Shown here: in pieces, positions 1 to 64,000 of the stretch
Position numbering within the stretch: the first letter of the stretch is position 1
Layout of the letters: every line of letters begins with the position of its first letter
Source of the DNA: Candidatus Woesearchaeota archaeon
Lineage (GTDB): Archaea; Nanobdellota; Nanobdellia; Woesearchaeales; JAFGLG01
Assembly: GCA_016928155.1 (NCBI GenBank)
Contig: JAFGLG010000007.1
Coordinates: 62,001 to 126,000 of the forward strand
Direction of reading: 5' to 3'
Length of the DNA: 64,000 nucleotides
Notes under the pieces: model-generated
What the model was told of the DNA's origin: nothing
What the model saw: only the letters and a program-made list of their open reading frames with translations
The model's database searches: none
Translations under genes and position numbers: made by a program

Positions 1-790
1 TCCTGTTGAGAGTGAGAGTATGATCATATTCAGTCATATAAGCAGCGCTGAGATTCACTATTGCGCAGACCTTATCCCTCCCGAGCAGGCTCACCCCTTC
101 CTCATTTATCCTGACGATAGATGGAGTGCCGCCGACACCATGGTTAAGCTGAGCATCTGAATATGCATTAGCACCAAAGAACATCAAGTCTGATAGACCA
201 AGCTTATTTGTGTCAAGGCCCTGAAGCTTCTTGGCAAAATACAGCTGGGATGCGTCGCTCCCTGATCCTATCGGAAGATTCGAGTCAGTGCTTTCATGAG
301 CTCCGCTCGCACTCACCTGGAACTGCCTTATCTTACTCTTGCTCTTATCATAAGCCACCACAATGATCCCGGTCTGTACAGTATTCATGCAGTCTTCTGC
401 TTCCTTCAGCGCTTTTGACGTCTCGGTCTCAATATACTTCTGCCTTGTTTCGATAATAGGTATGGCTTCTGCCCTGAGCATGATCCTTTCAGATGCATCC
501 TTGGCCACCTGTTCCACAGCATCCTTACGATAATCATGCAACATGCTCTCAATCTGCTTCACATAACTCTCTATGAAGAATTTCTGCCCTGAGCCAGGTT
601 CAGGAAGATTCTCAAGAACCCTTGAAAGGAACTCACCGTTACCTGCTCCATAAAGGACCCCATGGAATGTCTCATGCTCAAATGCACCCACTTTCTGCCA
701 CCTGTCAGACTCCCTGAACCCCATCGATACTTTTGCATCTGCCACAACAATCGCTTCCAATCCATTGTGCATAGAGATCCCGACTGTCAT
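1..790 (-). CDS. Proteasome/HslV-like Ntn-hydrolase, 3' end outside window
   Basis: At least 263 codons are open from an ATG at 788-790 to the window edge. The N-terminus reads M-T-V-G-I, and counting Thr2 as residue 1 puts an Asp at position 17 (VVAD) and a Lys at 32, close to the Thr1/Asp17/Lys33 triad of proteasome beta subunits and HslV. A later IGSGSDA string matches the proteasomal Gly-Ser-Gly-Ser-Asp segment. Between them lies a long helical Lys/Glu-rich stretch (about residues 75-125). Family membership is inferred from these motifs; activity would need removal of Met1. A TATA box 25-35 bases upstream supports this start. It could be a divergent proteasome-like enzyme rather than a core subunit. 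Confidence 0.7.
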   Translation of the reverse strand, partial: MTVGISMHNGLEAIVVADAKVSMGFRESDRWQKVGAFEHETFHGVLYGAGNGEFLSRVLENLPEPGSGQKFFIESYVKQIESMLHDYRKDAVEQVAKDASERIMLRAEAIPIIETRQKYIETETSKALKEAEDCMNTVQTGIIVVAYDKSKSKIRQFQVSASGAHESTDSNLPIGSGSDASQLYFAKKLQGLDTNKLGLSDLMFFGANAYSDAQLNHGVGGTPSIVRINEEGVSLLGRDKVCAIVNLSAAYMTEYDHTLTLNR

Positions 791-813
791 TTTAGGAAGG
801 ACACCCATCCGGG

Positions 814-826
814 TTATATAAATATT
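814..826 (-). promoter_or_regulatory. TATA box of the proteasome-like gene
   Basis: Read on the minus strand this is AATATTTATATAA, an archaeal TATA element about 25-35 bases before the ATG at 790. The spacing implies a leaderless or nearly leaderless transcript, as seen at many genes in this window. Confidence 0.6.
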
Positions 827-937
827 ATGGTGATTAATCACTAATAAGTAGCTAATAGATGATTTAATAAATTATTTACAATAATGAAAATATATTGTGT
901 GATGTCTCAGAAAACTCTTTTACCATAAATGGTCTTG

Positions 938-2656
938 TCAATTGTGTTCATGCATAGGATGTTCATGGCCCATGCCTTTCCTATGCCCTATATTCTCTAT
1001 ATGGATAATCTTCTCTTTCAGGAACTTGTTCATGCTCATCCTGTTCTTCTCAATCATGGTCGAGAAATGCTTGCCTCCCAAGAAATGGGGCATGATGACA
1101 TAGGTGGCACCGGCATCGTAAAGCTTGACAGCATCATCTATCTGATGGGAGACCACTGTGATTATCACCTTGCTGTTCACCTCTTTCACTTTGCTGATGA
1201 TGAGAAGATTGGTCTCAGTTATCGGGATGGTTGATATTATCATCTTTGCTGAGGCATAATCAAGCTCGTTGAGAAGCTCTGAATCATTCGCGTCCCCATA
1301 CCTGCATTCATACCCTTCCTTTGACAGGTTGGTGATGACTTCAGGATCATAATCCACAATAAGGAACCTCTTCTTTATCTTCTTCAATGACTCGAGGATA
1401 TCAAAGCCGATCCTGTTGTAGCCGAAAAGGATGATGTCATGCTTGTCCTCCCTATGATGCCTGTGCTCGTCAACCTTCTTCCCTTCTCTTTCGAACAATG
1501 AAAGATATGGGGAAAGGATCGGATAGATCCTGTTGGAATACAATATCATGTAAGTGGAGCCAGCAAAGGTTATCAGGCCGACAGCTGTGACCAAAGAGAG
1601 GATTTCATTGCTCACATGGCCGACAGAGACTCCCATTGTCACGACAATCAATGAGAACTCGCTTATCTGGGCCACAGTCAGGCCTGCAAGGAAGCTGTTC
1701 CTCTTAGTATAACCAAGAAGGCCCATCAGGATCATCACAATGATAGGGTTGCCGATAAGCACAAACAAGGAGAGCAGGATGATGATGCCCATGTTCTGGA
1801 GAATATTCGAGAAGACCATCTGCGAGCCGATCATGATGAAGAACAGGATGATGAAGAAATCCCTCAGCGGCTTCAGCTTTGAGCTTATCTCAAAATGATA
1901 AGGGGACAATGAAAGGGTGATGCCTGCAAGCAGGGCGCCAGCCTCTATCGAGAAGTTCAAGTAATAGAATACAGAGGAGACAGCAAAGCACCAGCTTATA
2001 GAGAACAAGAGCAGGAACTCCTGGGATCTCGCGATAATCTTGGTCAATGAAGGCAGGATGTATATCGTCAGGGCAAACAGGACAAGAATGCCGCCGATGC
2101 CTTTAAGGACAGTCTCAACAGCCATGGAAGCCAGATCAGTGCCGTTATTCAATGATGAGATGACCAGCAGGACAATGATTGCGATGAAATCCTGGATGAT
2201 GAGGAATCCTATGGATATCCTGCCGTAAAGGGATTCAAGATCCCTCTTGTCAGACAATAATTTCATGATGACAATCGTGCTGCTGAATGCAAGGGCTATC
2301 GAGATATAGAAAGACACTATGTTCGAGAATCCCATCATCTTTGCGATGAAGAAACCTATCGAAGTAGTGAAGAGGACCTGGCCCACTCCTGTGATGAGGG
2401 AGATCTTGCCGACCTCCTTAATGACTTTAGGATTTAGATTGATGCCGACAAAGAAAAGCAGGAGTGCAACACCGATATGGGAGAAGGCAGTGAAGGTCTC
2501 AACAGAATCAATGATGTTCAGCAGGAAAGGGCCTGCTACAATGCCGCTGATTATGTAACCTATTATGACTGGCTGCTTGAGGATCTTGGCCACGCCAGTG
2601 ATCAAGATAGTGAGGACCAGGATCTTGCTCAGTTCCACAAAAATCTCAGGATCCAT
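938..2656 (-). CDS. Kef-type CPA2 cation/H+ antiporter with TrkA-N domain
   Basis: This is a 572-residue membrane protein. Residues about 5-385 hold roughly a dozen hydrophobic segments of the Na+/H+ exchanger (CPA2) fold. After a charged His-rich linker, a Rossmann domain starting at about 405 (ILFGYNRIG) matches the TrkA-N nucleotide-binding domain. Such proteins exchange K+ or Na+ for H+, gated by NAD(H) or other ligands; the ion cannot be told from sequence. The C-terminal tail is rich in His and Met (GHEHPMHEHN), which could bind metal. A TATA box near 2707-2718 lies upstream. Length fits the family. Confidence 0.9.
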   Translation of the reverse strand: MDPEIFVELSKILVLTILITGVAKILKQPVIIGYIISGIVAGPFLLNIIDSVETFTAFSHIGVALLLFFVGINLNPKVIKEVGKISLITGVGQVLFTTSIGFFIAKMMGFSNIVSFYISIALAFSSTIVIMKLLSDKRDLESLYGRISIGFLIIQDFIAIIVLLVISSLNNGTDLASMAVETVLKGIGGILVLFALTIYILPSLTKIIARSQEFLLLFSISWCFAVSSVFYYLNFSIEAGALLAGITLSLSPYHFEISSKLKPLRDFFIILFFIMIGSQMVFSNILQNMGIIILLSLFVLIGNPIIVMILMGLLGYTKRNSFLAGLTVAQISEFSLIVVTMGVSVGHVSNEILSLVTAVGLITFAGSTYMILYSNRIYPILSPYLSLFEREGKKVDEHRHHREDKHDIILFGYNRIGFDILESLKKIKKRFLIVDYDPEVITNLSKEGYECRYGDANDSELLNELDYASAKMIISTIPITETNLLIISKVKEVNSKVIITVVSHQIDDAVKLYDAGATYVIMPHFLGGKHFSTMIEKNRMSMNKFLKEKIIHIENIGHRKGMGHEHPMHEHN

Positions 2657-2784
2657 GGCACTGACCTATATCTCACCTTTTTTCATATATCATCCCCCAG
2701 CCATTGCATATATAAATATTTCCCTGTGTCAGCTCTGTTCTCCTAGGCAATGTTTAAATAATCCACCTGATATTTTGAGATTAT

Positions 2785-2904
2785 GCCCGTGTAGCATAGC
2801 CTGGATAGTGTACAACCCTGCGGAGGTTGTTACCCGGGTTCGAATGGACTCACTGTTGTTCGTAACTTTCGATGACAGAGCCCTCGAAAGTCCCGGCACG
2901 GGCG
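2785..2904 (+). tRNA. tRNA-Arg(GCG) with T-loop intron
   Basis: Acceptor GCCCGTG (2785-2791) pairs with CACGGGC (2897-2903), discriminator G2904. The anticodon arm is CAACC-CTGCGGA-GGTTG, giving anticodon GCG. The T stem CCGGG/CCCGG is interrupted inside the T loop after TTCGAA by a 46-base intron at 2845-2890. The junction folds as a bulge-helix-bulge: central helix TTCG/CGAA, left bulge AAT, right bulge AGT, inner helix GGACTC/GAGCCC with one mismatch. The spliced RNA is 74 bases. The intron position corresponds to 59/60. There is no canonical 37/38 intron. Confidence 0.9.
2845..2890 (+). other. T-loop intron of tRNA-Arg(GCG)
   Basis: This 46-base insert separates TTCGAA from TCCCGG. The cut positions are placed two bases into each 3-base bulge of the predicted bulge-helix-bulge motif, as archaeal splicing endonuclease does. 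The same position is interrupted in two other tRNA genes of this window. Confidence 0.8.
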
Positions 2905-3036
2905 CTTATTCCTATACCCATAAAACCATTCTCCCTGCGTCAGACAGCTTCCAATCCTTTTCAGCATCTGCATCAGTACTTGCATTAGGATCTGCATCAC
3001 TATCTTTATATATCACATATACTTACTGTACTTACA

Positions 3037-3240
3037 GTGATTACCCTAATATTTTCAAAGCATGCAAGAGAGAGGATGATGCTCAGGGGCATCTCAGCCA
3101 GCGAGATAAGGCTGGCAATAGACAGAGACTCCAAGCAGATCCAAAGGCCTGACAAGATTCTCTACAGCTACAGATATTTCTGTGTTGTTGCGAAGAAGGT
3201 AAAGAACACATATTTCATAATAACAATCAAGCCAAGGTGA
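3037..3240 (+). CDS. DUF4258-type putative toxin
   Basis: A 67-residue basic protein starting at GTG, with the pattern SKHARERMMLRGIS at its N-terminus and a beta-rich C-terminal half ending TYFIITIKPR. This is the DUF4258 pattern, a RelE/MqsR-like fold commonly paired with zinc-finger antitoxins. The downstream gene begins 4 bases after its stop and encodes just such a zinc-finger/AbrB protein, so the two look like a toxin-antitoxin operon with the toxin first. A TATA box (TTTATATATC) lies near 3004-3013. mRNA cleavage is inferred from the family only. Confidence 0.7.
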   Translation: MITLIFSKHARERMMLRGISASEIRLAIDRDSKQIQRPDKILYSYRYFCVVAKKVKNTYFIITIKPR

Positions 3241-3244
3241 TAAA

Positions 3245-3622
3245 ATGAAACCAATAAAATCCAAAGAATTTCCGGATAATCAGACATCAGGATCCCTGAC
3301 ATGCCCAATATGCAGAAAAGGGAAGCTGACAAAAGGAAAATCAAAGGAATACCTCTATGGGGTGTATCTCGGCGAATATGATGCACAGATATGCACTGTG
3401 TGCCATGAGATATTCCTCAACGAAGAATCTGTCAAGAAGATAGAGAAAAAAGCAAAGGAGAAAGGCATCTGGGGATTGGGCAAGAAGACCAAGATAACAA
3501 AATCAGGCAATTCAATAGCGATAAGGATATCAAAGGAACTGGCAGACTATCTCAAGCTTGAAGTCGGCAGGGAGGCATTCATACATCCTGAGAATAAAAG
3601 GATAATCATTGAGCCATTATGA
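3245..3622 (+). CDS. Zinc-finger plus AbrB antitoxin
   Basis: A 125-residue protein with two modules. Residues about 20-65 carry CPIC and, 36 residues on, CTVC: the YgiT-type zinc finger of MqsA-like antitoxins. Residues about 80-125 (TKITKSGNSIAIRISKELA) form an AbrB/MazE swapped-hairpin DNA-binding domain. MqsA of bacteria joins the finger to a helix-turn-helix; here an AbrB domain replaces it. It follows the DUF4258 gene by 4 bases and probably neutralises that protein and represses the operon. The gene ends 3 bases before the convergent VapC gene. Confidence 0.75.
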   Translation: MKPIKSKEFPDNQTSGSLTCPICRKGKLTKGKSKEYLYGVYLGEYDAQICTVCHEIFLNEESVKKIEKKAKEKGIWGLGKKTKITKSGNSIAIRISKELADYLKLEVGREAFIHPENKRIIIEPL

Positions 3623-3625
3623 GAT

Positions 3626-3991
3626 TCAGATGAGGATGACATCAAGATCCTTGATCCTTGAGAAATGCCTGTCACAGGTCATGATAGGGATCTTGTGATT
3701 GATGCAGGTTGCTGCAAGGAAGATGTCCAGCTTGCCGGTCGGTTTGCCTTTCATATAAAGTGAAGCTTCCAAGTCTGCACTCTTGATTGCTGTCTCCTTG
3801 TCAAAAGGCAGGACTTCAACTGAGTTGATGAATCCCTTGATGAGCTCTTTCTGCTTTATGCAGACGAGAAGCTCATTGACTGTGATGGAGCTGACTGCAA
3901 AGGCCTTAGACTCCAGATGATCCCTTATCGCAGCACCTTTCTCTGTACCTGCCAATAATTCGATGACTGCAGAGGTGTCAAGCAGAATCAT
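3626..3991 (-). CDS. vapC: VapC-family PIN toxin
   Basis: A 121-residue PIN-domain protein. It opens with MILLDTSAVIELL (first catalytic Asp), has a Glu in VNELL at about residue 40, and ends with KLDIFLAATCINH and MTCDRHF, supplying the remaining acidic residues. PIN toxins are Mg2+-dependent ribonucleases. It overlaps the upstream antitoxin gene by 14 bases, the usual VapBC arrangement. Start chosen at the ATG inside vapB. Confidence 0.9.
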   Translation of the reverse strand: MILLDTSAVIELLAGTEKGAAIRDHLESKAFAVSSITVNELLVCIKQKELIKGFINSVEVLPFDKETAIKSADLEASLYMKGKPTGKLDIFLAATCINHKIPIMTCDRHFSRIKDLDVILI

Positions 3992-4214
3992 GATGCCTCC
4001 TGAATTCCTTCTCGATATCAGACCTTCTGGCTTTGATCTTTGATTTCAATTCCTTAAGATCAATATCTTTCAGTATGCCGAAGAACCTGTCAGCTGAAGG
4101 CGTCCTGCTCTTCGAGATTCTCAGGATGGCCTTGCTGAAGCTCTCATCACCATGCTTCATGCTCTTCAATGCATTGTAAGCCTCTTCAGTTATTGTCAAT
4201 GATTTTATTGCCAT
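3978..4214 (-). CDS. vapB: VapB-family antitoxin
   Basis: A 78-residue protein beginning MAIKSLTITEEAYNAL, the N-terminal strand-helix pattern of archaeal VapB antitoxins that bind operator DNA. The basic, Glu-rich C-terminal half should wrap the toxin. A perfect 20-bp palindrome sits just before its start codon between TATA box and gene, so it is probably autoregulated. Translation is coupled to the PIN toxin by a 14-base overlap. Confidence 0.85.
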   Translation of the reverse strand: MAIKSLTITEEAYNALKSMKHGDESFSKAILRISKSRTPSADRFFGILKDIDLKELKSKIKARRSDIEKEFRRHHDSA

Positions 4215-4216
4215 AT

Positions 4217-4236
4217 GTGTACACTTAAGTGTACAC
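4217..4236. promoter_or_regulatory. Palindromic vapBC operator
   Basis: GTGTACACTTAAGTGTACAC is a perfect 20-bp palindrome 2 bases before the vapB start codon and immediately downstream of its TATA element (minus strand AAATATAAG, about 4238-4246). Its placement over the transcription start fits an operator bound by VapB or VapBC. Confidence 0.75.
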
Positions 4237-4364
4237 TTATATTTATGGTTTTCTATGAAAACTCCTAAATATCAAGGCTTAAAATAGGTTTACAAGGATT
4301 TTCCGAAGAACTTTTGGGTTAACTTTAAATATTAGTATATTTTTGTGTATACTCAGATTGTAAA

Positions 4365-4817
4365 ATGAATTATGCGGAATATGTAGGATTGCAGATGGAC
4401 ACACCTCATAGATTCTTCTTTCCCTATTATGATACTTCAACCAGAACCATCTTAACACCTCATACAACAGAATCAATCTACGAGCTTGCACAACATAGTG
4501 TGGAATTTCTTAGAGATTTCCTCGGAGCACTGAGAAAAGGATATAAACTAATGAGATTTGACAGCAAAGACCTGGAAACGCATACTTTGGATGAATCATT
4601 CAACATATTCAAACAAGCATTGATGGCAAGGATAAGATCACAGCGCGGGAAAGGGGAATACCACAATCCCACATCACCAGAGTGTGAGCTGTTCTATTCA
4701 AGCCTTACTGATCTATTGGGGCATGGAGAGAGATTCGGCAAGCTGGAAAGAGAATATGAAAGAGCATCAGGATATCCAATAAATCCTGATCTGATTGTAA
4801 AACATCTGATGGATTAG
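4365..4817 (+). CDS. Hypothetical helical protein
   Basis: A 150-residue soluble protein of unknown function, without signal peptide or Cys motifs. It is rich in charged helices (for example residues 45-80) and ends with a short Tyr/Pro segment. The start follows an AT-rich promoter (TTTAAATATTAG near 4323-4334). It is followed 12 bases later by a membrane-anchored protein gene with a GGTGAAA ribosome site, so the three genes 4365-5696 are probably one operon. Confidence 0.6.
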   Translation: MNYAEYVGLQMDTPHRFFFPYYDTSTRTILTPHTTESIYELAQHSVEFLRDFLGALRKGYKLMRFDSKDLETHTLDESFNIFKQALMARIRSQRGKGEYHNPTSPECELFYSSLTDLLGHGERFGKLEREYERASGYPINPDLIVKHLMD

Positions 4818-4829
4818 AGAGGTGAAAAG

Positions 4830-5294
4830 ATGGAGGAGAAAAACAACTATTATGGAATCATAGCAATAGTAGCCATAGTGGCTCTTGTCGGGGCATTTGC
4901 CTTGTTTTCTGGCAGAGATGTGAAGATAGATACAAGCAATCTTGGTGGAGACTCTGGTGGGAAAGCCATTGCGGTAAGCAAAGACAATATTATCAAGAAA
5001 CAAATACTGCCAACAACAGGTTGGGTGAAGATTTCAACAAGCGGTCCATACCAATGGTGCAATGAGACTGATGGTGGGAGGGAGCCTTTCTTTGCAGGAT
5101 TTGCAATCGGCGGATTGAACAGCTATGAAGAATCCAAATATGACTCTTGCATGGGTACATACATATATGAACAGGTTTGTAATTCAAATTATATAGAGAC
5201 ATGGAAGAGAGATTGCAGGGAATACAACTCAAGCCTGACATGCATAATACAGAATGCTTCAGGCTATCCAGCTGGAGCATGCGGAACATATTGA
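4830..5294 (+). CDS. Membrane-anchored Cys-containing surface protein
   Basis: A 154-residue protein with a short charged N-terminus (MEEKNNYYG), one hydrophobic segment (about 9-27, IIAIVAIVALVGAFALF) and an extracytoplasmic domain with about seven cysteines, probably disulfide bonded. No family is recognised. The next gene starts with the same MEEK...AIVAIVAL anchor but a different outer domain, so they look like an anchor duplication. Ribosome site GAGGTGAAAAG precedes the ATG. Confidence 0.65.
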   Translation: MEEKNNYYGIIAIVAIVALVGAFALFSGRDVKIDTSNLGGDSGGKAIAVSKDNIIKKQILPTTGWVKISTSGPYQWCNETDGGREPFFAGFAIGGLNSYEESKYDSCMGTYIYEQVCNSNYIETWKRDCREYNSSLTCIIQNASGYPAGACGTY

Positions 5295-5306
5295 AGAGGT
5301 GAACAA

Positions 5307-5696
5307 ATGGAAGAAAAATCAAAAGGAAGTTTTGCGTATCTTGCGATTGTTGCGATAGTTGCGATTGTCGCATTGGTTGTGCTGATAAAAGGAAGTTCTT
5401 CTACTGGACAACAATATCATACTTTTCCCATAATTGGAAGTGATATTGCTGGACAACCTATCAAGGATCCTAGTTCAGTGAAGAAAGACATCTGTACCAA
5501 CTGTGTTAACACTTGTAAGAAAGATACATCAGAAGAAAATCTTGTAGTATGTGCTGAAAAATGTTCAATTTCTTGTCAGAATTTCACTTCTGGACTGTGG
5601 GAGGAGATAAAAGAATTATTCAAGTGTCTGATTAGAAACTATGGGGATTATTGGGCTCAGAAAGCATGTTACGATGCGGTTGCAGAGGCCATTTAA
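5307..5696 (+). CDS. Membrane-anchored Cys-rich surface protein
   Basis: A 129-residue protein with an N-terminal anchor (LAIVAIVAIVALVVLI, about 11-28) much like that of the preceding gene. The outer domain carries paired cysteines (CTNCVNTC, CAEKCSISC) and two more near the C-terminus, a pattern expected of a small disulfide-stabilised helical domain. Function unknown. GAGGTGAAC precedes the start codon 12 bases after the previous stop. Confidence 0.65.
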   Translation: MEEKSKGSFAYLAIVAIVAIVALVVLIKGSSSTGQQYHTFPIIGSDIAGQPIKDPSSVKKDICTNCVNTCKKDTSEENLVVCAEKCSISCQNFTSGLWEEIKELFKCLIRNYGDYWAQKACYDAVAEAI

Positions 5697-5738
5697 CTGC
5701 ATAAATATTTTTTTCATTTTTTATTAAAACTGGCGAAT

Positions 5739-5760
5739 AACCTGTCCTTTAGGGCAGGTT
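5739..5760. repeat. Hairpin with TTTA loop
   Basis: AACCTGTCC-TTTA-GGGCAGGTT forms a 9-bp stem with one wobble pair. It lies between a T-rich stretch and a decayed gene fragment. Another TTTA-loop hairpin lies at 57567-57586. Such hairpins resemble the subterminal hairpins of IS200/IS605-type elements, but no transposase gene is nearby; it may simply be a terminator. Confidence 0.5.
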
Positions 5761-5780
5761 GTAGTCAGTAATCTTTTTTG

Positions 5781-5894
5781 TTATTTCTTCTGTTTCCCGA
5801 ACAATCCTGATGTCTTGCCCTTGATTATGCTGTTTTCTGTTGACCTGCTGATGCTCTCTGGCCTAACTGTGATGCATCTATGGCCATTATAGAA
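5781..5894 (-). pseudogene. Remnant of an MFS transporter 3' end
   Basis: On the minus strand this piece reads FYNG, then SISRSTENSIIKG, TSGLFGK and a stop. It nearly matches the last 37 residues of the intact transporter at 7211-8527 (FYNGSRWVRSKSISRSTENS and on). The DNA of 5797-5865 is close to identical to 7221-7289. Upstream the match breaks with a frame change. It is a leftover of a duplicated transporter; the gene 5997-7181 now lies between the copy and the original. Confidence 0.8.
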
Positions 5895-5996
5895 ATCCTG
5901 GGATCAACTGTAAGAATCCGGCCAGGATATTATTGCATTTTCATCATCCCTGAGTGCTAATCAAATTATTTAAATAAGCTTCAGTGCGGGGTGTGT

Positions 5997-7181
5997 ATGG
6001 GAGTTTACTTCAAGGAGTCAATGTCCATCTTCATGAAGACATTGCCATTCATATTCATCAGGTTTGCACTCCAGTGTGCATTCCTTCTTGTGTCCCTGAT
6101 TTACTTTGCGATACTTATCGGTATAACTATCCTGATCGGCAAGATGATGTCAGGGGACAAGCAGACCTTTGTCACAATCATCTTCTGGCTCTTTGCCCTG
6201 GGCGGGACATGGACAATGTGGAAGCTCTTCAAGAGCTATGTATATTATCTTGTGAAGTCTGCCCATGTTGCAGTAATCACTGAGATTGTTAGGGAAGGCA
6301 AGATGCCGCCTGCAGGGCAGGTGAAGTACGGCATTGCGAAAGTGAAGAAGAGATTCGTGTCCACTTCAGCCATGTTTGTGCTTGACAAGATAATCAATGC
6401 AGTCATAAGAGGAATCAACCATGCAGTGAGCATGCTGACAGGATGGATACCCATACCTCAGGTGCAGCAGATAATACGGCTGTTCATGAAGATACTGAAT
6501 CTCGCTCTCTCCTATATCGATGAGGCCATCATGAGCTACATATACGGGCATGACGAGCTTGATGCGTGGACAGGTGCAAGGGACGGCATAATACTCTATT
6601 TCAAGAACTGGAAGCCGATACTCAAGACATCAGCATTTCTTGTGATATTCGGCATGATCCTCTCAGGAGCGATGGTCGTGGTATTCTGGCTTATAGCAAT
6701 ACCTGTTGCAGCCATTCTTCCGGATAAGTTTGCGATACTGGCTTTCATCGGCCTGATGGTATTCGGCTACATAATCAAGGCAGCTACAGTGAATCCTTTC
6801 ATCCTGATATCCATAATTGTTACATATAATGAGTCGATAAAAGGCTATGAGCCTGATTATGAGACTCAGGCGAAACTTGAGCAGATGGTGCCGAAATTCA
6901 GGGAGATAACATCAAAGTCCCAGGGCGGTTCAAGAACAGCAGAGCCCCAGTCAGGCTTCAGATCCGCCCTGTCAGGGAGTCCATTGGGCGGGCTTGTCAG
7001 CAATATCGTGGGCTCATTTGAAGGCAATCTGACACCAGAAGAGAAGAAGCAGGTTGACACTCTTGTGCCTTTCATCAAGGATTCCAGGACTAAAGGTTTC
7101 AGTGATGATCAGATCAGGGAGTCGATAGCCAAGCAGGGTTACCCCCAGAAAGTCCTGAGCGAAGCATTCAAGAAAGCGTGA
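5997..7181 (+). CDS. Multi-pass membrane protein of unknown function
   Basis: A 394-residue protein if started at ATG 5997; an in-frame GTG at 5991 is possible, but the TATA box TTTAAATA near 5969 fits the ATG. Hydrophobic segments lie near residues 20-55, 65-85, 150-185 and 220-290. The region TGARDGIILYFKNWKPIL is typical of membrane proteins with DUF4013-like repeats but I do not assign it. The Ser/Gly-rich C-terminal part ends in a helical motif (FSDDQIRESIAKQGYPQKVL) seen at the tails of archaeal membrane proteins, perhaps a protein-binding module. Confidence 0.65.
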   Translation: MGVYFKESMSIFMKTLPFIFIRFALQCAFLLVSLIYFAILIGITILIGKMMSGDKQTFVTIIFWLFALGGTWTMWKLFKSYVYYLVKSAHVAVITEIVREGKMPPAGQVKYGIAKVKKRFVSTSAMFVLDKIINAVIRGINHAVSMLTGWIPIPQVQQIIRLFMKILNLALSYIDEAIMSYIYGHDELDAWTGARDGIILYFKNWKPILKTSAFLVIFGMILSGAMVVVFWLIAIPVAAILPDKFAILAFIGLMVFGYIIKAATVNPFILISIIVTYNESIKGYEPDYETQAKLEQMVPKFREITSKSQGGSRTAEPQSGFRSALSGSPLGGLVSNIVGSFEGNLTPEEKKQVDTLVPFIKDSRTKGFSDDQIRESIAKQGYPQKVLSEAFKKA

Positions 7182-7210
7182 AGGAATATCTGACTACATT
7201 ATAAACTAAT

Positions 7211-8527
7211 TCATCTTTCTTTCCCGAACAATCCTGATGTCCTGCCCTTGATTATGCTGTTTTCTGTTGACCTGCTGATGCTCTTTGATCTCACCCATCG
7301 TGATCCATTGTAGAAATGCAAGAAGAACCGTTTCGGGAATGAGCTTAGCTTCTGGACCTGACCCCAAGGGTAGATGTTTGCAACAAGCTTCTTAGAGCCA
7401 TTGTAGAGCTTGACAACAGGAGAAAGAGGATAATATGCTTCCTCGAAATAAACTCCTTTGATGATGAGCAGAGCCAGGTAAGCGAGCATTATGAGAGAAG
7501 TGAAGATGAAGAACAATGGAAAAGGGAATCCGAAGAATAACATGACGACAAGCACTGATGCGCTGAAGGCCCTGCCCAAGCCAAGCATGAATTCACGGAT
7601 TATCAGCGAAGTTGACTTGTCCTCGACCTTGTCCAGCACAACAGCAAGGAAAAAAGGATAGATAAGGGTCTGCAGGAAGCCAAGCAATGCAGTCGCGATC
7701 AGCCATTTCTCCACAGAATCTGCGAAGAACAGATTTATCATAGCAGCAATCAGGAAGATTAGCAGAGGGAAGAAGAACTTCATCCTCTTATTATCCTTAT
7801 CAGATATCCTTGTCACAATGAAAGTCGCGATGATGCTGATGAAGCCGATGAAAGAGAGATACAATGCATAGCTCATGCTCTCGCTGATGAATGTCAGGGT
7901 GTGTATGCTGACTGAGATGTAGATGATCTCCCAGGCTCCCTGCAGGAACTTGAGGCTCCTTATGCCTTTTGATTTCCTGAATGCCTCGCGGAAATCATAG
8001 CTGACAAGGAACTCATCAATCCTTGACGCCTTGAAAATTATAAACAGCATCATGAGGGAGCCCAGGATTGTCAGGCTCCGGAAACCCAGATTATCAACAA
8101 AGAGACCGCTTATTATCGGGACAAATGTGCTAAGAAAAGCGCCGACAATTATGTAATGGCCTGCTGATGTGGCCCTGTTCATGCTGTGGCTGAAATGGAA
8201 ATAACGGATATTGTATGATGTCCAGAAGAAGAAGATGAATATACCGAAGAGCGCGTAGAATATGTACAGGAAGACAGGCCTGGGTGGCAGAAGGAATATC
8301 AGGAGAGCGATCCATCTTGCAGACAGGCCGAATATCATGAAGCGCTTTGTGTCAAGGAACCTCGAGAAAAAAATCAGGGCAGCAGGTATTGAGTATCCAA
8401 GCGCAGCAGCGCTGATGATCTGCAAAGGAGAGAAGTATTGTATCAGATAGACATAGAGCAGACAGAATGAGAGTATCTCAAATGAGGTATAGAGTTTCTG
8501 TATAGTGAATATCTGCCTGAGTTCCAT
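7211..8527 (-). CDS. Major facilitator superfamily transporter
   Basis: A 438-residue protein with about twelve hydrophobic segments and a central cytoplasmic loop near residues 170-195 (SRIDEFLVSYDFREAFRKSK), as in MFS permeases. The substrate cannot be told. A basic Ser-rich tail (SISRSTENSIIKG) follows the last helix; a decayed second copy of this tail lies at 5781-5894. A TATA element CCTTTAAAT near 8537-8546 places the transcription start near the ATG. Confidence 0.8.
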   Translation of the reverse strand: MELRQIFTIQKLYTSFEILSFCLLYVYLIQYFSPLQIISAAALGYSIPAALIFFSRFLDTKRFMIFGLSARWIALLIFLLPPRPVFLYIFYALFGIFIFFFWTSYNIRYFHFSHSMNRATSAGHYIIVGAFLSTFVPIISGLFVDNLGFRSLTILGSLMMLFIIFKASRIDEFLVSYDFREAFRKSKGIRSLKFLQGAWEIIYISVSIHTLTFISESMSYALYLSFIGFISIIATFIVTRISDKDNKRMKFFFPLLIFLIAAMINLFFADSVEKWLIATALLGFLQTLIYPFFLAVVLDKVEDKSTSLIIREFMLGLGRAFSASVLVVMLFFGFPFPLFFIFTSLIMLAYLALLIIKGVYFEEAYYPLSPVVKLYNGSKKLVANIYPWGQVQKLSSFPKRFFLHFYNGSRWVRSKSISRSTENSIIKGRTSGLFGKER

Positions 8528-8666
8528 TTATAAATGATTTAAAGGTCTATTATAATAAAGTTATCACAGCGCAGAGCCAATGTCTAGTATGGTGATTAAA
8601 AAAATTTATATATTAGTATAGATATTACTATATTAATTAAGTCAACAGATGGTAAAGAGGGAGAAT

Positions 8667-8990
8667 ATGCAAAACACTAGAACATGCGACAAATGCAAAC
8701 AGTCAATACCTATGACAGAGATAAAGATGTATCCCAAGGAAGGGGACAGGGTCTGGCTGGTGTGCAAGAAATGCGTCGAGGAGCTGAAAAAGAAGACAGT
8801 CCACAAGCCGCTAAAGATGACAGCAGAAGACGAGACGACTCTCAAGCCTGTCGAGAAGAAACATATTCCTGGGAAGATCAAGGAAAACTATGTGTGCAAG
8901 AGATGCAAGTTCAATTTCTCCATCGACACTGACAAGCAGAAAGCAAGATGCCCATACTGCGGCAAGGATGATATCTCGCTGATAAGATGA
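8667..8990 (+). CDS. Small double zinc-ribbon protein
   Basis: A 107-residue protein from ATG 8667, preceded by AGAGGGAG; an in-frame ATG at 8649 would add six residues. It has CDKC...CKKC near the N-terminus and CKRC...CPYC near the C-terminus, two treble-clef or ribbon zinc sites joined by a charged linker. Probably nucleic-acid or protein binding. Its stop overlaps the start of the lipoprotein gene (ATGA). TATA box TTTATATATTAG at about 8605-8616. Confidence 0.65.
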   Translation: MQNTRTCDKCKQSIPMTEIKMYPKEGDRVWLVCKKCVEELKKKTVHKPLKMTAEDETTLKPVEKKHIPGKIKENYVCKRCKFNFSIDTDKQKARCPYCGKDDISLIR

Positions 8991-9241
8991 AAAGGATAAT
9001 AGTATCACTCTTGTTGCTTGCACTGATGGCGGGGTGCACAAAGGATTGCCAGCAAGTATGCTCTGAGATAGGGCCATCTGATTCTGCCCCAGAGATAACA
9101 TCGCAAGAGCTGCAACAGGGATGGTATTATGGGGCTCTTGACCAGAAGAAACCAGGGACGCCTGACACATGGGTGCATGTCGGCGATGGCACAAGGAGCG
9201 CGATGTGGGCCTCTGCATCTGACCAGTGCGACTGCAATTGA
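8987..9241 (+). CDS. Small putative lipoprotein
   Basis: An 84-residue protein with a signal peptide and lipobox-like site (LLLALMAGC, Cys16). The mature part is short with five more cysteines (CQQVC and CDC). It starts within the stop codon of the zinc-ribbon gene (ATGA overlap), so translation is coupled. Function unknown. Confidence 0.65.
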   Translation: MKRIIVSLLLLALMAGCTKDCQQVCSEIGPSDSAPEITSQELQQGWYYGALDQKKPGTPDTWVHVGDGTRSAMWASASDQCDCN

Positions 9242-9276
9242 CAAGATTTATTAATGAAACACCACTAGATGCAATC

Positions 9277-9600
9277 ATGGAATGTCCGCATTGCCACAAG
9301 CCTGATTCCGGGGGGATATTGCGTCCTCTCAAGAACTGGAAGAAGCTTGAAGTCTCATGTGCTCACTGCAGGAAAAGCTATTATCTAGACCGGGCATATG
9401 TGCAGATTGCCCTTTCCGGAGTACTGCTGTCGACAATGCTTGTCTTTTTCCTGATCGTATCCTTTGCACTCTTTGTCCTTTCGAATGCATCATGGCCTTA
9501 TGTTCTTGTTGCTGGCGTGCTGCTCTATGCAATCTTCACAATAAGGAACTTCTACAGGATACCAGTGCATAAGGAACAGAAAAAAGGTGAGCAACCATGA
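9277..9600 (+). CDS. Zinc-ribbon membrane protein
   Basis: A 107-residue protein with an N-terminal zinc ribbon (CPHC...CAHC, residues 3-32) followed by two transmembrane helices (about 45-70 and 72-92). I place the start at ATG 9277, because the motif begins immediately and a TATA-like GATTTATTAAT lies 30 bases upstream; an upstream in-frame ATG would overlap the lipoprotein gene. The stop overlaps the next ATG (ATGA). Confidence 0.65.
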   Translation: MECPHCHKPDSGGILRPLKNWKKLEVSCAHCRKSYYLDRAYVQIALSGVLLSTMLVFFLIVSFALFVLSNASWPYVLVAGVLLYAIFTIRNFYRIPVHKEQKKGEQP

Positions 9601-9767
9601 GAATGCATCCCATCGCGGTGTTCTTCATCGCGCTAGCTCTAGGAGCAATGAGCATCTATCACATAATCAGGGGTATGATGCTGCTGGGCGTGCTGTTATT
9701 CGTCATTGCAGCAGTGCTCCTCGCTTTCACGCTGCCTGAGCCATCTGTCAAGAAGAAAAAGAAGTGA
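9597..9767 (+). CDS. Two-helix small membrane protein
   Basis: A 56-residue protein with two hydrophobic segments (about 5-24 and 27-46) and a lysine-rich cytoplasmic tail ending KKKKK. It starts in the stop codon of the zinc-ribbon membrane protein (ATGA), so the two are translated together. Function unknown. Confidence 0.6.
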   Translation: MRMHPIAVFFIALALGAMSIYHIIRGMMLLGVLLFVIAAVLLAFTLPEPSVKKKKK

Positions 9768-9889
9768 AGACAGCCGAAACACTTAAAAAGAGACGGGCTT
9801 CCTGCCTTACATCATATTGTGCATTTTTATCTGAGTTTCTCAGTTGAAATGTGTGATAAAAGAAAACAGAAGGAGTGATTTCCATCAAA

Positions 9890-10066
9890 ATGAGAAGAAA
9901 AGAAACAAATGTAGAACAGATACAGAACAGCTTCAGGGATGAGTACATGATGTCCATCAGGCCGAAACATAAGGTCAATTGCTCAAAATGCGGCAAAGAA
10001 ACAGAAGTGCCTTTCAAGCCCATCAAAGGCAAGCCTGTGTTCTGCAGGGAATGCTACCAAAGATAA
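9890..10066 (+). CDS. CxxC-x17-CxxC zinc-binding protein
   Basis: A 58-residue protein with CSKC and CREC separated by exactly 17 residues that include VPFKPIKGKPVFC. This is the CxxC-x17-CxxC family of small zinc-binding proteins common in uncultivated archaea and bacteria; its function is unknown. ATG 9890 is preceded by AGGAGTGAT; a GTG at 9875 is an alternative. Confidence 0.75.
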   Translation: MRRKETNVEQIQNSFRDEYMMSIRPKHKVNCSKCGKETEVPFKPIKGKPVFCRECYQR

Positions 10067-10109
10067 TCTTTATATAATCCTCTTTCTTAGGACAGGCTGA
10101 GGTGATCCC

Positions 10110-10244
10110 ATGGAAACAATCAGTCTGATGCTTTCAATAATAATAGGCATGCTCGCCGCCATTGTCTATAATCTGAGGATGACAGTCCAGATGAATGAGA
10201 AGCTCGACAAGCTGCTGAAGCATCAGGGCATATCACTCAAGTGA
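10110..10244 (+). CDS. 44-residue single-pass membrane protein
   Basis: METISLMLSIIIGMLAAIVY forms one membrane helix, followed by a charged amphipathic tail with MNEKLDKLLK. A strong ribosome site GAGGTGAT precedes the ATG by 3 bases. It is one of many micro-membrane proteins in this region; function unknown. The following gene begins 15 bases later. Confidence 0.55.
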   Translation: METISLMLSIIIGMLAAIVYNLRMTVQMNEKLDKLLKHQGISLK

Positions 10245-10259
10245 GAGTATCAGGTTATC

Positions 10260-10568
10260 ATGGGATGCAGACAATGCGGCATTTGTTGCAAGCTGTTCAT
10301 GATAAATCTTTCTGAGGAAGAGTATAAGTCAGGCAGGTACAGGACACAATTTGAGGAGTTCGGCATTGTCCCAGATTTTGCCGAGGCAGAGATGTGCGGG
10401 TGCAATGTCATTGCACAGCAGGAAGACGGGAGCTGCTATTATCTCAAAGATGGGAAGTGCTCAATACATGCTGATCGGCCTGAGGTCTGCAGGAAATTCT
10501 TCTGTTCAACTGATGATCCTAGCTATGCGGGGATGAGGGAGAAGATAAGGAAATACAAAATGGAATAG
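10260..10568 (+). CDS. YkgJ-type CxxCxxCC cluster protein
   Basis: A 102-residue protein with CRQCGICC near the N-terminus, a central CGC, and CSIHADRPEVCRKFFC near the C-terminus. This is the arrangement of the YkgJ family (putative zinc- or iron-binding cluster proteins, UPF0153). A second, longer member lies in the heat-shock operon at 18143. No partner is evident here. Confidence 0.8.
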   Translation: MGCRQCGICCKLFMINLSEEEYKSGRYRTQFEEFGIVPDFAEAEMCGCNVIAQQEDGSCYYLKDGKCSIHADRPEVCRKFFCSTDDPSYAGMREKIRKYKME

Positions 10569-10605
10569 ATTTAAATGTCTAATATCCTATATCCTATGAT
10601 TGACA

Positions 10606-10851
10606 ATGACAAAAATATCGAAGAAAGCAGTCTATATAATCATGATTATAGGTATAATAGCCATATTTTGTTCAGCTATTGATCTATCTAAATTCTTCAC
10701 AGGTAGAGACATAACAGAATCAGGGATGATTACGATATACAGAGCAGCCGGTCATCCTTGGGGGGAATTCCTAATGTTAGCCCTCGGTCTCCTACTGCTA
10801 ACATTCTCATTAGTCGGAGGTTGGCCAGTCCTGTTCCCGAAGAAAATCTAG
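10606..10851 (+). CDS. Two-helix membrane protein
   Basis: An 81-residue protein with hydrophobic segments at about residues 8-24 and 52-70 and a short polar loop between. The start is ATG 10606; an upstream TTG is in frame. The TATA-like GATTTAAATG near 10568-10577 supports the ATG. Function unknown. Confidence 0.55.
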   Translation: MTKISKKAVYIIMIIGIIAIFCSAIDLSKFFTGRDITESGMITIYRAAGHPWGEFLMLALGLLLLTFSLVGGWPVLFPKKI

Positions 10852-10889
10852 ATTCTTGAACCTGCAATATCTGCACTCTTCAGATCGGG

Positions 10890-10979
10890 TCACCACCAAC
10901 CCAATATCCTGCCTGCAATTAGTATGGCAAGCAGTGCCATCATGCTCCAGAAGACTATGCGCGGATTGTCAAAGAACAT
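10890..10979 (-). CDS. 29-residue membrane peptide ending GRILGWW
   Basis: The peptide is MFFDNPRIVFWSMMALLAIL followed by IAGRILGWW: a single hydrophobic helix with an Arg-Gly-Trp-Trp end. Its ATG overlaps the stop of the preceding micro-gene by one base (TGATG). The two peptides share length, helix and the end pattern GR-x2-GWW, which argues for real, coupled and related genes despite their size. Confidence 0.55.
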   Translation of the reverse strand: MFFDNPRIVFWSMMALLAILIAGRILGWW

Positions 10980-11071
10980 CACCACCACCCCATAAATCTT
11001 CCAACTGCCATCACAATAATGAGTATAAGGATTCCCCAGAGCATAAGACCCAAATCATTTGACTTCTTCAT
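10979..11071 (-). CDS. 30-residue membrane peptide ending GRFMGWW
   Basis: The peptide has a short polar start (MKKSNDLG), one membrane helix (LMLWGILILIIVMAV) and ends GRFMGWW. Its ATG overlaps the stop codon of the upstream reading frame (ATGA), and its own stop overlaps the next start (TGATG). With the following 29-residue peptide it forms a tight pair. A regulatory or transporter-associated role is possible but unproven. Confidence 0.55.
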   Translation of the reverse strand: MKKSNDLGLMLWGILILIIVMAVGRFMGWW

Positions 11072-11518
11072 CTTCTCACCATGTTCAGGTATATCACATA
11101 TAAAAATATTGTCATGATGACAGTAAAAGGAAATATTATCCATTGCTTCTGTACAAGGCTGAGGTAATCTGAGAATGAGTTCACAAATGCAACAGAGGTT
11201 ATCAAGCTAACCAATAATCCGAATATCTTCCGATTCTTTTTGAATTGTTGGATGAATATGTTTTGCATGAAGAAAGATTGGGGATATGGAATAAAAATCT
11301 TTTCCAGAAAAAACCGGAGGCTCTTCGAGAGTTCTTGTATCTGCAATACTAGCACTCTTTATCTGTAATATTTCCTGTAAAATCTTAATCTGATCTAAAT
11401 TCTGTATGAAATTTTTTTTCATGAAGGTTGTCTCGGATACCAATGTCCTGATCTCTGCCACACTGTGGGAGGGTGAATCGCAGAAGATGCTCAGGCTGAG
11501 GTCTTTCCAATCCACCAC
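11068..11518 (-). pseudogene. Probable frameshifted gene, C-terminal two-helix membrane protein
   Basis: Two overlapping frames each look partly coding. From a GTG at 11518, 20 bases below a TATA box (TATATAAAG, minus strand), a helical protein reads to about residue 70 (NLDQIKILQEILQIKSAS), then becomes unlikely. In the next frame, from about 11300 to the stop at 11068, a basic segment and two membrane helices (GLLVSLITSVAFV, WIIFPFTVIMTIFLYVIY) follow. The frames meet at a run of six T near 11300. Either one base was lost there or the true gene starts at ATG 11268. The stop overlaps the next micro-gene. Confidence 0.4.
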
Positions 11519-11567
11519 AGGCCTGTGGGATATACATCTTTATATAGGCTGATACCACATATATACC

Positions 11568-12116
11568 ATGAAAAAGTCCAAAGTAAACATGGCAAAATTC
11601 ACAGGCAATGAGAAGGTAGTCCTGAAGAAAATCATTGAACAGGCCAAGATACCTGACCTGGAAATCGCCAAGAAGATGGGACTTTCGCAGCAATCTATCT
11701 TCAAGATAAGACACAAGCTAGAGGACCTGGGTGTAATAAAAGGGTACATGCCCATAATAGATTTCAAGAAGATCGGAATCGAGACATTGGCTGTTGTCGG
11801 AGTCAAGCTCACCAGCTATATCTGGGACAAGTATTCAGAGGAGCAGATCTCAGAGAGGATACAGAAGATCCCCCATGTGATAACAGCTTACCGGATCCCA
11901 GAGTCAAGGATCTCTCACCTTCTTGTACTCGGATTCAAGAACACTGACCATAAAGACAGATACCTCATGAAGATGCAGAACAAATTCTCAAAAGAAGTCG
12001 AGATTGTCCAAGTGTATCCCTTTTCTGTGGACAGGATAATAAAAGAGAGCCATATAGGGCTGCTTGGCACCATCCTTGACCAAAAAGATACTTATGAATT
12101 CTTCCTGGATAACTGA
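11568..12116 (+). CDS. Lrp/AsnC-like winged-helix regulator
   Basis: A 182-residue protein with an N-terminal helix-turn-helix (residues about 25-75: IPDLEIAKKMGLSQQSIFKI) followed by an Lrp-type alpha-beta domain (LAVVGVKLTSYIWDKY...). Lrp family members bind DNA as dimers or octamers and sense amino acids. The TATA box TTTATATAGG at about 11540-11549 gives a leaderless start at this ATG. A divergent promoter on the other strand drives the frameshifted locus, which this regulator may control. Confidence 0.75.
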   Translation: MKKSKVNMAKFTGNEKVVLKKIIEQAKIPDLEIAKKMGLSQQSIFKIRHKLEDLGVIKGYMPIIDFKKIGIETLAVVGVKLTSYIWDKYSEEQISERIQKIPHVITAYRIPESRISHLLVLGFKNTDHKDRYLMKMQNKFSKEVEIVQVYPFSVDRIIKESHIGLLGTILDQKDTYEFFLDN

Positions 12117-12186
12117 CAGTGTCATGATGAATTCTAGCTGTTTTATACTACCATAATTAGTTATACCTGTCTCACCTAATATATGT

Positions 12187-12327
12187 ATGGTCATATCACA
12201 GGCGAGATGCAAGCACTGCAAGAAGGAAATGACAGGAAAGACAAAACTTATAGGGCTTGCATCTATCTGCCCTTTTTGTGAGAAACCAAGCGAAGAGATA
12301 AGCCTAAAAAGAGGTGAGGGTAATTGA
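12187..12327 (+). CDS. 46-residue zinc-ribbon protein
   Basis: The reading frame from ATG 12187 contains CKHC and CPFC 19 residues apart, with a Gly between (LIGLAS), the spacing of a small zinc ribbon, then an acidic tail SEEISLKRGEGN. The Cys pattern makes a true gene likely despite its size. An ATG 4 bases upstream in another frame leads to a shorter, less convincing peptide. Confidence 0.55.
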   Translation: MVISQARCKHCKKEMTGKTKLIGLASICPFCEKPSEEISLKRGEGN

Positions 12328-12384
12328 GCACATAAGCAATCTTAGGGCAAATTGCCCTAATTTTGCAATATCGAGGTGATCATA

Positions 12385-12501
12385 ATGATGGATCTGGACA
12401 TAGTGCCGTATGATGAGGATGTGTTCTGGGATTATATCAGAGGATTTGACATAATGGAGGATGAGGAAAATGTGGATAATAGATGCAGATTATATGTATG
12501 A
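12385..12501 (+). CDS. 38-residue acidic peptide
   Basis: The peptide reads MMDLDIVPYDEDVFWDYIRG and continues with acidic residues. The case for it rests on the strong ribosome site GAGGTGAT located 6 bases before the ATG. It overlaps another short frame starting at 12470. Function unknown. Confidence 0.35.
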   Translation: MMDLDIVPYDEDVFWDYIRGFDIMEDEENVDNRCRLYV

Positions 12502-12525
12502 AGTCGAAGACAGAGAGGCAGGAAA

Positions 12526-12624
12526 ATGGAAGAAGAGCAGAGAAGCGAATTCGATAGGATGTTTGACAATATCAGCATAGTGAGCAGGAACAGGCTTGAA
12601 CAGAGAGAGAAACGCTGGTGGTAG
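12526..12624 (+). CDS. 32-residue charged peptide ending RWW
   Basis: The peptide reads MEEEQRSEFDRMFDNISIVS and ends EKRWW before TAG. It has strongly biased charged composition and a purine-rich GAGGCAGGA upstream. Evidence is limited to composition and spacing after the preceding acidic peptide. Confidence 0.3.
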   Translation: MEEEQRSEFDRMFDNISIVSRNRLEQREKRWW

Positions 12625-12920
12625 TCCCTGAAATATGAAAAAGCGCAAATGATCCGAGTTTTTCTTGGTGAAATACACTAAGCCCTTTCTTATCAAGTCA
12701 TCAGGAAATTCCTGACCATAATCAATCATAGATGTTCTTCCTATGGCATATCACAGACACAATGTTTTTTCTTCTTTTTCATTTACAGATCCGCCTTTTT
12801 TATTCTAGCTCTTGCTTTATCAATAGAGGTTAATGTTTTTCTGCTCAATTTCTGAGTGATTATCCTTATACGTGAGCGCCATTAATATTTATTTGTTCAC
12901 ACGAAAAAACCAGAAGAAAT
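12625..12920. other. Gap without a convincing gene
   Basis: About 300 bases of AT-rich sequence. A minus-strand frame (12490-12729) starts plausibly (MIDYGQEFPDDLIRKG) but loses coding character and lacks a TATA box; it may be a gene fragment. T-rich runs near 12763-12800 could terminate transcription from the left. Confidence 0.4.
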
Positions 12921-13280
12921 TCACTCCTGCTCAACATCAAGAACATCATAGCGTATGTTCTTTATCTTCCACATGTTCTCAGTGAACCAGATGCTCGGCC
13001 TGCAGGACTCGCTGTCGCCTAAAGAAAAATTGACAGACTTTCCATCATTACAAGAGACGGTCCTGGGATGATCGCATGCGACATCAAAGCTGAAGAAATG
13101 GAAATAGAATATAGTGTGGTACTTTATGCAAGTCCCGCAACTGAAATCACCAGTTGAAGAAGGCGCGCAAAGGCAGGACTGCCTATTGCATTCTGTGTTT
13201 GCAGGAACAAGAAAACCAGCTATCAAGCCAAGAACAACAACAGCAAGTGCAATCAATGAATACAAAAGACTCCTTATCAT
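12921..13280 (-). CDS. Membrane-anchored Cys-rich protein
   Basis: A 119-residue protein from the ATG at 13280. A hydrophobic anchor (LLYSLIALAVVVLGLIAGFL, residues 4-23) is followed by an outer domain with eight cysteines (CNRQSCLC, CGTC and others), likely disulfide bonded. The TATA box CATTTATAAAAG about 30 bases upstream supports this start rather than the upstream in-frame ATGs. Function unknown. Confidence 0.6.
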   Translation of the reverse strand: MIRSLLYSLIALAVVVLGLIAGFLVPANTECNRQSCLCAPSSTGDFSCGTCIKYHTIFYFHFFSFDVACDHPRTVSCNDGKSVNFSLGDSESCRPSIWFTENMWKIKNIRYDVLDVEQE

Positions 13281-13353
13281 AGTATGTGAAAACAAGGCTT
13301 CTTTTATAAATGTTTCAGAAAGATTTAATATAAATGCCAAATCCCACCCCATA

Positions 13354-14493
13354 ATGGAACCCATCCTGAAAGATGTAGAGAGAAGAAGCTATCAGGGGAG
13401 ATTCAAGATAGAGATGGATGTGCCAAGCACATCAACACTGACTGATTCTGAAATTGAGAAAACACTGGCGCTTGCAAGCTGGGAAGTGGATCCAGGGATT
13501 TATCCAGGAGAAGGAGGGAGAGACATCCTGGTGCCGAGAGCAAATGGGATGGTGCTCCAGATCAGCGGGATAGGATACAGAAGGATGACAGCACATGCAG
13601 GACAACTGCATATACCTTCATCAGAATTCCATCCGCCATCAGAAGAGAACTTCATGGACAGCATGACAGGAACATTGATGACAACAAGCTACGCAGTCGG
13701 GAACAGTATAGTAAATTCACAGCCAAAGTACAGAGCATTAGGGACATACACACCTGATGAATTAGAAGAGAAAGTCCTGAAGACACAGGAAATATCAAGA
13801 TCAGCATTCACAAAGATGAGAGTGCCAAGAGTAGAAGCATATGGAAGATTTGAGAACGGCACTGGATTCATGGCAGTCACAGTGCCAGAAGGGAAAAGGC
13901 TTGCAGCAGAGATGGTCAATGACCTTCTTGCCAGCTCCAACAACACAGTCCAAGTCGTGATGGACTACTGGTACAGGTCAGCTCCCAAGATATTGATGTT
14001 TGTTGTTGCGCTGAGAGAACTCCATGATAAAGGATATGCACACCTCCAAGCTCATCTCTCGAATGTCTACATAAGAGACAGGCCATATGTGGTTGACTGG
14101 GCCACGATGAGGCCCATCGGAACAGGACAGCAGGAAGTTCTGCACAGGACAATGGACCTCAAGAAACCAGCAGACAATTATGTTGCAGCGTTGACCTCAC
14201 TATTCGTTCTGCCAGAAAAATTCCGGGTCAAGTTTGGGATGATAGTGCAAGAAGCAGTCATGGAAGCATACTCGAGAAGCAATAAGGAGATAAAACTGCT
14301 TGAAGAAGGAGAGAAAGCTATGCAAGCATTAAGGAAAGACCCTACTGAATTCGAGATAATGGCCCACTGGATGAGAAATGAGCTCAATAGGGATGATGCA
14401 AACGAATCCAGAGCAAAGAAGAAAGAAAAGATAGGAAGAAATGACCCGTGCCCGTGCGGATCAGGGGCCAAATTTAAAAAGTGCTGCGGGTAG
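13354..14493 (+). CDS. Kinase-like protein with SEC-C zinc motif
   Basis: A 379-residue protein. Residues about 200-260 read LHDKGYAHLQAHLSNVYIRD then YVVDWATM, which follows the HGDxHxxN...DxE/G layout of aminoglycoside-kinase/ABC1-type folds, but the catalytic Asp position is Gln. The C-terminus NDPCPCGSGAKFKKCCG is a SEC-C zinc motif, as in SecA and many partner-binding proteins. A TATA box TTTAATATAAAT lies about 27 bases before ATG 13354. Assignment to the kinase fold is inference; it may be a pseudokinase. Confidence 0.6.
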   Translation: MEPILKDVERRSYQGRFKIEMDVPSTSTLTDSEIEKTLALASWEVDPGIYPGEGGRDILVPRANGMVLQISGIGYRRMTAHAGQLHIPSSEFHPPSEENFMDSMTGTLMTTSYAVGNSIVNSQPKYRALGTYTPDELEEKVLKTQEISRSAFTKMRVPRVEAYGRFENGTGFMAVTVPEGKRLAAEMVNDLLASSNNTVQVVMDYWYRSAPKILMFVVALRELHDKGYAHLQAHLSNVYIRDRPYVVDWATMRPIGTGQQEVLHRTMDLKKPADNYVAALTSLFVLPEKFRVKFGMIVQEAVMEAYSRSNKEIKLLEEGEKAMQALRKDPTEFEIMAHWMRNELNRDDANESRAKKKEKIGRNDPCPCGSGAKFKKCCG

Positions 14494-14534
14494 ACAACAA
14501 TAATGCATATAAACCCTAATCAGTCCGTGACAAC

Positions 14535-15905
14535 ATGGAAGGCATTGAAGAGACCATAAAAGAATGCATCAGCGATCCTGAACATTATCCTGATGCAGCT
14601 AAAGCCCTGTCAGATCATGTTGCGCCTGGAAATCCCTCACAGCTCCTGCATGCAGCCATGCTCAATGCCATGCAAGCATATAAGGATTCAAGAAGAAGGA
14701 ATGGCGAGCTTTCTATTGTGCATCCATTGTGTGTAAGCAGGAAACTATCAGAATTCGGGGAAGACATAGGTATAGTCACCGCAGGACTGCTGCATGATCT
14801 TCCTGAAGATTTCGGCAAAAGAAATGAGAGAGGATATGCAGTCATGCTTGACAAGGCACTCAAGCAAGCAGCACCGGATGAAAGCAATCAAGTTGCAAGG
14901 ATATCCGCAATACTTGATTCAGTGTCAAAAAGAGGGGCAGAAGACTATTTCACTTACCTAAGAAGAATGTCCGGGATAAGGGTGAGAAAAAGAGATTTTG
15001 AGCATATAAAGAAGATCACAGAAGCACCGATGTCCCTCAAAGGACGCATCGATCCGATTGAATTCTTGCAGGGTGCAGGAACTTTTACAGGACTGATCTC
15101 TGGTACAGAAGACAAACTAGGTTATTTCATAGCAGCAGATGATGACAGGGTGGAACGCCAGATAAGATTCTCAGAAGAGATCGGCCTGCATTATCATGGG
15201 ACTCCATTCTCAAGGATAAACCCATTCATCAGAGAGTGGGGATGGACCGGGGCCACGCTCGGCTATATGCTTCTGACGAACAGAGACGAAGCAGAGGAAG
15301 CAAGAAAAGCAAGAGATTTCATCATATCAGAGATCATCAAGCCAGCGCTCAAAATAAAAGCGGTCGATGCAATGCATAACCTATCCACAAATGATGTATT
15401 CCCCTACATGCATCAGATGTACAGCACATTCAAAGCATGGGCAGTTGCAAGAGAATTCAAGAGAGTATTCAGACAAATGCATGATGATCCTGGACCCTAC
15501 CTGGCAGCACTAGTATCAAAAGGAATAGAAAGCTGCCTTAGGACTAGGACAAGGATGAAAAGAGAATTCAAAGCCTTATATATGCTTGAACCATTTTATG
15601 CCTTGGCAGCTAAGGCTTATGACCTGAAAGGAGGGTTTGACAGGAAGACAAGGAAAGGCGATGTAGGCCTGCCCTTCTTCCTGGCATGGATAAATGAATG
15701 GGATGAAAGAGCTTATGAATATGCAAGATTCATACACAAAACAGGAGAGATACCTGACAATAACTCCATGGACAGAAGAAGAGTATTCGGTGATACGATG
15801 GCATTCCATTTCCTTTTCAGCAAGCTGGCAAATGTAGAGCATTACCAACCAGACCTGGCCTATACAAAGAGCCTGACCTCTACTGGTGACATCTTATTGA
15901 TATGA
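14535..15905 (+). CDS. SpoT-like HD phosphohydrolase domain protein
   Basis: A 456-residue protein. Residues about 40-100 carry SIVHPLCVSRKL and, 15 residues on, TAGLLHDLPEDF, the His...His-Asp...Glu-Asp pattern of the (p)ppGpp hydrolase HD domain of RelA/SpoT enzymes. No synthetase or TGS domain is recognisable; the remaining 300 residues are helical and unassigned. A TATA box (GCATATAAACC) lies 20-30 bases upstream. It follows the kinase-like gene on the same strand. The substrate may be ppGpp or another nucleotide. Confidence 0.6.
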   Translation: MEGIEETIKECISDPEHYPDAAKALSDHVAPGNPSQLLHAAMLNAMQAYKDSRRRNGELSIVHPLCVSRKLSEFGEDIGIVTAGLLHDLPEDFGKRNERGYAVMLDKALKQAAPDESNQVARISAILDSVSKRGAEDYFTYLRRMSGIRVRKRDFEHIKKITEAPMSLKGRIDPIEFLQGAGTFTGLISGTEDKLGYFIAADDDRVERQIRFSEEIGLHYHGTPFSRINPFIREWGWTGATLGYMLLTNRDEAEEARKARDFIISEIIKPALKIKAVDAMHNLSTNDVFPYMHQMYSTFKAWAVAREFKRVFRQMHDDPGPYLAALVSKGIESCLRTRTRMKREFKALYMLEPFYALAAKAYDLKGGFDRKTRKGDVGLPFFLAWINEWDERAYEYARFIHKTGEIPDNNSMDRRRVFGDTMAFHFLFSKLANVEHYQPDLAYTKSLTSTGDILLI

Positions 15906-15908
15906 CTG

Positions 15909-16094
15909 TCATGTCGACAAGGCGAGCATACCGGTTATTGAAGAAACAGCCTTTTCATTCCTTGATGCAAGATCAGACTTCTTGTCCTTATGCATGTGCT
16001 TGAAGGAAGCGATCGCGTCGAAGATGCCCTTATTGGTCTCAAGGGATTTGTTGATTATCCTCTTAGCGGTCTCTGTCTTCCACTCGAGTCTCTT
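15909..16094 (-). other. In-frame continuation of channel gene after TAG
   Basis: Directly after the amber codon the frame reads KRLEWKTETAKRIINKSLET and on through charged helical residues to TGA at 15909-15911. Codon use (AAG, GAG, ATA, ACC) matches the upstream part. It has no start codon near its beginning, so it is unlikely to be a separate gene. Confidence 0.65.
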
Positions 16095-16772
16095 CTACTC
16101 AAAGAAAAGCAAGGCCTCATTGAGCTTCTCAAATGAGCTGATGACTCCGGCAGCAAGGAGCTCTGCGTTCAATGCATCAATATTCTTGATGAAATGATTG
16201 TCTGATTTGGAGAATAGAGGAGGTATCTCATTCAAGGTGTCCTCAAAAGATGACAATGTGAGATAAAGATTTGAGATCTCACGCTTCCTTGCAACACCCT
16301 CCTCGACCTTGCTGAGGAGACGGTCAAGGTTCTGCCTGAAGAGGAGCATCGATGACCTCAACCTGTTAGTCTTCTCATTCAGGCTGAGAACATAGATCTC
16401 GTCGAGTATGATATCCTGCTTGATCGAGACCAGCTTTGATGTCACGAGAGCAAGAAGCAATAGACCGCAGATAACCTCAGCGATGGCAACAAGCTTAAGC
16501 CAGCCGAATGGTATCATGTCACCAAAACCTGTAGTTGTGGCAGTCACAAAGCTGAAGTATATAGAGTCGAATATTGTCCCGGGTATTGACCTGTCCGGGG
16601 TGTAGAAAAGATAGCTTGAATCATCATGCAGATAATAAAATGCAATCCCGAAAAGGATGATAATGATTATCCAGAGCAGGAGGATGCGGGTGAAGGTAAG
16701 CTTGTCTATCCAGCGAGTGAGGCTCTTCCTCTTCATATCCCTAAACATATTATTGATGTCTGTAAAGTGCAT
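16095..16772 (-). CDS. Two-helix K+ channel, ends at an in-frame TAG
   Basis: A 225-residue protein to the TAG at 16095-16097. Two membrane helices (about 28-50 and 93-113) flank a pore with TATTTGFGDMIP, a K+-channel selectivity filter (TTGFGD). A long cytoplasmic coiled-coil tail follows. The same frame stays open for 61 more codons of coding-like helical sequence after the TAG, ending 3 bases from the convergent gene. So either the gene is shortened by a nonsense change or the amber codon is read through. TAG also serves as a normal stop in this window (for example at 14491-14493). Confidence 0.75.
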   Translation of the reverse strand: MHFTDINNMFRDMKRKSLTRWIDKLTFTRILLLWIIIIILFGIAFYYLHDDSSYLFYTPDRSIPGTIFDSIYFSFVTATTTGFGDMIPFGWLKLVAIAEVICGLLLLALVTSKLVSIKQDIILDEIYVLSLNEKTNRLRSSMLLFRQNLDRLLSKVEEGVARKREISNLYLTLSSFEDTLNEIPPLFSKSDNHFIKNIDALNAELLAAGVISSFEKLNEALLFFE

Positions 16773-16981
16773 AAAATGAGATCATAAGGTCTTGCTTAAA
16801 AATCTGGCGGCTCTGATCATACCTTTTGTGATAATCAATAATATGTGCATCTAACCTGTATATGTGGATCTAACCTGTATAAAACTATCTTATGATATAT
16901 CATTCATAATCCATATTTAAATGGAGTATAGACCCTTATAAAGACCTCTAGTTTATGGACACAGCCCACTCAATCGAAAGA

Positions 16982-17032
16982 TTTATATATTAGTGGTTCA
17001 TTTAAGGTAGTTATGGTTGACTTAAGGTCAAC
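16982..17032 (+). promoter_or_regulatory. Heat-shock operon promoter with palindromic operator
   Basis: The TATA box TTTATATAT lies at 16982-16990. At 17016-17032, about where transcription should start, is GTTGACTTAAGGTCAAC, with 6-bp arms around 5 bases. The same 17-bp design occurs at 40695-40711 before the winged-helix regulator gene. This fits a repressor that is released on heat stress, as Phr does in Pyrococcus. Confidence 0.65.
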
Positions 17033-17077
17033 TAGATTGGTTTATTGGGGGTTTTTCCCAAAATCAGAGGTGGTATC

Positions 17078-17158
17078 ATGAAAGACCGCAAAAAACTGAT
17101 CTTAAGCCCACTGGAGATAATCCAGATAGTGGAAGCAAACTTAGCAAAACCAACTTAG
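17078..17158 (+). CDS. 26-residue leader peptide of heat-shock operon
   Basis: MKDRKKLILSPLEIIQIVEA plus six residues, preceded by AGAGGTGGT. Its TAG stop overlaps the hsp20 ribosome site (TAGGAGGTGA), so translation of the leader would deliver ribosomes to hsp20 or mask it. It lies between promoter and hsp20 in a leader of about 150 bases. Expression is inferred. Confidence 0.45.
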   Translation: MKDRKKLILSPLEIIQIVEANLAKPT

Positions 17159-17171
17159 GAGGTGAACAAAA

Positions 17172-17621
17172 ATGAATGATTGGGACATCTTTGAACAGAT
17201 GAAAAGCATGCAAAGAGAGATGGACAGATTGTTCAGCAACTTCTGGGACCGACCTATGCTGGGATATGAGAGAGACATAACAAGGGAAAGATCGATGGTG
17301 CCTGCTGAAACAAGGATGCCTGCCTGCCACATGCAGGAGACAGAGACTGGCATTATAGCTGATATAGAACTCCCAGGAGCAAGCAAGGATGAGATCGAGC
17401 TGAATGTGACAGACGACATGATCGAGGTTAAAGTCGAGCAGAAAAAAGAAAAGAAAGACAAGCACAGCCACTACATGTCAAGCCAGCAGTTCTACAGACG
17501 AATAGGATTTCCCCAGAAAGTGGATTCCAGCAAAGCAAAAGCTAGCTATAGGAACGGCATACTGAGAGTAGAAGCACCGAAGATACAGCTGAAGGGAAGC
17601 AAGAGACTGCAGATCGAATAA
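17172..17621 (+). CDS. hsp20: Small heat-shock protein Hsp20
   Basis: A 149-residue alpha-crystallin-domain chaperone that keeps unfolding proteins soluble. The N-terminal part has WDIFEQMKSMQREMDRLF; the crystallin domain covers about residues 50-140 with the ELPGASKDEIELNV and the RNGILRVEAPK signature (G-x-L). An I-x-I-type tail is not present; it ends KRLQIE. It is the first large gene of the chaperone operon and has the strong ribosome site AGGAGGTGA. Confidence 0.93.
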   Translation: MNDWDIFEQMKSMQREMDRLFSNFWDRPMLGYERDITRERSMVPAETRMPACHMQETETGIIADIELPGASKDEIELNVTDDMIEVKVEQKKEKKDKHSHYMSSQQFYRRIGFPQKVDSSKAKASYRNGILRVEAPKIQLKGSKRLQIE

Positions 17622-17646
17622 ATCCATTTTTTTTCAAGGTGACGAT

Positions 17647-18186
17647 ATGAACAAAGAAAAAGAACATGGAAAGGAACATGGAAAAGAGCATGAAAAGAAG
17701 TATGAAAAGGAGCATGAAAAAAAACAAGCGCCGGACCATGCTGAATGCAACCAGAAGATAGGAGAGCTGACACAGGATCTCCAGAGGCTGCAGGCAGAGT
17801 TCGAGAACTACAAGAAAAGATGCGACAAGGACAACCAGAGGGAAATAATGAAAGGCCTCGGGGGATTTGTTGCAAAATTGCTGCCTATCATAGACAGTCT
17901 TGAGATAGCAAGGAGAGACTCAGATGGGATAAATCTCATCTATGCACAATTATACTCAATGCTGGAGAAGGAAGGGCTGAAGAGAATACCCACAGAGAAA
18001 TTCAATCCATACATGCATGAAGTCATGATGACAGAGGAGACAGAGAATCCAGACGAGGACCATAAGATAATAGAAGTGTTCCAGACAGGATATATGCTGA
18101 GGGACATGATATTAAGGCCAGCAAGAGTCAAGATACGGAAACATGTTCGACCAAACCAGGATCAAGGGCAAACCCAAGATAGATGA
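17647..18186 (+). CDS. grpE: GrpE nucleotide-exchange factor
   Basis: A 179-residue protein. Residues 1-30 are an unusual His/Lys/Glu repeat (KEHGKEHGKEHEKK). Then a long coiled coil (QDLQRLQAEFENYKKRCDKD) leads to the beta domain, with VFQTGYMLRDMILRPARVKI, the GrpE signature near the C-terminus. GrpE releases ADP from DnaK. It follows hsp20 by 25 bases and overlaps the next gene by 44 bases. The His-rich head could bind metal. Confidence 0.92.
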   Translation: MNKEKEHGKEHGKEHEKKYEKEHEKKQAPDHAECNQKIGELTQDLQRLQAEFENYKKRCDKDNQREIMKGLGGFVAKLLPIIDSLEIARRDSDGINLIYAQLYSMLEKEGLKRIPTEKFNPYMHEVMMTEETENPDEDHKIIEVFQTGYMLRDMILRPARVKIRKHVRPNQDQGQTQDR

Positions 18187-18703
18187 AGAGAAAATCAGGA
18201 TAACAAGAAAAACCCCTGAAAAAGATATGCTCAGGTATGGAGACTATGACTGCCACGGATGCACACACTGCTGCGAATACGGAGGAGGCATAGTGCTGGA
18301 GCATGAGATCGAGCCCATGGCAAAGAGGCTCAGGATCACAAAAGAGGAATTCAGGAAAGAATACCTCGACGAGATAGAGAGATTCAACAAGAAAGTGTGG
18401 AAGTTCAAGGTCAAGAGCAGGAAAGGACTTCCATTCGGCTCCTGTGTATTCCTGGAAAAGGGATGCAAGATACACGATGTGAAGCCACTGTACTGCAGGA
18501 TAACGACCTGCGGAAAGCTGGCAAGGAAACAGCTGCTCTGGTTTGACATCAACCATCTTGTAGAGCCGACAGACCCAGAGGCCATAAGGCAATGGGCGCA
18601 GTATCTCCAATACGGGGAGCTCATAGAAGGCGGGGAATTGGAAGAATTGGTGCCTGACAAGGAGAGGCTGAAGAAAATACTGAGCTATGAGATATTCAAA
18701 TAA
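18143..18703 (+). CDS. YkgJ-type cysteine-cluster protein in chaperone operon
   Basis: A 186-residue protein with CHGCTHCC at about residue 37, a central CVFLEKGCKIHDVKPLYCR and CG, the pattern of the YkgJ family of putative metal-cluster proteins. It overlaps the grpE 3' end by 44 bases, so it is co-translated with the exchange factor. A link between redox or zinc status and the DnaK machine is suggested by position only. Confidence 0.8.
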   Translation: MFDQTRIKGKPKIDEEKIRITRKTPEKDMLRYGDYDCHGCTHCCEYGGGIVLEHEIEPMAKRLRITKEEFRKEYLDEIERFNKKVWKFKVKSRKGLPFGSCVFLEKGCKIHDVKPLYCRITTCGKLARKQLLWFDINHLVEPTDPEAIRQWAQYLQYGELIEGGELEELVPDKERLKKILSYEIFK

Positions 18704-18727
18704 GATGCATAAGATGAAGGTGATAAG

Positions 18728-19057
18728 ATGAAGATCCAGGTCGAAAGCGAGCAGAAAAGAAAAATATTCCTCAGACCAGACATGATACTCAAATACCTGA
18801 TAACAGAAAATGACGAGCTCAACACACTGATAATGTGCGGAAATGCCGAGATAGACTTCAGGATGAGCGACCAAGGGCTCTACGAAGCGCTCGGGTCGAT
18901 AAAAGAATATGACGGGTTCAGGCATCCCAAGCTCACAAAGCTGCTCGAGGTAGCTGAGATCATGCCATTCTCGAAGATGGCCGGGCAGCCCAGGCACATA
19001 CTCACAGAGGATAAAGTGGAAGAACTGAGGGCAAAAGCCCTCAAGGAAGGTGAATAA
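18728..19057 (+). CDS. Conserved-context hypothetical protein
   Basis: A 109-residue protein. The segment PDMILKYLITEND and the later SDQGLYEALGSIKEYDGF resemble the first half of a PIN-like domain, but the catalytic acidic set is not complete. Ribosome site AAGGTGAT precedes the ATG. It lies between the YkgJ-like gene and a DUF3467 gene in the chaperone operon, with 2 bases to the next start. Function unknown. Confidence 0.6.
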   Translation: MKIQVESEQKRKIFLRPDMILKYLITENDELNTLIMCGNAEIDFRMSDQGLYEALGSIKEYDGFRHPKLTKLLEVAEIMPFSKMAGQPRHILTEDKVEELRAKALKEGE

Positions 19058-19059
19058 AG

Positions 19060-19404
19060 ATGGAAAAGAAGATAAATCTCACAATAAACGAAGGCGAGGC
19101 ATTCTTTGCCCATGAGCTCAGTGTGAATTTCAACCCGCTCCAGTTCATGCTCGACTTCAAATGCATAACACCAAGGATAGACCCGAGGATGAGGGAGAGC
19201 ATGCAAATGCACATAAAGCACAATGTCATAATGCTCGACCCATACCACCTCAAGCAGATCCTGCCCATGATGCAGGACTCGCTGCAGAGATATGAGAAGG
19301 AATTCGGGAAGATAGAGAAGCCGAAAAGCCTCAAGAAGATGGACAAGAAGCAGACAAAGAAAGAAGATGGCACAATAGAAGCAGTGCCGACATATCTAGG
19401 GTGA
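19060..19404 (+). CDS. DUF3467 family protein
   Basis: A 114-residue protein with the DUF3467 pattern: an acidic beta start, then [40 protein letters not shown] and [11 protein letters not shown]. These small proteins are widespread and of unknown function. Here it sits immediately before dnaK, and its stop overlaps the dnaK start (TGATGA). Its C-terminal tail is Lys-rich. Confidence 0.75.
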
Positions 19405-21278
19405 TGAACATGGCAAAAATCATAGGAATAGATCTAGGAACAAGCAACTCAGCAGCAAGCGTACTTGAGGCAGGAAGGCCTAAGATAGTGCCCAGCTCAG
19501 AAGGGACAAGCATGTACGGGAAGGCATTCCCGAGCGTAGTGGCATTCACAAAAGACGGGCAGATGCTTGTCGGCGAGCCGGCAAGAAGACAGGCAGTCTC
19601 GAATCCGGAAGGCACCATCATGGGAGCAAAGAGGAAAATGGGGACGAGCCACAAGTACAATATCCACGGGAAGCAGCACACACCCCAGCAGATAAGCGCA
19701 TACATACTGCAGAAGATAAAGAAAGACGCAGAGGAATTCCTGGGAGAGAAAGTGGACAAGGCAGTGATCACAGTCCCGGCCTATTTCGACGATAACCAGA
19801 GGCAGGCGACAAAGGATGCAGGAGCGATAGCAGGCTTGGAAGTCGTCAGGATAATCAACGAGCCCACAGCAGCAAGCCTGGCATTCGGCATAGACAAGAA
19901 AGAGAAGGACCAGAAGATACTAGTATTCGACCTTGGCGGCGGCACGCTTGATGTGACAGTCATGGAGTTCGGCGACGGGGTCTTCGAGGTCAAGTCGACA
20001 TCAGGAGACACGCAGCTCGGCGGGCAGGACATGGATGAGGCGATAATAAAATTCATAGTCGATGACTTCAAACAGAAAGAGAGAGCTGACCTGAGCAAGG
20101 ACACTGTAGCGATGCAGAGGGTGAGAGAGGCAGCAGAGAAGGCAAAGATAGAGCTCAGCACAACACTGGACACAGACATAAACCTGCCATACATCACAGC
20201 AGACCAGAGCGGGCCAAAGCACCTTGTGATGAAGATGAACAGGGCAAAGCTCGAGGAGCTGATAGACCCGATAGTCAAGAAATGCAAGGGCCCCCTGGAG
20301 CAGGCGCTGAGGGATGCAAAGCTCACAAAGAATGACATAAGCAGGATAATCCTCGTCGGAGGACCGACAAGGATGCCTATAGTCAGGGCATTTGTCGAGA
20401 ACATAATCGGGAAGCAGGCAGAGAGAGGGGTCGATCCCATGGAGTGCGTAGCGATGGGAGCAGCGATCCAGGGAGGCGTGCTTGCAGGCGAAGTGAAGGA
20501 TGTTCTATTGCTGGATGTGACCCCGCTTTCGCTCGGGATAGAGACGCTGGGCGGGATATTCACAAAACTGATCGAGAGGAATACCACAATCCCCACAAAG
20601 AAGAGCCAGGTATTCAGCACAGCAGCTGACAACCAGCCCGCAGTCACAATCAGGGTGTTCCAGGGAGAGAGGCCAATGGCAAACCACAACAAGCTTCTTG
20701 GGCAATTCGACCTTGTGGGCATACCGCCTGCTCCAAGAGGGATACCTCAGATCGAGGTGACATTCGACATCGATGCCAACGGCATAGTCAATGTCAATGC
20801 AAAAGACAAAGGGACTGGCAAGGAACAGAAGATAACGATAACAGCCACCCAGAAGCTCAGCGACGAAGAGATTGAGAAGATGAAGAAGGATGCAGAGGCG
20901 CATTCGGACGAGGACAAGAAAAGGAAAGAAGAGATAGAGACCATAAACAACGCAGACACTCTTGTCTATTCTACTGAGAAGATGCTTGAAGAGCTGAAAG
21001 GAAAGTATGATGAATCAAAGATCAAGGATATAAAGGACAGGATAGCAGAGCTGAAGAAGCTTCTTGAGCCAGAGAAGAAAGATGTCGGAGCGGTCAAATC
21101 CAAAGTGGATGAGATCAACAAGATAGTGCAGGAAGCATCTACTGAACTATACAAGCAGGCAGCTGCAGCCCAAGAGGCACAGGCTCAGGCAGGAGCACAG
21201 GGGCAGGAAAAGGCAAAAGGCCCAGATGAGAAGACAGTGGATGCAGAATACACAACAGAAGACGACAAGAAGAAATGA
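19401..21278 (+). CDS. dnaK: Hsp70 chaperone DnaK
   Basis: A 625-residue Hsp70. The ATPase domain (residues 1-385) starts [15 protein letters not shown] and has the [12 protein letters not shown] phosphate loop and an [10 protein letters not shown] signature. The substrate domain (about 390-505) and helical lid follow, and the tail is Ala/Gln-rich ([10 protein letters not shown]). It binds unfolded proteins in an ATP cycle driven by the DnaJ and GrpE encoded in the same operon. The DUF3467 gene overlaps its start. Two in-frame ATGs (19401, 19404) are possible. Confidence 0.97.
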
Positions 21279-21287
21279 AGTGACCTG

Positions 21288-21857
21288 ATGAAAGAGACAG
21301 AGACAAAATTCCAGCTTCAGGATCCTGGAGCGATGAGGCAGAAACTGCTGAGCATAGGATTCAAGAGCAAGGGAAGGCATCTCCAGGTCAACAGAAAATT
21401 CAATGACAAGGATGACAATTTCGGGCCGCACAAGGGCAGGCTGTTAAGGATAAGGGTGGCGGACAAGTGCACGCTCACATCCAAGGCCGGCAAAAGCGTG
21501 GAGAAAAACATAAAGACCCTAGACGAATACGAGACAGAGATATCAGACCCTGAAAAGACTGAAAAGATACTGAACATGCTCGGATTCCACCTGGATGAGG
21601 TAATGGAGAAATACCGTGAGGCTTTCCAGAAAAGAGATGTCGAGGTGGTGATAGATGAAGTCCCATTTCTAGGTGCATGGATGGAGATAGAAGGGGATCA
21701 TGAATCCATAGAGAGGACAGCAGAAGAGCTGGGCCTTGACATGAAAGACGCCATAAGCAGCAGCTACGGGACATTATGGAGAGGATACAAGGAAAAGCAC
21801 AAGATTGATATAAGGGACTGCACCTTCGGGGAGAACCATGGCCAAAGACTACTATGA
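21288..21857 (+). CDS. CYTH-domain protein (CyaB-like)
   Basis: A 189-residue CYTH protein: ETETKF at the N-terminus, then RLLRIRV, LTSKAG, YETEIS, KYREAF and EIEGDHESIE, the metal and polyphosphate ligands of the tunnel fold. Members act as class IV adenylate cyclases, thiamine triphosphatases or tripolyphosphatases; which applies here is open. It overlaps dnaJ by 20 bases, an unusual partner for a chaperone gene. Confidence 0.85.
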   Translation: MKETETKFQLQDPGAMRQKLLSIGFKSKGRHLQVNRKFNDKDDNFGPHKGRLLRIRVADKCTLTSKAGKSVEKNIKTLDEYETEISDPEKTEKILNMLGFHLDEVMEKYREAFQKRDVEVVIDEVPFLGAWMEIEGDHESIERTAEELGLDMKDAISSSYGTLWRGYKEKHKIDIRDCTFGENHGQRLL

Positions 21858-22950
21858 GACACTCGGTGTGAGCAAGAAAGCGACCCGTGAAGAGATAAAA
21901 TCCGCATATAAGAAGCTGGCGAAGAAATACCATCCTGATGTCAGCAAGGAGCCGGATGCGGCTGAGAAGTTCAAGGAGATCAACGAGGCAGCTGCAGTGC
22001 TCGGCGATGACCAGAAAAGACAGCAGTATGACCAGTTCGGCACAGCAGACACAAGCGGCTTTGACTTCTCTGGATTCGAGAGCGCGTTCAGGGGATTCGG
22101 CGGATTCGACTTCGACTCCATATTCGATTCATTCTTCGGCGGAGGATTCGGAAGAAGAGAAAGAGGGCCGAGAAGAGGATCTGACCTGCTCTATACAATG
22201 GAGATCAGCCTGGAAGATGCTTTCAACGGGACAGAGAAGACGATAATCATCCCAAAGACAGAGACCTGCACAAAATGCAACGGCTCAGGAGCAGAATCAG
22301 ATGCGGACATCGAGACGTGCAACACGTGCAATGGCACAGGGATGGTCAGAAGGACAAGAAGGACCCCATTCGGCATATTCTCAACAAGCTCAGCGTGCGA
22401 CAGATGCAGAGGGGAAGGCAGGACCATTAAGAGATACTGCCCTGTCTGCGACGGCAATGGAATTGTCAATAAAACCAAGAAGATAAATGTCAAGATACCT
22501 CAAGGGATCGACAGCGGGAACAGGCTCAGGGTTGCCGGAGAAGGAGAGGCAGGAGAGAAGGGAGGACCACCAGGCCATCTTTATGTCGAGGTGCATGTCA
22601 AGGAGCATAAGCTCTTCGAAAGGAAAGATGATGACCTCTACACAGAAATACCAATAAGCTTTGTCACAGCAGCTCTTGGAGGGGAGACCCATGTCGATTC
22701 ATTCACTGGAAAAGTCACGATGAAGATACCTGCCGGAACCCAGAGCCACACATTGTTCAAGGTGAAGGATAAGGGTATGCCAAGGCTGCAGAGAGGAGGG
22801 CACGGGAACCTTCTCGTGAGAACGATGATACAGACACCTACAAAGCTCACTGTCAAGCAGAAAGAGCTCCTCAAGAAATATGCAGAGGCAGGCGGGGACA
22901 AGGTGCAGGAGAAGAAGTTCTTCGACAAGCTCAAGGATGCATTCTCATGA
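21838..22950 (+). CDS. dnaJ: Co-chaperone DnaJ
   Basis: A 370-residue type I J-protein. The J domain (residues 1-70) carries KKYHPDVS with the HPD motif. A Gly/Phe-rich stretch (about 75-120) follows. Four CxxCxGxG-type zinc motifs (CTKCNGSG, CNTCNGTG, CDRCRGEG, CPVCDGNG) lie at about 140-215, then the substrate-binding C-terminal domains. It stimulates DnaK ATPase and hands over clients. The start lies inside the CYTH gene. Confidence 0.96.
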   Translation: MAKDYYETLGVSKKATREEIKSAYKKLAKKYHPDVSKEPDAAEKFKEINEAAAVLGDDQKRQQYDQFGTADTSGFDFSGFESAFRGFGGFDFDSIFDSFFGGGFGRRERGPRRGSDLLYTMEISLEDAFNGTEKTIIIPKTETCTKCNGSGAESDADIETCNTCNGTGMVRRTRRTPFGIFSTSSACDRCRGEGRTIKRYCPVCDGNGIVNKTKKINVKIPQGIDSGNRLRVAGEGEAGEKGGPPGHLYVEVHVKEHKLFERKDDDLYTEIPISFVTAALGGETHVDSFTGKVTMKIPAGTQSHTLFKVKDKGMPRLQRGGHGNLLVRTMIQTPTKLTVKQKELLKKYAEAGGDKVQEKKFFDKLKDAFS

Positions 22951-23008
22951 TAAGATCAATGATGTTTAATAATATGATAATACTAATAATAAGAATATCA
23001 AGAATAAT

Positions 23009-23602
23009 ATGATAAGAGCGATAATATTCGACCTTGACGGGGTATACTTTGACAAGGGAAGCGATGATTTCTACATAAACATATCAGAGAAGTTCAATGT
23101 GCCACTGGAGAAGGCAAAAGAGGCATTCTTCGGGGAAGAGATGAAGCGGCACAAGAGAGGCGAGACCAGCAAAGAGGAGTATTGGGGCTGGTTCATAAAA
23201 GAGCTCTGCATCGACACGACACCAGAAAAGCTGATAGAGATGATGCGCAAGATGTACCATGCGGATGATAAGATAAGGGATCTTGTCAAAGATGTCAGGA
23301 GAAAGGGCTTCGAGACGATAGTATGCTCAAATAACTTCCAGGAAAGGGTTGATTTCTTAAGAGATGATTTTGATCTTGGCAGTGTGTTTGACCATATCTA
23401 TTTCTCATGCGAACAAGGAATGCTGAAACCAGGGCTCATAGATGTGATGCTTAATGAGACAGGATTCAGGCCAGAAGAGATACTGCTGATAGATGACATG
23501 GAATACAACTTCAAGGGGTTGGATGAGAAGGGGATAAAATACATGCTTTACCAGGATTTCAGCCAGCTGACTGAATATCTTAAAGAGATAAGCATTTTAT
23601 AG
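23009..23602 (+). CDS. HAD-superfamily hydrolase
   Basis: A 197-residue protein with the HAD motifs: IIFDLDGVYFD (nucleophile Asp), CSNN, a Lys in MLKPGL, and LLIDDMEYN. The cap is helical, as in the beta-phosphoglucomutase/epoxide hydrolase-like subgroup. Substrate unknown. It lies 58 bases after dnaJ across an AT-rich gap that may hold its own promoter. Confidence 0.85.
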   Translation: MIRAIIFDLDGVYFDKGSDDFYINISEKFNVPLEKAKEAFFGEEMKRHKRGETSKEEYWGWFIKELCIDTTPEKLIEMMRKMYHADDKIRDLVKDVRRKGFETIVCSNNFQERVDFLRDDFDLGSVFDHIYFSCEQGMLKPGLIDVMLNETGFRPEEILLIDDMEYNFKGLDEKGIKYMLYQDFSQLTEYLKEISIL

Positions 23603-23850
23603 AAAATATCAAAAAGCATATATACTTCTTAACTATTGTTAATCAAAACCCCAACCCCCAACTATTTTTTCTTTTTTGTCAGATACCAGCAGACATGTGT
23701 CCTATCTCGCATTCATTAATCGCTTTTTTTGATGTGGCAGAATTTTTCGGGCAACCTTCCTAATCAATCCATAATAAGTCAATGATTGGAGTGAATCTTA
23801 TGTTAATCTTTATTTTTTACTATATAGAAATTAACTCTAATATCAACAAA
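23603..23850. other. Non-coding gap
   Basis: This stretch is AT-rich, with a T-run near 23667-23678 that could terminate the heat-shock operon. I see no open frame, tRNA or repeat array in it. Confidence 0.5.
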
Positions 23851-23973
23851 ATTTATAAATAGGTATTACTATTATTTAGTAAGAATAAGGCTTCATCCCT
23901 AGAAGATGGTGGTTCATCCCAAGCCACTGTAATCTATCGGAAATCTGATGCAAGCCTGACTTAGTCATGCGGA
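23851..23973 (+). promoter_or_regulatory. TATA box and about 95-base leader of GAF-GGDEF gene
   Basis: TATA sequence ATTTATAAATAGG at 23851-23863 places the transcript start near 23880, leaving about 95 bases before the ATG, unusual here where leaders are mostly absent. The leader can fold: GGCTT pairs with AAGCC around a CATC/GATG hairpin, and TGACT-T-AGTCA lies before the start. It could be a riboswitch or other RNA control; I could not match it to a known class. Confidence 0.35.
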
Positions 23974-25383
23974 ATGATTGATATGTGGAACATGAGAAAA
24001 ACAAGACTGGAAGAACGGATAAAGGAATTAGAGGCAGAAGCAGCCAGACATGAAACCATGATCGGTGCATCAGCCGAGATAAGGAAAGCCTTGAACGCAG
24101 ATGATGAACTTATGCCAAGGCTTGATGCAGTCCTTGACATACTCAGGGAATTCTACGGCCAAAACACACAGCTAGGCATAATGCTGATGGATGAGGGAGG
24201 CCAGAGACTCAAGCTGATGAACTACAGAGGGGAACATCATCCATCGCTCGACGGGCTTGTCGTAGAGGTCGGAAAGGGCATAAGCGGCGCAGCAGCCCGT
24301 GAAAAAAGGACAATCAATGCCCCTGATGTCAGGTCACTGGGGTGGAAGAATATCTACATCGGGCCTGAAAGCACAAGGTCAGAGATGGCGATACCCCTGA
24401 TCTTCGAGGAGCATGTCTATGGCGTGCTTAATGCAGAGAGGCATGAGACAGATGCATTCACAGAACAAGACGAGGGCATGCTACAGATGATCGCAGATTC
24501 CATAGCGCCGGTACTGGCAAACAGCTTCTGGAAGAATTCAAAAAGATATGACTCAATGACCGGAGTCTACAGCTCAGATTACATAAGGACCCTGCTGGCA
24601 TATACTTCAGGGGACAGACCAGAGAAAGCCACAAAAATACTCGAAAGCAGCCACATTGGCAGCCTGTGCTCATCTGATGAGATCATTGTCGGGATATATG
24701 ACCTTGATTACCTCAAGACCATAAACGACAGCACAGAGGACCACGCAATAGGGGACCAAAGGCTCACTGCAATCGCGCACATACTCAGGGATGCTGTCGG
24801 AGACAAGGGGCTTGTAGCAAGATACGGCGGAGATGAGTTTGTCGTCGTGATGTTCGACACGAATGCAAAGGAGTATGAAGGGATACAGGCGACAATAGAC
24901 AAGAGGATCAAGAGATGGAATGATGATTATAAGGCAAAGATAGCAGAAGGGAGCGAAGCAGACCTGCTGCCAGACCTCAGCGTATCAAAGGGGTATGTCC
25001 AGATCTCAAGATACAATGATGTGACAAGAGGGCTTGAGAAGGCAGACAAGATTCTCTATGAAGAGAAGAACAGGAGAGCGACAGAAGTGGCCCTGATAGA
25101 GATACCAGGACTTTCTGACGGAAGATACACGCCCGAGCAGGTATATGATATTGAACAGGAAATCATGAAATCGATCAATGGAGACGGATGGGCGCAGAGA
25201 TTCGGGTCATTGATACAGGTGGGCATGGTCACAAACCCTGACAAGATAAGGAATAAACTTCAGGGGACCCATGGAAGATTCAGGCTGCCTGATGGTTCGC
25301 AGCTGCAAGAGCCGCAATATTTTGAGCTCATCAGAATGAAAAAGAACGGAAATGGCCATGGGCCGAATGGCACATCAGGCTGA
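23974..25383 (+). CDS. GAF-GGDEF protein, putative diguanylate cyclase
   Basis: A 469-residue soluble protein. An N-terminal coiled coil (1-35) precedes a GAF sensor domain (about 45-185). The GGDEF domain (about 190-370) has DLDYLKTIND, then GDQRL and RYGGDEFVVV with the intact GGDEF loop and metal-binding Asp. No RxxD product-inhibition site is visible before the motif. A C-terminal region of about 90 residues is unassigned. GGDEF enzymes make c-di-GMP in bacteria and are rare in archaea. It ends directly against the convergent nadM. Confidence 0.88.
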   Translation: MIDMWNMRKTRLEERIKELEAEAARHETMIGASAEIRKALNADDELMPRLDAVLDILREFYGQNTQLGIMLMDEGGQRLKLMNYRGEHHPSLDGLVVEVGKGISGAAAREKRTINAPDVRSLGWKNIYIGPESTRSEMAIPLIFEEHVYGVLNAERHETDAFTEQDEGMLQMIADSIAPVLANSFWKNSKRYDSMTGVYSSDYIRTLLAYTSGDRPEKATKILESSHIGSLCSSDEIIVGIYDLDYLKTINDSTEDHAIGDQRLTAIAHILRDAVGDKGLVARYGGDEFVVVMFDTNAKEYEGIQATIDKRIKRWNDDYKAKIAEGSEADLLPDLSVSKGYVQISRYNDVTRGLEKADKILYEEKNRRATEVALIEIPGLSDGRYTPEQVYDIEQEIMKSINGDGWAQRFGSLIQVGMVTNPDKIRNKLQGTHGRFRLPDGSQLQEPQYFELIRMKKNGNGHGPNGTSG

Positions 25384-25860
25384 TCATCCCAATAGCTTTC
25401 TCACTTCTTTGTGCACAAATTTCTCCCAACCCCCTGCTTTCTTCATGATGTGTCTTATCTTTGTTGCAGAGAGACCATAGTATCTAGGGAGGTGGATGAC
25501 TTTAAAGCCTGCTTTCTTAAACAACTTCTTGACCAAGGGGGTGCCGGAATAGACAACATCAAAATGACCGACAATCTTCCTGACATGGGCTGCGTACCTG
25601 CTGTCTGACTCGATATCCCTGATAGCCATCAGCCTATAGTTCCTGATCCCCTCTTTCTTCAAGGTGTTATGCACCATACGTCTCCTCAGCCCCGCATGAT
25701 AAGGATCATGGACCGTGCCAGAGAGCTGGGAGCTCCCTATCACAATCTTGACAAGAGAAAATCTCCTCGACAAATCCTTCACGACCTTGAGGTGCCCCTT
25801 ATGGAAAGGCTGGAACCTGCCGATGAACAATGCGACACCACTCTTTTTTGACGAATCCAT
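25384..25860 (-). CDS. nadM: Nicotinamide-nucleotide adenylyltransferase, archaeal type
   Basis: A 158-residue nucleotidyltransferase with FIGRFQPFHKGHLK at the N-terminus (the G-x-F-x-P-x-H-x-G-H motif) and YYGLSATKIRHIM near the C-terminus (the ISGTxIR-like ATP site). It joins NMN and ATP to make NAD+. Length is close to the archaeal family norm. TATA box GATTTATAAAC about 30 bases upstream. Convergent with the GGDEF gene with no spacer. Confidence 0.9.
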   Translation of the reverse strand: MDSSKKSGVALFIGRFQPFHKGHLKVVKDLSRRFSLVKIVIGSSQLSGTVHDPYHAGLRRRMVHNTLKKEGIRNYRLMAIRDIESDSRYAAHVRKIVGHFDVVYSGTPLVKKLFKKAGFKVIHLPRYYGLSATKIRHIMKKAGGWEKFVHKEVRKLLG

Positions 25861-26073
25861 TTTAATCTGGCATCAGTGAAAAACAATGCTGTTTATAAAT
25901 CTTTTCTAATCTGTTTTGTCGTCGAGAAAATTTATTTTCGTTTGGCATTAGTGACGAATCTCGTCTAGGAAAAAGTTTTTTCAGCAAAGTTTAAATAGTA
26001 GTTGGGCTTGGATGCAATCATTGATTATCAATCAAAAAATGAGGTTTATAAACCAAAAAACTGGGGTGAAAAG

Positions 26074-27309
26074 ATGAATAGACTTCTAGTAATGTCAGTT
26101 CTGATGCTAACAATAATATCCCTTTCCGGATGCGTCCAGACTCCGAATGAGGGGATTGTCAATGTGACAATCGAGGATTCTGAAGATGCCGGTATGACAA
26201 CCACGACAGGCGATGCTGTTGCGGATGCTGACGAGGCAGATGCATACGAGAGCGGGGAAGATGAGACAGCAGAGGCCGAAGATGAAGAATCTGAAGCAGA
26301 GACCTCCAAGACTGCAAAATACAAGATAGCTGTCACAGAAGGCGAGCTCGTATCACTGAAACCGAAAGCCGTCGATCCAGATGCAGATACCATAAAATAC
26401 ATGTTCTCAAAGCCGCTCGATTCAGAAGGGAAGTGGCAGACAGAGACAGGTGACGCCGGAGAATATTATGTCGATGTCACTGCGACAGACGGCAAGCTCT
26501 CAGCCACCCAGACAGTCCTTGTAGTTGTCAATTCGGCAAACAAGGCGCCTGTCATGACAGAGTTAGAGGACATAACAGTGAATATGGGCGAGACTGTGAA
26601 GATCAGCCCGAAAGCCACTGACCCTGATGGGGACAAGATAAGCTTCTCATTCAGCGGATGGATGACCAAGCCTTCCTACACCACCCAGAAGGGTGATGAG
26701 GGCAAGCACAAGGTCACAGTCACTGCGACAGACGGCACAAGCAGTGTCTCCAAGGACATGTATGTGACAGTCATCAAAGAGAACCACGCGCCTGAGATCA
26801 CAAGCCTCACTGCAGAGCCAGTGCTGGAGAAAGATACAGTGGTACTGGATGTCGAGGCTGAGGATGAGGACGGCGATGAGGTCTCAATAGTGTTCCCTGA
26901 ACCATTCAATGATGATGGAGAATGGCAGACCAAAGTGGGAGATGCAGGGACATACAGGGTTGTAGTGACTGCCACAGACGGAGAGAAGAGCGCTTCAAAA
27001 GAGGTCATTGTCAAGGTCAATGCCCTGAACAATGCGCCAGTGCTCGAGCCTATCAAGGACATCACAGTCAAGGAAGGAGAGACTGTAACCCTGAATGTCA
27101 AGGCATCAGATCCGGACGGGGACAAGGTCACAGTGATCATCTCAGGATGGATGAACACGAACACCAAGAAGACAGGCTATGATGATGCAGGAGAGTACCA
27201 GGTCACAATCAAGGCATCAGACGGCCAGGTGGAGACAACACAGACTGTGGAGATAACAGTCCTTGACCAGAATAGGCCGCCGGTCTTTGTAGATATCGTG
27301 CAAGGCTAA
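26074..27309 (+). CDS. Lipoprotein with Ig/cadherin-like repeats
   Basis: A 411-residue protein from ATG 26074 with ribosome site GGGGTGAAAAG. A lipobox (ISLSGC) gives a lipid anchor, followed by a Thr/Asp/Glu-rich linker. Then about four repeats of 85-90 residues share a pattern such as ITVNMGETVKI, DPDGDK and a closing TATDG; these are Ig-like or cadherin-like beta sandwiches, with DPDGD as the likely calcium site. It is a surface protein, perhaps for adhesion. The next gene encodes related repeats. Confidence 0.8.
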   Translation: MNRLLVMSVLMLTIISLSGCVQTPNEGIVNVTIEDSEDAGMTTTTGDAVADADEADAYESGEDETAEAEDEESEAETSKTAKYKIAVTEGELVSLKPKAVDPDADTIKYMFSKPLDSEGKWQTETGDAGEYYVDVTATDGKLSATQTVLVVVNSANKAPVMTELEDITVNMGETVKISPKATDPDGDKISFSFSGWMTKPSYTTQKGDEGKHKVTVTATDGTSSVSKDMYVTVIKENHAPEITSLTAEPVLEKDTVVLDVEAEDEDGDEVSIVFPEPFNDDGEWQTKVGDAGTYRVVVTATDGEKSASKEVIVKVNALNNAPVLEPIKDITVKEGETVTLNVKASDPDGDKVTVIISGWMNTNTKKTGYDDAGEYQVTIKASDGQVETTQTVEITVLDQNRPPVFVDIVQG

Positions 27310-27333
27310 TCTTTTTTTTTTCTTTTCTTTAAA

Positions 27334-28494
27334 ATGTCTAAAAAGGTATTTTTGGGAATATTGATGATTCTGCTGATACCTGCAGTCCTATCCCTGAAAT
27401 TCACAGTGACAGAAGGAGACCTTTTCAAGCTGAAAGTGACAACATCAGATCCAGACAATGACAGGGTGAGCTTAGTATATTCTGATCCTCTCGATGACAA
27501 AGGAGAATGGCAGACAAGTATCGGGGACGCAGGAGACTATAAGATAAAGATAGGGGCGACAGACGGAAAAGATGTAGCGTATGAGACAATAGATCTTGAA
27601 GTGGCGAAATATGTCAATTATGAGCCAGAGATAACCACACAGCCCAATTATCATATAGACGAGGGCCAGACACTTGAGCTCAAGGTTGCAGTGAGAGACA
27701 AGAACGGAGACAAGATCGACATCACATACTCCGGTTACATGAGTGCAGAGTCTAAATACATAGACTATGATCAGGCAGGGAACTATACATCGTTTATCAC
27801 AGCAACAGACGGCGTCAATACAGCCAAGGAAGAGATCAATATATTCGTGAACAACATCAACCGGGCACCAGTGATCGCTAACCTTTCCGACATCAAGGTC
27901 AGCGAGGGAGACCAAGTCTTGATACAGCTCGATGCATTCGATCCAGACGGGGATGAGCTCCACTTCTGGTACGAAGAGAATGTCACAGGCGCAAACATAA
28001 CCGACAGAGTGTTCTACTGGACACCGCCGCATTATCTGCTGGACAACAAGCCTCTCAAATTCTATGAGCAAGAGCCAAGCAACACCTACTTCATAACATT
28101 CGGTGTGAGCGATGGAGCAGATGAGGCATACCAGCAGGTTGGGATAAGCGTGCAGAACAAGAACCTTGTGCCTGTGCCTGTATCGATACAGCCTGCAGAA
28201 AGCCACATCCTGATATGGACAGGAGAGTCAGTCAAGTTCTTTGCGAATGTTACAGACTGGGATGAGGATGAACTGGAGTATACATGGAGCTTCGGGCCGC
28301 TCTCCAAGATGACAGGCACACAGGCAATAGAAAAACATTATGCCAAAGCAGGCGACCATGAAGTCAGGCTCGAAGTATCAGATGGCAAGGACAAGATAAT
28401 CAGGACATGGAAAGTGCATGTTTCAGAACCATACAAGCCTCTTGAGCCAGCATATGTTGAAAGGACATCAAAGACATATGTGCTTTGGTCCTAA
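27334..28494 (+). CDS. Secreted Ig/cadherin-like repeat protein
   Basis: A 386-residue protein with a cleavable signal (VFLGILMILLIPAVLS). The first repeat (VTEGDLFKLKVTTSDPDND, then GDAGDYKI, GATDG) is close to the repeats of the preceding lipoprotein, followed by two or three more and a final PKD-like domain (DEDELEYTWSFG). Probably part of the same surface complex. The two genes are 24 bases apart. Confidence 0.8.
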   Translation: MSKKVFLGILMILLIPAVLSLKFTVTEGDLFKLKVTTSDPDNDRVSLVYSDPLDDKGEWQTSIGDAGDYKIKIGATDGKDVAYETIDLEVAKYVNYEPEITTQPNYHIDEGQTLELKVAVRDKNGDKIDITYSGYMSAESKYIDYDQAGNYTSFITATDGVNTAKEEINIFVNNINRAPVIANLSDIKVSEGDQVLIQLDAFDPDGDELHFWYEENVTGANITDRVFYWTPPHYLLDNKPLKFYEQEPSNTYFITFGVSDGADEAYQQVGISVQNKNLVPVPVSIQPAESHILIWTGESVKFFANVTDWDEDELEYTWSFGPLSKMTGTQAIEKHYAKAGDHEVRLEVSDGKDKIIRTWKVHVSEPYKPLEPAYVERTSKTYVLWS

Positions 28495-28616
28495 TTTGTC
28501 TGTCTTATCCATTTGTAGTATTATTTCTACTAAAACTCCCACCAACCAACCCCCACCGCTGCACCCAGCTATGCGTCAAGCTATGCTGATTGCAGAAAAA
28601 TTGCATGAGGTCAGGG

Positions 28617-28637
28617 CCAGTTCGCAGAGCGAACTGG
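28617..28637. repeat. Perfect 9-bp hairpin
   Basis: CCAGTTCGC-AGA-GCGAACTGG. It lies 120 bases after the surface protein gene and just before a series of tRNA-derived repeat units. It may be a terminator or another unit of that series. Confidence 0.5.
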
Positions 28638-28736
28638 ATATATCAAAATATATCCTATGAAATTTTTACTGATTGTAAAAGGATTAGGACAAAGGATGTA
28701 TAAGAACCAGAAAAAAATAAGAAGTTATGACCAAAA

Positions 28737-28841
28737 ATGGCGATGCCGCGCAAATGGCAGCCCATTTGATAGGCTATTCAAGTGGGACTTTCGCTCTTGC
28801 TTCAGTCCCACGGACTTTGTTAGCAGAAAAAAAGAAACAAA
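28737..28841 (-). repeat. tRNA-associated hairpin unit, copy C
   Basis: In plus orientation the unit holds a short tRNA-Met end match (ATGGCGATG, 28737-28745), hairpin CAAATGG-CAGC-CCATTTG (28751-28768), a TATTCAA spacer and hairpin GTGGGACT/AGTCCCAC (28782-28811). The second hairpin and its flank (TATTCAAGTGGGACTT ... CAGTCCCACGGA) closely match the unit at 33.1 kb. It is followed by another tRNA-Met 3' copy. Confidence 0.65.
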
Positions 28842-28983
28842 ATGGCGATGGCGGGATTCCCAATGATGCATTAATGTTCTGTTGCATCCTTTTGAGCCCG
28901 CGACTTCGCAGCAGCTGAGATGTCAGCTGGCACCATCGTGGGTTTCGACCTTTGGTCTCAAGCCCACATAAAAAAGAAAAGAA
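28842..28983 (-). repeat. tRNA-Met 3' copy plus hairpin unit, copy B
   Basis: 28842-28907 duplicates the 3' part of the adjacent tRNA-Met, from the variable loop through the T arm with its intron to the acceptor, differing mainly inside the intron. Then come hairpin CAGCTGA-GATG-TCAGCTG (28912-28929), GCACC and hairpin GTGGGTTT/AAGCCCAC (28938-28967). The intact tRNA-Met gene follows. The order [tRNA 3' copy]-[two hairpins]-[tRNA] is the same as at 33.1 kb. Confidence 0.7.
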
Positions 28984-28984
28984 G

Positions 28985-29142
28985 TGGCGATGGCGGGATT
29001 CTCAATGATGCTAGCATTCTTTGCATCCTTTTGAGCCCGCGACTTCCAGATTTCTGTGCCAATATGATCTATCATCGCTTTCGCTCAACACTCATAATTG
29101 ACTTATGAGTCTGGCACTCTAACCAGGCTGAGTTACATCGCC
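28985..29142 (-). tRNA. tRNA-Met(CAT), elongator type, two introns
   Basis: Acceptor GGCGATG (29136-29142) pairs with CATCGCC (28986-28992), discriminator A. D arm ACTC/GAGT, anticodon arm CCAGA-CTCATAA-TCTGG, variable AAGTC, T stem GCGGG/CCCGC. A 52-base intron (29052-29103) follows position 37. A 31-base intron (28999-29029) interrupts the T loop after CTCAAA, with central helix CTCA/TGAG and 3-base bulges. The spliced RNA is 75 bases. A1-U72 and three G-C anticodon pairs of an initiator are absent, so it is the elongator or an Ile2 precursor. Confidence 0.85.
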
Positions 29143-29209
29143 ACAGCTGTCATAGCAGACAAACAAGGCTTTTATAAAGCTTTTGCCAGAATTGTATATA
29201 AAACAAAAA

Positions 29210-29455
29210 TCATATCTGAAGATCCTGCTCCAGAGTCTCTAATTCTGAGTCAAGGTCCATGTTTTCCAGGTCCTCAAGGTCCTTGTCAATATCACTGATA
29301 TCAGTGTCCACTTCATCAATCTCTCCAGCCTGAGCATCCTGGCCAGTGATCTCATCACCTGCCTGATCACCAGTATCTGGAGCAGGCTTGGAACAGCCGC
29401 TTATGAATATCGCAAGCATCAATATCAATGCGACTGGGATTAATATCTTTTTCAT
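29210..29455 (-). CDS. Small acidic lipoprotein
   Basis: An 81-residue protein with lipobox AIFISGC (Cys21) and a highly acidic mature part (DISDIDKDLEDLENMDLDSE), predicted helical. Function unknown. It lies downstream of the larger acidic coiled-coil secreted protein on the same strand, 92 bases apart. Confidence 0.6.
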   Translation of the reverse strand: MKKILIPVALILMLAIFISGCSKPAPDTGDQAGDEITGQDAQAGEIDEVDTDISDIDKDLEDLENMDLDSELETLEQDLQI

Positions 29456-29547
29456 TGTATCACCTATCCGCGTTTTAAAGGCAAATCATTTATAAAGGTT
29501 GTCAAATGGGGCAGAACAGAGCACAACCCTGCCCTGCATCCATCTGA

Positions 29548-30858
29548 TCAAGCAGTACTGTTTGAATCATCTGTCTCATTGCTATCATCGCTGTCATCTT
29601 CGTCTGGGTCTTCGAGGTCCTCGCACTCTCCGTTGTCGCAGAACTTACCTGTTTCGCAGTCTGAGTCTGCGGTGCAAGCGTCATCTTCATCTGCCTCTTC
29701 ATCATCCATGTCATCAGTCTCATTTTCTCCTGAGTCATCATCTGTCCCATTCACATCATCTGTATCAGCATCGTCTGAATCATCGTCTGTCTCGCTATCC
29801 ATGTCCTCTGTCCCGTCATCTGCATCCTCCTCTTCATCCTCTGCTTCTACCTTGCCATTCTGGGATTTTATCTCCCTGACAAGCTCTTTAAGGATCTGAT
29901 GGGCTTCCTTCAAATATCCATGAGACTCTTTCATCAAAGACTGGGCTTCCTTGATCAGATCAGCCGTTTCATCAGCAGTCTTGACCTCATCCCACTTCTC
30001 TTTTGCAGCATCATACTTCTCCTGGGCTGCGTCAAGCTTTGCATTGAACTCATCAATCAGCTCCTCTGACCCGCTCATGTCATACCCTTTTTCTGTATAC
30101 CTCTCAATAACGTCTTCCAGCCTCTTGCCTAGCTGATCAAGCTTTGTTATTATCTGACCTGCCTTCTCATTGGCAAGCTTACCAGCAGCGCGCTTCATGA
30201 CCTTCTCAGTATTCTGCCAAGCATGCCTTATTGTCTTGGCTGCATCCTGGACATCTTCTGATGTGGCATTGTCGCCTGCTTCTTCTGCTGCATCCTTTGC
30301 AGCCTCTATCTCAGCGATCTTATCAGCAATATCATCGAGCATATCCTGCTTCTCATCATCTGAAAGATTCTGGTTGTCTGCAATCTGTGCCTCAAGCCTC
30401 TGCAGATTATTCAGGATAACATCAGAAGCCTGCACAAGGTATCTCTGGGCCTGGGCATTGAACTGGTTCCTTGCCTTCTGGCACTCAGGAGTGAGATCTC
30501 CCTCGGCATCATCCTGCCTGCAGTCAAGCCACTCCATCCTCTGCTTTGCAAGCAGGGCTTTCTGCTCCTGATAATTGACCCTGATTACTTCCCTCTGCTG
30601 CTTAAGATGTATTATCCTCTCTTTCAGGTTCTCATTGACCTCTTTCAGCCTCTCATTCTGCTTCTTGAATCTCTTTACATCCAATAGAGGCCTATCATCT
30701 GTATCATTATCATCAGAATCAGCACTGCCATCATCCGAAGCATCATCATCATCGGCCAAATGGCCTGCTCCGGAATTCCCCTGCCTCTCAGCAAACGCAA
30801 CCGGCATTATACCCAATATCATGATCATTGCCATGAAAACCGCATATGTCTTCTTCAT
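29548..30858 (-). CDS. Secreted acidic coiled-coil protein
   Basis: A 436-residue protein with signal peptide (VFMAMIMILGIMPVAFA), an Asp/Ser-rich linker (residues 33-55), a long coiled coil (about 60-330) and a second very acidic region. Near the C-terminus is CTADSDCETGKFCDNGECE, a small six-Cys-type disulfide motif seen repeatedly in archaeal surface proteins. The very high Asp content may bind calcium. It is probably an extracellular stalk or envelope protein. Confidence 0.7.
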   Translation of the reverse strand: MKKTYAVFMAMIMILGIMPVAFAERQGNSGAGHLADDDDASDDGSADSDDNDTDDRPLLDVKRFKKQNERLKEVNENLKERIIHLKQQREVIRVNYQEQKALLAKQRMEWLDCRQDDAEGDLTPECQKARNQFNAQAQRYLVQASDVILNNLQRLEAQIADNQNLSDDEKQDMLDDIADKIAEIEAAKDAAEEAGDNATSEDVQDAAKTIRHAWQNTEKVMKRAAGKLANEKAGQIITKLDQLGKRLEDVIERYTEKGYDMSGSEELIDEFNAKLDAAQEKYDAAKEKWDEVKTADETADLIKEAQSLMKESHGYLKEAHQILKELVREIKSQNGKVEAEDEEEDADDGTEDMDSETDDDSDDADTDDVNGTDDDSGENETDDMDDEEADEDDACTADSDCETGKFCDNGECEDLEDPDEDDSDDSNETDDSNSTA

Positions 30859-31077
30859 ATTGCATTACCTCCAACAATTTTTCTAAATATGATACATAGT
30901 TCATGGTGTATAGTGATATTGTTTAAAAAGATGCTTTCAAGAAACTTGTTTTAAAGCTTTATGAGAGCTCCCAAAACTTTACAGAGAAATATTCTATCTT
31001 TTATGGCTTGAAATGGCTTAAATATCCCTTCTTGCCAAAAAATAAGCTTTAAATATCAAATATCACACACACTTCTT

Positions 31078-31737
31078 ATGAAACCTTATTTGACTCTGCT
31101 TATGATGATGCTTCTAGCCTGCTATGCGCAAGGCGCTACAGTGCATGGCAAGGTCTATAACCTTGATCTTGAACCAGTGGATGCGATTGTGGAGATAAAT
31201 ACGCAGCCAAGGCAGCAGATTGTTGCAGTGAATGGGGACTATTCATTCGATATACCAATCGGGTTTTATACATTGACAGCAAAAGAAATTGAGCAAAATG
31301 AGACACTAAGTTCAGTCTATGAGAATCTTTTAGTGATAGATGACGGAGACTATGTGCTTGACCTCATACTATTCCCTGAGTTCGATTTCGACTATGATGA
31401 CATCGGGACAGACCTTGATGAGATCGCAGCTGAAGAGGGGCCTGACTGGCATTACCTCATACCTGTCCTGATGGCTCTTGTCCTAATGCTTTCGCTCATC
31501 TATGTCAAGAGGCTCAAAAGACTGCAGAAGGAGACAGATGAAGCAGACATAGAGCCTGTTGAAGAAAGGATAATGCTGCTTCTCAAGAAAAATGGCGGAA
31601 GGATGACACAGAAAGAGATCCGTCGGGAAATACCATTATCTGAGGCCAAGATATCACTTGTCATAGCAGATCTTGAATCGAAAGGAAGACTGAAAAAGAT
31701 AAAGAAAGGGAGAGGGAACATCATCGCTTTGCAATGA
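31078..31737 (+). CDS. Membrane protein: outer beta domain, inner winged helix
   Basis: A 219-residue protein. A signal peptide (1-19) leads to a carboxypeptidase-regulatory-like beta domain (VHGKVYNLDLEPVDAIVEIN), an acidic stalk, one membrane helix (about 125-142) and a cytoplasmic winged helix (EERIMLLLKKNGGRMTQKEI...). Such one-protein transmembrane regulators occur in archaea; it could pass an outer signal to DNA. TATA box GCTTTAAATATC lies about 30 bases upstream. The 3' end overlaps the convergent RibL gene by 17 bases. Confidence 0.7.
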   Translation: MKPYLTLLMMMLLACYAQGATVHGKVYNLDLEPVDAIVEINTQPRQQIVAVNGDYSFDIPIGFYTLTAKEIEQNETLSSVYENLLVIDDGDYVLDLILFPEFDFDYDDIGTDLDEIAAEEGPDWHYLIPVLMALVLMLSLIYVKRLKRLQKETDEADIEPVEERIMLLLKKNGGRMTQKEIRREIPLSEAKISLVIADLESKGRLKKIKKGRGNIIALQ

Positions 31738-32122
31738 GGGAACTCTTATAGATATCTTCTTTGTATGGCTTTGCTCTCAGGATCTTCGTGCTCATCTTAT
31801 GTGCAACAAGCTCATATTCAAGATCAAAAGGAACTTTCTGGTCATAACCCAGGCAGATTATGTCGGGCTTTTCTTCCCTTATGCACCTGAACAGATCTGT
31901 ATTGTCACCGATCATCACCTTGTCTGCAATCTTCAGCTGCTCAACCATGCTCCTCCTCTCTTCTTCAGAATGATCAGGCATTGCACCTTTCAATGCAAAG
32001 ACATTTGTGTCCCTTGCAACGCACACAATAAGAATATCACCACATGCCTTTGCCTGCTCAAGATAATCCACATGTCCAGGATGCACCTTATCAAATGTGC
32101 CGAAAGCCATTACCTTCTTCAT
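31721..32122 (-). CDS. ribL: Archaeal FAD synthetase / cytidylyltransferase-like protein
   Basis: A 133-residue nucleotidyltransferase from ATG 32122. The motif GTFDKVHPGHVDYL (H-x-G-H) and a later LGYDQ match RibL, the archaeal FMN adenylyltransferase that makes FAD, and the related glycerol-3-phosphate cytidylyltransferases. The C-terminal YKSSLI replaces the usual ISSTxI site. TATA box TTTTATATATTTCC at 32147-32160 supports the start. Confidence 0.8.
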   Translation of the reverse strand: MKKVMAFGTFDKVHPGHVDYLEQAKACGDILIVCVARDTNVFALKGAMPDHSEEERRSMVEQLKIADKVMIGDNTDLFRCIREEKPDIICLGYDQKVPFDLEYELVAHKMSTKILRAKPYKEDIYKSSLIAKR

Positions 32123-32265
32123 TTTGAGGATACACAATATCATAGGAAATATATAAAATAGTCTCTTGACTTAACAATGGTTAATCTTGTCTTTTGGTAG
32201 ATTTTTGTCACTATATAGTGTCTAATATGGTAAGATTTATAAATGGTGGGCAAACCCCATAACCT

Positions 32266-32979
32266 ATGGACGTTTCTCTCATGAGTAGGGTTAAGGATGC
32301 AGTATACCTAAGTATGGAGCACATACACGAAGAAGGATTCGAAGCACTGATACTATCAGGATTCAGCAGCACTGTGGCAACTGAGATGATGAGAAAAGCG
32401 TGGATGAATCTCTATCCAAACCAAGAGATGCCACCCGTGCATGTTATAGGCCACACTGGCAATGAATTACTTTATGCTCCCCTGTTCGAGAGAAGACTTG
32501 ATGCTGAAGAGGAAGAACCATTCTGGATGAATGCCCTCAATGCAAGGAAGAGTCCGCCTAAGAGAGAACTCACGCTTGAAAAGAGGATACCTAAAGTCGA
32601 GGGATATATGGATGAGATGCATCCAGAAATCATGGCACTGCGAGGCAGGAATGTCGCTTACGTCGACAAGTTCGCATCATCAGGATTCAAATATGAAGGA
32701 TTATCAAAAATATTCCCTGCAATAGGATTCCAAGAAATGAAATATGTCTTCTTTGTCTCGCTTGAGAGCACACCTCTTGGGGATGATGTGTCCACAACAA
32801 GAGATGATGAAGCGACAAAATACCTGCACGTACTTGTGCCCAGCCTCAAAGGATGGTCGAACAGGATATTTTCTGTTCCAGGGACAATGGAGCAAAGGAA
32901 AGCAAGGGTTGTTGCAGATGCATGGATAGAAGCAAAGAAGATGATCACTTACATCGGGATGCCTGTACAAGAACCTTAA
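32266..32979 (+). CDS. Hypothetical protein, PRTase-like features
   Basis: A 237-residue protein. The segment NVAYVDKFASSGFKYEGLSKIF resembles the PRPP loop region of type I phosphoribosyltransferases (VDD..xSG.T), and the N-terminal EALILSGFSSTVATEMMRKA fits the fold's first strand and helix, but acidic residues are changed. Function is uncertain. A TATA box (GATTTATAAATGG) about 30 bases upstream gives a leaderless start. Confidence 0.5.
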   Translation: MDVSLMSRVKDAVYLSMEHIHEEGFEALILSGFSSTVATEMMRKAWMNLYPNQEMPPVHVIGHTGNELLYAPLFERRLDAEEEEPFWMNALNARKSPPKRELTLEKRIPKVEGYMDEMHPEIMALRGRNVAYVDKFASSGFKYEGLSKIFPAIGFQEMKYVFFVSLESTPLGDDVSTTRDDEATKYLHVLVPSLKGWSNRIFSVPGTMEQRKARVVADAWIEAKKMITYIGMPVQEP

Positions 32980-33066
32980 AGAAAGATCGCATAATTCTTT
33001 AGGCATTAATGGATCTTGCGGCAATGGAAATCCTTGATCTCCTGATTGCATGTTCCCATGCTTGGC

Positions 33067-33159
33067 ATGGACCCTGCGGGAGTCGCACAGCTGCAAAGTC
33101 AGCTGGCACCTTATTCAAGTGGGACTTGCACTTTGTTTCAGTCCCACGGATTTCTTAAT
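33067..33159 (-). repeat. tRNA-associated hairpin unit, copy A
   Basis: 33067-33088 repeats exactly the 3' end of the adjacent tRNA-Ala gene (33160-33181). Then hairpin CAGCTG-CAAAGT-CAGCTG (33088-33105), GCACC, TTATTCAA and hairpin GTGGGACT/AGTCCCAC (33119-33147), and the full tRNA-Ala. The two hairpins and linker resemble copies B and C at the tRNA-Met locus. The layout looks like integration at a tRNA 3' end by a non-autonomous element. Confidence 0.7.
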
Positions 33160-33160
33160 A

Positions 33161-33255
33161 TGGACCCTGCGGGAGTCGCACCCGCGGCCTCTTCCGTTCT
33201 CTGCCGTCTTCAGACCGGCTGCGAGGGAAGCGCTCTACTACTGAGCTAAGGGCCC
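33161..33255 (-). tRNA. tRNA-Ala(CGC) with canonical intron
   Basis: Acceptor GGGCCCT pairs with AGGGTCC (33162-33168, one G-U), discriminator A. D arm GCTC/GAGC; anticodon arm CTTCC-CTCGCAC-GGAAG after removal of a 23-base intron (33197-33219) between positions 37 and 38; T arm GCGGG-TGCGACT-CCCGC. The anticodon CGC gives alanine. The intron junction shows bulges CAG and AAC around a short helix. The T loop has no intron here. Its 3' end is copied at 33067-33088. Confidence 0.88.
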
Positions 33256-33414
33256 TTCATTCCTCTGGCACATGACTCAATATGGTCTTTGATGAACTTA
33301 TATTTAAATGATATATACCCTAAATGCGATAGTTTTAAATAGTTTTTTCATATATCATCATATATCATCATATGAAATAAGAAATGAGCCAACTGAAATA
33401 TGGGGGTGAAAAAG

Positions 33415-33528
33415 ATGAACAAGAAAATGATGAGGCTTATTGAAGGGTTCGAAACTGACCCTGACACTGAGCAGGATGATGAGTTCATCGAAAGATTCTT
33501 CCCAGAAGATACCGGATACTGCAGCTGA
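33415..33528 (+). CDS. 37-residue acidic peptide
   Basis: MNKKMMRLIEGFETDPDTEQ and on through Asp/Glu-rich residues to GYCS. The strong ribosome site GGGGTGAAAAAG lies right before the ATG. It ends 53 bases before the next start, which has its own TATA box. Function unknown. Confidence 0.45.
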   Translation: MNKKMMRLIEGFETDPDTEQDDEFIERFFPEDTGYCS

Positions 33529-33580
33529 CCAGTCATTTTTTTCACTAAAACATATAAAAAGCAGATTTTCCCACCATTCC

Positions 33581-34036
33581 ATGGAATCATCCACATATGC
33601 CCAGATAGAAGCCCTGTCAGCAGCATATTTTCTCCAGAGAGGCGAAGAAGAGAGGATACCTTCACCCTGCATACTGCTCTCGGCTCTCTCTTATGTGGCA
33701 GACACAATGAGACCTGCCAGAGAACTCCAGGGCCAGGCCTATGATGGGATGCCCTTGGACGATTTCCTCAGCATCGCTGATGAGCTCGATGCTGCAAAAA
33801 GAGAATTCTCTGAAAATGTAGAACAGATCTTTAGGCAGACCGGGCTGACAAGATTCGAATTCTATGACATCCTGTGCTATGGAGCCAAGACAGGAAAAAT
33901 CTCAGAAGAGTTCAGATATGGTGGTCATCCGATCTCAAAAGAGCTCCTGATCTTCGAAGCCATGAGAGACCATCTTATATCATTTGGGGACAAGGAATTC
34001 AGGCCGAATCTCAGGATAGAAGAGATAGAAGAATAG
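33581..34036 (+). CDS. Hypothetical helical protein
   Basis: A 151-residue soluble helical protein from ATG 33581, placed about 27 bases after a TATA box (ACATATAAAAAG). No recognised motif; it contains LTRFEFYDILCYGAKTG. A longer frame extends upstream but overlaps the acidic peptide. Function unknown. Confidence 0.6.
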   Translation: MESSTYAQIEALSAAYFLQRGEEERIPSPCILLSALSYVADTMRPARELQGQAYDGMPLDDFLSIADELDAAKREFSENVEQIFRQTGLTRFEFYDILCYGAKTGKISEEFRYGGHPISKELLIFEAMRDHLISFGDKEFRPNLRIEEIEE

Positions 34037-34112
34037 TTTCTCCTTAAGACAATCCTTCCCTTGATGAAAATCTCCAAAAGGTTTATATATGCCTTCTTCA
34101 AGGACCCTTATC

Positions 34113-34298
34113 ATGAAATGCCAAAAATGCGGAAAAGAGAACAGGGAGCACGATAGCTTCTGCAGGAACTGCGGCGAGTCTACAGGAAGGGAAGCCTTCG
34201 AATGCGAATGCGGCGCAGATGTCGGGAAGGAAGACAACTACTGCGGGAAATGCGGCATGAAATTCGAAGGTGTCGAGGAAGCCGAGAGCGACGAATAG
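34113..34298 (+). CDS. Small protein with two zinc ribbons
   Basis: A 61-residue protein from ATG 34113 with CQKC...CRNC and CECG...CGKC, two zinc ribbons in tandem, and an acidic tail. The TATA box GGTTTATATATGCC at 34080-34093 supports the ATG. Likely a nucleic-acid or protein adaptor. It converges with the NnrD gene 2 bases away. Confidence 0.65.
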   Translation: MKCQKCGKENREHDSFCRNCGESTGREAFECECGADVGKEDNYCGKCGMKFEGVEEAESDE

Positions 34299-34300
34299 AA

Positions 34301-35170
34301 TCATCTTCTCTTTTTTATCTCTGCCACAGCCTCAGGTATGGAAAAGAACATATCAGAGGCAATCACGCTGTCCTGATATCTTCCAGCAGCTATCTCCCCA
34401 GCAAGACCATTCAGATAAACAGCTGCGCATGCTGCGTCAAAAGGAGAGAGCCCCTTTGCAAGGAACTGGGCGCAGATGCCGGCAAGGCAGTCGCCAAATC
34501 CCCCTTTTGTCATGAAAGGAGAACCAGTCTGGTTGACATAGATGTTCTTGGAGTCAGCGACGACATCATCCTTACCTTTGAGTATTATCGTGCCGCCAAT
34601 CCTCTTTGCAGCATCAGAGACCTTGCTCTTCCTGTCAGCAGTGTCGAACTTAGCATTCATTCCAGTCAAGGCCAGAAACTCATTGAGATGAGGGGTGATG
34701 ATGAACTTCTTGTCATGCAGAACCCTATGATTACGGCCGATGAACCTTATTGCGTCTGCGTCAATCACCATGGGCTTCCTGAGCCTATTGATGAGCTTCA
34801 GCACCATCTTCCTTGTCTCTGGATCCTGCGACAGGCCCGGGCCGATGAGCACAGAATCGCACTCATCTGCAATGCCAAGTATGAAATCAACATCATCTGA
34901 GTCAAGGAACCTCTTCTCCCTTGCATAAGCTATCAGGTCAGGAGAATAAGAGGCAGCAATATCGGCGGATCTCCTCGGGGTGACAAGCATGACAAGATCA
35001 GCACCAGCGCGATAAGCAGACATGCAGCTGAAGATAGGGCTTCCTGAAAACTGATAAGAGCCTGCGACAACAAGCACAACACCATTCTTCCTCTTATGGG
35101 TCCAAGGATCCCTCTTCCTGTAAATATCCTTGAGAATCTGCTCAACCCGCTTTTTGGTGTAGATCATCAT
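34301..35170 (-). CDS. nnrD: ADP/ATP-dependent NAD(P)H-hydrate dehydratase
   Basis: A 289-residue ribokinase-fold protein. VLVVAGSYQFSGSP near the N-terminus, LIGPGLSQD in the middle, and KGGFGDCLAG near residue 240 (usually KGGTGDVLAG) match the NnrD/CARKD family, which repairs hydrated NADH and NADPH. The epimerase domain often fused to it is absent. The catalytic Asp in GFGD is kept. Confidence 0.85.
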   Translation of the reverse strand: MMIYTKKRVEQILKDIYRKRDPWTHKRKNGVVLVVAGSYQFSGSPIFSCMSAYRAGADLVMLVTPRRSADIAASYSPDLIAYAREKRFLDSDDVDFILGIADECDSVLIGPGLSQDPETRKMVLKLINRLRKPMVIDADAIRFIGRNHRVLHDKKFIITPHLNEFLALTGMNAKFDTADRKSKVSDAAKRIGGTIILKGKDDVVADSKNIYVNQTGSPFMTKGGFGDCLAGICAQFLAKGLSPFDAACAAVYLNGLAGEIAAGRYQDSVIASDMFFSIPEAVAEIKKRR

Positions 35171-35219
35171 ATCAAATCAGGGCAATATATTTAAATAGTT
35201 AATGGGTTTAGGAAGAGGC

Positions 35220-35396
35220 ATGGGGGCAAGTCTGATAAAGAAGATGATCGGGATAGCTGCAATAACAGCACTGATGGCAAATATGGTGCTGTTTGCTGTG
35301 CTGAAATACAGCAATCTCAGATTCTGGCTGATACTTATCATAATAGCAGGCACCAGCCTCGGACTTCTCAAGCTCATAAAGCTTTATGAAAAATGA
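35220..35396 (+). CDS. Two-helix membrane protein
   Basis: A 58-residue protein from ATG 35220 (preceded by AGGAAGAGG; an in-frame ATG lies at 35202). Two hydrophobic segments at about 7-26 and 33-50. Its stop overlaps the start of the nth gene (ATGA). Function unknown. Confidence 0.55.
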   Translation: MGASLIKKMIGIAAITALMANMVLFAVLKYSNLRFWLILIIIAGTSLGLLKLIKLYEK

Positions 35397-36070
35397 GCTG
35401 CCAAAGAACAATGAGAGAGACCAAAGAACAGAAAAAGAAGAGGATAGCGAAGATTATAATTCTCCTCAGCAAAAATCATGGGAACACGATGCTAGCCAGG
35501 CTTTCCCATATGGGTGCATATAAATCCCTCATCAGCACAATACTCAGCGCAAGGGCAAGAGATGAAACAACAGAAGTTCTCGCAAAAGAGCTGTTCAGGA
35601 AATACAGGACAATGAAATCTCTGGCAGATGCGCCGCTCCCTCAACTGGAAAAGGATATCAAGAAGAGCGGATTCTACAAGCAGAAAGCCAGACGGATCAA
35701 AGAAGTTTCTCAGATAATCCTGACAAAGCACAGAGGAAAAGTTCCAGAGACAATGGAAGAGCTGACTGCGCTTCCCGGAGTGGGCAGGAAGACAGCAGGG
35801 TGCGTGCTCGTGTATGCGTTCGGCAAACAGGCGATACCTGTCGACACACATGTGCATAGGATATCAAACAGGCTGGGTCTTGTCGAGACAAAGGCTCCTG
35901 AGAAGACAGAGCAGGAGCTCATGAAGCTCGTGCCTAAGAACAGATGGCACCTGGTGAATGACCTCCTGGTCAATCATGGAAAGACAATATGCAATCCAAT
36001 CACGCCTTCATGCTCAAGATGCGAGATATCAAAACTATGCCCAAGAAAGAAAGTTACGAGGTGGAAATGA
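35393..36070 (+). CDS. nth: Endonuclease III
   Basis: A 225-residue DNA glycosylase/AP lyase for oxidised pyrimidines. It has the helix-hairpin-helix LPGVGRKTAG with catalytic Lys, the catalytic Asp in VDTHVHRI, and the C-terminal 4Fe-4S loop C-x6-C-x2-C-x5-C (CNPITPSCSRCEISKLC). Lys/Arg-rich N-terminus. It starts in the stop of the preceding membrane protein gene, and the AlaX gene begins directly after its stop. Confidence 0.94.
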   Translation: MSCQRTMRETKEQKKKRIAKIIILLSKNHGNTMLARLSHMGAYKSLISTILSARARDETTEVLAKELFRKYRTMKSLADAPLPQLEKDIKKSGFYKQKARRIKEVSQIILTKHRGKVPETMEELTALPGVGRKTAGCVLVYAFGKQAIPVDTHVHRISNRLGLVETKAPEKTEQELMKLVPKNRWHLVNDLLVNHGKTICNPITPSCSRCEISKLCPRKKVTRWK

Positions 36071-36778
36071 ATGGCCAAAGCCCTCTATATGGATGATTCA
36101 TACATGAAGGAATTCGATGCAAAGGTCACTGATGCAGACGGGAAGAACATCGAGCTTGACCAGACAGCGTTCTATCCTGAATCTGGAGGCCAGCCGGCTG
36201 ACCACGGAAAACTGGTCAAGGAGGGCGTCGAGTACATGGTATTGCACACAAAGAAGGACAAAGGAAGGATTGTCCATGAAGTGGACAGGGAAGGGCTTTC
36301 TGTCGGCGATGAAGTGCATGGGGTGATTGACTGGGAAAGGAGATACAGGCTGATGAGGAGCCATACAGCAGCACATGTCGTCTCAGGGATGTTCTCCAAG
36401 ACAACAGAGGCCAAGATTACAGGCAACCAGCTGGGGCTCGACAAGATCAGGATAGACTTCAATCTCGAGAACTTCGACAGGGAAGTGATAGAATCCCTGA
36501 TCACAAGATCAAATGAGCTGATACACAAGAACCTTGATATCAAAGCATATGGGATGCCCCGTGAAGAGGTCGAGAAGAATCCAGACATGGTCAAACTGGC
36601 TGCAGGACTGCCGCCGGGGATCAAGGTGCTGCGCATCGTCGAGATAGATGGATTCGACAGCCAGCCAGATGGCGGAACGCATGTCAGGAACACATCAGAA
36701 GTGGGCGAGCTCGAGATACTGAAGATGGAGAACAAAGGAGCGAGCAACAGAAGGGTTTATATCAGGCTGAAGGAGTAG
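36071..36778 (+). CDS. alaX: AlaX-type alanyl-tRNA editing protein
   Basis: A 235-residue free-standing editing domain that removes Ser or Gly from mischarged tRNA-Ala. An N-terminal beta domain (QTAFYPESGGQPAD) matches AlaX-M. The zinc site has HTAAH and GGTHVRNTSEVG; the usual Cys before GGTH is Asp here (PDGGTH). ATG directly follows the nth stop, so both are co-transcribed. Confidence 0.9.
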   Translation: MAKALYMDDSYMKEFDAKVTDADGKNIELDQTAFYPESGGQPADHGKLVKEGVEYMVLHTKKDKGRIVHEVDREGLSVGDEVHGVIDWERRYRLMRSHTAAHVVSGMFSKTTEAKITGNQLGLDKIRIDFNLENFDREVIESLITRSNELIHKNLDIKAYGMPREEVEKNPDMVKLAAGLPPGIKVLRIVEIDGFDSQPDGGTHVRNTSEVGELEILKMENKGASNRRVYIRLKE

Positions 36779-36850
36779 AATTGAGTGGCACTGGTCACTA
36801 GACAGTTGCGAGGAATTCTTTTAAACTGGCTGTGAAGATTTCATTATCAC

Positions 36851-37615
36851 ATGATAAGGAACTCATTTGTATTTCTGGACAAGATTGGCCTGACAAAGGA
36901 AAAACTCATATGGCAGAGCGGGGTCAGGCACTGGGACGATTTCCTGAGGGCGGGAAGCGTATCAGGGATAGGCAAAGCAAGGAAATTCTATTACAATATG
37001 CAGGTCAGGAATGCAGAGAAAGAGCTTGAAAAGGATAACTCATGCTTCTTTGCAGACAGGATGCCCAAATCAGAGATGTGGAGATTATATGAAACTTTCA
37101 AGGATGATGCGCTCTTCCTGGATATAGAGACCACAGAACATTATGGAGACATCACAGTGATAGGGATGTATGACGGAAAGGAAAGCAATTTCATGGTGCG
37201 CGGATTCAATCTTGACAAAGATAAATTCTATGCCTATCTAGAGCAGTTCAAGCTGATAATAACATATAACGGACTGAGCTTTGACCAGCCAGTCATCGAG
37301 AGATATTTCGGCAAGAAATTCACAAAGATACCTCATCTTGACCTGCGGCACGCATGTGCAAGGATAGGATTGGTCGGCGGACTGAAGACAGTTGAAAGAA
37401 CCCTTGGTATAGATAGAGATGAGGAAGTTGCAAATGTGATGGGAAGCGATGCAATATATCTCTGGAGCATGTGGAAGGCAACAGGAAAAAGAGAATACCT
37501 GGACAGGCTGATCAGATACAATGAATATGACATCGTGAACCTCAAGCCAATAGCAGAGCATGTCTGCTCTGAATTGAGCCAAACACTAAATGCCCTAAGC
37601 CCACAACATTTATAA
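36851..37615 (+). CDS. RNase H-fold (YprB-like) exonuclease
   Basis: A 254-residue protein. After a short helix-hairpin-helix-like head (GVRHWDDFLRAGSVSGIG), the nuclease domain has LFLDIETT, TYNGLSFDQPVIE, HLDLRHA and YNEYDIVNL, the DEDDh/y-like acidic set of the YprB RNase_H_2 family. It probably trims DNA or RNA 3' ends. TATA-like TTTTAAACTGG lies about 30 bases upstream. Confidence 0.85.
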   Translation: MIRNSFVFLDKIGLTKEKLIWQSGVRHWDDFLRAGSVSGIGKARKFYYNMQVRNAEKELEKDNSCFFADRMPKSEMWRLYETFKDDALFLDIETTEHYGDITVIGMYDGKESNFMVRGFNLDKDKFYAYLEQFKLIITYNGLSFDQPVIERYFGKKFTKIPHLDLRHACARIGLVGGLKTVERTLGIDRDEEVANVMGSDAIYLWSMWKATGKREYLDRLIRYNEYDIVNLKPIAEHVCSELSQTLNALSPQHL

Positions 37616-37659
37616 AGAGGCCGGGTTGCCACTGCGGAAAAGACGTTCAAGGTGATCAT

Positions 37660-38409
37660 ATGCAACCATATCAAAAAACCATAGAAAAATTCTATCCACA
37701 AGCATCACCAATGGAAGACTCCCTGGGGGAGATGCAGACAATGCTGTCAGACATGGGATTCAGATCCGGGCAGACCCAGATCATCACATCCCTCTGCAGA
37801 GATGATATACTAAACCCATTCCATCAATATGTTGAAAGCCTCTGGAAAGATACAGACGGATCTTTCAGGCTAGGCGGTCTTGTGGGCTTTCCAACAGGGG
37901 GCGCGACAGGCATGGGTGCAGCGATGCATCATGCGCCTAACACAAAAGGCCCTGAAAGATATCTCATTTTTGCCGGAGCCCATGTCTCTATAGGACAGAA
38001 TGGAGTCTTTGGAGACCTGACAAGAAATTATAGAGCGGGGAATACAGGTGCATGCGGGGCAGCACTGAAATTCCTTGGCAGATTAGAAAGCGATCCAGAA
38101 TACAAACCAACACCCAACAGGGCAGACAGGGAGCAATATTATGCAGAGACAACTCTCCTGAAGAATGCGGCTTCAATATTGGGCCATGAATCCAGGAGCG
38201 ATAGGGTGCATGCGCTTACCCAGCATTCAGCCAAGCATATTGATAGTGATCTTGACGAGACACTTGCAGCTACTGGGATCACGAAGAATGGAACACCATT
38301 TGCACTTATACTGGCAGATTTCCTGCACACACCAGAAGGATTGTTCCTACAGCTCAATAAGGATAGGAGTGTCATCCAGAATGAGAACGGAGTATACAGC
38401 TTCAACTAA
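37660..38409 (+). CDS. LCIB-type carbonic anhydrase
   Basis: A 249-residue protein. LGGLVGFPTGGATGMGAAMHH, then LIFAGAHVSIGQNGVFG and GACGAALKFL, with an upstream SLCRDDI, match the LCIB/LCIC family of limiting-CO2-inducible proteins. Some of these are zinc carbonic anhydrases (called theta class) using two Cys and one His, all present here (Cys in SLCRDD, His in MHH, Cys in GACGAA). It would interconvert CO2 and bicarbonate. The ribosome site AAGGTGAT precedes the ATG. The match is from memory of the family motifs. Confidence 0.75.
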   Translation: MQPYQKTIEKFYPQASPMEDSLGEMQTMLSDMGFRSGQTQIITSLCRDDILNPFHQYVESLWKDTDGSFRLGGLVGFPTGGATGMGAAMHHAPNTKGPERYLIFAGAHVSIGQNGVFGDLTRNYRAGNTGACGAALKFLGRLESDPEYKPTPNRADREQYYAETTLLKNAASILGHESRSDRVHALTQHSAKHIDSDLDETLAATGITKNGTPFALILADFLHTPEGLFLQLNKDRSVIQNENGVYSFN

Positions 38410-38501
38410 TGCAGCAATCCAATAAATTTATATATCAATTTCTTTAATTTTTCAATTCGGGGTTTTTAAATCATAATTATCCAATAATCAGAGGTGCAAA
38501 A

Positions 38502-39737
38502 ATGGATGTATTTGAAAATGTGATGAAATTTCTCGAGAAGATCAGGAAGATAAAAGGCCTGACACCAGAAGAATTCAAGATATTATCAGAGCCCAGGAAA
38601 GTGTTCAGGTTCGACATCCCAGTGACCCTTGACAATGGGGAGAAGAAGACCTACCAAGGATACAGGGTGCAGTACAACAATGCAAGAGGCCCGACAAAAG
38701 GGGGCATAAGATATCATCCTGATGTGTCACTCGCAGAGGTCAAAGCCCTCGCATTCTGGATGACGCTGAAATGCGCAGTCGTCGACATACCATACGGCGG
38801 CGCAAAGGGAGGGGTCATAATAAACCCAAAAGTCCTCTCACAGCAGGAACTGGAAAAAGTCTCGCGCGGATTCATCCAGGCAATCCATGACGAAGTAGGG
38901 CCAGACAAGGACATACCAGCACCAGATGTGTATACAAACCCCCAGGTCATGGCGTGGATGCTCGACGAGTTCGAGAAGATAAAAGGAGGCCACTATCCAG
39001 CTTTCATAACAGGCAAGCCGCTTGAGCTCGGCGGAAGTGCAGGAAGGATGTTCTCAACATCCCAGGGAGGGGCCTACTGCGTCAGGGAGATGGCAAAAGT
39101 CTACAGACTGGAGCCCCACAAGACAAGGATAATAGTGCAGGGCTTCGGCAATGTTGGAAGCTTCATGGTGCAGATACTCGCAGACTGGGGATACACAGTA
39201 GTGGGGGTCAGCGATTCAAAGGGCGCCCTCTACAGAAAGGATGGCCTGGATATTGACGCTGTCACAAAGCACAAGCAGGAGAAAGGAAGCTTTGAAGGAT
39301 TCCCGGACGCACAATATATCACAAATGCAGACCTGCTCGAATCAGAATGCGACATACTGGTCCCGGCAGCGCTTGAAGGTGTCATAACCGCAGAGAACGC
39401 AGGCAAGATAAAGGCCAAGTATGTCATCGAGCTTGCAAACGGACCGACAACACCAGAAGCTGATGAGATACTTTTCAAAAAGGGAATATTCCTTGTGCCT
39501 GATGTGCTCGCGAATGCCGGTGGTGTGACTGTGAGTTATTTTGAGTGGGTGCAGAACAGGATGGGATATTACTGGGAAGAGGCAGAAGTGCTTGCAAAGC
39601 TAGACAGGATCATGATAAGGGCCTTCAAGGAAGTCTATGACACGTCCCAAGAATACAAGGTCGACATGAGAACAGGATCCTATATCGTAGCAATAGAAAG
39701 GGTGCTGAAAGCAGAGAAGCTCAGAGGGAATGTCTAA
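38502..39737 (+). CDS. gdhA: Glutamate dehydrogenase
   Basis: A 411-residue Glu/Leu/Phe/Val dehydrogenase. GGIRYHPDVS, LKCAVVDIPYGGAKGGV (catalytic Lys region) and the Rossmann motif VQGFGNVGSF are present. It interconverts glutamate and 2-oxoglutarate with NAD(P). Ribosome site AGAGGTG. TTTTTAAATC near 38463 may be the TATA box. It overlaps the convergent cysteine synthase by 4 bases. Confidence 0.95.
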   Translation: MDVFENVMKFLEKIRKIKGLTPEEFKILSEPRKVFRFDIPVTLDNGEKKTYQGYRVQYNNARGPTKGGIRYHPDVSLAEVKALAFWMTLKCAVVDIPYGGAKGGVIINPKVLSQQELEKVSRGFIQAIHDEVGPDKDIPAPDVYTNPQVMAWMLDEFEKIKGGHYPAFITGKPLELGGSAGRMFSTSQGGAYCVREMAKVYRLEPHKTRIIVQGFGNVGSFMVQILADWGYTVVGVSDSKGALYRKDGLDIDAVTKHKQEKGSFEGFPDAQYITNADLLESECDILVPAALEGVITAENAGKIKAKYVIELANGPTTPEADEILFKKGIFLVPDVLANAGGVTVSYFEWVQNRMGYYWEEAEVLAKLDRIMIRAFKEVYDTSQEYKVDMRTGSYIVAIERVLKAEKLRGNV

Positions 39738-40627
39738 GACCTGTATTTGAACAGGTTCATGCTGAGATATCTCTCACCCCTGTCCGGGAGGACTGTTGCG
39801 ACCTTCTTGTACATCTTAGCCAGCTTTAATGCGACCAACATGTTGGCGCCGGCGCTGATACCGACAAGGATGCCGTATTTCCTTGATAATTTCCTTGCCA
39901 TGTTCACAGCCTCTTCGCTGCCGACAGTAACACATCTGTCAACTTTCTTCATGTCAATAAGCTGAGGGATGAAACCATCACCTATCCCCTGGATCTTATG
40001 CTCTGCAACCCTGACTTCAGAGCCGCCGAACATGACAGCAGCCTCTTCAGGCTCAATAGCTATGACCTTAAGATTAGGATTAGCCTTCTTCATCACTTCA
40101 GAGATGCCCATCAAGGTGCCTCCTGTCCCTACACCGGCGACAACAGCGTCAACAGGTCCGATCTCCTTAAGGATCTCCTCTCCTGTCTTCCTCTGGGCAG
40201 CGATATTTGCAGGATTATTGAACTGCCTTGCGAGGAAATGCTTCGGCTTCTTCCCCAGCTCTTCAGCTTTCGCAATCGCTTCCTTCAATGAGCCGCTCTT
40301 GCTGGTCTCAACAAGCTTAGCACCGAAGGCTCGCATCATCTGCTTTCGCTCCTCACTCATGTTCTCAGGCATGACCACAATCATCTTGTAGCCTTTTGCA
40401 GCAGCGACCATGGACAATGAGATACCAGTATTGCCGGAACTTGCTTCAACTATTGTATAACCTCTCTTGAGCCTGCCTTCCCTTTCTGCTGCCTCAACAA
40501 TCTCCTTTGCGACCCTATCCTTGATGCTGCCGCTCGGATTGAGCGATTCCATCTTTGCATAGACATTGCCTATCCTTATCAATGGAGTGTTGCCGATGGC
40601 ATCCAGAACAGAATAATCCTTTTTCAT
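39734..40627 (-). CDS. cysK: Cysteine synthase (O-acetylserine sulfhydrylase type)
   Basis: A 297-residue PLP enzyme with ESLNPSGSIKDRVA (PLP Lys), EASSGNTGISL and VGTGGTLMGISE (phosphate loop). The family makes cysteine from O-acetylserine or O-phosphoserine with sulfide; the donor is not certain. TATA box ATTTATATATAAATG about 25-30 bases upstream. cysM is an equal alternative name. Confidence 0.9.
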   Translation of the reverse strand: MKKDYSVLDAIGNTPLIRIGNVYAKMESLNPSGSIKDRVAKEIVEAAEREGRLKRGYTIVEASSGNTGISLSMVAAAKGYKMIVVMPENMSEERKQMMRAFGAKLVETSKSGSLKEAIAKAEELGKKPKHFLARQFNNPANIAAQRKTGEEILKEIGPVDAVVAGVGTGGTLMGISEVMKKANPNLKVIAIEPEEAAVMFGGSEVRVAEHKIQGIGDGFIPQLIDMKKVDRCVTVGSEEAVNMARKLSRKYGILVGISAGANMLVALKLAKMYKKVATVLPDRGERYLSMNLFKYRS

Positions 40628-40694
40628 GGATCAGTGAGGAAAGGGCATTTATATATAAATTTGGCGCAAATCAATGGGAACATTTATATAATCT

Positions 40695-40711
40695 GTTGAC
40701 TTTACATCAAC
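40695..40711. promoter_or_regulatory. Palindromic operator of the winged-helix regulator
   Basis: GTTGACTTTACATCAAC starts 4 bases after the TATA box TTTATATAA (40683-40691). It has the same length and arms as the palindrome at the heat-shock promoter (17016-17032). This suggests that the downstream regulator binds its own promoter and that of the chaperone operon. Confidence 0.65.
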
Positions 40712-40736
40712 CAAGGCCCTAGGTGGCTAAATTCGG

Positions 40737-41153
40737 GTGTTTGACATGGTCTTTTTGCATCAGAGAATAACAATCTACAGATTACGGAAACCTGCTACTC
40801 CTGGCATAAATGATGAGCTCCAATGGCTGGGCACATCGCTCGGGCTGTTCGGGCTCAGGGACAAGGATCGGTCGTGCTTCCGTCTTTTTATCACATTACT
40901 GAAAGCAGGAAAGAAGAACCAGAGCCTGACATCAGATGAGCTGGCAGATCAGCTCGATCTTTCCAGGGGCACTGTCGTGCATCATCTCAACAAGCTCATG
41001 GAAGCAGGTCTTGTCCTCCATGAGAGGAACAACTACATGCTCCGCGTCTCGAAAGTCAGCGACCTCGTCGACGAGATAAAGCAGGACATGGAAAGGACAC
41101 TGCAGGACATAAAGAAGGTTGCGGATGACATCGACAAGGGGCTGGATCTCTGA
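40737..41153 (+). CDS. Winged-helix regulator, candidate heat-shock repressor
   Basis: A 138-residue protein. The winged helix spans about residues 40-105 (LTSDELADQLDLSRGTVVHHLNKLMEAGLVLHERNNY), then a coiled-coil tail (DEIKQDMERTLQDIKKVADD) likely for dimerisation. The overall form resembles archaeal Phr/ArsR-like repressors. GTG 40737 follows AGGTGG by a suitable gap; ATG 40746 is an alternative. The operator in its promoter matches the heat-shock operon's. Confidence 0.75.
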   Translation: MFDMVFLHQRITIYRLRKPATPGINDELQWLGTSLGLFGLRDKDRSCFRLFITLLKAGKKNQSLTSDELADQLDLSRGTVVHHLNKLMEAGLVLHERNNYMLRVSKVSDLVDEIKQDMERTLQDIKKVADDIDKGLDL

Positions 41154-41174
41154 ATCACAGTCCGAGGCGATATT

Positions 41175-42239
41175 ATGGATAAAAAAATATTATCAGAGTT
41201 CAAATTTGGAGATTGGGATAACCAATGGGCTGGCAGCTGGGAGATTGTATCTATCACCGACTGGGGAAGATTCTACTGCAGGAAGCCGTTCTCAAAATAT
41301 GCTGATTCCTATGTCGATCACACTATTATATTCTGGGAGAATGGAAAAAGCAGTGCTTATCATAGAAGATATTACAAGGAAAGATTTGCCAAGAAAATCA
41401 TCAAGTGTATAATGACAGATGAAAAATTTGCAGATAAATTATGTGCAGAGCTGAAATCAAGAACAGATGAATATCTAGATACAGCGAAGAAATTAGTAGG
41501 TAAGGACATAACATATAGTCAATTCAAAGGATATAGCGATCTAATATTAGATTATTATCCCCCACATGTTACTATAAAAGTCATGATAGATTTTCTACCA
41601 AAAAACCTGCTCGACAAATATTTCGAGAGATTCCAAGAAGCAAGAGTATATGCTGAACCGGTTTTTGGAAAAACAATTGAATTTATGAATAAATTAGCAG
41701 AAATCCATGCGAAAAAGACAGGATATCCAGCAGAATTGATAAAGACCATGACCAGGGATGAGTTTGACGCGTATTTGCAGGGAAAGGGCCTGCCCTCAAA
41801 AGAAATCCTTGAAGAACGGAATAAGAAATCCGCTTTTCTGTTTCATAACAAAGAACTACTTGTCGTTACCGGAAAAGATGCAGATCTTGTCGAGGACATT
41901 GTGCTAGGTGAAAAGCATCAGGATGAGATAAAAGGAAGCTCCGCTTATCCAGGCAAAGCGAAAGGCAGGGTAAAAATAGTGATGGATCCAGAAAAAACAG
42001 CCGGTTTTAAAGAAGGAGACATTTTGGTTGCAGGCATGACAAGGCCGGAATATGTTCCGCTGATGGAGAAGGCAGCAGCAATTGTTACAGATGGCGGCGG
42101 AATCCTGTGCCATGCAGCAATAGTTGCAAGAGAACTAAAGAAACCTTGTGTCATTGGAACTAAAGTGGCAACAAAAGTATTCAAGGACGGGGATTTGGTC
42201 GAAGTGGATGCTAATAAAGGTGTTGTGAGGAAGATCTAG
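41175..42239 (+). CDS. Stand-alone PEP-utilising (swivelling) domain protein
   Basis: A 354-residue protein. The last 90 residues contain YPGKAKGRVKIV, DILVAGMTRPEYVPLM and TDGGGILCHAAIVARE, the phosphohistidine domain of PEP synthase and pyruvate phosphate dikinase, His included. The N-terminal 250 residues are not an ATP-grasp or PEP-binding barrel. Such proteins may carry phosphoryl groups or act as RpoB-modifying-like enzymes; partner unknown. Low GC compared with neighbours hints at transfer. Confidence 0.75.
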   Translation: MDKKILSEFKFGDWDNQWAGSWEIVSITDWGRFYCRKPFSKYADSYVDHTIIFWENGKSSAYHRRYYKERFAKKIIKCIMTDEKFADKLCAELKSRTDEYLDTAKKLVGKDITYSQFKGYSDLILDYYPPHVTIKVMIDFLPKNLLDKYFERFQEARVYAEPVFGKTIEFMNKLAEIHAKKTGYPAELIKTMTRDEFDAYLQGKGLPSKEILEERNKKSAFLFHNKELLVVTGKDADLVEDIVLGEKHQDEIKGSSAYPGKAKGRVKIVMDPEKTAGFKEGDILVAGMTRPEYVPLMEKAAAIVTDGGGILCHAAIVARELKKPCVIGTKVATKVFKDGDLVEVDANKGVVRKI

Positions 42240-42247
42240 GTTTTAGG

Positions 42248-42362
42248 CGGCGTGGGCGGGACTTCCAAACTCAAGGGGTCAAGAGTATTTGAACCCGCAT
42301 GGGACTTGGTGAATCCCACCGGAGCATCAGTCTGGCGCATTACCAGATTGTGCCACCACGCC
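42248..42362 (-). tRNA. Class II tRNA with T-loop intron, anticodon loop CTGATGC
   Basis: Acceptor GGCGTGG pairs with CCACGCC (42249-42255), discriminator G. A long variable arm (TGGGA/TCCCA, 9-base loop) makes it class II, and G73 fits serine. The anticodon arm reads CCAGA-CTGATGC-TCCGG with one A-C mismatch; the formal anticodon is GAT (Ile), which does not suit a class II body. A 26-base intron (42262-42287) interrupts the T loop after TTCAAA with bulges AAT and AGT. TATA box CTTATATATAAAT is upstream. It could be a variant or decaying tRNA-Ser. Confidence 0.7.
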
Positions 42363-42401
42363 ATTGCCTAAAAATTTATATATAAGGTAAGCTTATACAG
42401 A

Positions 42402-42440
42402 TTGACTTGGTGAGTCTCACCGGGGTGAAAGCCACCACGG
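42402..42440 (-). repeat. Partial copy of the class II tRNA
   Basis: On the minus strand the piece reads CGTGGTGGC, then CCGGTGAGACTCACCAAGTC, matching the acceptor 5' side and the variable-arm region of the tRNA at 42248-42362 with the middle missing. It lies upstream (5') of the intact gene and forms two short hairpins (GGTG/CACC and GGTGA/TCACC). It is a remnant or a derived small RNA. Confidence 0.5.
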
Positions 42441-42647
42441 TTTTTTTTTTCTTTATTTGTATTATCAAAACAGTTTAATAAGCATAACTAAACAAGTATC
42501 AAATCTTCTTCAATGATTTCAGAAATCTTTCAATTCGACATAAATAATTTCGAAATCTTGTATTATAATCAGAAATCATTCAAATTTAATAAAAGCAATA
42601 TTGCTGAAACGAACAATCTGATATCAAAATTCTAATAAAGAAATAAT

Positions 42648-42780
42648 GCAGCCTTTTCCCAGAAAGGCTGCTGCTCACACTTCAATGAGCTGAAGAGGAG
42701 AGCTGATGTTGCCCAAGGACGGCATTCAAGTGATGACACTCTGTTATGGTGTGTGATTATTCCTTTTTTATATTTTTTTG
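42648..42780 (+). ncRNA. Candidate structured small RNA
   Basis: A 350-base gap without coding potential holds a perfect hairpin GCAGCCTTT-TCCCAG-AAAGGCTGC (42648-42671), a second GCTCA/TGAGC and a weaker ACAC/GTGT stem near 42737-42754, then T-rich runs (42762-42780) typical of archaeal termination. I do not recognise the family, and the promoter is unclear (TTTAATAAAAG at 42576 is possible). Confidence 0.4.
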
Positions 42781-42817
42781 CATTAAGCAGGATGACGGAT
42801 AATTAATCGAATTAAGC

Positions 42818-43369
42818 TCAGATAACTTCCAGGATCGCTTTCTTCTTGTACGTCACCTTGTTTGCCTCAAGTATCGATTCAAACTTCAATGAATCTTTTG
42901 TCGGAATCTTTATTGCTCCGTTGACAAGTCTTTCCCCCTCCAACTCTTTTAGCATGCCTTTAGATCCCCTGCCTGCAAGGATATAATTGAACTTCACTTT
43001 CTGCGCGTGAGTCAAGCCATCCAATGAATACCAGAACAAAACATAAGACCTGAATCCCAAAACCTCTGGCAGGGGCTTGTTCCTGAAGACACTTATGCCT
43101 TCTGTCAGAATACCTGTCCTCGCAAAGAATGCGGAAGAGAACAATTCCTCCAAAGTGGTCTGCTTGATGTCAATATTATCATATGATGCCTTGAGATTAT
43201 CCTTGATCCTCTGTATCTGATCAAGGCGTTCCCTAAGAGTTGCGGTCTTGAATATCACGACTATGTCAAGATCCCTGCCTTCCTTACCCTTGAAAGCAGA
43301 GCCATAGAGGATGATATCAAAAATCTCCGGCCTCTTCTCATCCCTTAATGATCTTATCAATCGCTTCTG
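42818..43369 (-). CDS. MNT-type nucleotidyltransferase of HEPN-MNT pair
   Basis: A 183-residue protein from ATG 43369 with FDIILYGSAFKGKEGRDLDIVVIF, the G-S-x-x-x-G...D-x-D core of minimal nucleotidyltransferases, and a helical C-terminal half. In HEPN-MNT modules this protein neutralises the HEPN ribonuclease, in studied cases by adding AMP. Here it lies downstream of and overlaps the HEPN gene by 32 bases. Confidence 0.8.
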   Translation of the reverse strand, partial: QKRLIRSLRDEKRPEIFDIILYGSAFKGKEGRDLDIVVIFKTATLRERLDQIQRIKDNLKASYDNIDIKQTTLEELFSSAFFARTGILTEGISVFRNKPLPEVLGFRSYVLFWYSLDGLTHAQKVKFNYILAGRGSKGMLKELEGERLVNGAIKIPTKDSLKFESILEANKVTYKKKAILEVI

Positions 43370-43676
43370 CATCTTCCATAAGCAGCTTTGCTGCCTCCTC
43401 ATCCATCTTCTTTGTGTAACTATCCTGGTAAAAAGGGAAATCCCTATCGAGAATCTTATAGATATCAGGATGCTTCTGCTCCAGGATCCTGAACCTTTGA
43501 GTGTGTGATGAAGGCACAAACCCTTCTTTCTTCAAGATGAAGATATCTGTGGCTGCTGCAATCGCCTTGAAGAACAATGTTGTAGCTGTGTTGAATCTCT
43601 TCTTTGCGAATGCTTCTGTTGCTGAGCTGAAATATTCTGCAAAGTTCCCTTTCAGGATGTCCTCTTTCTCATCCAT
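43338..43676 (-). CDS. HEPN-domain putative toxin
   Basis: A 112-residue all-helical protein with FNTATTLFFKAIAAATDIF and a following HTQRFRILEQKHPDI, the HEPN arrangement. The classical R-x4-6-H motif is not clear, so activity is uncertain. It overlaps the MNT gene. Four GTTGTA-type motifs lie upstream, the first 2 bases before its start codon, so expression is probably autoregulated. Confidence 0.75.
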   Translation of the reverse strand: MDEKEDILKGNFAEYFSSATEAFAKKRFNTATTLFFKAIAAATDIFILKKEGFVPSSHTQRFRILEQKHPDIYKILDRDFPFYQDSYTKKMDEEAAKLLMEDAEAIDKIIKG

Positions 43677-43678
43677 GA

Positions 43679-43788
43679 TGTAATATACAACGAAATGCTT
43701 ATATTTAAAGGTTTTGGTTGTATAATATGTATTGTTGTATTATACATCATATAAAAATTTAAATTCTTTATTTGTTGTACTTTACACC
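43679..43788. promoter_or_regulatory. Repeated GTTGTA motifs at HEPN-MNT promoter
   Basis: Four related sites: TGTAATATACAAC (43679-43691, inverted), GTTGTATAATATG (43717-43729), GTTGTATTATAC (43734-43745) and GTTGTACTTTACACC (43774-43788). The minus-strand TATA box (CCTTTAAATATAAG, 43698-43711) lies between the first and second. They look like repressor sites. Confidence 0.55.
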
Positions 43789-43933
43789 ATATTTTATATA
43801 TGAAATAAATTCACTATCTATGAAAAACTTAGTGGTCAATCATTCATTTCAATATCCAGTGCTCATATTTACCAAGACTCACATCCCAAAACCACCGAAA
43901 GGTTTATATATCATCATATGAGCACCCATTGAT

Positions 43934-44242
43934 ATGACTTATAAGGACAACCTGAGGCTTCTGAAAGCGCTGAGCGAAGAGACCAGATACAAGATACTGG
44001 AAGTGCTTCTCCAGGGAGAGAGATGCGCCTGCCAGATACCTGCGCTGATAGGCAGGACACAGTCAAACACCTCAATGCATCTCGCCAAGCTGAAAGAATC
44101 AGGGATACTGAAATCAAGAAGGGAAGGAAAGATGATGCATTACTCAATAAAGGACATGAGAGTCTGCGACCTGTTCAAAGCCATGGGATATGAAGAAGGA
44201 AAATTTCTCAAGTCCTGCTGCTGCATGACCAAGAAGAGATGA
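43934..44242 (+). CDS. arsR: ArsR-family metal(loid)-responsive repressor
   Basis: A 102-residue winged-helix protein: LLKALSEETRYKILEVLLQGERCACQIPALIG, then the recognition helix TQSNTSMHLAKLKESG. The CAC pair in the first helix of the reader and CCC near the C-terminus are candidate arsenic ligands. TATA box GGTTTATATATC at about 43903-43914 makes the mRNA leaderless. It is first in the redox/arsenic operon and should repress it. Confidence 0.88.
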   Translation: MTYKDNLRLLKALSEETRYKILEVLLQGERCACQIPALIGRTQSNTSMHLAKLKESGILKSRREGKMMHYSIKDMRVCDLFKAMGYEEGKFLKSCCCMTKKR

Positions 44243-44252
44243 AGAGGTGGAT

Positions 44253-44486
44253 ATGATGAAAGTCACACTATACACTGCACCGGCCTGCCCATTCTGCATC
44301 ATTGCAAAGAAGTATCTTGAAAGGAACAAAATAAAATTCACAGAGATAGGCATCTCAAAAGACAAGAAGGCCAAAGAGATGATGATAAGGAAAAGCGGGC
44401 AGGAAAATGTGCCTGTCATAGATGTTGATGGGAGCATCATCATAGGATATGACCTCAAGAAACTCAAAGGAGCGCTGAAGATATGA
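44253..44486 (+). CDS. Glutaredoxin-like protein
   Basis: A 77-residue thioredoxin-fold protein with the redox motif CPFC and the cis-Pro segment VPVIDVDG, followed by the GYD glutathione/NrdH-like end. It probably relays electrons from the thioredoxin reductase encoded three genes on. Ribosome site GAGGTGG; the stop overlaps the next start (ATGA). Confidence 0.85.
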   Translation: MMKVTLYTAPACPFCIIAKKYLERNKIKFTEIGISKDKKAKEMMIRKSGQENVPVIDVDGSIIIGYDLKKLKGALKI

Positions 44487-45691
44487 AACTGGCAAAACCA
44501 ATAAAAGAATTTTTCTCGTCAAGATTCAACATATCCCTGGTGCTGTTCCTGGTAATCGTCGGGGCAGCTGCCTTCTATGTCACAGATGGCGAATCCATAA
44601 AACCGACAGAGCCGGGGGATACATCAGTATATTTCTTCTATCTCCCTACATGCCCCCACTGCAGCGACCAAAAACCAATATACTATGAGATAAAATCAGA
44701 AAGATCTGATGTGAAGTTCTTCGAATATGACGCTTCATCACAGGAAGGATCAGTGCTGTTCTACAAGATGTCTGCAGAAGCAGGCCTCGACACATCAAGA
44801 TTGGGTGTTCCAACCATATTTGTAGGAAAGAATGCTCTTGTGGGATTCCAGACAAAAGAGAACATAATCTCTGCAATAGATGAATGCATCAACAGCTGCA
44901 AAGGCGATGAGTACAAGACAGACACAAAACAGGAGATGGACACAGGATTCTCAGATTTTGAGATACCCTTCATCGGAAGAGTAGACCTCACAAAGTGGTC
45001 ACTTCCGACACTGGCTGTGATACTCGGACTGGTAGACGGATTCAACCCATGCGCTTTATGGGTGCTCATATTCCTGATAACACTCCTTCTCGGAGAAAAA
45101 AGCAAGAAAAAGATATGGCTTGTGGTAGGAAGCTTTGTCCTGGCCTCAGCAGTATCATATTTCCTTTTCATGACAGCATGGCTAAACCTTTTCCTCCTGA
45201 TGGGATATATCCGGATAATAACAATCCTGGTGGGAGTATTTGCTCTGGGGGCAGGGATATCACATCTGAAAGAGTGGTACACATCCAAAGGCGAGCTCAC
45301 ATGCAAAGTCGGAGATGAGGAAAGCCATAAGAAGACAATGAACAGGATACAGAACATAATAGCACAGCCAGTCACAATCGGAGTCATCATCTCAGTCATC
45401 GGGCTGGCCTTTGTGGTGAATGCGATAGAATTCGTGTGCTCAGCAGCGATACCAGCAATATTCACCCAGCTGCTTGCATTGAGCGGGATATCCTCATTCC
45501 AGCAGTACATGTACATCCTGCTATACCTGTTCTTCTACATGCTGGATCACATAATAATATTCAGCATGGCAGCATTAGCACTCGGAAGCGGGTTCGCCAA
45601 CAAATACGCGAAATACTGCAAACTGGTAGGCGGCGCAGTACTGTTTGTGCTAGGACTGATAATGCTCTTCGCACCGCACCTATTGAGGTAA
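44483..45691 (+). CDS. Thioredoxin domain fused to CcdA/DsbD-like membrane domain
   Basis: A 402-residue protein. After one N-terminal helix (about 17-34) an outer thioredoxin domain holds CPHC (about residue 57) and cis-Pro GVPTIF. From residue 175 six to eight membrane helices carry the two transmembrane Cys (FNPCALW and EFVCSAAIP) of CcdA/DsbD. It would move electrons from the cytoplasm to outer thiols. It overlaps the glutaredoxin gene and precedes thioredoxin reductase by 2 bases. Confidence 0.88.
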   Translation: MKLAKPIKEFFSSRFNISLVLFLVIVGAAAFYVTDGESIKPTEPGDTSVYFFYLPTCPHCSDQKPIYYEIKSERSDVKFFEYDASSQEGSVLFYKMSAEAGLDTSRLGVPTIFVGKNALVGFQTKENIISAIDECINSCKGDEYKTDTKQEMDTGFSDFEIPFIGRVDLTKWSLPTLAVILGLVDGFNPCALWVLIFLITLLLGEKSKKKIWLVVGSFVLASAVSYFLFMTAWLNLFLLMGYIRIITILVGVFALGAGISHLKEWYTSKGELTCKVGDEESHKKTMNRIQNIIAQPVTIGVIISVIGLAFVVNAIEFVCSAAIPAIFTQLLALSGISSFQQYMYILLYLFFYMLDHIIIFSMAALALGSGFANKYAKYCKLVGGAVLFVLGLIMLFAPHLLR

Positions 45692-45693
45692 AC

Positions 45694-46686
45694 ATGGCAT
45701 CAAAGACAAAGATCACTAATAATATCGTGTTCGAGCCAAGGAACAGCTACAAGCACAATCCAGATGCAAACAGGGAATATGACCTCATTGTCATCGGCAT
45801 GGGAGTTGCAGGCTATGCAAGCGCGATGTATGCTGCAAGGCTCGGGCTGAAGGTGCTCATCATCGGCGAGCAGCCCGGAGGGACACTTGCGCTCACAGGA
45901 AAAGTGGAGAATTATCCTGGCTTTGTCTCAGTAGAAGGCCAAAAACTCACAGAACTTCTTGAGAACCATGCAATGGATTATGATATCGATTCAGAAATCG
46001 AGATAGTCAGCCAGGTGACTAAAGAGAAGGATGGATTCAAGGCGGTTGCCGGAGACAAGTCCTACAGATCGAAAGCCATAATCCTGGCAACAGGGGCCCA
46101 GGTAAGGAAATTAGGCGTGAAGGGAGAGGATGAATTTTTCGGCAATGGTGTCAGCTACTGCGCATTATGCGAAGCTGCATTCATCAAAGGAAAGACAGTC
46201 GCTGTCGCAGGCGGCGGAGACAGCGCAGTCAAGGAAGCCATACTCCTTGCAGAATACGCTAATAAAGTATACATAATCAATAATGAGAAGGAACTGCATC
46301 CAGAAGAGCACAACAGGAAGCTATTGAACCAAAAGATCAAGAAAGGGAAGATCGAAGAAATAAACAGCAATGAGATAACAGGGATAGCAGGGAAAGGAAA
46401 AGTTGAAAAGATCATGCTGAAAAGGCCATACAAAAAAAAGAAAGAGCTTCCTGCCGGGAGCGTCTTTGTCTATATAGGCAACATACCAAGAAGCGAGCTG
46501 GCAAAGAAGATAGGTGTTAAGCTCAACAAGAGGAAAGAAGTGATAATCAATGCTCATTCTGAGACAAATGTCCCGGGGTTCTTTGCAGCAGGAGATGTCA
46601 CTAATATAGACTGGAAACAGGCAATCATCGGTGTGTCGCAGGGAGTGACAGCTGCCTATTATGCATACCAACATGTCATGCTATGA
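45694..46686 (+). CDS. trxB: Thioredoxin reductase
   Basis: A 330-residue FAD/NAD(P)H enzyme with IGMGVAGYASAMYAARLG, the redox site YCALCEAAF (CxxC), and the nucleotide motif VAGGGDSAVKEA. The C-terminal FAD motif (VPGFFAAGDVTN) is present. It supplies reduced glutaredoxin/thioredoxins encoded in the operon. The start ATG 45694 follows GAGGTAAAC; longer upstream frames overlap the previous gene. Confidence 0.93.
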   Translation: MASKTKITNNIVFEPRNSYKHNPDANREYDLIVIGMGVAGYASAMYAARLGLKVLIIGEQPGGTLALTGKVENYPGFVSVEGQKLTELLENHAMDYDIDSEIEIVSQVTKEKDGFKAVAGDKSYRSKAIILATGAQVRKLGVKGEDEFFGNGVSYCALCEAAFIKGKTVAVAGGGDSAVKEAILLAEYANKVYIINNEKELHPEEHNRKLLNQKIKKGKIEEINSNEITGIAGKGKVEKIMLKRPYKKKKELPAGSVFVYIGNIPRSELAKKIGVKLNKRKEVIINAHSETNVPGFFAAGDVTNIDWKQAIIGVSQGVTAAYYAYQHVML

Positions 46687-46732
46687 AATGGTCAACTGCG
46701 AGTCATGGGTCAAAATTCTGAGGCAGAAGCTG

Positions 46733-46963
46733 ATGAAAATAGAAATATTGGGTGCAGGATGCCCGAAATGCAAGATGCTCGAAGAGAATGCCAGGAAGGC
46801 ATTGGAAGAGCTGAAAATAAAAGCAGAGATAAAGAAAGTGACTGACATCGGCGAGATTGTGGATCATGGCGTGATGTCCACTCCTGCAATAGTGATTGAC
46901 GGAGAAGTCAAAAGCTATGGGAAAGTGGCAACCACAGAGGAGATCAAAAAATGGCTAAAGTGA
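46733..46963 (+). CDS. Small redox-active thioredoxin-fold protein (MTH895 type)
   Basis: A 76-residue protein with ILGAGCPKCKML and the cis-Pro segment STPAIVIDGEV, matching the small archaeal disulfide proteins (Thioredoxin_3). They accept electrons from thioredoxin reductase and are often near arsenical permeases. The start at ATG 46733 is chosen because the fold begins there. It overlaps the next gene by 13 bases. Confidence 0.85.
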   Translation: MKIEILGAGCPKCKMLEENARKALEELKIKAEIKKVTDIGEIVDHGVMSTPAIVIDGEVKSYGKVATTEEIKKWLK

Positions 46964-47418
46964 CATATTGCATAACAATCATCCTATTGGCATTGTCCGC
47001 TATTCTATTGTCCGGGTGCGATAGCGATGGCGCTCAAGGTCCAGAAGTGCTGTTTAGCGAGCTGCCCGAGCAGGAGATTAATGTCGACAAGCTGGAGATA
47101 TTCCATTTTCATGGGACAAACCAGTGCTATTCCTGCATAACTGTGGGGAATTATGCTGAAGAGACAGTAAATACTTATTTTGCTGATGAACTCAAGTCAG
47201 GCAGGATTGTCTTCGGCCATGTCAATGCAGAGCTTCCTGAAAACAGTGAGCTGGTGAAGAAATATGGTGCTACAGGATCATCCTTATGGCTTGGCGTATA
47301 CAGCGGGGACGGATTCAAAGCAGAGCAGAATACCCAGGTATGGTACAAGATAAGGGACAAGCAGGATTACATGGATTATCTAAAAGTGGTCATTGAGCAG
47401 AAGCTGGCAGGTAAATAA
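46951..47418 (+). CDS. arsF: ArsF-like lipoprotein with thioredoxin fold
   Basis: A 155-residue lipoprotein (lipobox AILLSGC). The core LEIFHFHGTNQCYSCITVGNYAEETV has a CxxC in a thioredoxin-like fold, as in the ArsF family linked to reduction of nitrophenyl and organoarsenic compounds. It sits between the small thioredoxin and the ArsG-like permease gene, the arsFG order. Function is by family and context. Confidence 0.7.
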   Translation: MAKVTYCITIILLALSAILLSGCDSDGAQGPEVLFSELPEQEINVDKLEIFHFHGTNQCYSCITVGNYAEETVNTYFADELKSGRIVFGHVNAELPENSELVKKYGATGSSLWLGVYSGDGFKAEQNTQVWYKIRDKQDYMDYLKVVIEQKLAGK

Positions 47419-47420
47419 AA

Positions 47421-48131
47421 ATGGGCTTGTTGGCATTCATGGAAGCAATGGGCACAAGCGATATTGCGATCCTTGCTGCTTTCTTTATCGGGCTCATGAC
47501 AGCAATCAGCCCATGCCCTCTCGCAACAAACATCACAGCAATAGCTTATGCAAGCAAAAGAATAGACAACAGCAAACACACTATTATGGTGGGTCTCCTT
47601 TATACTCTAGGAAGGATGCTAACCTATGTCCTGATCGCCTCTGCCATCGTATGGTTCGGGCTAAACACGCAGAGCATTGTACTCACACTCCAGAAATACG
47701 GAGACAAAATACTGGGGCCTCTATTATTGATTGTCGGGATTGTGATGCTTGATGTCATCAAAATAAATTTCTTAAAAACAAGTGATAAACTGAATAAGAT
47801 AAAAGAGAAGCTTGCACAAAAAGGATTTCTCGGCAGTTTCCTTTTAGGAGTGATATTTGCATTAGCATTCTGCCCTTTCAGCGCAGTCTTGTTTTTTGGG
47901 ATGCTTATACCAATTGCACTCAAAGCAGGAGACGGACTGATAATCCCCTCAGTATTTGCCTTTGCAACAGGACTGCCGGTCATCATATTCTCATTCATAC
48001 TTGTCTACAGTGTCTCAAGACTGGGGGCCATAATGGATAAGATCAGTGTTTTTGAGAGATGGATGAGGAAGATAGTTGCTGCAGTATTCATAATTGCCGG
48101 GTTCTATTACATAGGGATGATGGTGCTCTGA
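47421..48131 (+). CDS. arsG: ArsG-like membrane thiol transporter
   Basis: A 236-residue protein with six helices and the Cys motifs ISPCPLATNITAIAY and AFCPFSAVLF, typical of CcdA-like proteins of the ArsG type. ArsG is proposed to supply electrons for organoarsenical reduction or export. It starts 2 bases after the arsF stop and is followed by the permease gene 1 base later. Confidence 0.75.
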   Translation: MGLLAFMEAMGTSDIAILAAFFIGLMTAISPCPLATNITAIAYASKRIDNSKHTIMVGLLYTLGRMLTYVLIASAIVWFGLNTQSIVLTLQKYGDKILGPLLLIVGIVMLDVIKINFLKTSDKLNKIKEKLAQKGFLGSFLLGVIFALAFCPFSAVLFFGMLIPIALKAGDGLIIPSVFAFATGLPVIIFSFILVYSVSRLGAIMDKISVFERWMRKIVAAVFIIAGFYYIGMMVL

Positions 48132-48132
48132 G

Positions 48133-49248
48133 ATGGAAAAGGAAGAATGGAAAATCTTAGCCTGGATAATAGGCATATTCGCGGTATTCTATTTTGTGCC
48201 TTACGGCGCAGAATGGTTCAATAACTCAGTGATTTCAGGAGTGAATCTCCTGAATGATTATGCAAAACAGCATGTGCTGACATGCCTTGTACCTGCACTC
48301 TTCATTGCAGGCGCCATTGCTGTGTTCATACAGAAAGAGAAGGTCATGAAATATCTGGGTCATGAAGCAAAGAAATATGTCTCATATGGTGTCGCTTCTG
48401 TCTCAGGGGCCATACTTGCAGTGTGCTCATGCACGATCCTGCCGCTGTTTGCAGGCATAAGGAAAAGAGGAGCAGGTCTTGGACCTGCGATAACTTTCCT
48501 GTTCGCCGGGCCGGCGATAAACATCGCAGCAATATTCCTGACAATGAGTGTTCTCGGTCTGGAGATAGGGCTTGCAAGGGTGACTTCAGCAGTCTTGCTT
48601 TCGATAATAGTGGGCTTGACAATGCAGGTCATCTTCAGGGAGCAAGTCGATAAAGAAAAACTGATGATCCAGGATACAGAAGAATCACAATTATCAAACA
48701 AGGTCATGTTCGCTTTCTTTGGGCTGATGATCGGCGTGCTTGTTGTTAATGGATTGCAGATTGATAAATTCATCAAGTATTCATTGATGGGTGTCTTCAC
48801 ATCAGGCGTTGTAGGTTTGGTTTTATGGAAATTCCGTGATCATATATCCCAGAAATGGCTCAATGAGACATGGAACTTCTCAAAACTGATCCTTCCATTA
48901 CTCTTTGCAGGAGTGTTCATAGCAGGATTCATCATGCCGCTGCTGCCAGAAGGCATCATCACCAACCTTGTAGGAAGCAATACAGTGACAGGGAACCTGA
49001 TAGCATCAATCTTTGGGGCATTAATGTACTTCTCAACACTGACAGAAATCCCTATCTTGCAGGCACTGATGGCCAAAGGGATGCATTCAGGACCAGCTCT
49101 GGCATTATTGCTGGCAGGGCCTAGCCTAAGCCTGCCAAACATGCTGGTGGTCAGAGGAGTGCTTGGAACAAAGAAAACTGCAGTCTATGTGGGGCTTGTG
49201 ATAATCTACTCGGCAATCGCCGGCATGATATTCGGTTCGATTGCCTAA
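48133..49248 (+). CDS. arsP: ArsP-like permease (DUF318)
   Basis: A 371-residue permease with about ten helices. VCSCTILPLFAGIRKRGAGLGPAITFL is the Cys-Ser-Cys signature of the DUF318/ArsP family, and a second half repeats the motif style (LPNMLVVRGVLG). ArsP exports trivalent methylarsenicals. It is last in the arsR operon; 125 bases follow before the next gene. Confidence 0.82.
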   Translation: MEKEEWKILAWIIGIFAVFYFVPYGAEWFNNSVISGVNLLNDYAKQHVLTCLVPALFIAGAIAVFIQKEKVMKYLGHEAKKYVSYGVASVSGAILAVCSCTILPLFAGIRKRGAGLGPAITFLFAGPAINIAAIFLTMSVLGLEIGLARVTSAVLLSIIVGLTMQVIFREQVDKEKLMIQDTEESQLSNKVMFAFFGLMIGVLVVNGLQIDKFIKYSLMGVFTSGVVGLVLWKFRDHISQKWLNETWNFSKLILPLLFAGVFIAGFIMPLLPEGIITNLVGSNTVTGNLIASIFGALMYFSTLTEIPILQALMAKGMHSGPALALLLAGPSLSLPNMLVVRGVLGTKKTAVYVGLVIIYSAIAGMIFGSIA

Positions 49249-49373
49249 AGCACTGAAACACTCGCATTGATACTTCATTCACTTGTCATCTGCCCAAACC
49301 AATACCGTCTCACTTTTAAATAGTAACAAACATTTATAAATCAAATGGGGCTTTTTCTTTTAAAGGGGGTAGG

Positions 49374-50462
49374 ATGAGCGACAAAGAAGAAATTCTAAGA
49401 CTGAAGGATTCCGGCTACCTGCAGGACTTCGTTGACCATCACAAAGCAAGATGGAACCATGATGATATCTCGGGCCTGAAGAAAGATCTCAGGAAATCAG
49501 GTTATTCGCTGGAAGAAGATGCGATCATAGACCTCCTTGAACATGAGAGGATAAACTATATCTTTGACAATAAGTTCCTGAAGCAGAAACACAGGGAAAG
49601 GGCAACAGAAGCAAAGCAGATGCACAAGGAAGCAGGCGACAAGCTGAAATATCTCTCCAGGAAGATCAAGGAGGTTGAAGCCCTCAGCAACGACATCGCT
49701 GAAAGGGAGCAGAAAGTCAAGGAGACAGAAGAAAGGCAGAGGAAACAGGCAGCAGAGCTCGAGGCAAAGAGAAGATACACAGACAGCCTGAGAGCAGAGA
49801 TAGACCATGTCCTCAAGAATCTCGAGAGCCAGGAGAACAAGATTGCAGAGAGGGAGATGGCAATAAATGACAAGCTTGCAGAGCTGAAGCTCAGAGAGCA
49901 GGCCCACTCTGAAGCAAAGAGCGACCACAAGAAAATATCAAAGGACATCAAGTTCTACAACAATGAGATAAGCTCCCTCCAGAAAGAAATCGAGAAGCTG
50001 ACAAAGAAAAGGCAAGAGCTCAGATCTGAGACAGATGCTTTCGGGAAGAAGAAAAAGCTCTATGCAGAAATCGAGAAGAAAGGAACAAAGCTGGATGAGA
50101 AAGAGAGCCATCTCAATGAATACCAGGAGTACATAACACAGAAAGAGAAAGAGATCGCAAACCTGCTCCACGCTGCAGAGAAGGATACAGAGCTTGTCGA
50201 GAAGAAAGAGAAGGAGCTCACAAGCCAATTGGAGATGCTTGAGAGAGACTCGCACGCGATATCAGAGAAGAAGAAAGAGATACTATCAAAAGTGATGGAC
50301 CTCAAGGCACGCGAAGACAAGATAGCCCACATCGAACAGAAGATAATCGAGAAGCTCAAGACAATAGAGAAGGAATTCGAAAGGCTCCAGAGGCTTGAGC
50401 ACGACCTGGCTGAAAGGGAAAGGAAAGTGCTCACGGGCGAGATACATACGCTCATAGAATAA
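49374..50462 (+). CDS. Long coiled-coil protein
   Basis: A 362-residue protein. The head (1-75) has a recombination-regulator-like helical start; from residue 80 to the end it is an uninterrupted heptad coil rich in Lys/Glu (KIKEVEALSNDIAEREQKVK). No ATPase heads. It may be a cytoskeletal or scaffold protein. Ribosome site AGGGGGTAGG. GC and codon use match the neighbours. Confidence 0.7.
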   Translation: MSDKEEILRLKDSGYLQDFVDHHKARWNHDDISGLKKDLRKSGYSLEEDAIIDLLEHERINYIFDNKFLKQKHRERATEAKQMHKEAGDKLKYLSRKIKEVEALSNDIAEREQKVKETEERQRKQAAELEAKRRYTDSLRAEIDHVLKNLESQENKIAEREMAINDKLAELKLREQAHSEAKSDHKKISKDIKFYNNEISSLQKEIEKLTKKRQELRSETDAFGKKKKLYAEIEKKGTKLDEKESHLNEYQEYITQKEKEIANLLHAAEKDTELVEKKEKELTSQLEMLERDSHAISEKKKEILSKVMDLKAREDKIAHIEQKIIEKLKTIEKEFERLQRLEHDLAERERKVLTGEIHTLIE

Positions 50463-50498
50463 AAACCTTTAAAATCAGAACCTGATTCTTTGCATCCC

Positions 50499-51368
50499 AT
50501 GACAAAAAAGTGCTCTATCGACTATGGCGGACAGGCACTCATAGAAGGGGTCATGATGAAGAGCAAGACCCACTATGCAATGGCTGTCAGGAAGCCAGAC
50601 AACAAGATATCAGTCAAGGTTGAGAAGCTCAAGCTCCTGAAGAAAGGCATCGTGACATGGCCTTTTATCCGAGGTGTAGTCACATTATTCGAGATGCTGG
50701 TCATCGGGATAAAAGCATTGTCCTATTCTGCAAATGAATCAATCGGCGAAGAGGAAGAGAAGCTCAGCAGCTGGCAGGTATTCGGAACAATACTCTTCTC
50801 ACTTCTCCTTGCAATACTATTATTCATACTGCTGCCATTCTGGCTGACAAAAATATTCATCGCAGACAGGGGATTCATGTTCGACCTCGTCGACGGCCTG
50901 CTCAGGGTGATATTCTTCCTTGTCTACATCGCCGGCATATCCATGATGAAGGACATAAGAAGGATATTCGAGTATCATGGAGCAGAGCACATGACAGTCC
51001 ACTGCTATGAATCCGGCAAGAAGCTGACAGTGCAGAATGTCAAGAAGTTCGGGACAGCGCACCCCAGATGCGGAACAACATTCATACTGCTCTTCCTCAT
51101 GATAAGCATACTTGTCTTCACTGTGGTGAGGACAGACCAGGTATGGATGAGATTCGCTGCAAGGATCGTGCTCCTGCCGGTGATTGCCGGCATATCCTAT
51201 GAGATATTAAGGATTCTGGGCAAGTTCAAGCACAGCATCATATCCAGGATATTATCATGGCCAGGGATGATGCTGCAGAAGATGACGACGCGCCAGCCGG
51301 ATGCGAAGCAGATAGAAGTCGCGATAAGATCACTGCAGGCGCTCATAAAAGGGAGCGGAAGCAAATAA
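50499..51368 (+). CDS. DUF1385 (YqhQ-like) membrane protein
   Basis: A 289-residue protein with IDYGGQALIEGVMMKSKTHY at the N-terminus, EYHGAEHMTVHCYE, TAHPRCGTTFILLFLM and several membrane helices, the signature of DUF1385/YqhQ. The family is widespread with unknown function; conserved His/Cys suggest metal binding. The start is ATG 50499. It converges with the flavoprotein gene with no spacer. Confidence 0.85.
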   Translation: MTKKCSIDYGGQALIEGVMMKSKTHYAMAVRKPDNKISVKVEKLKLLKKGIVTWPFIRGVVTLFEMLVIGIKALSYSANESIGEEEEKLSSWQVFGTILFSLLLAILLFILLPFWLTKIFIADRGFMFDLVDGLLRVIFFLVYIAGISMMKDIRRIFEYHGAEHMTVHCYESGKKLTVQNVKKFGTAHPRCGTTFILLFLMISILVFTVVRTDQVWMRFAARIVLLPVIAGISYEILRILGKFKHSIISRILSWPGMMLQKMTTRQPDAKQIEVAIRSLQALIKGSGSK

Positions 51369-52067
51369 TCACCAGCCTTCATAATGGATATCTTCTGAAG
51401 CAAAACCCAATGCTTTAAGCCTGGCCACAACATCCACAGTGAACCTGGAAGGCCCGCAAAGATAGACCTGCTTGCCTGATGGACTGCCTGCCAGCTCCAG
51501 ATGGGTCTGGATATACCCGCGCCTGCCTTGCCAAGAAGGGTCATCCCTGCTGATTGATGGAATGAGATGGAAATTAGGATGCTTCTTCTCCAGTGCCTCA
51601 AGCTCATCCTTGTACAGGAAAAATTCACCTGTCTTAAAGCCGAAGAAAAGCCAGACATCCTTGCTTGTCCTGCTGAAATCAATGCATCTTATCATGCTTA
51701 TCAGAGGGGCGATACCTGTGCCGCCGGCAACAAATACTGTATCTTTGCCTGGAACAGGATTGTCCATAAAGAACTTGCCATAAGGGCCCTGCACAATCAC
51801 TTCATCTCCCTTCACCTTCTTCGCCAGGTATCTTGACAATGCACCATCTGCGTGCATCACATAGCAGAATTCCAGATATGCCTTCTCATTCTTTGCAGAT
51901 GCTATAGAATAAGGCCTCTTGACTTCCTGGCCTCCAATCTCAAGACCCAGCATGCAGAACTGGCCGGGATAGAAATCAAAAGGCCCATCAAGCCCTATCC
52001 TGACAACAAAGACATGCGGAGCAGTCTCTTTATGATAAATGATCTTCCCTGAGGATGCGATCGCCAT
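51369..52067 (-). CDS. FAD/NAD(P)-binding ferredoxin reductase-like protein
   Basis: A 232-residue FNR-fold protein: KRPYSIASA (FAD site RxYS), VFVAGGTGIAPLISMI (NAD(P) site) and VYLCGPSRF. The C-terminus ends in an aromatic residue (HYEGW), as in ferredoxin reductases. Downstream of a ferredoxin gene by 2 bases, so the two likely form a redox pair that moves electrons between NAD(P)H and ferredoxin. Confidence 0.9.
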   Translation of the reverse strand: MAIASSGKIIYHKETAPHVFVVRIGLDGPFDFYPGQFCMLGLEIGGQEVKRPYSIASAKNEKAYLEFCYVMHADGALSRYLAKKVKGDEVIVQGPYGKFFMDNPVPGKDTVFVAGGTGIAPLISMIRCIDFSRTSKDVWLFFGFKTGEFFLYKDELEALEKKHPNFHLIPSISRDDPSWQGRRGYIQTHLELAGSPSGKQVYLCGPSRFTVDVVARLKALGFASEDIHYEGW

Positions 52068-52069
52068 CG

Positions 52070-52297
52070 CTAGACCTTCCTTACCTCAATTATCCTGACC
52101 GGGCAGACCTCAGCAGCCTGCCTGACATCATCGACCTCTTTCTCGTCGATGATACTCTCTTCTGTCTCCCCCACTTTCTTTGCGCCGATAAGCTCGGCTT
52201 TGTTCTCAGAATTCATCTTCCAGTGGGCAGGATCTGCAGCGACACATGCCCCGCAGCCGATGCATTCATCTTTCCTATGGACAATCTTATATTTCAT
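52070..52297 (-). CDS. Single-cluster 4Fe-4S ferredoxin
   Basis: A 75-residue ferredoxin with DECIGCGACVAADPAHW and AEVCPVRIIEV, giving the four Cys of one cluster. The C-terminal second cluster site is absent. Start ATG 52297 overlaps the stop of the upstream zinc-ribbon membrane protein. Partner of the following reductase. Confidence 0.9.
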   Translation of the reverse strand: MKYKIVHRKDECIGCGACVAADPAHWKMNSENKAELIGAKKVGETEESIIDEKEVDDVRQAAEVCPVRIIEVRKV

Positions 52298-52659
52298 TTT
52301 AATCTCATCCCGCATCTGTCGCAGAAACGGGAACCTGACTCAATAGCTGAACCGCACTTTCTGCATTTACCCGGAGGGGAAGCGACAAAAGCTCCCATGA
52401 CAAAGACACTACCGATTATGATGACAATGATAGCGACAATCGAATAAATGGTGTTCTTGTTGCAGAAGGTCTCTTTCTCCCAGACTGTCAGCTCTCCCAT
52501 ATGCTTCCCTTGGACCTCCAGAAGCGAGAAACCAGGGCCAAGAGCATCATCTGAACATCCGTGCCATGCGCTCTTGGTGATTGCAACAGGTATAGAGACT
52601 AACCCGAAAAGAATCATAATTGAACCCATAATGAGATAGACCCTATCCATTATCCCCAT
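52294..52659 (-). CDS. Membrane protein with C-terminal zinc ribbon
   Basis: A 121-residue protein with two membrane helices (about 8-28 and 68-92) that flank an outer loop with two cysteines, and a cytoplasmic ribbon CRKCGSAIESGSRFCDRC. It overlaps the ferredoxin gene (ATGA) and is first in this three-gene run. TATA box TATTTAAATC near 52674-52683. Function unknown. Confidence 0.65.
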   Translation of the reverse strand: MGIMDRVYLIMGSIMILFGLVSIPVAITKSAWHGCSDDALGPGFSLLEVQGKHMGELTVWEKETFCNKNTIYSIVAIIVIIIGSVFVMGAFVASPPGKCRKCGSAIESGSRFCDRCGMRLK

Positions 52660-52769
52660 TTTTTTTGAAAGAGATTTAAATAGTTATTGGGTATATATTT
52701 TCTATATTGTAATGATCAAATGAGCAATTATTTATATCTCCTTATCTAGGCACCATATGGGGTGGTAGC

Positions 52770-52919
52770 ATGATCAAGACATGCATAGACAAGACAGAGC
52801 TTGTTCTGGATATAAAAGAACGAATCATGAAGAGCAGGCCAGATTATGACCCAAGACACGCAGAGGAGACAGCCCGCCGATGGGTCTCAGGATCTGGGCA
52901 GAACAAGATACTCTACTGA
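52770..52919 (+). CDS. 49-residue hypothetical protein
   Basis: MIKTCIDKTELVLDIKERIM and on to NKILY. Soluble, helical and charged. The strong ribosome site GGGGTGGT and a TATA-like TTTATATC at about 52731-52738 support it. Function unknown. Confidence 0.5.
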   Translation: MIKTCIDKTELVLDIKERIMKSRPDYDPRHAEETARRWVSGSGQNKILY

Positions 52920-52991
52920 TTGATATTTTTGTCACTTTCTAGTGGTTATAAATAGAAATATTTATATATCATCTGTGACATTTCTGGCTGC

Positions 52992-54074
52992 ATGCCTGAC
53001 AAAAACAAGATACTAGTTCTTGTACAGAGAGTTCCTAGACTCCAGCATTTCATGATATCCGGCGCTACACATCTCGGAAGGTCATCTGAGATAGCATGGA
53101 AAGTGCCGGAGCGACAGATGCCTGACGAATTCGGGCAGCTCGAATTGGGCATCAAGATCTGCGGCACCAGCATCTCAAGGAACCACGCAGGCATCATCCG
53201 GAGAGATGATGATTACCTCCTCATGGACCTCAACAGCAGGAACGGCACAGAGGTCATCAGGGAATGGGATACAGGCTTCGGAAGGAAAGACATCAACCCA
53301 GGCAGGAATGATCCTGTGCCGCTGAAACTCGAGAGAGGCGACACCATAATCCTCGGGAAAGATTTCCAGGTGAGTGTCGACGACATAATAGAAGAGGCAG
53401 GGAACAACCATGCCCTCCTTGTAGGAGCAGACGGCGGGAACCTGCGCGGAGTGAAGAATGACCTGGATAATCTCGCCTATCATCTGGCAAGAAGGGGATA
53501 TGCAGGGAACATCACCAGGCTCTACAATGGCCAGGCGACAAAACCGAATGTCAAAGCAGCCCTCGAAAAAGCAGCATACACCTCGACAAGCGGATCGCAT
53601 TTCCTTTTCTTCTATTCAGGGCACGGGGGCGAAAGAGGGCTGCACCTGGGATGCTTCAGGAATCTCAAGCCTGCGGAACTCTACCAGAGCCTCTCAAACA
53701 TACGGGGCAAGAAAGCAGCTGTGCTAGACTGCTGCCATTCAGGCATCTTCGTGCACGGCATCAACAAGCTACTGATACCAGACAACACCCTTGTGCTCGC
53801 AGCATGCGCAGCTGACAAGAGAGCATATGAAGGACGGTCACCTATCATGGCCGGCAGTCCTTACATGGGGAGGTTCACAGAAGCGCTTGTGCATTACCTG
53901 CATGAGAACAGAGGAAACATAAATCTCCAGGATTTCAAGGCAGAGCTGGAAAGGAAGATGTCCAATACAGTATTCAAGGTCCATTACCAGGAACCCAGAG
54001 CAGCAGGCACATCATTCTCCATTGTTGAAGCCCATACATGCAGGGATGAGCAAAAATTTAAAAACAATTCCTGA
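52992..54074 (+). CDS. FHA domain fused to caspase-like (C14) peptidase
   Basis: A 360-residue protein. Residues about 20-125 form an FHA domain (HLGRSSE, SISRNHAGI, NSRNGT), which reads phosphothreonine. Residues 135-340 form a caspase fold: ALLVGADGGNLRGVKNDLDNL, the catalytic His in FFYSGHGGE and the catalytic Cys in VLDCCHSG. So a phospho-dependent protease is predicted, probably with basic-residue preference as in metacaspases. No kinase gene is adjacent. TATA-like TTTATATATC near 52962. The methyltransferase gene follows by 12 bases. Confidence 0.88.
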   Translation: MPDKNKILVLVQRVPRLQHFMISGATHLGRSSEIAWKVPERQMPDEFGQLELGIKICGTSISRNHAGIIRRDDDYLLMDLNSRNGTEVIREWDTGFGRKDINPGRNDPVPLKLERGDTIILGKDFQVSVDDIIEEAGNNHALLVGADGGNLRGVKNDLDNLAYHLARRGYAGNITRLYNGQATKPNVKAALEKAAYTSTSGSHFLFFYSGHGGERGLHLGCFRNLKPAELYQSLSNIRGKKAAVLDCCHSGIFVHGINKLLIPDNTLVLAACAADKRAYEGRSPIMAGSPYMGRFTEALVHYLHENRGNINLQDFKAELERKMSNTVFKVHYQEPRAAGTSFSIVEAHTCRDEQKFKNNS

Positions 54075-54086
54075 TTATCCTGCTGC

Positions 54087-54887
54087 ATGGATGAGGATAA
54101 GGAGCACATCAAGAACCTCAAGTTCAGGGATGACACACTCTTGAAAGCAAGAAAGGTATTCTACAGGCTTTCAAAGCCTTTTGTGGACCTTGACAAAGAG
54201 ATAATCAGTAGGATAAGCACTGAAGGCAGCCTGAAGATATTGGATGTCGGCTGCGGGAACGGGGATTTACTCATAAAACTCAGGAACACAGGTTTCAGCG
54301 GAGAGATGAAAGGGATAGATTTCTCAGAAGGCATAATCAACAATGCCCGCGATGCAGGGAAAGGAACAGGAATAGACTTCAGAATCGGAGAAGCAGAGCA
54401 CCTTCCATTCAGGGATGACTTCTTTGACATCATAATCGCAAAACATGTATTGCACCTTGTCGGGAGACCCCAGCAGGCATTCAATGAGATATGGAGATGC
54501 CTCAAGAAAGGAGGGAAGTTCATCTGCGTGCTACATACAGCAAGAAACAAGCCATTCATCCACGCCCTCGAGAAAGAGATAAACGAGAAATTCAAGGTAT
54601 CTATCATGCACACAAGCAAAAATGTCACGATGGAAGATGCAGACCAATACTTTGAGGCATTCAAGGTGCTTGAGAAGAAGTCCTTCGAGAGCAAAGTTGA
54701 GCTGAAAGAGGCAAAGCCATTTGTCGATTATTTTGAGACATTGAAATACAGCTGGGTGCCCAAGCTGACAGAAGAGCAGTGGAAGCTCATTGTGGAGACG
54801 GTCAGGAGATTCGTGGAGCAGATGATAAAGGATCAAGGGCATTTCATCGAACTGAATTCCAATGGGCTGATTGTCGCGAAGAAATGA
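54087..54887 (+). CDS. SAM-dependent methyltransferase
   Basis: A 266-residue class I methyltransferase with LDVGCGNGDLLIKL (motif I), GIDFSEGII, FRIGEAEHLPFRDDFFD and HVLHLVGRPQQAF, the layout of UbiE-like methyltransferases. Substrate unknown. ATG follows the FHA-caspase gene closely, so possibly co-transcribed. Confidence 0.85.
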   Translation: MDEDKEHIKNLKFRDDTLLKARKVFYRLSKPFVDLDKEIISRISTEGSLKILDVGCGNGDLLIKLRNTGFSGEMKGIDFSEGIINNARDAGKGTGIDFRIGEAEHLPFRDDFFDIIIAKHVLHLVGRPQQAFNEIWRCLKKGGKFICVLHTARNKPFIHALEKEINEKFKVSIMHTSKNVTMEDADQYFEAFKVLEKKSFESKVELKEAKPFVDYFETLKYSWVPKLTEEQWKLIVETVRRFVEQMIKDQGHFIELNSNGLIVAKK

Positions 54888-55105
54888 TGCTTCATGACAT
54901 GATTTGACATGGAATCCCCCTGTTCTTTGAGGTATATTCTTAGTGCAAGGATGCCGAAGGCAAAACCCAAGAGAAACAAATTCTTCTGGGCGCCAAAAAC
55001 CAAAGTTTCTTGAGCGAATCAAAGCAATTTCAGGGGCGTTTTTCATAAAGCCCGCAGAGCCTTTTCTAAATATCCTAATGTCGGGGCAAATAAAAAGAAG
55101 ATAAA

Positions 55106-55747
55106 CTATCCAAACAAATCTGAAATCCAATCCCATACTTTTTGGAGAAAGTCATGCTCCCCATAAGAATCACCTTTTCTGTCTCCTTCAGGCAAACTTG
55201 GAGGTTCCATAATACCTTCGCCTTCAAACTCAGCATCATCAGTCAATCCCTTCAGATCTTAGGTATAAGACAACCGTGTAACATACTTTGCATTGGCCAG
55301 GTTCAAGGATTTCTCCAGCTTCTTTTTCAGTCCGTAACTGATCTTTTTGCTTTCTTCAACTGTTAAGATATCATTCTGGTCTGCAACAGGATTAACAGTC
55401 AATACATGAACATCAATCATACTCTCGCCAAGATTCAGGCTGGATATCTCTAATGGATAGTATGGTTTTTTAGGTTGAAATCGAAAGATTAGGTGAGTGG
55501 CCATGCCTTGTCTCAGGTCCTTAATACCCCAGTAATAGTCGTAAAGAGGATCGAGCCTATCTGATAAGTATCTGAGGACAACTTCATATTTTTTCCTGGC
55601 ATTTTTGATAGTCTCTTCATTGATTATTTCCTGTATCGCCTTTACGTCATTCATTGAACCAACAGGATCCAACTCCGCAGCATAACAAAAATTATCATCA
55701 GCATATATATCATAAAAATATTCTGAAGAGTCCAGGTCACCGTTCAC
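55106..55747 (-). pseudogene. Hypothetical gene with in-frame TAA codon
   Basis: From a GTG at 55747 (GTGA overlap with the upstream membrane gene) a 162-residue frame reads to a TAA at 55259-55261 (RLSYT-stop). The frame then stays open for 50 more codons with coding-like sequence (DLKGLTDDAEFEGEG ... FLQKVWDWISDLFG) to TAG at 55106-55108. The product has no recognised family; it may be extracytoplasmic. The TAA is either a nonsense mutation or read through. Confidence 0.55.
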
Positions 55748-56022
55748 TTTCTGAATTTATCAATCATCAGACAAGCCAAACCATAAGAAATGATAAATTC
55801 AAGCACGACAAAAATCATTCCAATAATCCCAAGATATATATGCGGAGAAAAATCACCAACATAAAATCCGTCTGAAAAAGTGAATAAGGGCATAACCTTT
55901 TTACATACACCGGTCCCTTCTTTACATTCATTTGCCGGGATTATTGGCAACAAAGAGATTATAAACAATAGGATTACTGCAAGAATAATCTTCGACAGGT
56001 TCGGTTTGAATATTTCTTTCAT
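55744..56022 (-). CDS. Membrane protein with two helices
   Basis: A 92-residue protein from ATG 56022: helix at about 12-30, an outer loop with two Cys (CKEGTGVC), and a second helix at about 63-85. A TATA box (ATTTATATAAT) near 56045-56053 is about 25 bases upstream. It overlaps the following gene by 4 bases, so they are likely one operon with related function. Confidence 0.6.
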   Translation of the reverse strand: MKEIFKPNLSKIILAVILLFIISLLPIIPANECKEGTGVCKKVMPLFTFSDGFYVGDFSPHIYLGIIGMIFVVLEFIISYGLACLMIDKFRK

Positions 56023-56097
56023 ATAGAACAATTAGTCTCATTATTATATAAATCTATTGATAACCTCTAGGTGACCTAAATCGAGTTTAACATTGGA

Positions 56098-56158
56098 CCC
56101 TGTTATCAGCCCAGAGCGAACAAAGAATATTGTAGGCGAAAGCCTGCAAGACAGGGTT
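56098..56158. ncRNA. Candidate structured RNA
   Basis: ACCCTGT (56098-56104) pairs with ACAGGGT (56152-56158) and encloses AGGC-GAAA-GCCT (56135-56146), a stem with a GNRA-type loop. It lies in a non-coding gap between two minus-strand genes. Direction and function are unknown. Confidence 0.35.
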
Positions 56159-56225
56159 CGACTGAAAGGAGAAAGCGGGATTTTCAATTTATTATAAACA
56201 ATCCCCCAAAAGAAGCTATCTTTTA

Positions 56226-56265
56226 AGTCAGAAGTCCCCCCACCCTGTGGGAAGTTCAGGGTGGG
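56226..56265. repeat. Inverted repeat IR-L and adjacent hairpin
   Basis: AGTCAGAAGTCCCCC (56226-56240) is the exact inverse of GGGGGACTTCTGACT at 57158-57172, so the two flank the gene 56277-57065. Overlapping it is hairpin CCCACCCTG/CAGGGTGGG (56239-56265), close to the stop of that gene. Confidence 0.7.
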
Positions 56266-56276
56266 CGGGAAAAATT

Positions 56277-57065
56277 TTAATCTGCACCAACTAGGCCCTT
56301 AAACCAATTAAGAATCTTCTGTAAAAGTCCGTTACTTATACATTTTCCTGAAACACAAAAATCAGAAGAACATTCAAAATTGTTTTCACAAGCTTCCCCT
56401 GTCTGTTTTTGTGATAACCAGATATAATCAGGAGAACAATAGCGAACATCTCTTCTTAACCCAGTCATCTCACAAGAAACACCTGTTTCTGGACCGCCTT
56501 TTGTCCCACAATCTTGCGGACAATAATAAGGATATGATGCTGTGTTTTCTCCATAATCACAAACATTGTCGCCACATTTTCCATATTGGATCGGGCCAGC
56601 AGAAGCATCTTCAATAATCCATATATAATTCTGGCAACTCATCCCCGCCAAACCCCCTGTTTCGTCATTAGCATGTTTCGAATCTTTGTAATATCTTATA
56701 CTTTGTCCAACCTTCAGGTCATTCCCAAATCTCCTTGGCCCCCCTCCTGCACAATTTTCTTCTTCTCCTTCAATACTATGAAAGAGTTGTGTGTTATACC
56801 CAACAATATCCCCTGCCTCATAATCCCCTTTCAAAGAGTTAGTTACTTCAATCTTAAAAGTGCAATCTTTTATCATTTCATAACAATCCTCCTGCTCAAT
56901 ACCCCCTTTGTAGGGCTTGCCACAAATTTTGTCATTTATCATCCCTTCGATGGCAAATGTAGAAGAGTCTAAAAGTTGTGAATCTGAACAAGGAGGTTGC
57001 ATGGCATAAACCATAGAAATTGATACCAAAAAAATTAATGCAGTCAATATAATTTTTGTTTCCAT
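56277..57065 (-). CDS. Secreted Cys-rich protein
   Basis: A 262-residue protein with signal peptide (IILTALIFLVSISMVYA). It has about twenty Cys in two parts; KCGDNVCDYGENTASYPYYC and FECSSDFCVSGKC are small disulfide motifs common in archaeal surface proteins. Probably an outer protein with a netrin/TIMP-like N-terminal half (CKFKIEVTNSLKG-like). It is flanked by perfect 15-bp inverted repeats. AT-rich compared with the rest of the window, so likely acquired. Confidence 0.65.
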   Translation of the reverse strand: METKIILTALIFLVSISMVYAMQPPCSDSQLLDSSTFAIEGMINDKICGKPYKGGIEQEDCYEMIKDCTFKIEVTNSLKGDYEAGDIVGYNTQLFHSIEGEEENCAGGGPRRFGNDLKVGQSIRYYKDSKHANDETGGLAGMSCQNYIWIIEDASAGPIQYGKCGDNVCDYGENTASYPYYCPQDCGTKGGPETGVSCEMTGLRRDVRYCSPDYIWLSQKQTGEACENNFECSSDFCVSGKCISNGLLQKILNWFKGLVGAD

Positions 57066-57131
57066 CTTGATAAGAATAAACATCCCGGATTTAAAAAGGT
57101 TACTGTAACTTCAAATACGTTTGCAGTTTTC

Positions 57132-57172
57132 TCACACGCGCAAAGCGAGTGTGAGGCGGGGGACTTCTGACT
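57132..57172. repeat. Hairpin and inverted repeat IR-R
   Basis: GGGGGACTTCTGACT at 57158-57172 is the partner of the repeat at 56226-56240. Just before it is hairpin CTCACAC/GTGTGAG at about 57131-57155. The pair bounds a single-gene cassette of about 950 bases. Confidence 0.65.
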
Positions 57173-57425
57173 CTTGTCTTCGGTAAATTGAAAATCCTAT
57201 TGCTGATAATATCCTACTTAACCAAAGTCCCGAAAGCAAAAATTTTCCCTCGAATTTGAGGCAACCCGCAAAACCGAATTTGGATGGGGAAGTCTGCAAG
57301 ACTTTGGAATCTCTTAATCGCTGTTAGTTGCGTCACGAAGTGAAAACATCCCGAAGAGTTGAAAAATGGCAAACATTGTCGAGAACGAAGCTCATCCAAT
57401 CAAACAGAGAAAGGGGCTGTTTTTT
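57173..57425. other. Non-coding accessory gap
   Basis: This stretch has short imperfect hairpins (for example AAGTCT/AGACTT near 57290) but no open frame I trust, no TATA-linked start and no known RNA. Confidence 0.4.
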
Positions 57426-57490
57426 ATTGAAAATGACGTTTGTCATTTTAAGGGGTTTAATACCCCACCCTTCAGGGCGTCATTTTCAAT
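57426..57490. repeat. 13-bp inverted repeat forming a long hairpin
   Basis: ATTGAAAATGACG (57426-57438) and CGTCATTTTCAAT (57478-57490) are exact inverses. The 39 bases between contain GGGG/CCCC and CCCT/AGGG short stems. It looks like the end of a mobile element or a structured RNA. Confidence 0.6.
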
Positions 57491-57566
57491 TCCAAACCAT
57501 AAAATAGCTTAGCAATTTTAGGGCCCCAAAAATCAAAGATTTTTGAGGGAATCACACAATCAAATA

Positions 57567-57586
57567 CTCCAACCTTTAGGTTGGAG
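57567..57586. repeat. Hairpin CTCCAACC-TTTA-GGTTGGAG
   Basis: An 8-bp perfect stem with loop TTTA, about 20 bases past the stop of the minus-strand gene 57607-58875. Same loop as the hairpin at 5739-5760. Terminator or orphan IS200/IS605-type end. Confidence 0.55.
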
Positions 57587-57606
57587 ATTAGTGCGATTTC
57601 TGTTAT

Positions 57607-58875
57607 TTAGAGGAAAATATTTGCTCTCTGCACATATTGGACAAAAGGACCATTATCTGCATATAATTTTACTAAAAAGTTTATGAAATCAGGATATGAC
57701 TTAAGATATTTTTTACTTCCATTAATTGCTTGAAGTATAATCTCGCATGCGATTTCTGCTATTCCTTCAGAAAAGCTAGTCTTGTGAGTTTTCTTTCCTA
57801 ACAATTGAAGATCAGGAACCATGAAGTCCTGAGCAATATTAAATTTACTGCTTCTAGAACCGCCTCCAATATGAACCCCATTTTGTTCCAGAATTTTCGT
57901 CACAATTTGAGCACCCCTAGTTACCAAATGAGGTTCGTCTCCGTGAATTACAATATTATCATCTTGCTGAAATAACATACCCACTGATTCTGGCTGACAT
58001 GTTTTAATTTGGCCTCTAAATCCAGACTTAACCAGAACTTGAACTGCCGAAATAAAAGCTTTTGCTGTGAATGTATGATAATCAAGACTTATATATGCTT
58101 TAAAACTTCTGTGTTGTTGAGCATCGCCATTTAGAACAAAATGATTCCAACCAGCTCCTGATTTGTATTGTACGCCACTAATTCTTGGAACTTCTTTCTC
58201 AATAATATTTAATTCTAACTTTAGTTTATCCCATAAATTTCTCTTTGAACCCCGGATATAATCTCTTATTAATGCTTCATCGCCCACAAAACCAGAAAAT
58301 CTTGCTCTGAGATATTTGTATAGGCGGTTAGGGTCTCTTCCCACTCTGCTAAGAAACTTCGTAAAATCTTCTCCTGCAGATTCTGATTTACTTGCTTCAG
58401 CAGAAAAGAAAGCAATACACTTTTTCGGAACAGCTCGGCCTCTCCCCTCATGAATTGCTCTTTCTTGTGATTCCTTTATGAATCTAATTTCTTGCTGAAA
58501 AAGAGAGTCAATCTCCTGAGTAAAACTTCGTAATCTGTCAAGCTCTTGTTTTTGTGTTTTTGGGTCTAAACCTCTATTAGATTCCATTACTTTGATGTGA
58601 TCTTTTAATTGCTGTGCTTTGGTAATAATTCTTAAAGAAAGTTCTGGAACATCCAAACCCCTATTATGCAAATCCTGAAGTTCTCTAATCAAAACAATAT
58701 CTTCATCCTCAATATGTTCAAGTCTATGTTCTCTCTGTTCCATCCATTGCCAATTATCAGGAATGCTTAATTCGTCTTTCTCTATAGAACGAATCATACT
58801 ATGGATCTGCTTTCGTAAATCTTGATGAAACCACATAGATAATAAAAAATAAGCCCCATTTAATAAGTTTGCCAT
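57607..58875 (-). CDS. Large hypothetical protein in accessory region
   Basis: A 422-residue soluble protein. The first 160 residues are helical (EQREHRLEHIEDEDIVLI); the second half has alternating strand-like segments (FKAYISLDYHTF, NIVIHGDEPHLV, GVHIGGGSRSSKF). I do not recognise a family. The last part has the look of a nucleotide or phosphate-binding fold, but no signature is complete. AT-rich and with no clear TATA box; likely acquired. Confidence 0.6.
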   Translation of the reverse strand: MANLLNGAYFLLSMWFHQDLRKQIHSMIRSIEKDELSIPDNWQWMEQREHRLEHIEDEDIVLIRELQDLHNRGLDVPELSLRIITKAQQLKDHIKVMESNRGLDPKTQKQELDRLRSFTQEIDSLFQQEIRFIKESQERAIHEGRGRAVPKKCIAFFSAEASKSESAGEDFTKFLSRVGRDPNRLYKYLRARFSGFVGDEALIRDYIRGSKRNLWDKLKLELNIIEKEVPRISGVQYKSGAGWNHFVLNGDAQQHRSFKAYISLDYHTFTAKAFISAVQVLVKSGFRGQIKTCQPESVGMLFQQDDNIVIHGDEPHLVTRGAQIVTKILEQNGVHIGGGSRSSKFNIAQDFMVPDLQLLGKKTHKTSFSEGIAEIACEIILQAINGSKKYLKSYPDFINFLVKLYADNGPFVQYVQRANIFL

Positions 58876-59036
58876 TTTTCAATTGCAAATAGCATCGGGA
58901 TTATCAATAAGTTTTTTGCGTAGCAAAAAATTTGGATGGAGCCCGCAGGGCGGAGTCTCTAAATCCTCGTCATGCGTTTCTTCTGCAGGAAAAAATGCCG
59001 AAGCTAAGCATATGCACAGTATTACACAAGGTGGCA
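58876..59036. other. Non-coding gap with hairpin
   Basis: Contains TTTTTTGC-GTA-GCAAAAAA (58909-58927) and GCCC-GCA-GGGC nearby. No coding frame supported. Confidence 0.4.
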
Positions 59037-59480
59037 TTACCAAGCATAAGCGATCAGAAAAGAAAGCGGGATATATGTGGCCAAATTTGCTAAAAAAGAA
59101 ATCTTCAGTAAATCTAATATTCTCATATTGACTTTTCTGAAAAATGGGATATAGATCCCCCATTCAATAAATGCAGAAAACACAAAAGCGACACCAACCA
59201 ATATCAGGTTTACATCAGTATTTTTGTAAAGACGGACAAAAGTTCCCAAAAAAGAAGTCACAATGTTTGCAACAAAAGTGACTAAGACCAATTTCCAAAA
59301 ACCAATGGGAACTTTTATGACCTTATCTGCCAGCAACCAGAATGCGAACGCTTCGACAAAAATAATGAAGGGTATCAAAGGGATAGTCAGCCTAGAAAGC
59401 GGAATAATCAAATCTGCTGAAACCAATTGAGGGAGCAAAAGAAAAGCCAATATTGCTGATAATAAAGATTTCTTGTCCAT
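59037..59480 (-). CDS. Multi-pass membrane protein
   Basis: A 147-residue protein from ATG 59480 with four to five hydrophobic segments (signal-like 1-20, then 25-50, 60-85, 95-115, 125-145). TATA sequence TTATATAAATAATC near 59498-59512 supports this start. Function unknown. Confidence 0.6.
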   Translation of the reverse strand: MDKKSLLSAILAFLLLPQLVSADLIIPLSRLTIPLIPFIIFVEAFAFWLLADKVIKVPIGFWKLVLVTFVANIVTSFLGTFVRLYKNTDVNLILVGVAFVFSAFIEWGIYIPFFRKVNMRILDLLKISFLANLATYIPLSFLIAYAW

Positions 59481-59548
59481 AATATGACAATATCCTTGAT
59501 TATTTATATAACTTTCCAAAGGCCAACACCCGGGTAACGCACATAACA

Positions 59549-59743
59549 GTGTCTGACTCTTTTTCCGATACAAAGTGTCAGAAAAATCCATACAAAGTGT
59601 GGAAGTACGCGCAAGCTGAGTTTAATCGCATTATATGTCCAGGAGGGCGAAATCTGAAGGATTTCGAGTCGAGGGTTTATCTTATGATCACGGGGCGGAT
59701 GCGGCGCATTGTCCAGAAGAAGAGAGAGCGGGGAGAAATCTAA
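59549..59743 (+). CDS. Doubtful small basic protein
   Basis: A 64-residue frame from GTG 59549 with a basic C-terminus (MITGRMRRIVQKKRERGEI). Composition is plausible but no promoter or ribosome site is clear. It abuts the convergent gene at 59744. Confidence 0.35.
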   Translation: MSDSFSDTKCQKNPYKVWKYAQAEFNRIICPGGRNLKDFESRVYLMITGRMRRIVQKKRERGEI

Positions 59744-60055
59744 TCAAAAAATTGCTCTGAGCATCAAGGAAACCTGACCAATAAGGAAATACATCAAAAA
59801 AATACAGGCAATAAATGAAATAACATAATATATAGTAAAAAATTTCACATTCTTTTTCAATATATGATATATTATAAATGCTATCATAACAAAAATGAAA
59901 AATATAATGAAACCAGAGATAATCATATAAAAATTATAACTATTGTAACCCATTGTCATCATAGCATGTCTTTTTGAAAAAAGAAAACTTAACAAGAATA
60001 GAGTGATTATTGTAGGTATTAAATGATATAGCATCTTTTTGTCTAGATTCTTCAT
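59744..60055 (-). CDS. Small multi-pass membrane protein
   Basis: A 103-residue protein with three hydrophobic segments (about 8-27, 42-65, 72-95). TATA box ATTTAAATATC at about 60080-60090 lies 25-35 bases upstream. Very AT-rich. Function unknown. Confidence 0.6.
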   Translation of the reverse strand: MKNLDKKMLYHLIPTIITLFLLSFLFSKRHAMMTMGYNSYNFYMIISGFIIFFIFVMIAFIIYHILKKNVKFFTIYYVISFIACIFLMYFLIGQVSLMLRAIF

Positions 60056-60450
60056 TAAAGTAAATATTAATCCAAGAGATATTTAAATGTTTATGCTGGG
60101 ATATTGCATCTTCCCACCCCATTTCTTTTCTTAAGATAAATCCTCAATTGAGTTTAATTGATGTTAATGGCGCTCCGACATGAGCAAAACTTTATGATGA
60201 GTAGAAAATCACAGATTTGCGCCACGAATCAATAAATTTTCAGTTATGACGCAAGAAAAACCCTGTTTTTCTGAGTAATAATTGACTTTAAAAACATATA
60301 CACACAAAATGCGGAAATAAGGATTCTTAAGGTTGATAAATGCATTTTATTTATGATCGATTCCAAATAAGTGACATGACTGTTGAATGATTTTCGGGTT
60401 TGCAAGGGAAATATGTTTATCTATAGTCTTGTTCTATTGGAAAGGCAACA
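60056..60450. other. Non-coding gap
   Basis: Almost 400 AT-rich bases without a supported gene. A box-C-like ATGATGA at 60193 and a CTGA about 75 bases later were considered as a C/D RNA but do not fit the usual length. Confidence 0.4.
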
Positions 60451-60461
60451 TTTATATATGA

Positions 60462-60479
60462 GGTAAGACTAATCTTACC
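60462..60479. promoter_or_regulatory. Palindromic operator of AbrB-RelE locus
   Basis: GGTAAGA-CTAA-TCTTACC, 7-bp arms, begins 3 bases after the TATA box TTTATATAT (60451-60459) and 13 bases before the AbrB start codon. Likely bound by the AbrB-type antitoxin. Confidence 0.7.
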
Positions 60480-60491
60480 TTGGTGATATTA

Positions 60492-60758
60492 ATGGATGTT
60501 GCAATAACCAAGATAAGCTCAAAAGGCCAGGTTGTGATCCCAGCAGAGATGAGGAAGGACCTGAAAGATGGAGACAAATTGATAGTAATCAGGAATAAGG
60601 AACAGATAATCCTGAAAAAGGCAAGCCGATTGGGGGAGAATCTAGCTGAAGACCTTGAGTTCGCAAAAAGGACTGAGGAATCTTACCAGAGGATTGAGCA
60701 GGGAAAGGGCATAAAAATGGAATTTGATGAGCTTATCAGACATATGAAAAAATGGTAG
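60492..60758 (+). CDS. AbrB/MazE-type antitoxin
   Basis: An 88-residue protein from ATG 60492. The first 45 residues (ITKISSKGQVVIPAEMRKDL) are a SpoVT/AbrB swapped hairpin that binds DNA. The acidic-basic tail should bind the toxin. It overlaps the RelE-like gene by 7 bases. A palindrome at its promoter suggests autorepression. Confidence 0.88.
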   Translation: MDVAITKISSKGQVVIPAEMRKDLKDGDKLIVIRNKEQIILKKASRLGENLAEDLEFAKRTEESYQRIEQGKGIKMEFDELIRHMKKW

Positions 60759-60994
60759 AAGTAGTCTTTGATGATAATTTCAGGAGGTATTTTAAGAAGA
60801 TAAAAAGCCAATCCATGAAAATGCAGATAATCAGCCAGATTGAGAAAATCAGAGAGAATCCTGAAACAGGAAAACCGATGAGATTCAGCAGAAAAGGAAC
60901 AAGAGAATTATACATCTCTCCTTACAGATTATCCTACACCATAAAAGAGGGTATTATCTACATTCTTGATTTATATCACAAGGATAATCAATAA
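60752..60994 (+). CDS. RelE/ParE-family toxin
   Basis: An 80-residue basic protein: VVFDDNFRRYFKKIK, then GKPMRFSRKGTRELYISPYRLSYTI and IIYILDLYHKD, the RelE strand order with C-terminal basic and aromatic residues. It probably cleaves mRNA on ribosomes. Pair partner is the AbrB protein directly upstream. Confidence 0.85.
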   Translation: MVEVVFDDNFRRYFKKIKSQSMKMQIISQIEKIRENPETGKPMRFSRKGTRELYISPYRLSYTIKEGIIYILDLYHKDNQ

Positions 60995-61051
60995 AATTCT
61001 TTCGGAATTATCTGCTGAATACTTATATCTTGGCGGTTTAATTCAATTCTT

Positions 61052-61336
61052 ATGGACATTCCCGGGGCCATGAAGAAAGAGATGCTCAGGAGAAGATTGA
61101 GCCATAAGACAATCAGGACTTATCTGTTCTATGTAAGGAAGTCCCTCCTGTTCTGCTCTAAGGATCCAAAGCAATTTTCGAAAAAGGATTGCAGGGAATT
61201 CCTTGAGAGATATATAGAAAGATCCGGCAGCACTCTGAATGTAGCTCTCAACTCACTCAGGTTCATGATGGAAGAAGTTCTTCGGAAAAGCATGAGTCTG
61301 AACATAAATCATTCAAAGATACCAAAGACCGCTTGA
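61052..61336 (+). CDS. Truncated tyrosine integrase, N-terminal domain only
   Basis: A 94-residue protein matching the SAM-like DNA-binding domain of phage/Xer integrases (MLRRRLSHKTIRTYLFYVRK, then LNVALNSLRFMMEEVL). It ends NHSKIPKTA, where intact enzymes continue into the catalytic domain; the R-H-R-Y residues are missing. It stops 36 bases before tRNA-Arg(TCG), a typical integration site, so it is probably the remnant of an integrated element. Confidence 0.75.
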   Translation: MDIPGAMKKEMLRRRLSHKTIRTYLFYVRKSLLFCSKDPKQFSKKDCREFLERYIERSGSTLNVALNSLRFMMEEVLRKSMSLNINHSKIPKTA

Positions 61337-61372
61337 TATCTGAATCAAAGACTATATGATTTACTAAAAAAG

Positions 61373-61480
61373 CGAGCCTGGAGGGATTCGAACCCTCATC
61401 AGCCGGTCCGAAGCCGGTCGCACTTACTGGTCAAGTGCACGGTATGATGGCACGGCATATCCAGGTTATGCTACAGGCCC
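61373..61480 (-). tRNA. tRNA-Arg(TCG) with non-canonical intron
   Basis: Acceptor GGGCCTG pairs with CAGGCTC (61374-61380, one G-U), discriminator G. D arm GCAT/ATGC, T arm GAGGG-TTCGAAT-CCCTC without intron. Removing 35 bases (61418-61452) joins anticodon stem GCCGG to loop CTTCGGA and CCGGC, giving anticodon TCG. The intron thus lies in the 5' strand of the anticodon stem (about 27/28). Inside it GCACTT/AAGTGC forms a hairpin. Splice points are placed by alignment with tRNA-Arg(GCG). Spliced length 73. Confidence 0.8.
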
Positions 61481-61526
61481 TTATGAAAAATATTTCTTGA
61501 TACCACTTATAAATCTTATGCCAGAA

Positions 61527-61760
61527 TCAGTTCGGCAGATCACGCCGGTTTTTCTTTTCCCAGACCATCCTTCCTATCTCTTCCTGCCAATGCCTGATCT
61601 GATCCTCTGTGGGAAAAGGAAGACCTTCAGGCCATTTATCCCTGTCATCCCTGCCAGGAACAATGTCAGGGAATTGCCTTTCTAATGGCACAGGCTCAGG
61701 AAGCCTATCATCCTGTCTCATGGTCTTATACATATCTGCCGGCTTGGGATCATAGATCAT
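61527..61760 (-). CDS. Hypothetical charged small protein
   Basis: A 77-residue protein rich in Pro and charged residues (RLPEPVPLERQFPDIVPGRD), with WQEEIGRMVWEKK near the C-terminus. TATA box ATTTAAATAG at about 61783-61792 is about 25-30 bases upstream. Function unknown. Confidence 0.55.
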   Translation of the reverse strand: MIYDPKPADMYKTMRQDDRLPEPVPLERQFPDIVPGRDDRDKWPEGLPFPTEDQIRHWQEEIGRMVWEKKNRRDLPN

Positions 61761-61880
61761 AGGGCATAATGTGTTTTCCTGCTATTTAAATGTTACTAGA
61801 TGTTACTATTATTAAGTAAGTAAAATATATTCGGCAAAATATATAAGACAGAATATGAAAAACCCTCATAAGGTTGTGCG

Positions 61881-62222
61881 ATGAAAAGACCGATTATCAC
61901 AATGGTGACAATGCTTCTTGTTCTCATATCAGCTCTCCTAATTTCAGGATGCGGTTCGCAGAACAGTGAAAAGCTGGCGCAATGCCTTTCAGAGAAAGGA
62001 GCAGTCCTATATGGAACAGAATGGTGCAGCCACTGCCAGAACCAGAAAGAGGCATTCGGCCAAAGCTTCAGCTACATAGAATTCATTGACTGCGACAGGC
62101 AAAGTGAGAAATGCTTTGCAGAAGGGATTGAGGGATACCCGACATGGGTCATCAACGGCCAGAAATATCCAGGCAATCAGGACATCATTAGGCTAGCGGA
62201 CATCTCCGGTTGCCCCATCTAG
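61881..62222 (+). CDS. Thioredoxin-like lipoprotein
   Basis: A 113-residue protein with signal and lipobox (ALLISGC) and a thioredoxin fold: VLYGTEWCSHCQNQKEAF (CxxC) and the cis-Pro GYPTWVINGQKYPG. Such domains accept electrons in disulfide formation and are found fused to or near VKOR; no VKOR gene is in the window. It probably folds outer proteins such as the many Cys-rich ones here. Confidence 0.85.
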   Translation: MKRPIITMVTMLLVLISALLISGCGSQNSEKLAQCLSEKGAVLYGTEWCSHCQNQKEAFGQSFSYIEFIDCDRQSEKCFAEGIEGYPTWVINGQKYPGNQDIIRLADISGCPI

Positions 62223-62292
62223 CTTATTTATAAATCTGAGTCCTATTTTATAAGCATAATATTTAAATAAGCCACTTGTCCTTCATTCTTGA

Positions 62293-63780
62293 ATGCCAGA
62301 AAAGAAGACAGAAAAGAAAGACGTCGGACTGACAGTCGATAAATCACAGTTTGCAGAATGGTATCCTGAAGTGATACTGAAAGCAGAGCTTGCAGACTAT
62401 AGTCCTGTCAAAGGATGCATGATAATCAGGCCGAACGGCTACTCAATCTGGGAGAAGATACAGGCATACTTCAATGCAAGGATGAAGAAGCTCAAGGTCA
62501 GGAACGCATACTTCCCGCTCTTCATACCCGAGTCATTCTTCAAGAAAGAGGCACAGCACGCAGAAGGATTCACACCAGAAGTCGCGTGGATAGCCAACAG
62601 GGAAGATGAAAGGCTTGCAGTCAGGCCGACATCAGAGACAATCATGTATGACTCATACTCAAAGTGGGTACGAAGCTGGAGAGACCTCCCGCTCAGGATA
62701 AACCAGTGGGCCAATGTCGTGCGATGGGAGACAAGCGCAGTCAAGCTTTTCCTGAGGACAAGAGAATTCCTCTGGCAGGAAGGACACTGCGTCTATGCAA
62801 CAAAAGAGGAATGCGACCAGGAGACCTTCATCTACCTGAATGAGTATGCCAAGCTCTCAGAAGAGCTGCTTGCAGTCCCAGTCATCAAGGGAGTGAAGAC
62901 AGAGAAAGAGAAATTTGCAGGGGCATTATACACAACAACTATCGAAGGCCTGATGCCGGACGGCAAAGCCCTGCAGATGGGCACATCCCACCAGCTAGGC
63001 CAGGGATTCGCAAAATCATTCGAGATCAGCTTCCTCGGAACAGACGGGAAGAAGACAATACCATGGCAGAACTCATGGGGGCTGTCGACAAGGACAATAG
63101 GTGCAGTCGTCATGACACACGGAGACAACAAAGGGCTTGTGCTGCCGCCGAAGATAGCAGAGACGCATGCCGTGATTGTCCCGATAATATTCGACGAGAC
63201 AAGGAACAAGGTGCTTGAGAAATGCCAGGAGATAAAGGCATCTATAGAGAAAGAGATGCTCAAGATATCAGATGAGCTGTCAGTGAATATCAGTGTGCTT
63301 ATAGATGACAGGGACGAATACAACCCAGGCTGGAAATTCAATGAATGGGAGCTCAAGGGGATCCCTCTGAGGATAGAGTTCGGGCCCAAAGACCTTGAGA
63401 AAGACCAGGCCATCCTTGTGAGAAGAGACACAGGCGACAAGCTCCCGGTGCCTCTCAAAGACATCGGGAAGAACGTGCCTAAGCTCCTTGAGATGATCCA
63501 GGATAACCTCTACCAGAAAGCAAAGAAGTTCATGATGTCCAACATAGCCGAGACAGACAGCATGGATGAGATGATACAGCAGATAGAGCAGAAGAAGATG
63601 GTCAAGGTGGACTACTGCTGCAATGCAGAATGCGAAGAGTCAATAAAAGAGAAGACAGGCGGAGCAACAGCAAGATGCATCCTGCTGGATCCAAAGATGA
63701 ACAAGATAGAATCAGAAGTGAAATGCATCCACTGCAGGAAGAAAGCCAAGCATAAGGTACTTTTCGCAAAAGCCTACTGA
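62293..63780 (+). CDS. proS: Prolyl-tRNA synthetase, archaeal/eukaryotic type
   Basis: A 495-residue class II synthetase. Motif 2 region VVRWETSAVKLFLRTREFLWQEGH, TSHQLGQGFAKSF, and motif 3 GLSTRTIGAVVMTHGD are intact. The C-terminal anticodon-binding domain is followed by the zinc-like extension with CCNAEC...CIHCRKK of the archaeal/eukaryotic form. The bacterial editing insert is absent. TATA box ATTTAAATAAG about 25-30 bases upstream. Confidence 0.95.
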   Translation: MPEKKTEKKDVGLTVDKSQFAEWYPEVILKAELADYSPVKGCMIIRPNGYSIWEKIQAYFNARMKKLKVRNAYFPLFIPESFFKKEAQHAEGFTPEVAWIANREDERLAVRPTSETIMYDSYSKWVRSWRDLPLRINQWANVVRWETSAVKLFLRTREFLWQEGHCVYATKEECDQETFIYLNEYAKLSEELLAVPVIKGVKTEKEKFAGALYTTTIEGLMPDGKALQMGTSHQLGQGFAKSFEISFLGTDGKKTIPWQNSWGLSTRTIGAVVMTHGDNKGLVLPPKIAETHAVIVPIIFDETRNKVLEKCQEIKASIEKEMLKISDELSVNISVLIDDRDEYNPGWKFNEWELKGIPLRIEFGPKDLEKDQAILVRRDTGDKLPVPLKDIGKNVPKLLEMIQDNLYQKAKKFMMSNIAETDSMDEMIQQIEQKKMVKVDYCCNAECEESIKEKTGGATARCILLDPKMNKIESEVKCIHCRKKAKHKVLFAKAY

Positions 63781-63841
63781 ATCCCTTATCTATTATTAGT
63801 GATTACAAACTTTTTTAAAAACACACACTTCTCCATCAAAT

Positions 63842-64000
63842 ATGGCAGATGCAATCCCTTATGATCCGTTCCCTGTCTTCATAATGCACTATCTGAAGCA
63901 GTATGTTGACATAAGGAACCATCCCGATCCTTTTGGGCAGTTCAGAAGACCCTTAAACGCTTCTGTGCACAACCATAATGGGCACAATGGATATCATTTC
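63842..64000 (+). CDS. Hypothetical protein, cut by window end
   Basis: 53 codons are open to the edge from ATG 63842 (MADAIPYDPFPVFIMHYLKQ), His- and Asn-rich toward the cut end. TATA-like TTTTTTAAAAAC near 63811 lies about 30 bases upstream. Too little remains to assign a function. Confidence 0.5.
   Translation, partial: MADAIPYDPFPVFIMHYLKQYVDIRNHPDPFGQFRRPLNASVHNHNGHNGYHF

Follow-up and report, generated by a model that had tools for sequence, protein, structure and literature searches.

A family of pseudoknotted elements with abutting duplications at tRNA genes and other gene ends in Woesearchaeales archaea

The window, that is the whole 64,000-nucleotide stretch of DNA analysed here, contains tRNA genes for methionine and alanine that are each followed by copies of a small structured element, which we call E. 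Both tRNA genes, the E copies and the duplicated segments lie on the minus strand. E is about 60 nt long and consists of a hairpin (H1), a linker and a second stem (H2), after which comes a copy of the DNA from just upstream. The tRNA gene with anticodon CAT, overlooked by ARAGORN, is interrupted twice, by one intron in the anticodon loop and by another in the T loop (about 29001-29032). Positions 26002-28494 of the window hold two neighbouring open reading frames with repeated PDxDxDxD-type domains, typical of surface proteins. The features of the two tRNA loci are these:

28985..29142, minus: tRNA gene with anticodon CAT (Met), cmscan with RF00005, 43.2 bits, two inserts
28970..29046, minus: original segment A (3' part of tRNA-Met, T-loop intron, T-rich trailer), from local alignment with its copy
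28907..28967, minus: element E of subtype II (Met1), from covariance models R1/R2 and the pseudoknot test; in the R1 alignment
28967-28938, minus: H1 of Met1
28937-28934 with 28922-28919, minus: pseudoknot of Met1, S1a GATG with loop CATC
28929-28923 with 28918-28912, minus: H2 of Met1
28828..28907, minus: copy A' of the tRNA-Met 3' part, T-loop intron and T-tract, abutting the Met1 element
28746..28811, minus: element E of subtype I (Met2), from the covariance models and the pseudoknot test; in the R1 alignment
28811-28782, minus: H1 of Met2; linker TTGAATAGCCTAT
28768-28762 with 28757-28751, minus: H2 of Met2; pseudoknot AGCC with GGCT
28734..28745, minus: short copy CATCGCCATTTT of the tRNA-Met 3' end, about 12 nt, in unit 2, anchored test score 12
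33161..33255, minus: tRNA-Ala (anticodon CGC) with intron, cmscan with RF00005, 56.2 bits
33160..33180, minus: original segment A at tRNA-Ala, TGCGACTCCCGCAGGGTCCAT, an exact 21-nt match to its copy
33083..33147, minus: element E of subtype I at tRNA-Ala, R2 score 75.9 bits, E-value 3.6e-16
33067..33087, minus: copy A' of the tRNA-Ala 3' end, beginning directly after H2, 21/21 identical

A sequence-only reading of this DNA had described units of two hairpins behind tRNA-Met, each ending in a copy of the tRNA 3' end, one of them with the T-loop intron. The units are real, and the intron is indeed present in the unit 1 copy, whose 77-80 nt or so align with the original at a score of 106 against a shuffled maximum of 26; the unit 2 copy is weak when taken alone (unanchored score 29 versus 27 shuffled). 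The GTGGGACT hairpin, which had been called the second, comes first in the direction of the tRNA, while its recurrence at tRNA-Ala is borne out by the motif TATTCAAGTGGGACTT, which has exactly two occurrences in the window, one at Met and the other at Ala (0.04 expected). H1 is a hairpin as described, and the other one is part of a pseudoknot. Met1 and Met2 belong to different subtypes and are therefore not plain duplicates of one another.

Covariance model R1, built from four aligned units and run on the host genome (1.48 Mb, 99.7% complete), returned 10 copies, six of them new in addition to Met1, Met2, Ala and Thr; one more, the eleventh, has enlarged hairpins and was recognized by eye behind a tRNA (L021). 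The host copies are dispersed and fall into subtype I, (TTC)GTGGGACT-GA..GA-AGTCCCAC-TTGAATARGGTGCCAGCTGA..CAGCTG, and subtype II, GTGGGCTTGAGC..GCGAAACCCAC-RATGGTGCCAGCTGACATCTCAGCTG. With model R2, E was found in 71 of 287 genomes of the host's order, about three false genomes being expected at the E-value used, with 0 to 14 copies per genome; the suggestion of a family recurring at tRNA loci thus holds for the host genome and well beyond it. When 371 genomes were drawn from the phylum, matches at E-values of 1e-4 or less were confined to the host's order. Named records with E comprise 13 archaeal contigs, mostly Woesearchaeota but also Nanoarchaeota bins, and among these contigs is the complete chromosome of archaeon GW2011_AR15, so E is no assembly artefact. 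A strict sequence pattern matched nothing outside the host genome among 60 relatives, where the covariance model alone succeeded; three exact patterns gave no E in viral contigs, and the Met units used as query had no match in plasmids. Nothing in Rfam 15 matches E, only tRNA and 5S rRNA reaching threshold in the loci scanned, and searches of several loci at E-values up to 1 gave no match for it either, in agreement, as regards Rfam, with the earlier statement that no named family is like this. The family appears to be undescribed, is order-wide and has a firm structural signature.

The fold is supported by compensatory changes in its helices, as in structured RNA families. Among the 10 host copies pairing holds in 93% of cells, both sides have changed in 11 of 15 pairs, and covariation is 0.467 versus 0.169 after shuffling, a score reached by none of 500 shuffles. 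H1 is a hairpin with a tandem-GA internal loop, and the H2 loop pairs with the linker just before GUGYC to form an H-type pseudoknot, with pair sets as different as GAUG/CAUC (Met1), AGCC/GGCU (Met2) and UAGC/GCUA (Thr), and CUCGC/GCGAG, UUCG/CGAA, GAAA/UUUC and others elsewhere. When linkers and loops were exchanged between copies, the mean Watson-Crick length of the pseudoknot, 3.12 in 101 distinct copies, fell to 2.18 (maximum 2.39), and copies with at least four pseudoknot pairs numbered 32 of 101 against 8.0 expected (maximum 15), a test that is inflated by kinship among copies, yet one in which many different pair sets take part. The hairpin with its tandem-GA loop and the pseudoknot are, by covariation, the conserved part of E, and we have hardly any doubt that E is a real, widespread, pseudoknotted family. 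G-U pairs outnumber A-C appositions by about 17 to 4 (a manual count without two odd pairs and a conserved C-A position), which leans towards RNA over single-stranded DNA as the folded form. A hammerhead-like reading of CTTGAG..CGAAAC was rejected for its wrong topology, and integron attC was rejected with its core motifs absent by eye.

At 105 sites, the sequence running on from the end of E was sought within 250 nt upstream, at a score of at least 12. Copies abutting E were found at 32 sites (about 30%), compared with 7 of 735 windows displaced downstream (1%); a detectable duplication is missing at about 70% of sites. Duplications measure 12-111 nt, with exact copies of 21 nt at tRNA-Ala, 24 nt at tRNA-Thr and 31 nt at a tRNA-Pro (antisense), and of 17-45 nt in relatives. 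In the clearest cases only 1-5 nt separate the original segment from H1, and the start of the copy coincides with the end of H2 or is no more than a few bases away from it, a geometry expected of insertion with target duplication.

The sequence-only reading had the elements insert at tRNA 3' ends and rebuild the tRNA each time. A whole tRNA with a copy of its end beyond E is seen at many tRNA loci. Of 109 sites, 49 have a tRNA no more than 300 nt away according to ARAGORN, which misses tRNAs with T-loop introns; an estimated 2% or so would have one by chance. The restriction to 3' ends does not hold. Where E lies in sense orientation the tRNA is broken in the T arm and its 3' part is repeated; where it is antisense the tRNA is broken in the D loop and the 5' part is repeated (L046, L047, L049 and others in the host). 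E also lies, mostly antisense, inside tRNA introns of the anticodon loop (tRNA-Gly, tRNA-Leu and others) and of the T loop. In several families it directly precedes tRNA-Leu genes, and it also occurs downstream of a 5S rRNA gene (L075) and at the ends of protein genes (L044 in the host, with a copy of 111 nt; L086; L152); both orientations relative to the host genes occur. Tandem arrays of copy plus E are found in three genomes (G129, G169, G087), and in a fourth, G254, E is carried by two repeat families spread over several contigs, whose multiple copies have inverted ends, GTATTTGTTTAGC.. and GCGTTATTGAAAAGCTC.., and unrelated flanks. Many of these copies stand at contig ends.

Some individual loci of the host genome deserve a description of their own. 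In the 111-nt copy of a protein-gene 3' end (L044, G000 C7:173621) the 36 nt next to E are identical, and beyond them the differences are mostly conservative codon changes, as if one of the two copies came from another strain; A-to-N mutagenesis of the DGR type was rejected for this copy, since differences also occur outside A. At C15:45406-45630 (L009), two other hairpin units (GGTCC-stem-ACTACC) come after tRNA-Gln(TTG) and end in the tRNA-Gln 3'-like GCGGGGCTA and GCGTGGGCTA. In the second of them the first hairpin carries an E-like loop, GAACATAAGTGA, on a different stem, and these units are possibly a third subtype of E. On C5, about 85080-85330 (L003/L048), a 245-nt region whose ends pair in a 12-bp stem, GGCTCTGTCCGG/CCGGACAGAGCC, has a folding energy of -95 kcal/mol, with E at its centre and T-runs to either side; it has no Rfam match and is possibly a full-length E RNA. 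tRNA-Asn is followed, at about C15 12120-12240 (L007), by another tRNA-like gene, GGGCCCGTAGCTTAG..CGGGCCCA, which appears to have a T-loop intron and was overlooked by ARAGORN and Rfam.

Copies at corresponding sites of related genomes bear on what happens to E once in place. Three species of a single genus have E behind the same hairpin sequence, ATAGGCCCCC..GGGGGCCTAT, and the short stretch after H2, CAGTTGGGG, is common to all three, so that the site looks orthologous. There the H1 stem changes from GTGGGATT/AATCCCAC to GTGCAAC/GTTGCAT and GTGCAAT/GTTGCAC with the fold kept, and the stems have diverged over most of H1 and part of H2 without loss of pairing; the two copies of the flanking segment are more alike within a genome than between genomes. 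Furthermore, E beside one tRNA is common to G118 and G190, with its first pair compensated, and in family f20 an E shared within a tRNA-Leu intron has the inner stems AC/GU, CC/GG and GC/GC. Persistence of the fold through such changes implies that E is either useful in place or renewed, and renewal could proceed by recombination or by quasi-palindrome repair. An empty site was sought in the genus of G209, where both relatives proved to have a diverged E at the corresponding position. A clean empty site did not turn up, and for that reason insertion is deduced from the duplications. Three species (G209, G245, G175; L168-L170) also share a conserved small hairpin, ATAGGCCCCC..GTTCTGTTTTCTCAACCACCCCC..CCAGGGGGCCTAT, adjoining an open reading frame, with no Rfam match at the gathering threshold.

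The main rival of insertion is a function of the RNA in situ, with E a module for processing, protecting or regulating the adjacent tRNA, 5S rRNA or mRNA. The copied 3' strand would then offer the host RNA's 5' strand a second pairing option, closing a stem around E, and E is in fact often enclosed by such a stem. The compensated H1 and H2 changes at the orthologous site of the three species are what this explanation would predict, as are the tRNA-linked copy common to G118 and G190 and the compensating inner stems of the tRNA-Leu intron copy. However, E occurs in either orientation relative to its host gene and is antisense inside introns, copy numbers run from none to 14 per genome with relatives often lacking E at a given tRNA, and quasi-palindrome repair could also yield compensating stems. 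We regard a function of this kind, including the closing-stem arrangement, as a serious but unlikely account of the copies.

Less probable still, in our view, is that E plus its copy is a miniature or decayed integrative element, in which the duplication represents the attL and attR of a tyrosine recombinase and E an arm beside the core. Archaeal attB sites do lie in the 3' and 5' halves of tRNA genes, including intron-bearing ones, and at the ends of other genes (PMC8371274), and it has been proposed that tRNA genes receive introns through integration, with mobile elements as the carriers (PMC3293823). The host tyrosine recombinase genes (L013, C9:47008, and L022, C2:21383; PF16795 and PF00589) start directly behind tRNA-Phe and a tRNA-Leu. 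An integrase acting in trans, as suggested earlier, is possible; such enzymes exist here, but beside tRNAs other than those bearing E, and no E was detected at the integrase-bearing tRNAs. Elements of the SSV, pNOB8 and pTN3 types resemble E in targeting tRNA 3' and 5' parts and gene ends, in leaving the gene whole and in having direct target repeats (PMC8371274), and a direct repeat of part of the tRNA beside an intact tRNA is what we find; E differs from them in being about 60 nt long and geneless, with a conserved pseudoknot and repeats that differ by site. Each site has a duplication with a sequence and length of its own, a pattern that does not fit the specificity of any one recombinase, and all copies would need to have shrunk to the same 60 bp. 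Tyrosine recombinases that target tRNA genes are the nearest known setting, yet one enzyme cannot give cores that differ from site to site, and we put them forward only weakly, as the sole enzyme candidates found in the host genome.

Other machinery gave less encouragement. A reverse transcriptase acting in trans, which had also been suggested, was not detected in the host genome, and is encoded in 4 of 23 E-carrying and 7 of 22 other genomes; Y1 HUH transposases are likewise missing from the host and occur in 9 of 23 and 7 of 22, respectively; and TnpB-like proteins over the cut-off number none in the host, 0 of 23 and 1 of 22. Links to all three enzymes were rejected on the grounds of absence from the host and no enrichment with E. 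It is very improbable that E serves as a TnpB/Cas12-type guide-RNA scaffold with the copy as its guide: a pseudoknotted RNA followed by a stretch identical to nearby DNA, and in some loci best conserved where it adjoins E, would suit such a scaffold, but neither the host nor 22 other E-carrying genomes have a TnpB-like protein over the cut-off, and a consistent flanking motif was not seen by eye. Plain local duplication of tRNA ends with chance hairpins, for which the tandem arrays of G129, G169 and G087 might speak, has next to no probability and as a full account is refuted by the covarying stems, the pseudoknot test, the recurrence of E at unrelated loci in 71 genomes and the different subtypes of Met1 and Met2.

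Comparison with other small elements also shows partial likenesses. Like MITEs and REP-like palindromic repeats, E is short, dispersed, non-coding and hairpin-forming and has no enzyme of its own; unlike them, and unlike DDE-type MITEs in particular, the tRNA-linked copies have 12-111 nt duplications instead of a fixed short one, no terminal inverted repeats seen by eye, and a pseudoknot, the copies riding inside the two inverted-repeat elements of G254 being an exception. IS200/IS605 derivatives (PATE, REP) go with a Y1 HUH transposase in the genome and insert without target duplication, whereas the host lacks the former and duplications abut E. SINEs and other products of target-primed reverse transcription share with E a structured RNA-like core, target duplications of variable length and a link to tRNA, but E has no tail, its host has no detected reverse transcriptase, and it is inserted in tRNA genes, not derived from them. 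Archaeal BHB tRNA introns, for which transposition has been proposed, occupy anticodon and T loops as some copies of E do; most copies, however, lie outside introns, in either orientation. In the E. coli tyrT operon, the units behind the tRNA gene (rtT RNA) each carry a copy of the tRNA 3' end, as E units do, but this is a single locus of long plain repeats and not a dispersed family with a conserved pseudoknot.

Our reading of the family is that its copies probably arose through insertion with long target duplications; the duplications are there to be seen, and insertion is what we infer as their cause. E would insert so as to leave a direct duplication of roughly 12 to more than 100 bp of target on its two sides, the second target copy beginning where H2 ends or no more than a few bases away. 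The copies that survive would be those at sites where the duplication, or a tRNA intron, keeps the gene whole: from the T arm to the 3' end in sense, from the D loop to the 5' end in antisense, in anticodon-loop and T-loop introns, and at the ends of 5S rRNA and protein genes. Such copies would persist with their fold maintained, either because the structure matters in place or because it gets renewed. We lean, with some reserve, towards regarding E as a mobile element that belongs to Woesearchaeales-type archaea, is non-autonomous and defined by its structure, leaves long variable duplications and is kept afterwards. Against a mobile element stand the orthologous copies that keep their fold through stem changes, which is unexpected of dead insertions, duplication lengths far more variable than those produced by known prokaryotic transposases, and the arrays of G129 and G169, in which plain local duplication also occurs. 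The majority of sites lacking a detectable copy, and the searches of viral contigs and plasmids that gave no match, count against it as well. More speculative, and to be held tentatively, is the idea of a new class of mobile element, in which a pseudoknotted core of about 60 nt, as RNA or single-stranded DNA, inserts into the loops of RNA genes on either strand, duplicates 12 to more than 100 bp so that the gene survives, can seed tRNA introns, and long keeps its fold, without a reverse transcriptase or known transposase.

The family bears on how archaeal tRNA genes acquire introns and become disrupted, and on whether structured elements of such small size are capable of movement in archaea. 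Its hosts are a poorly studied group of tiny symbiotic archaea, in which the covariance model makes both questions testable.
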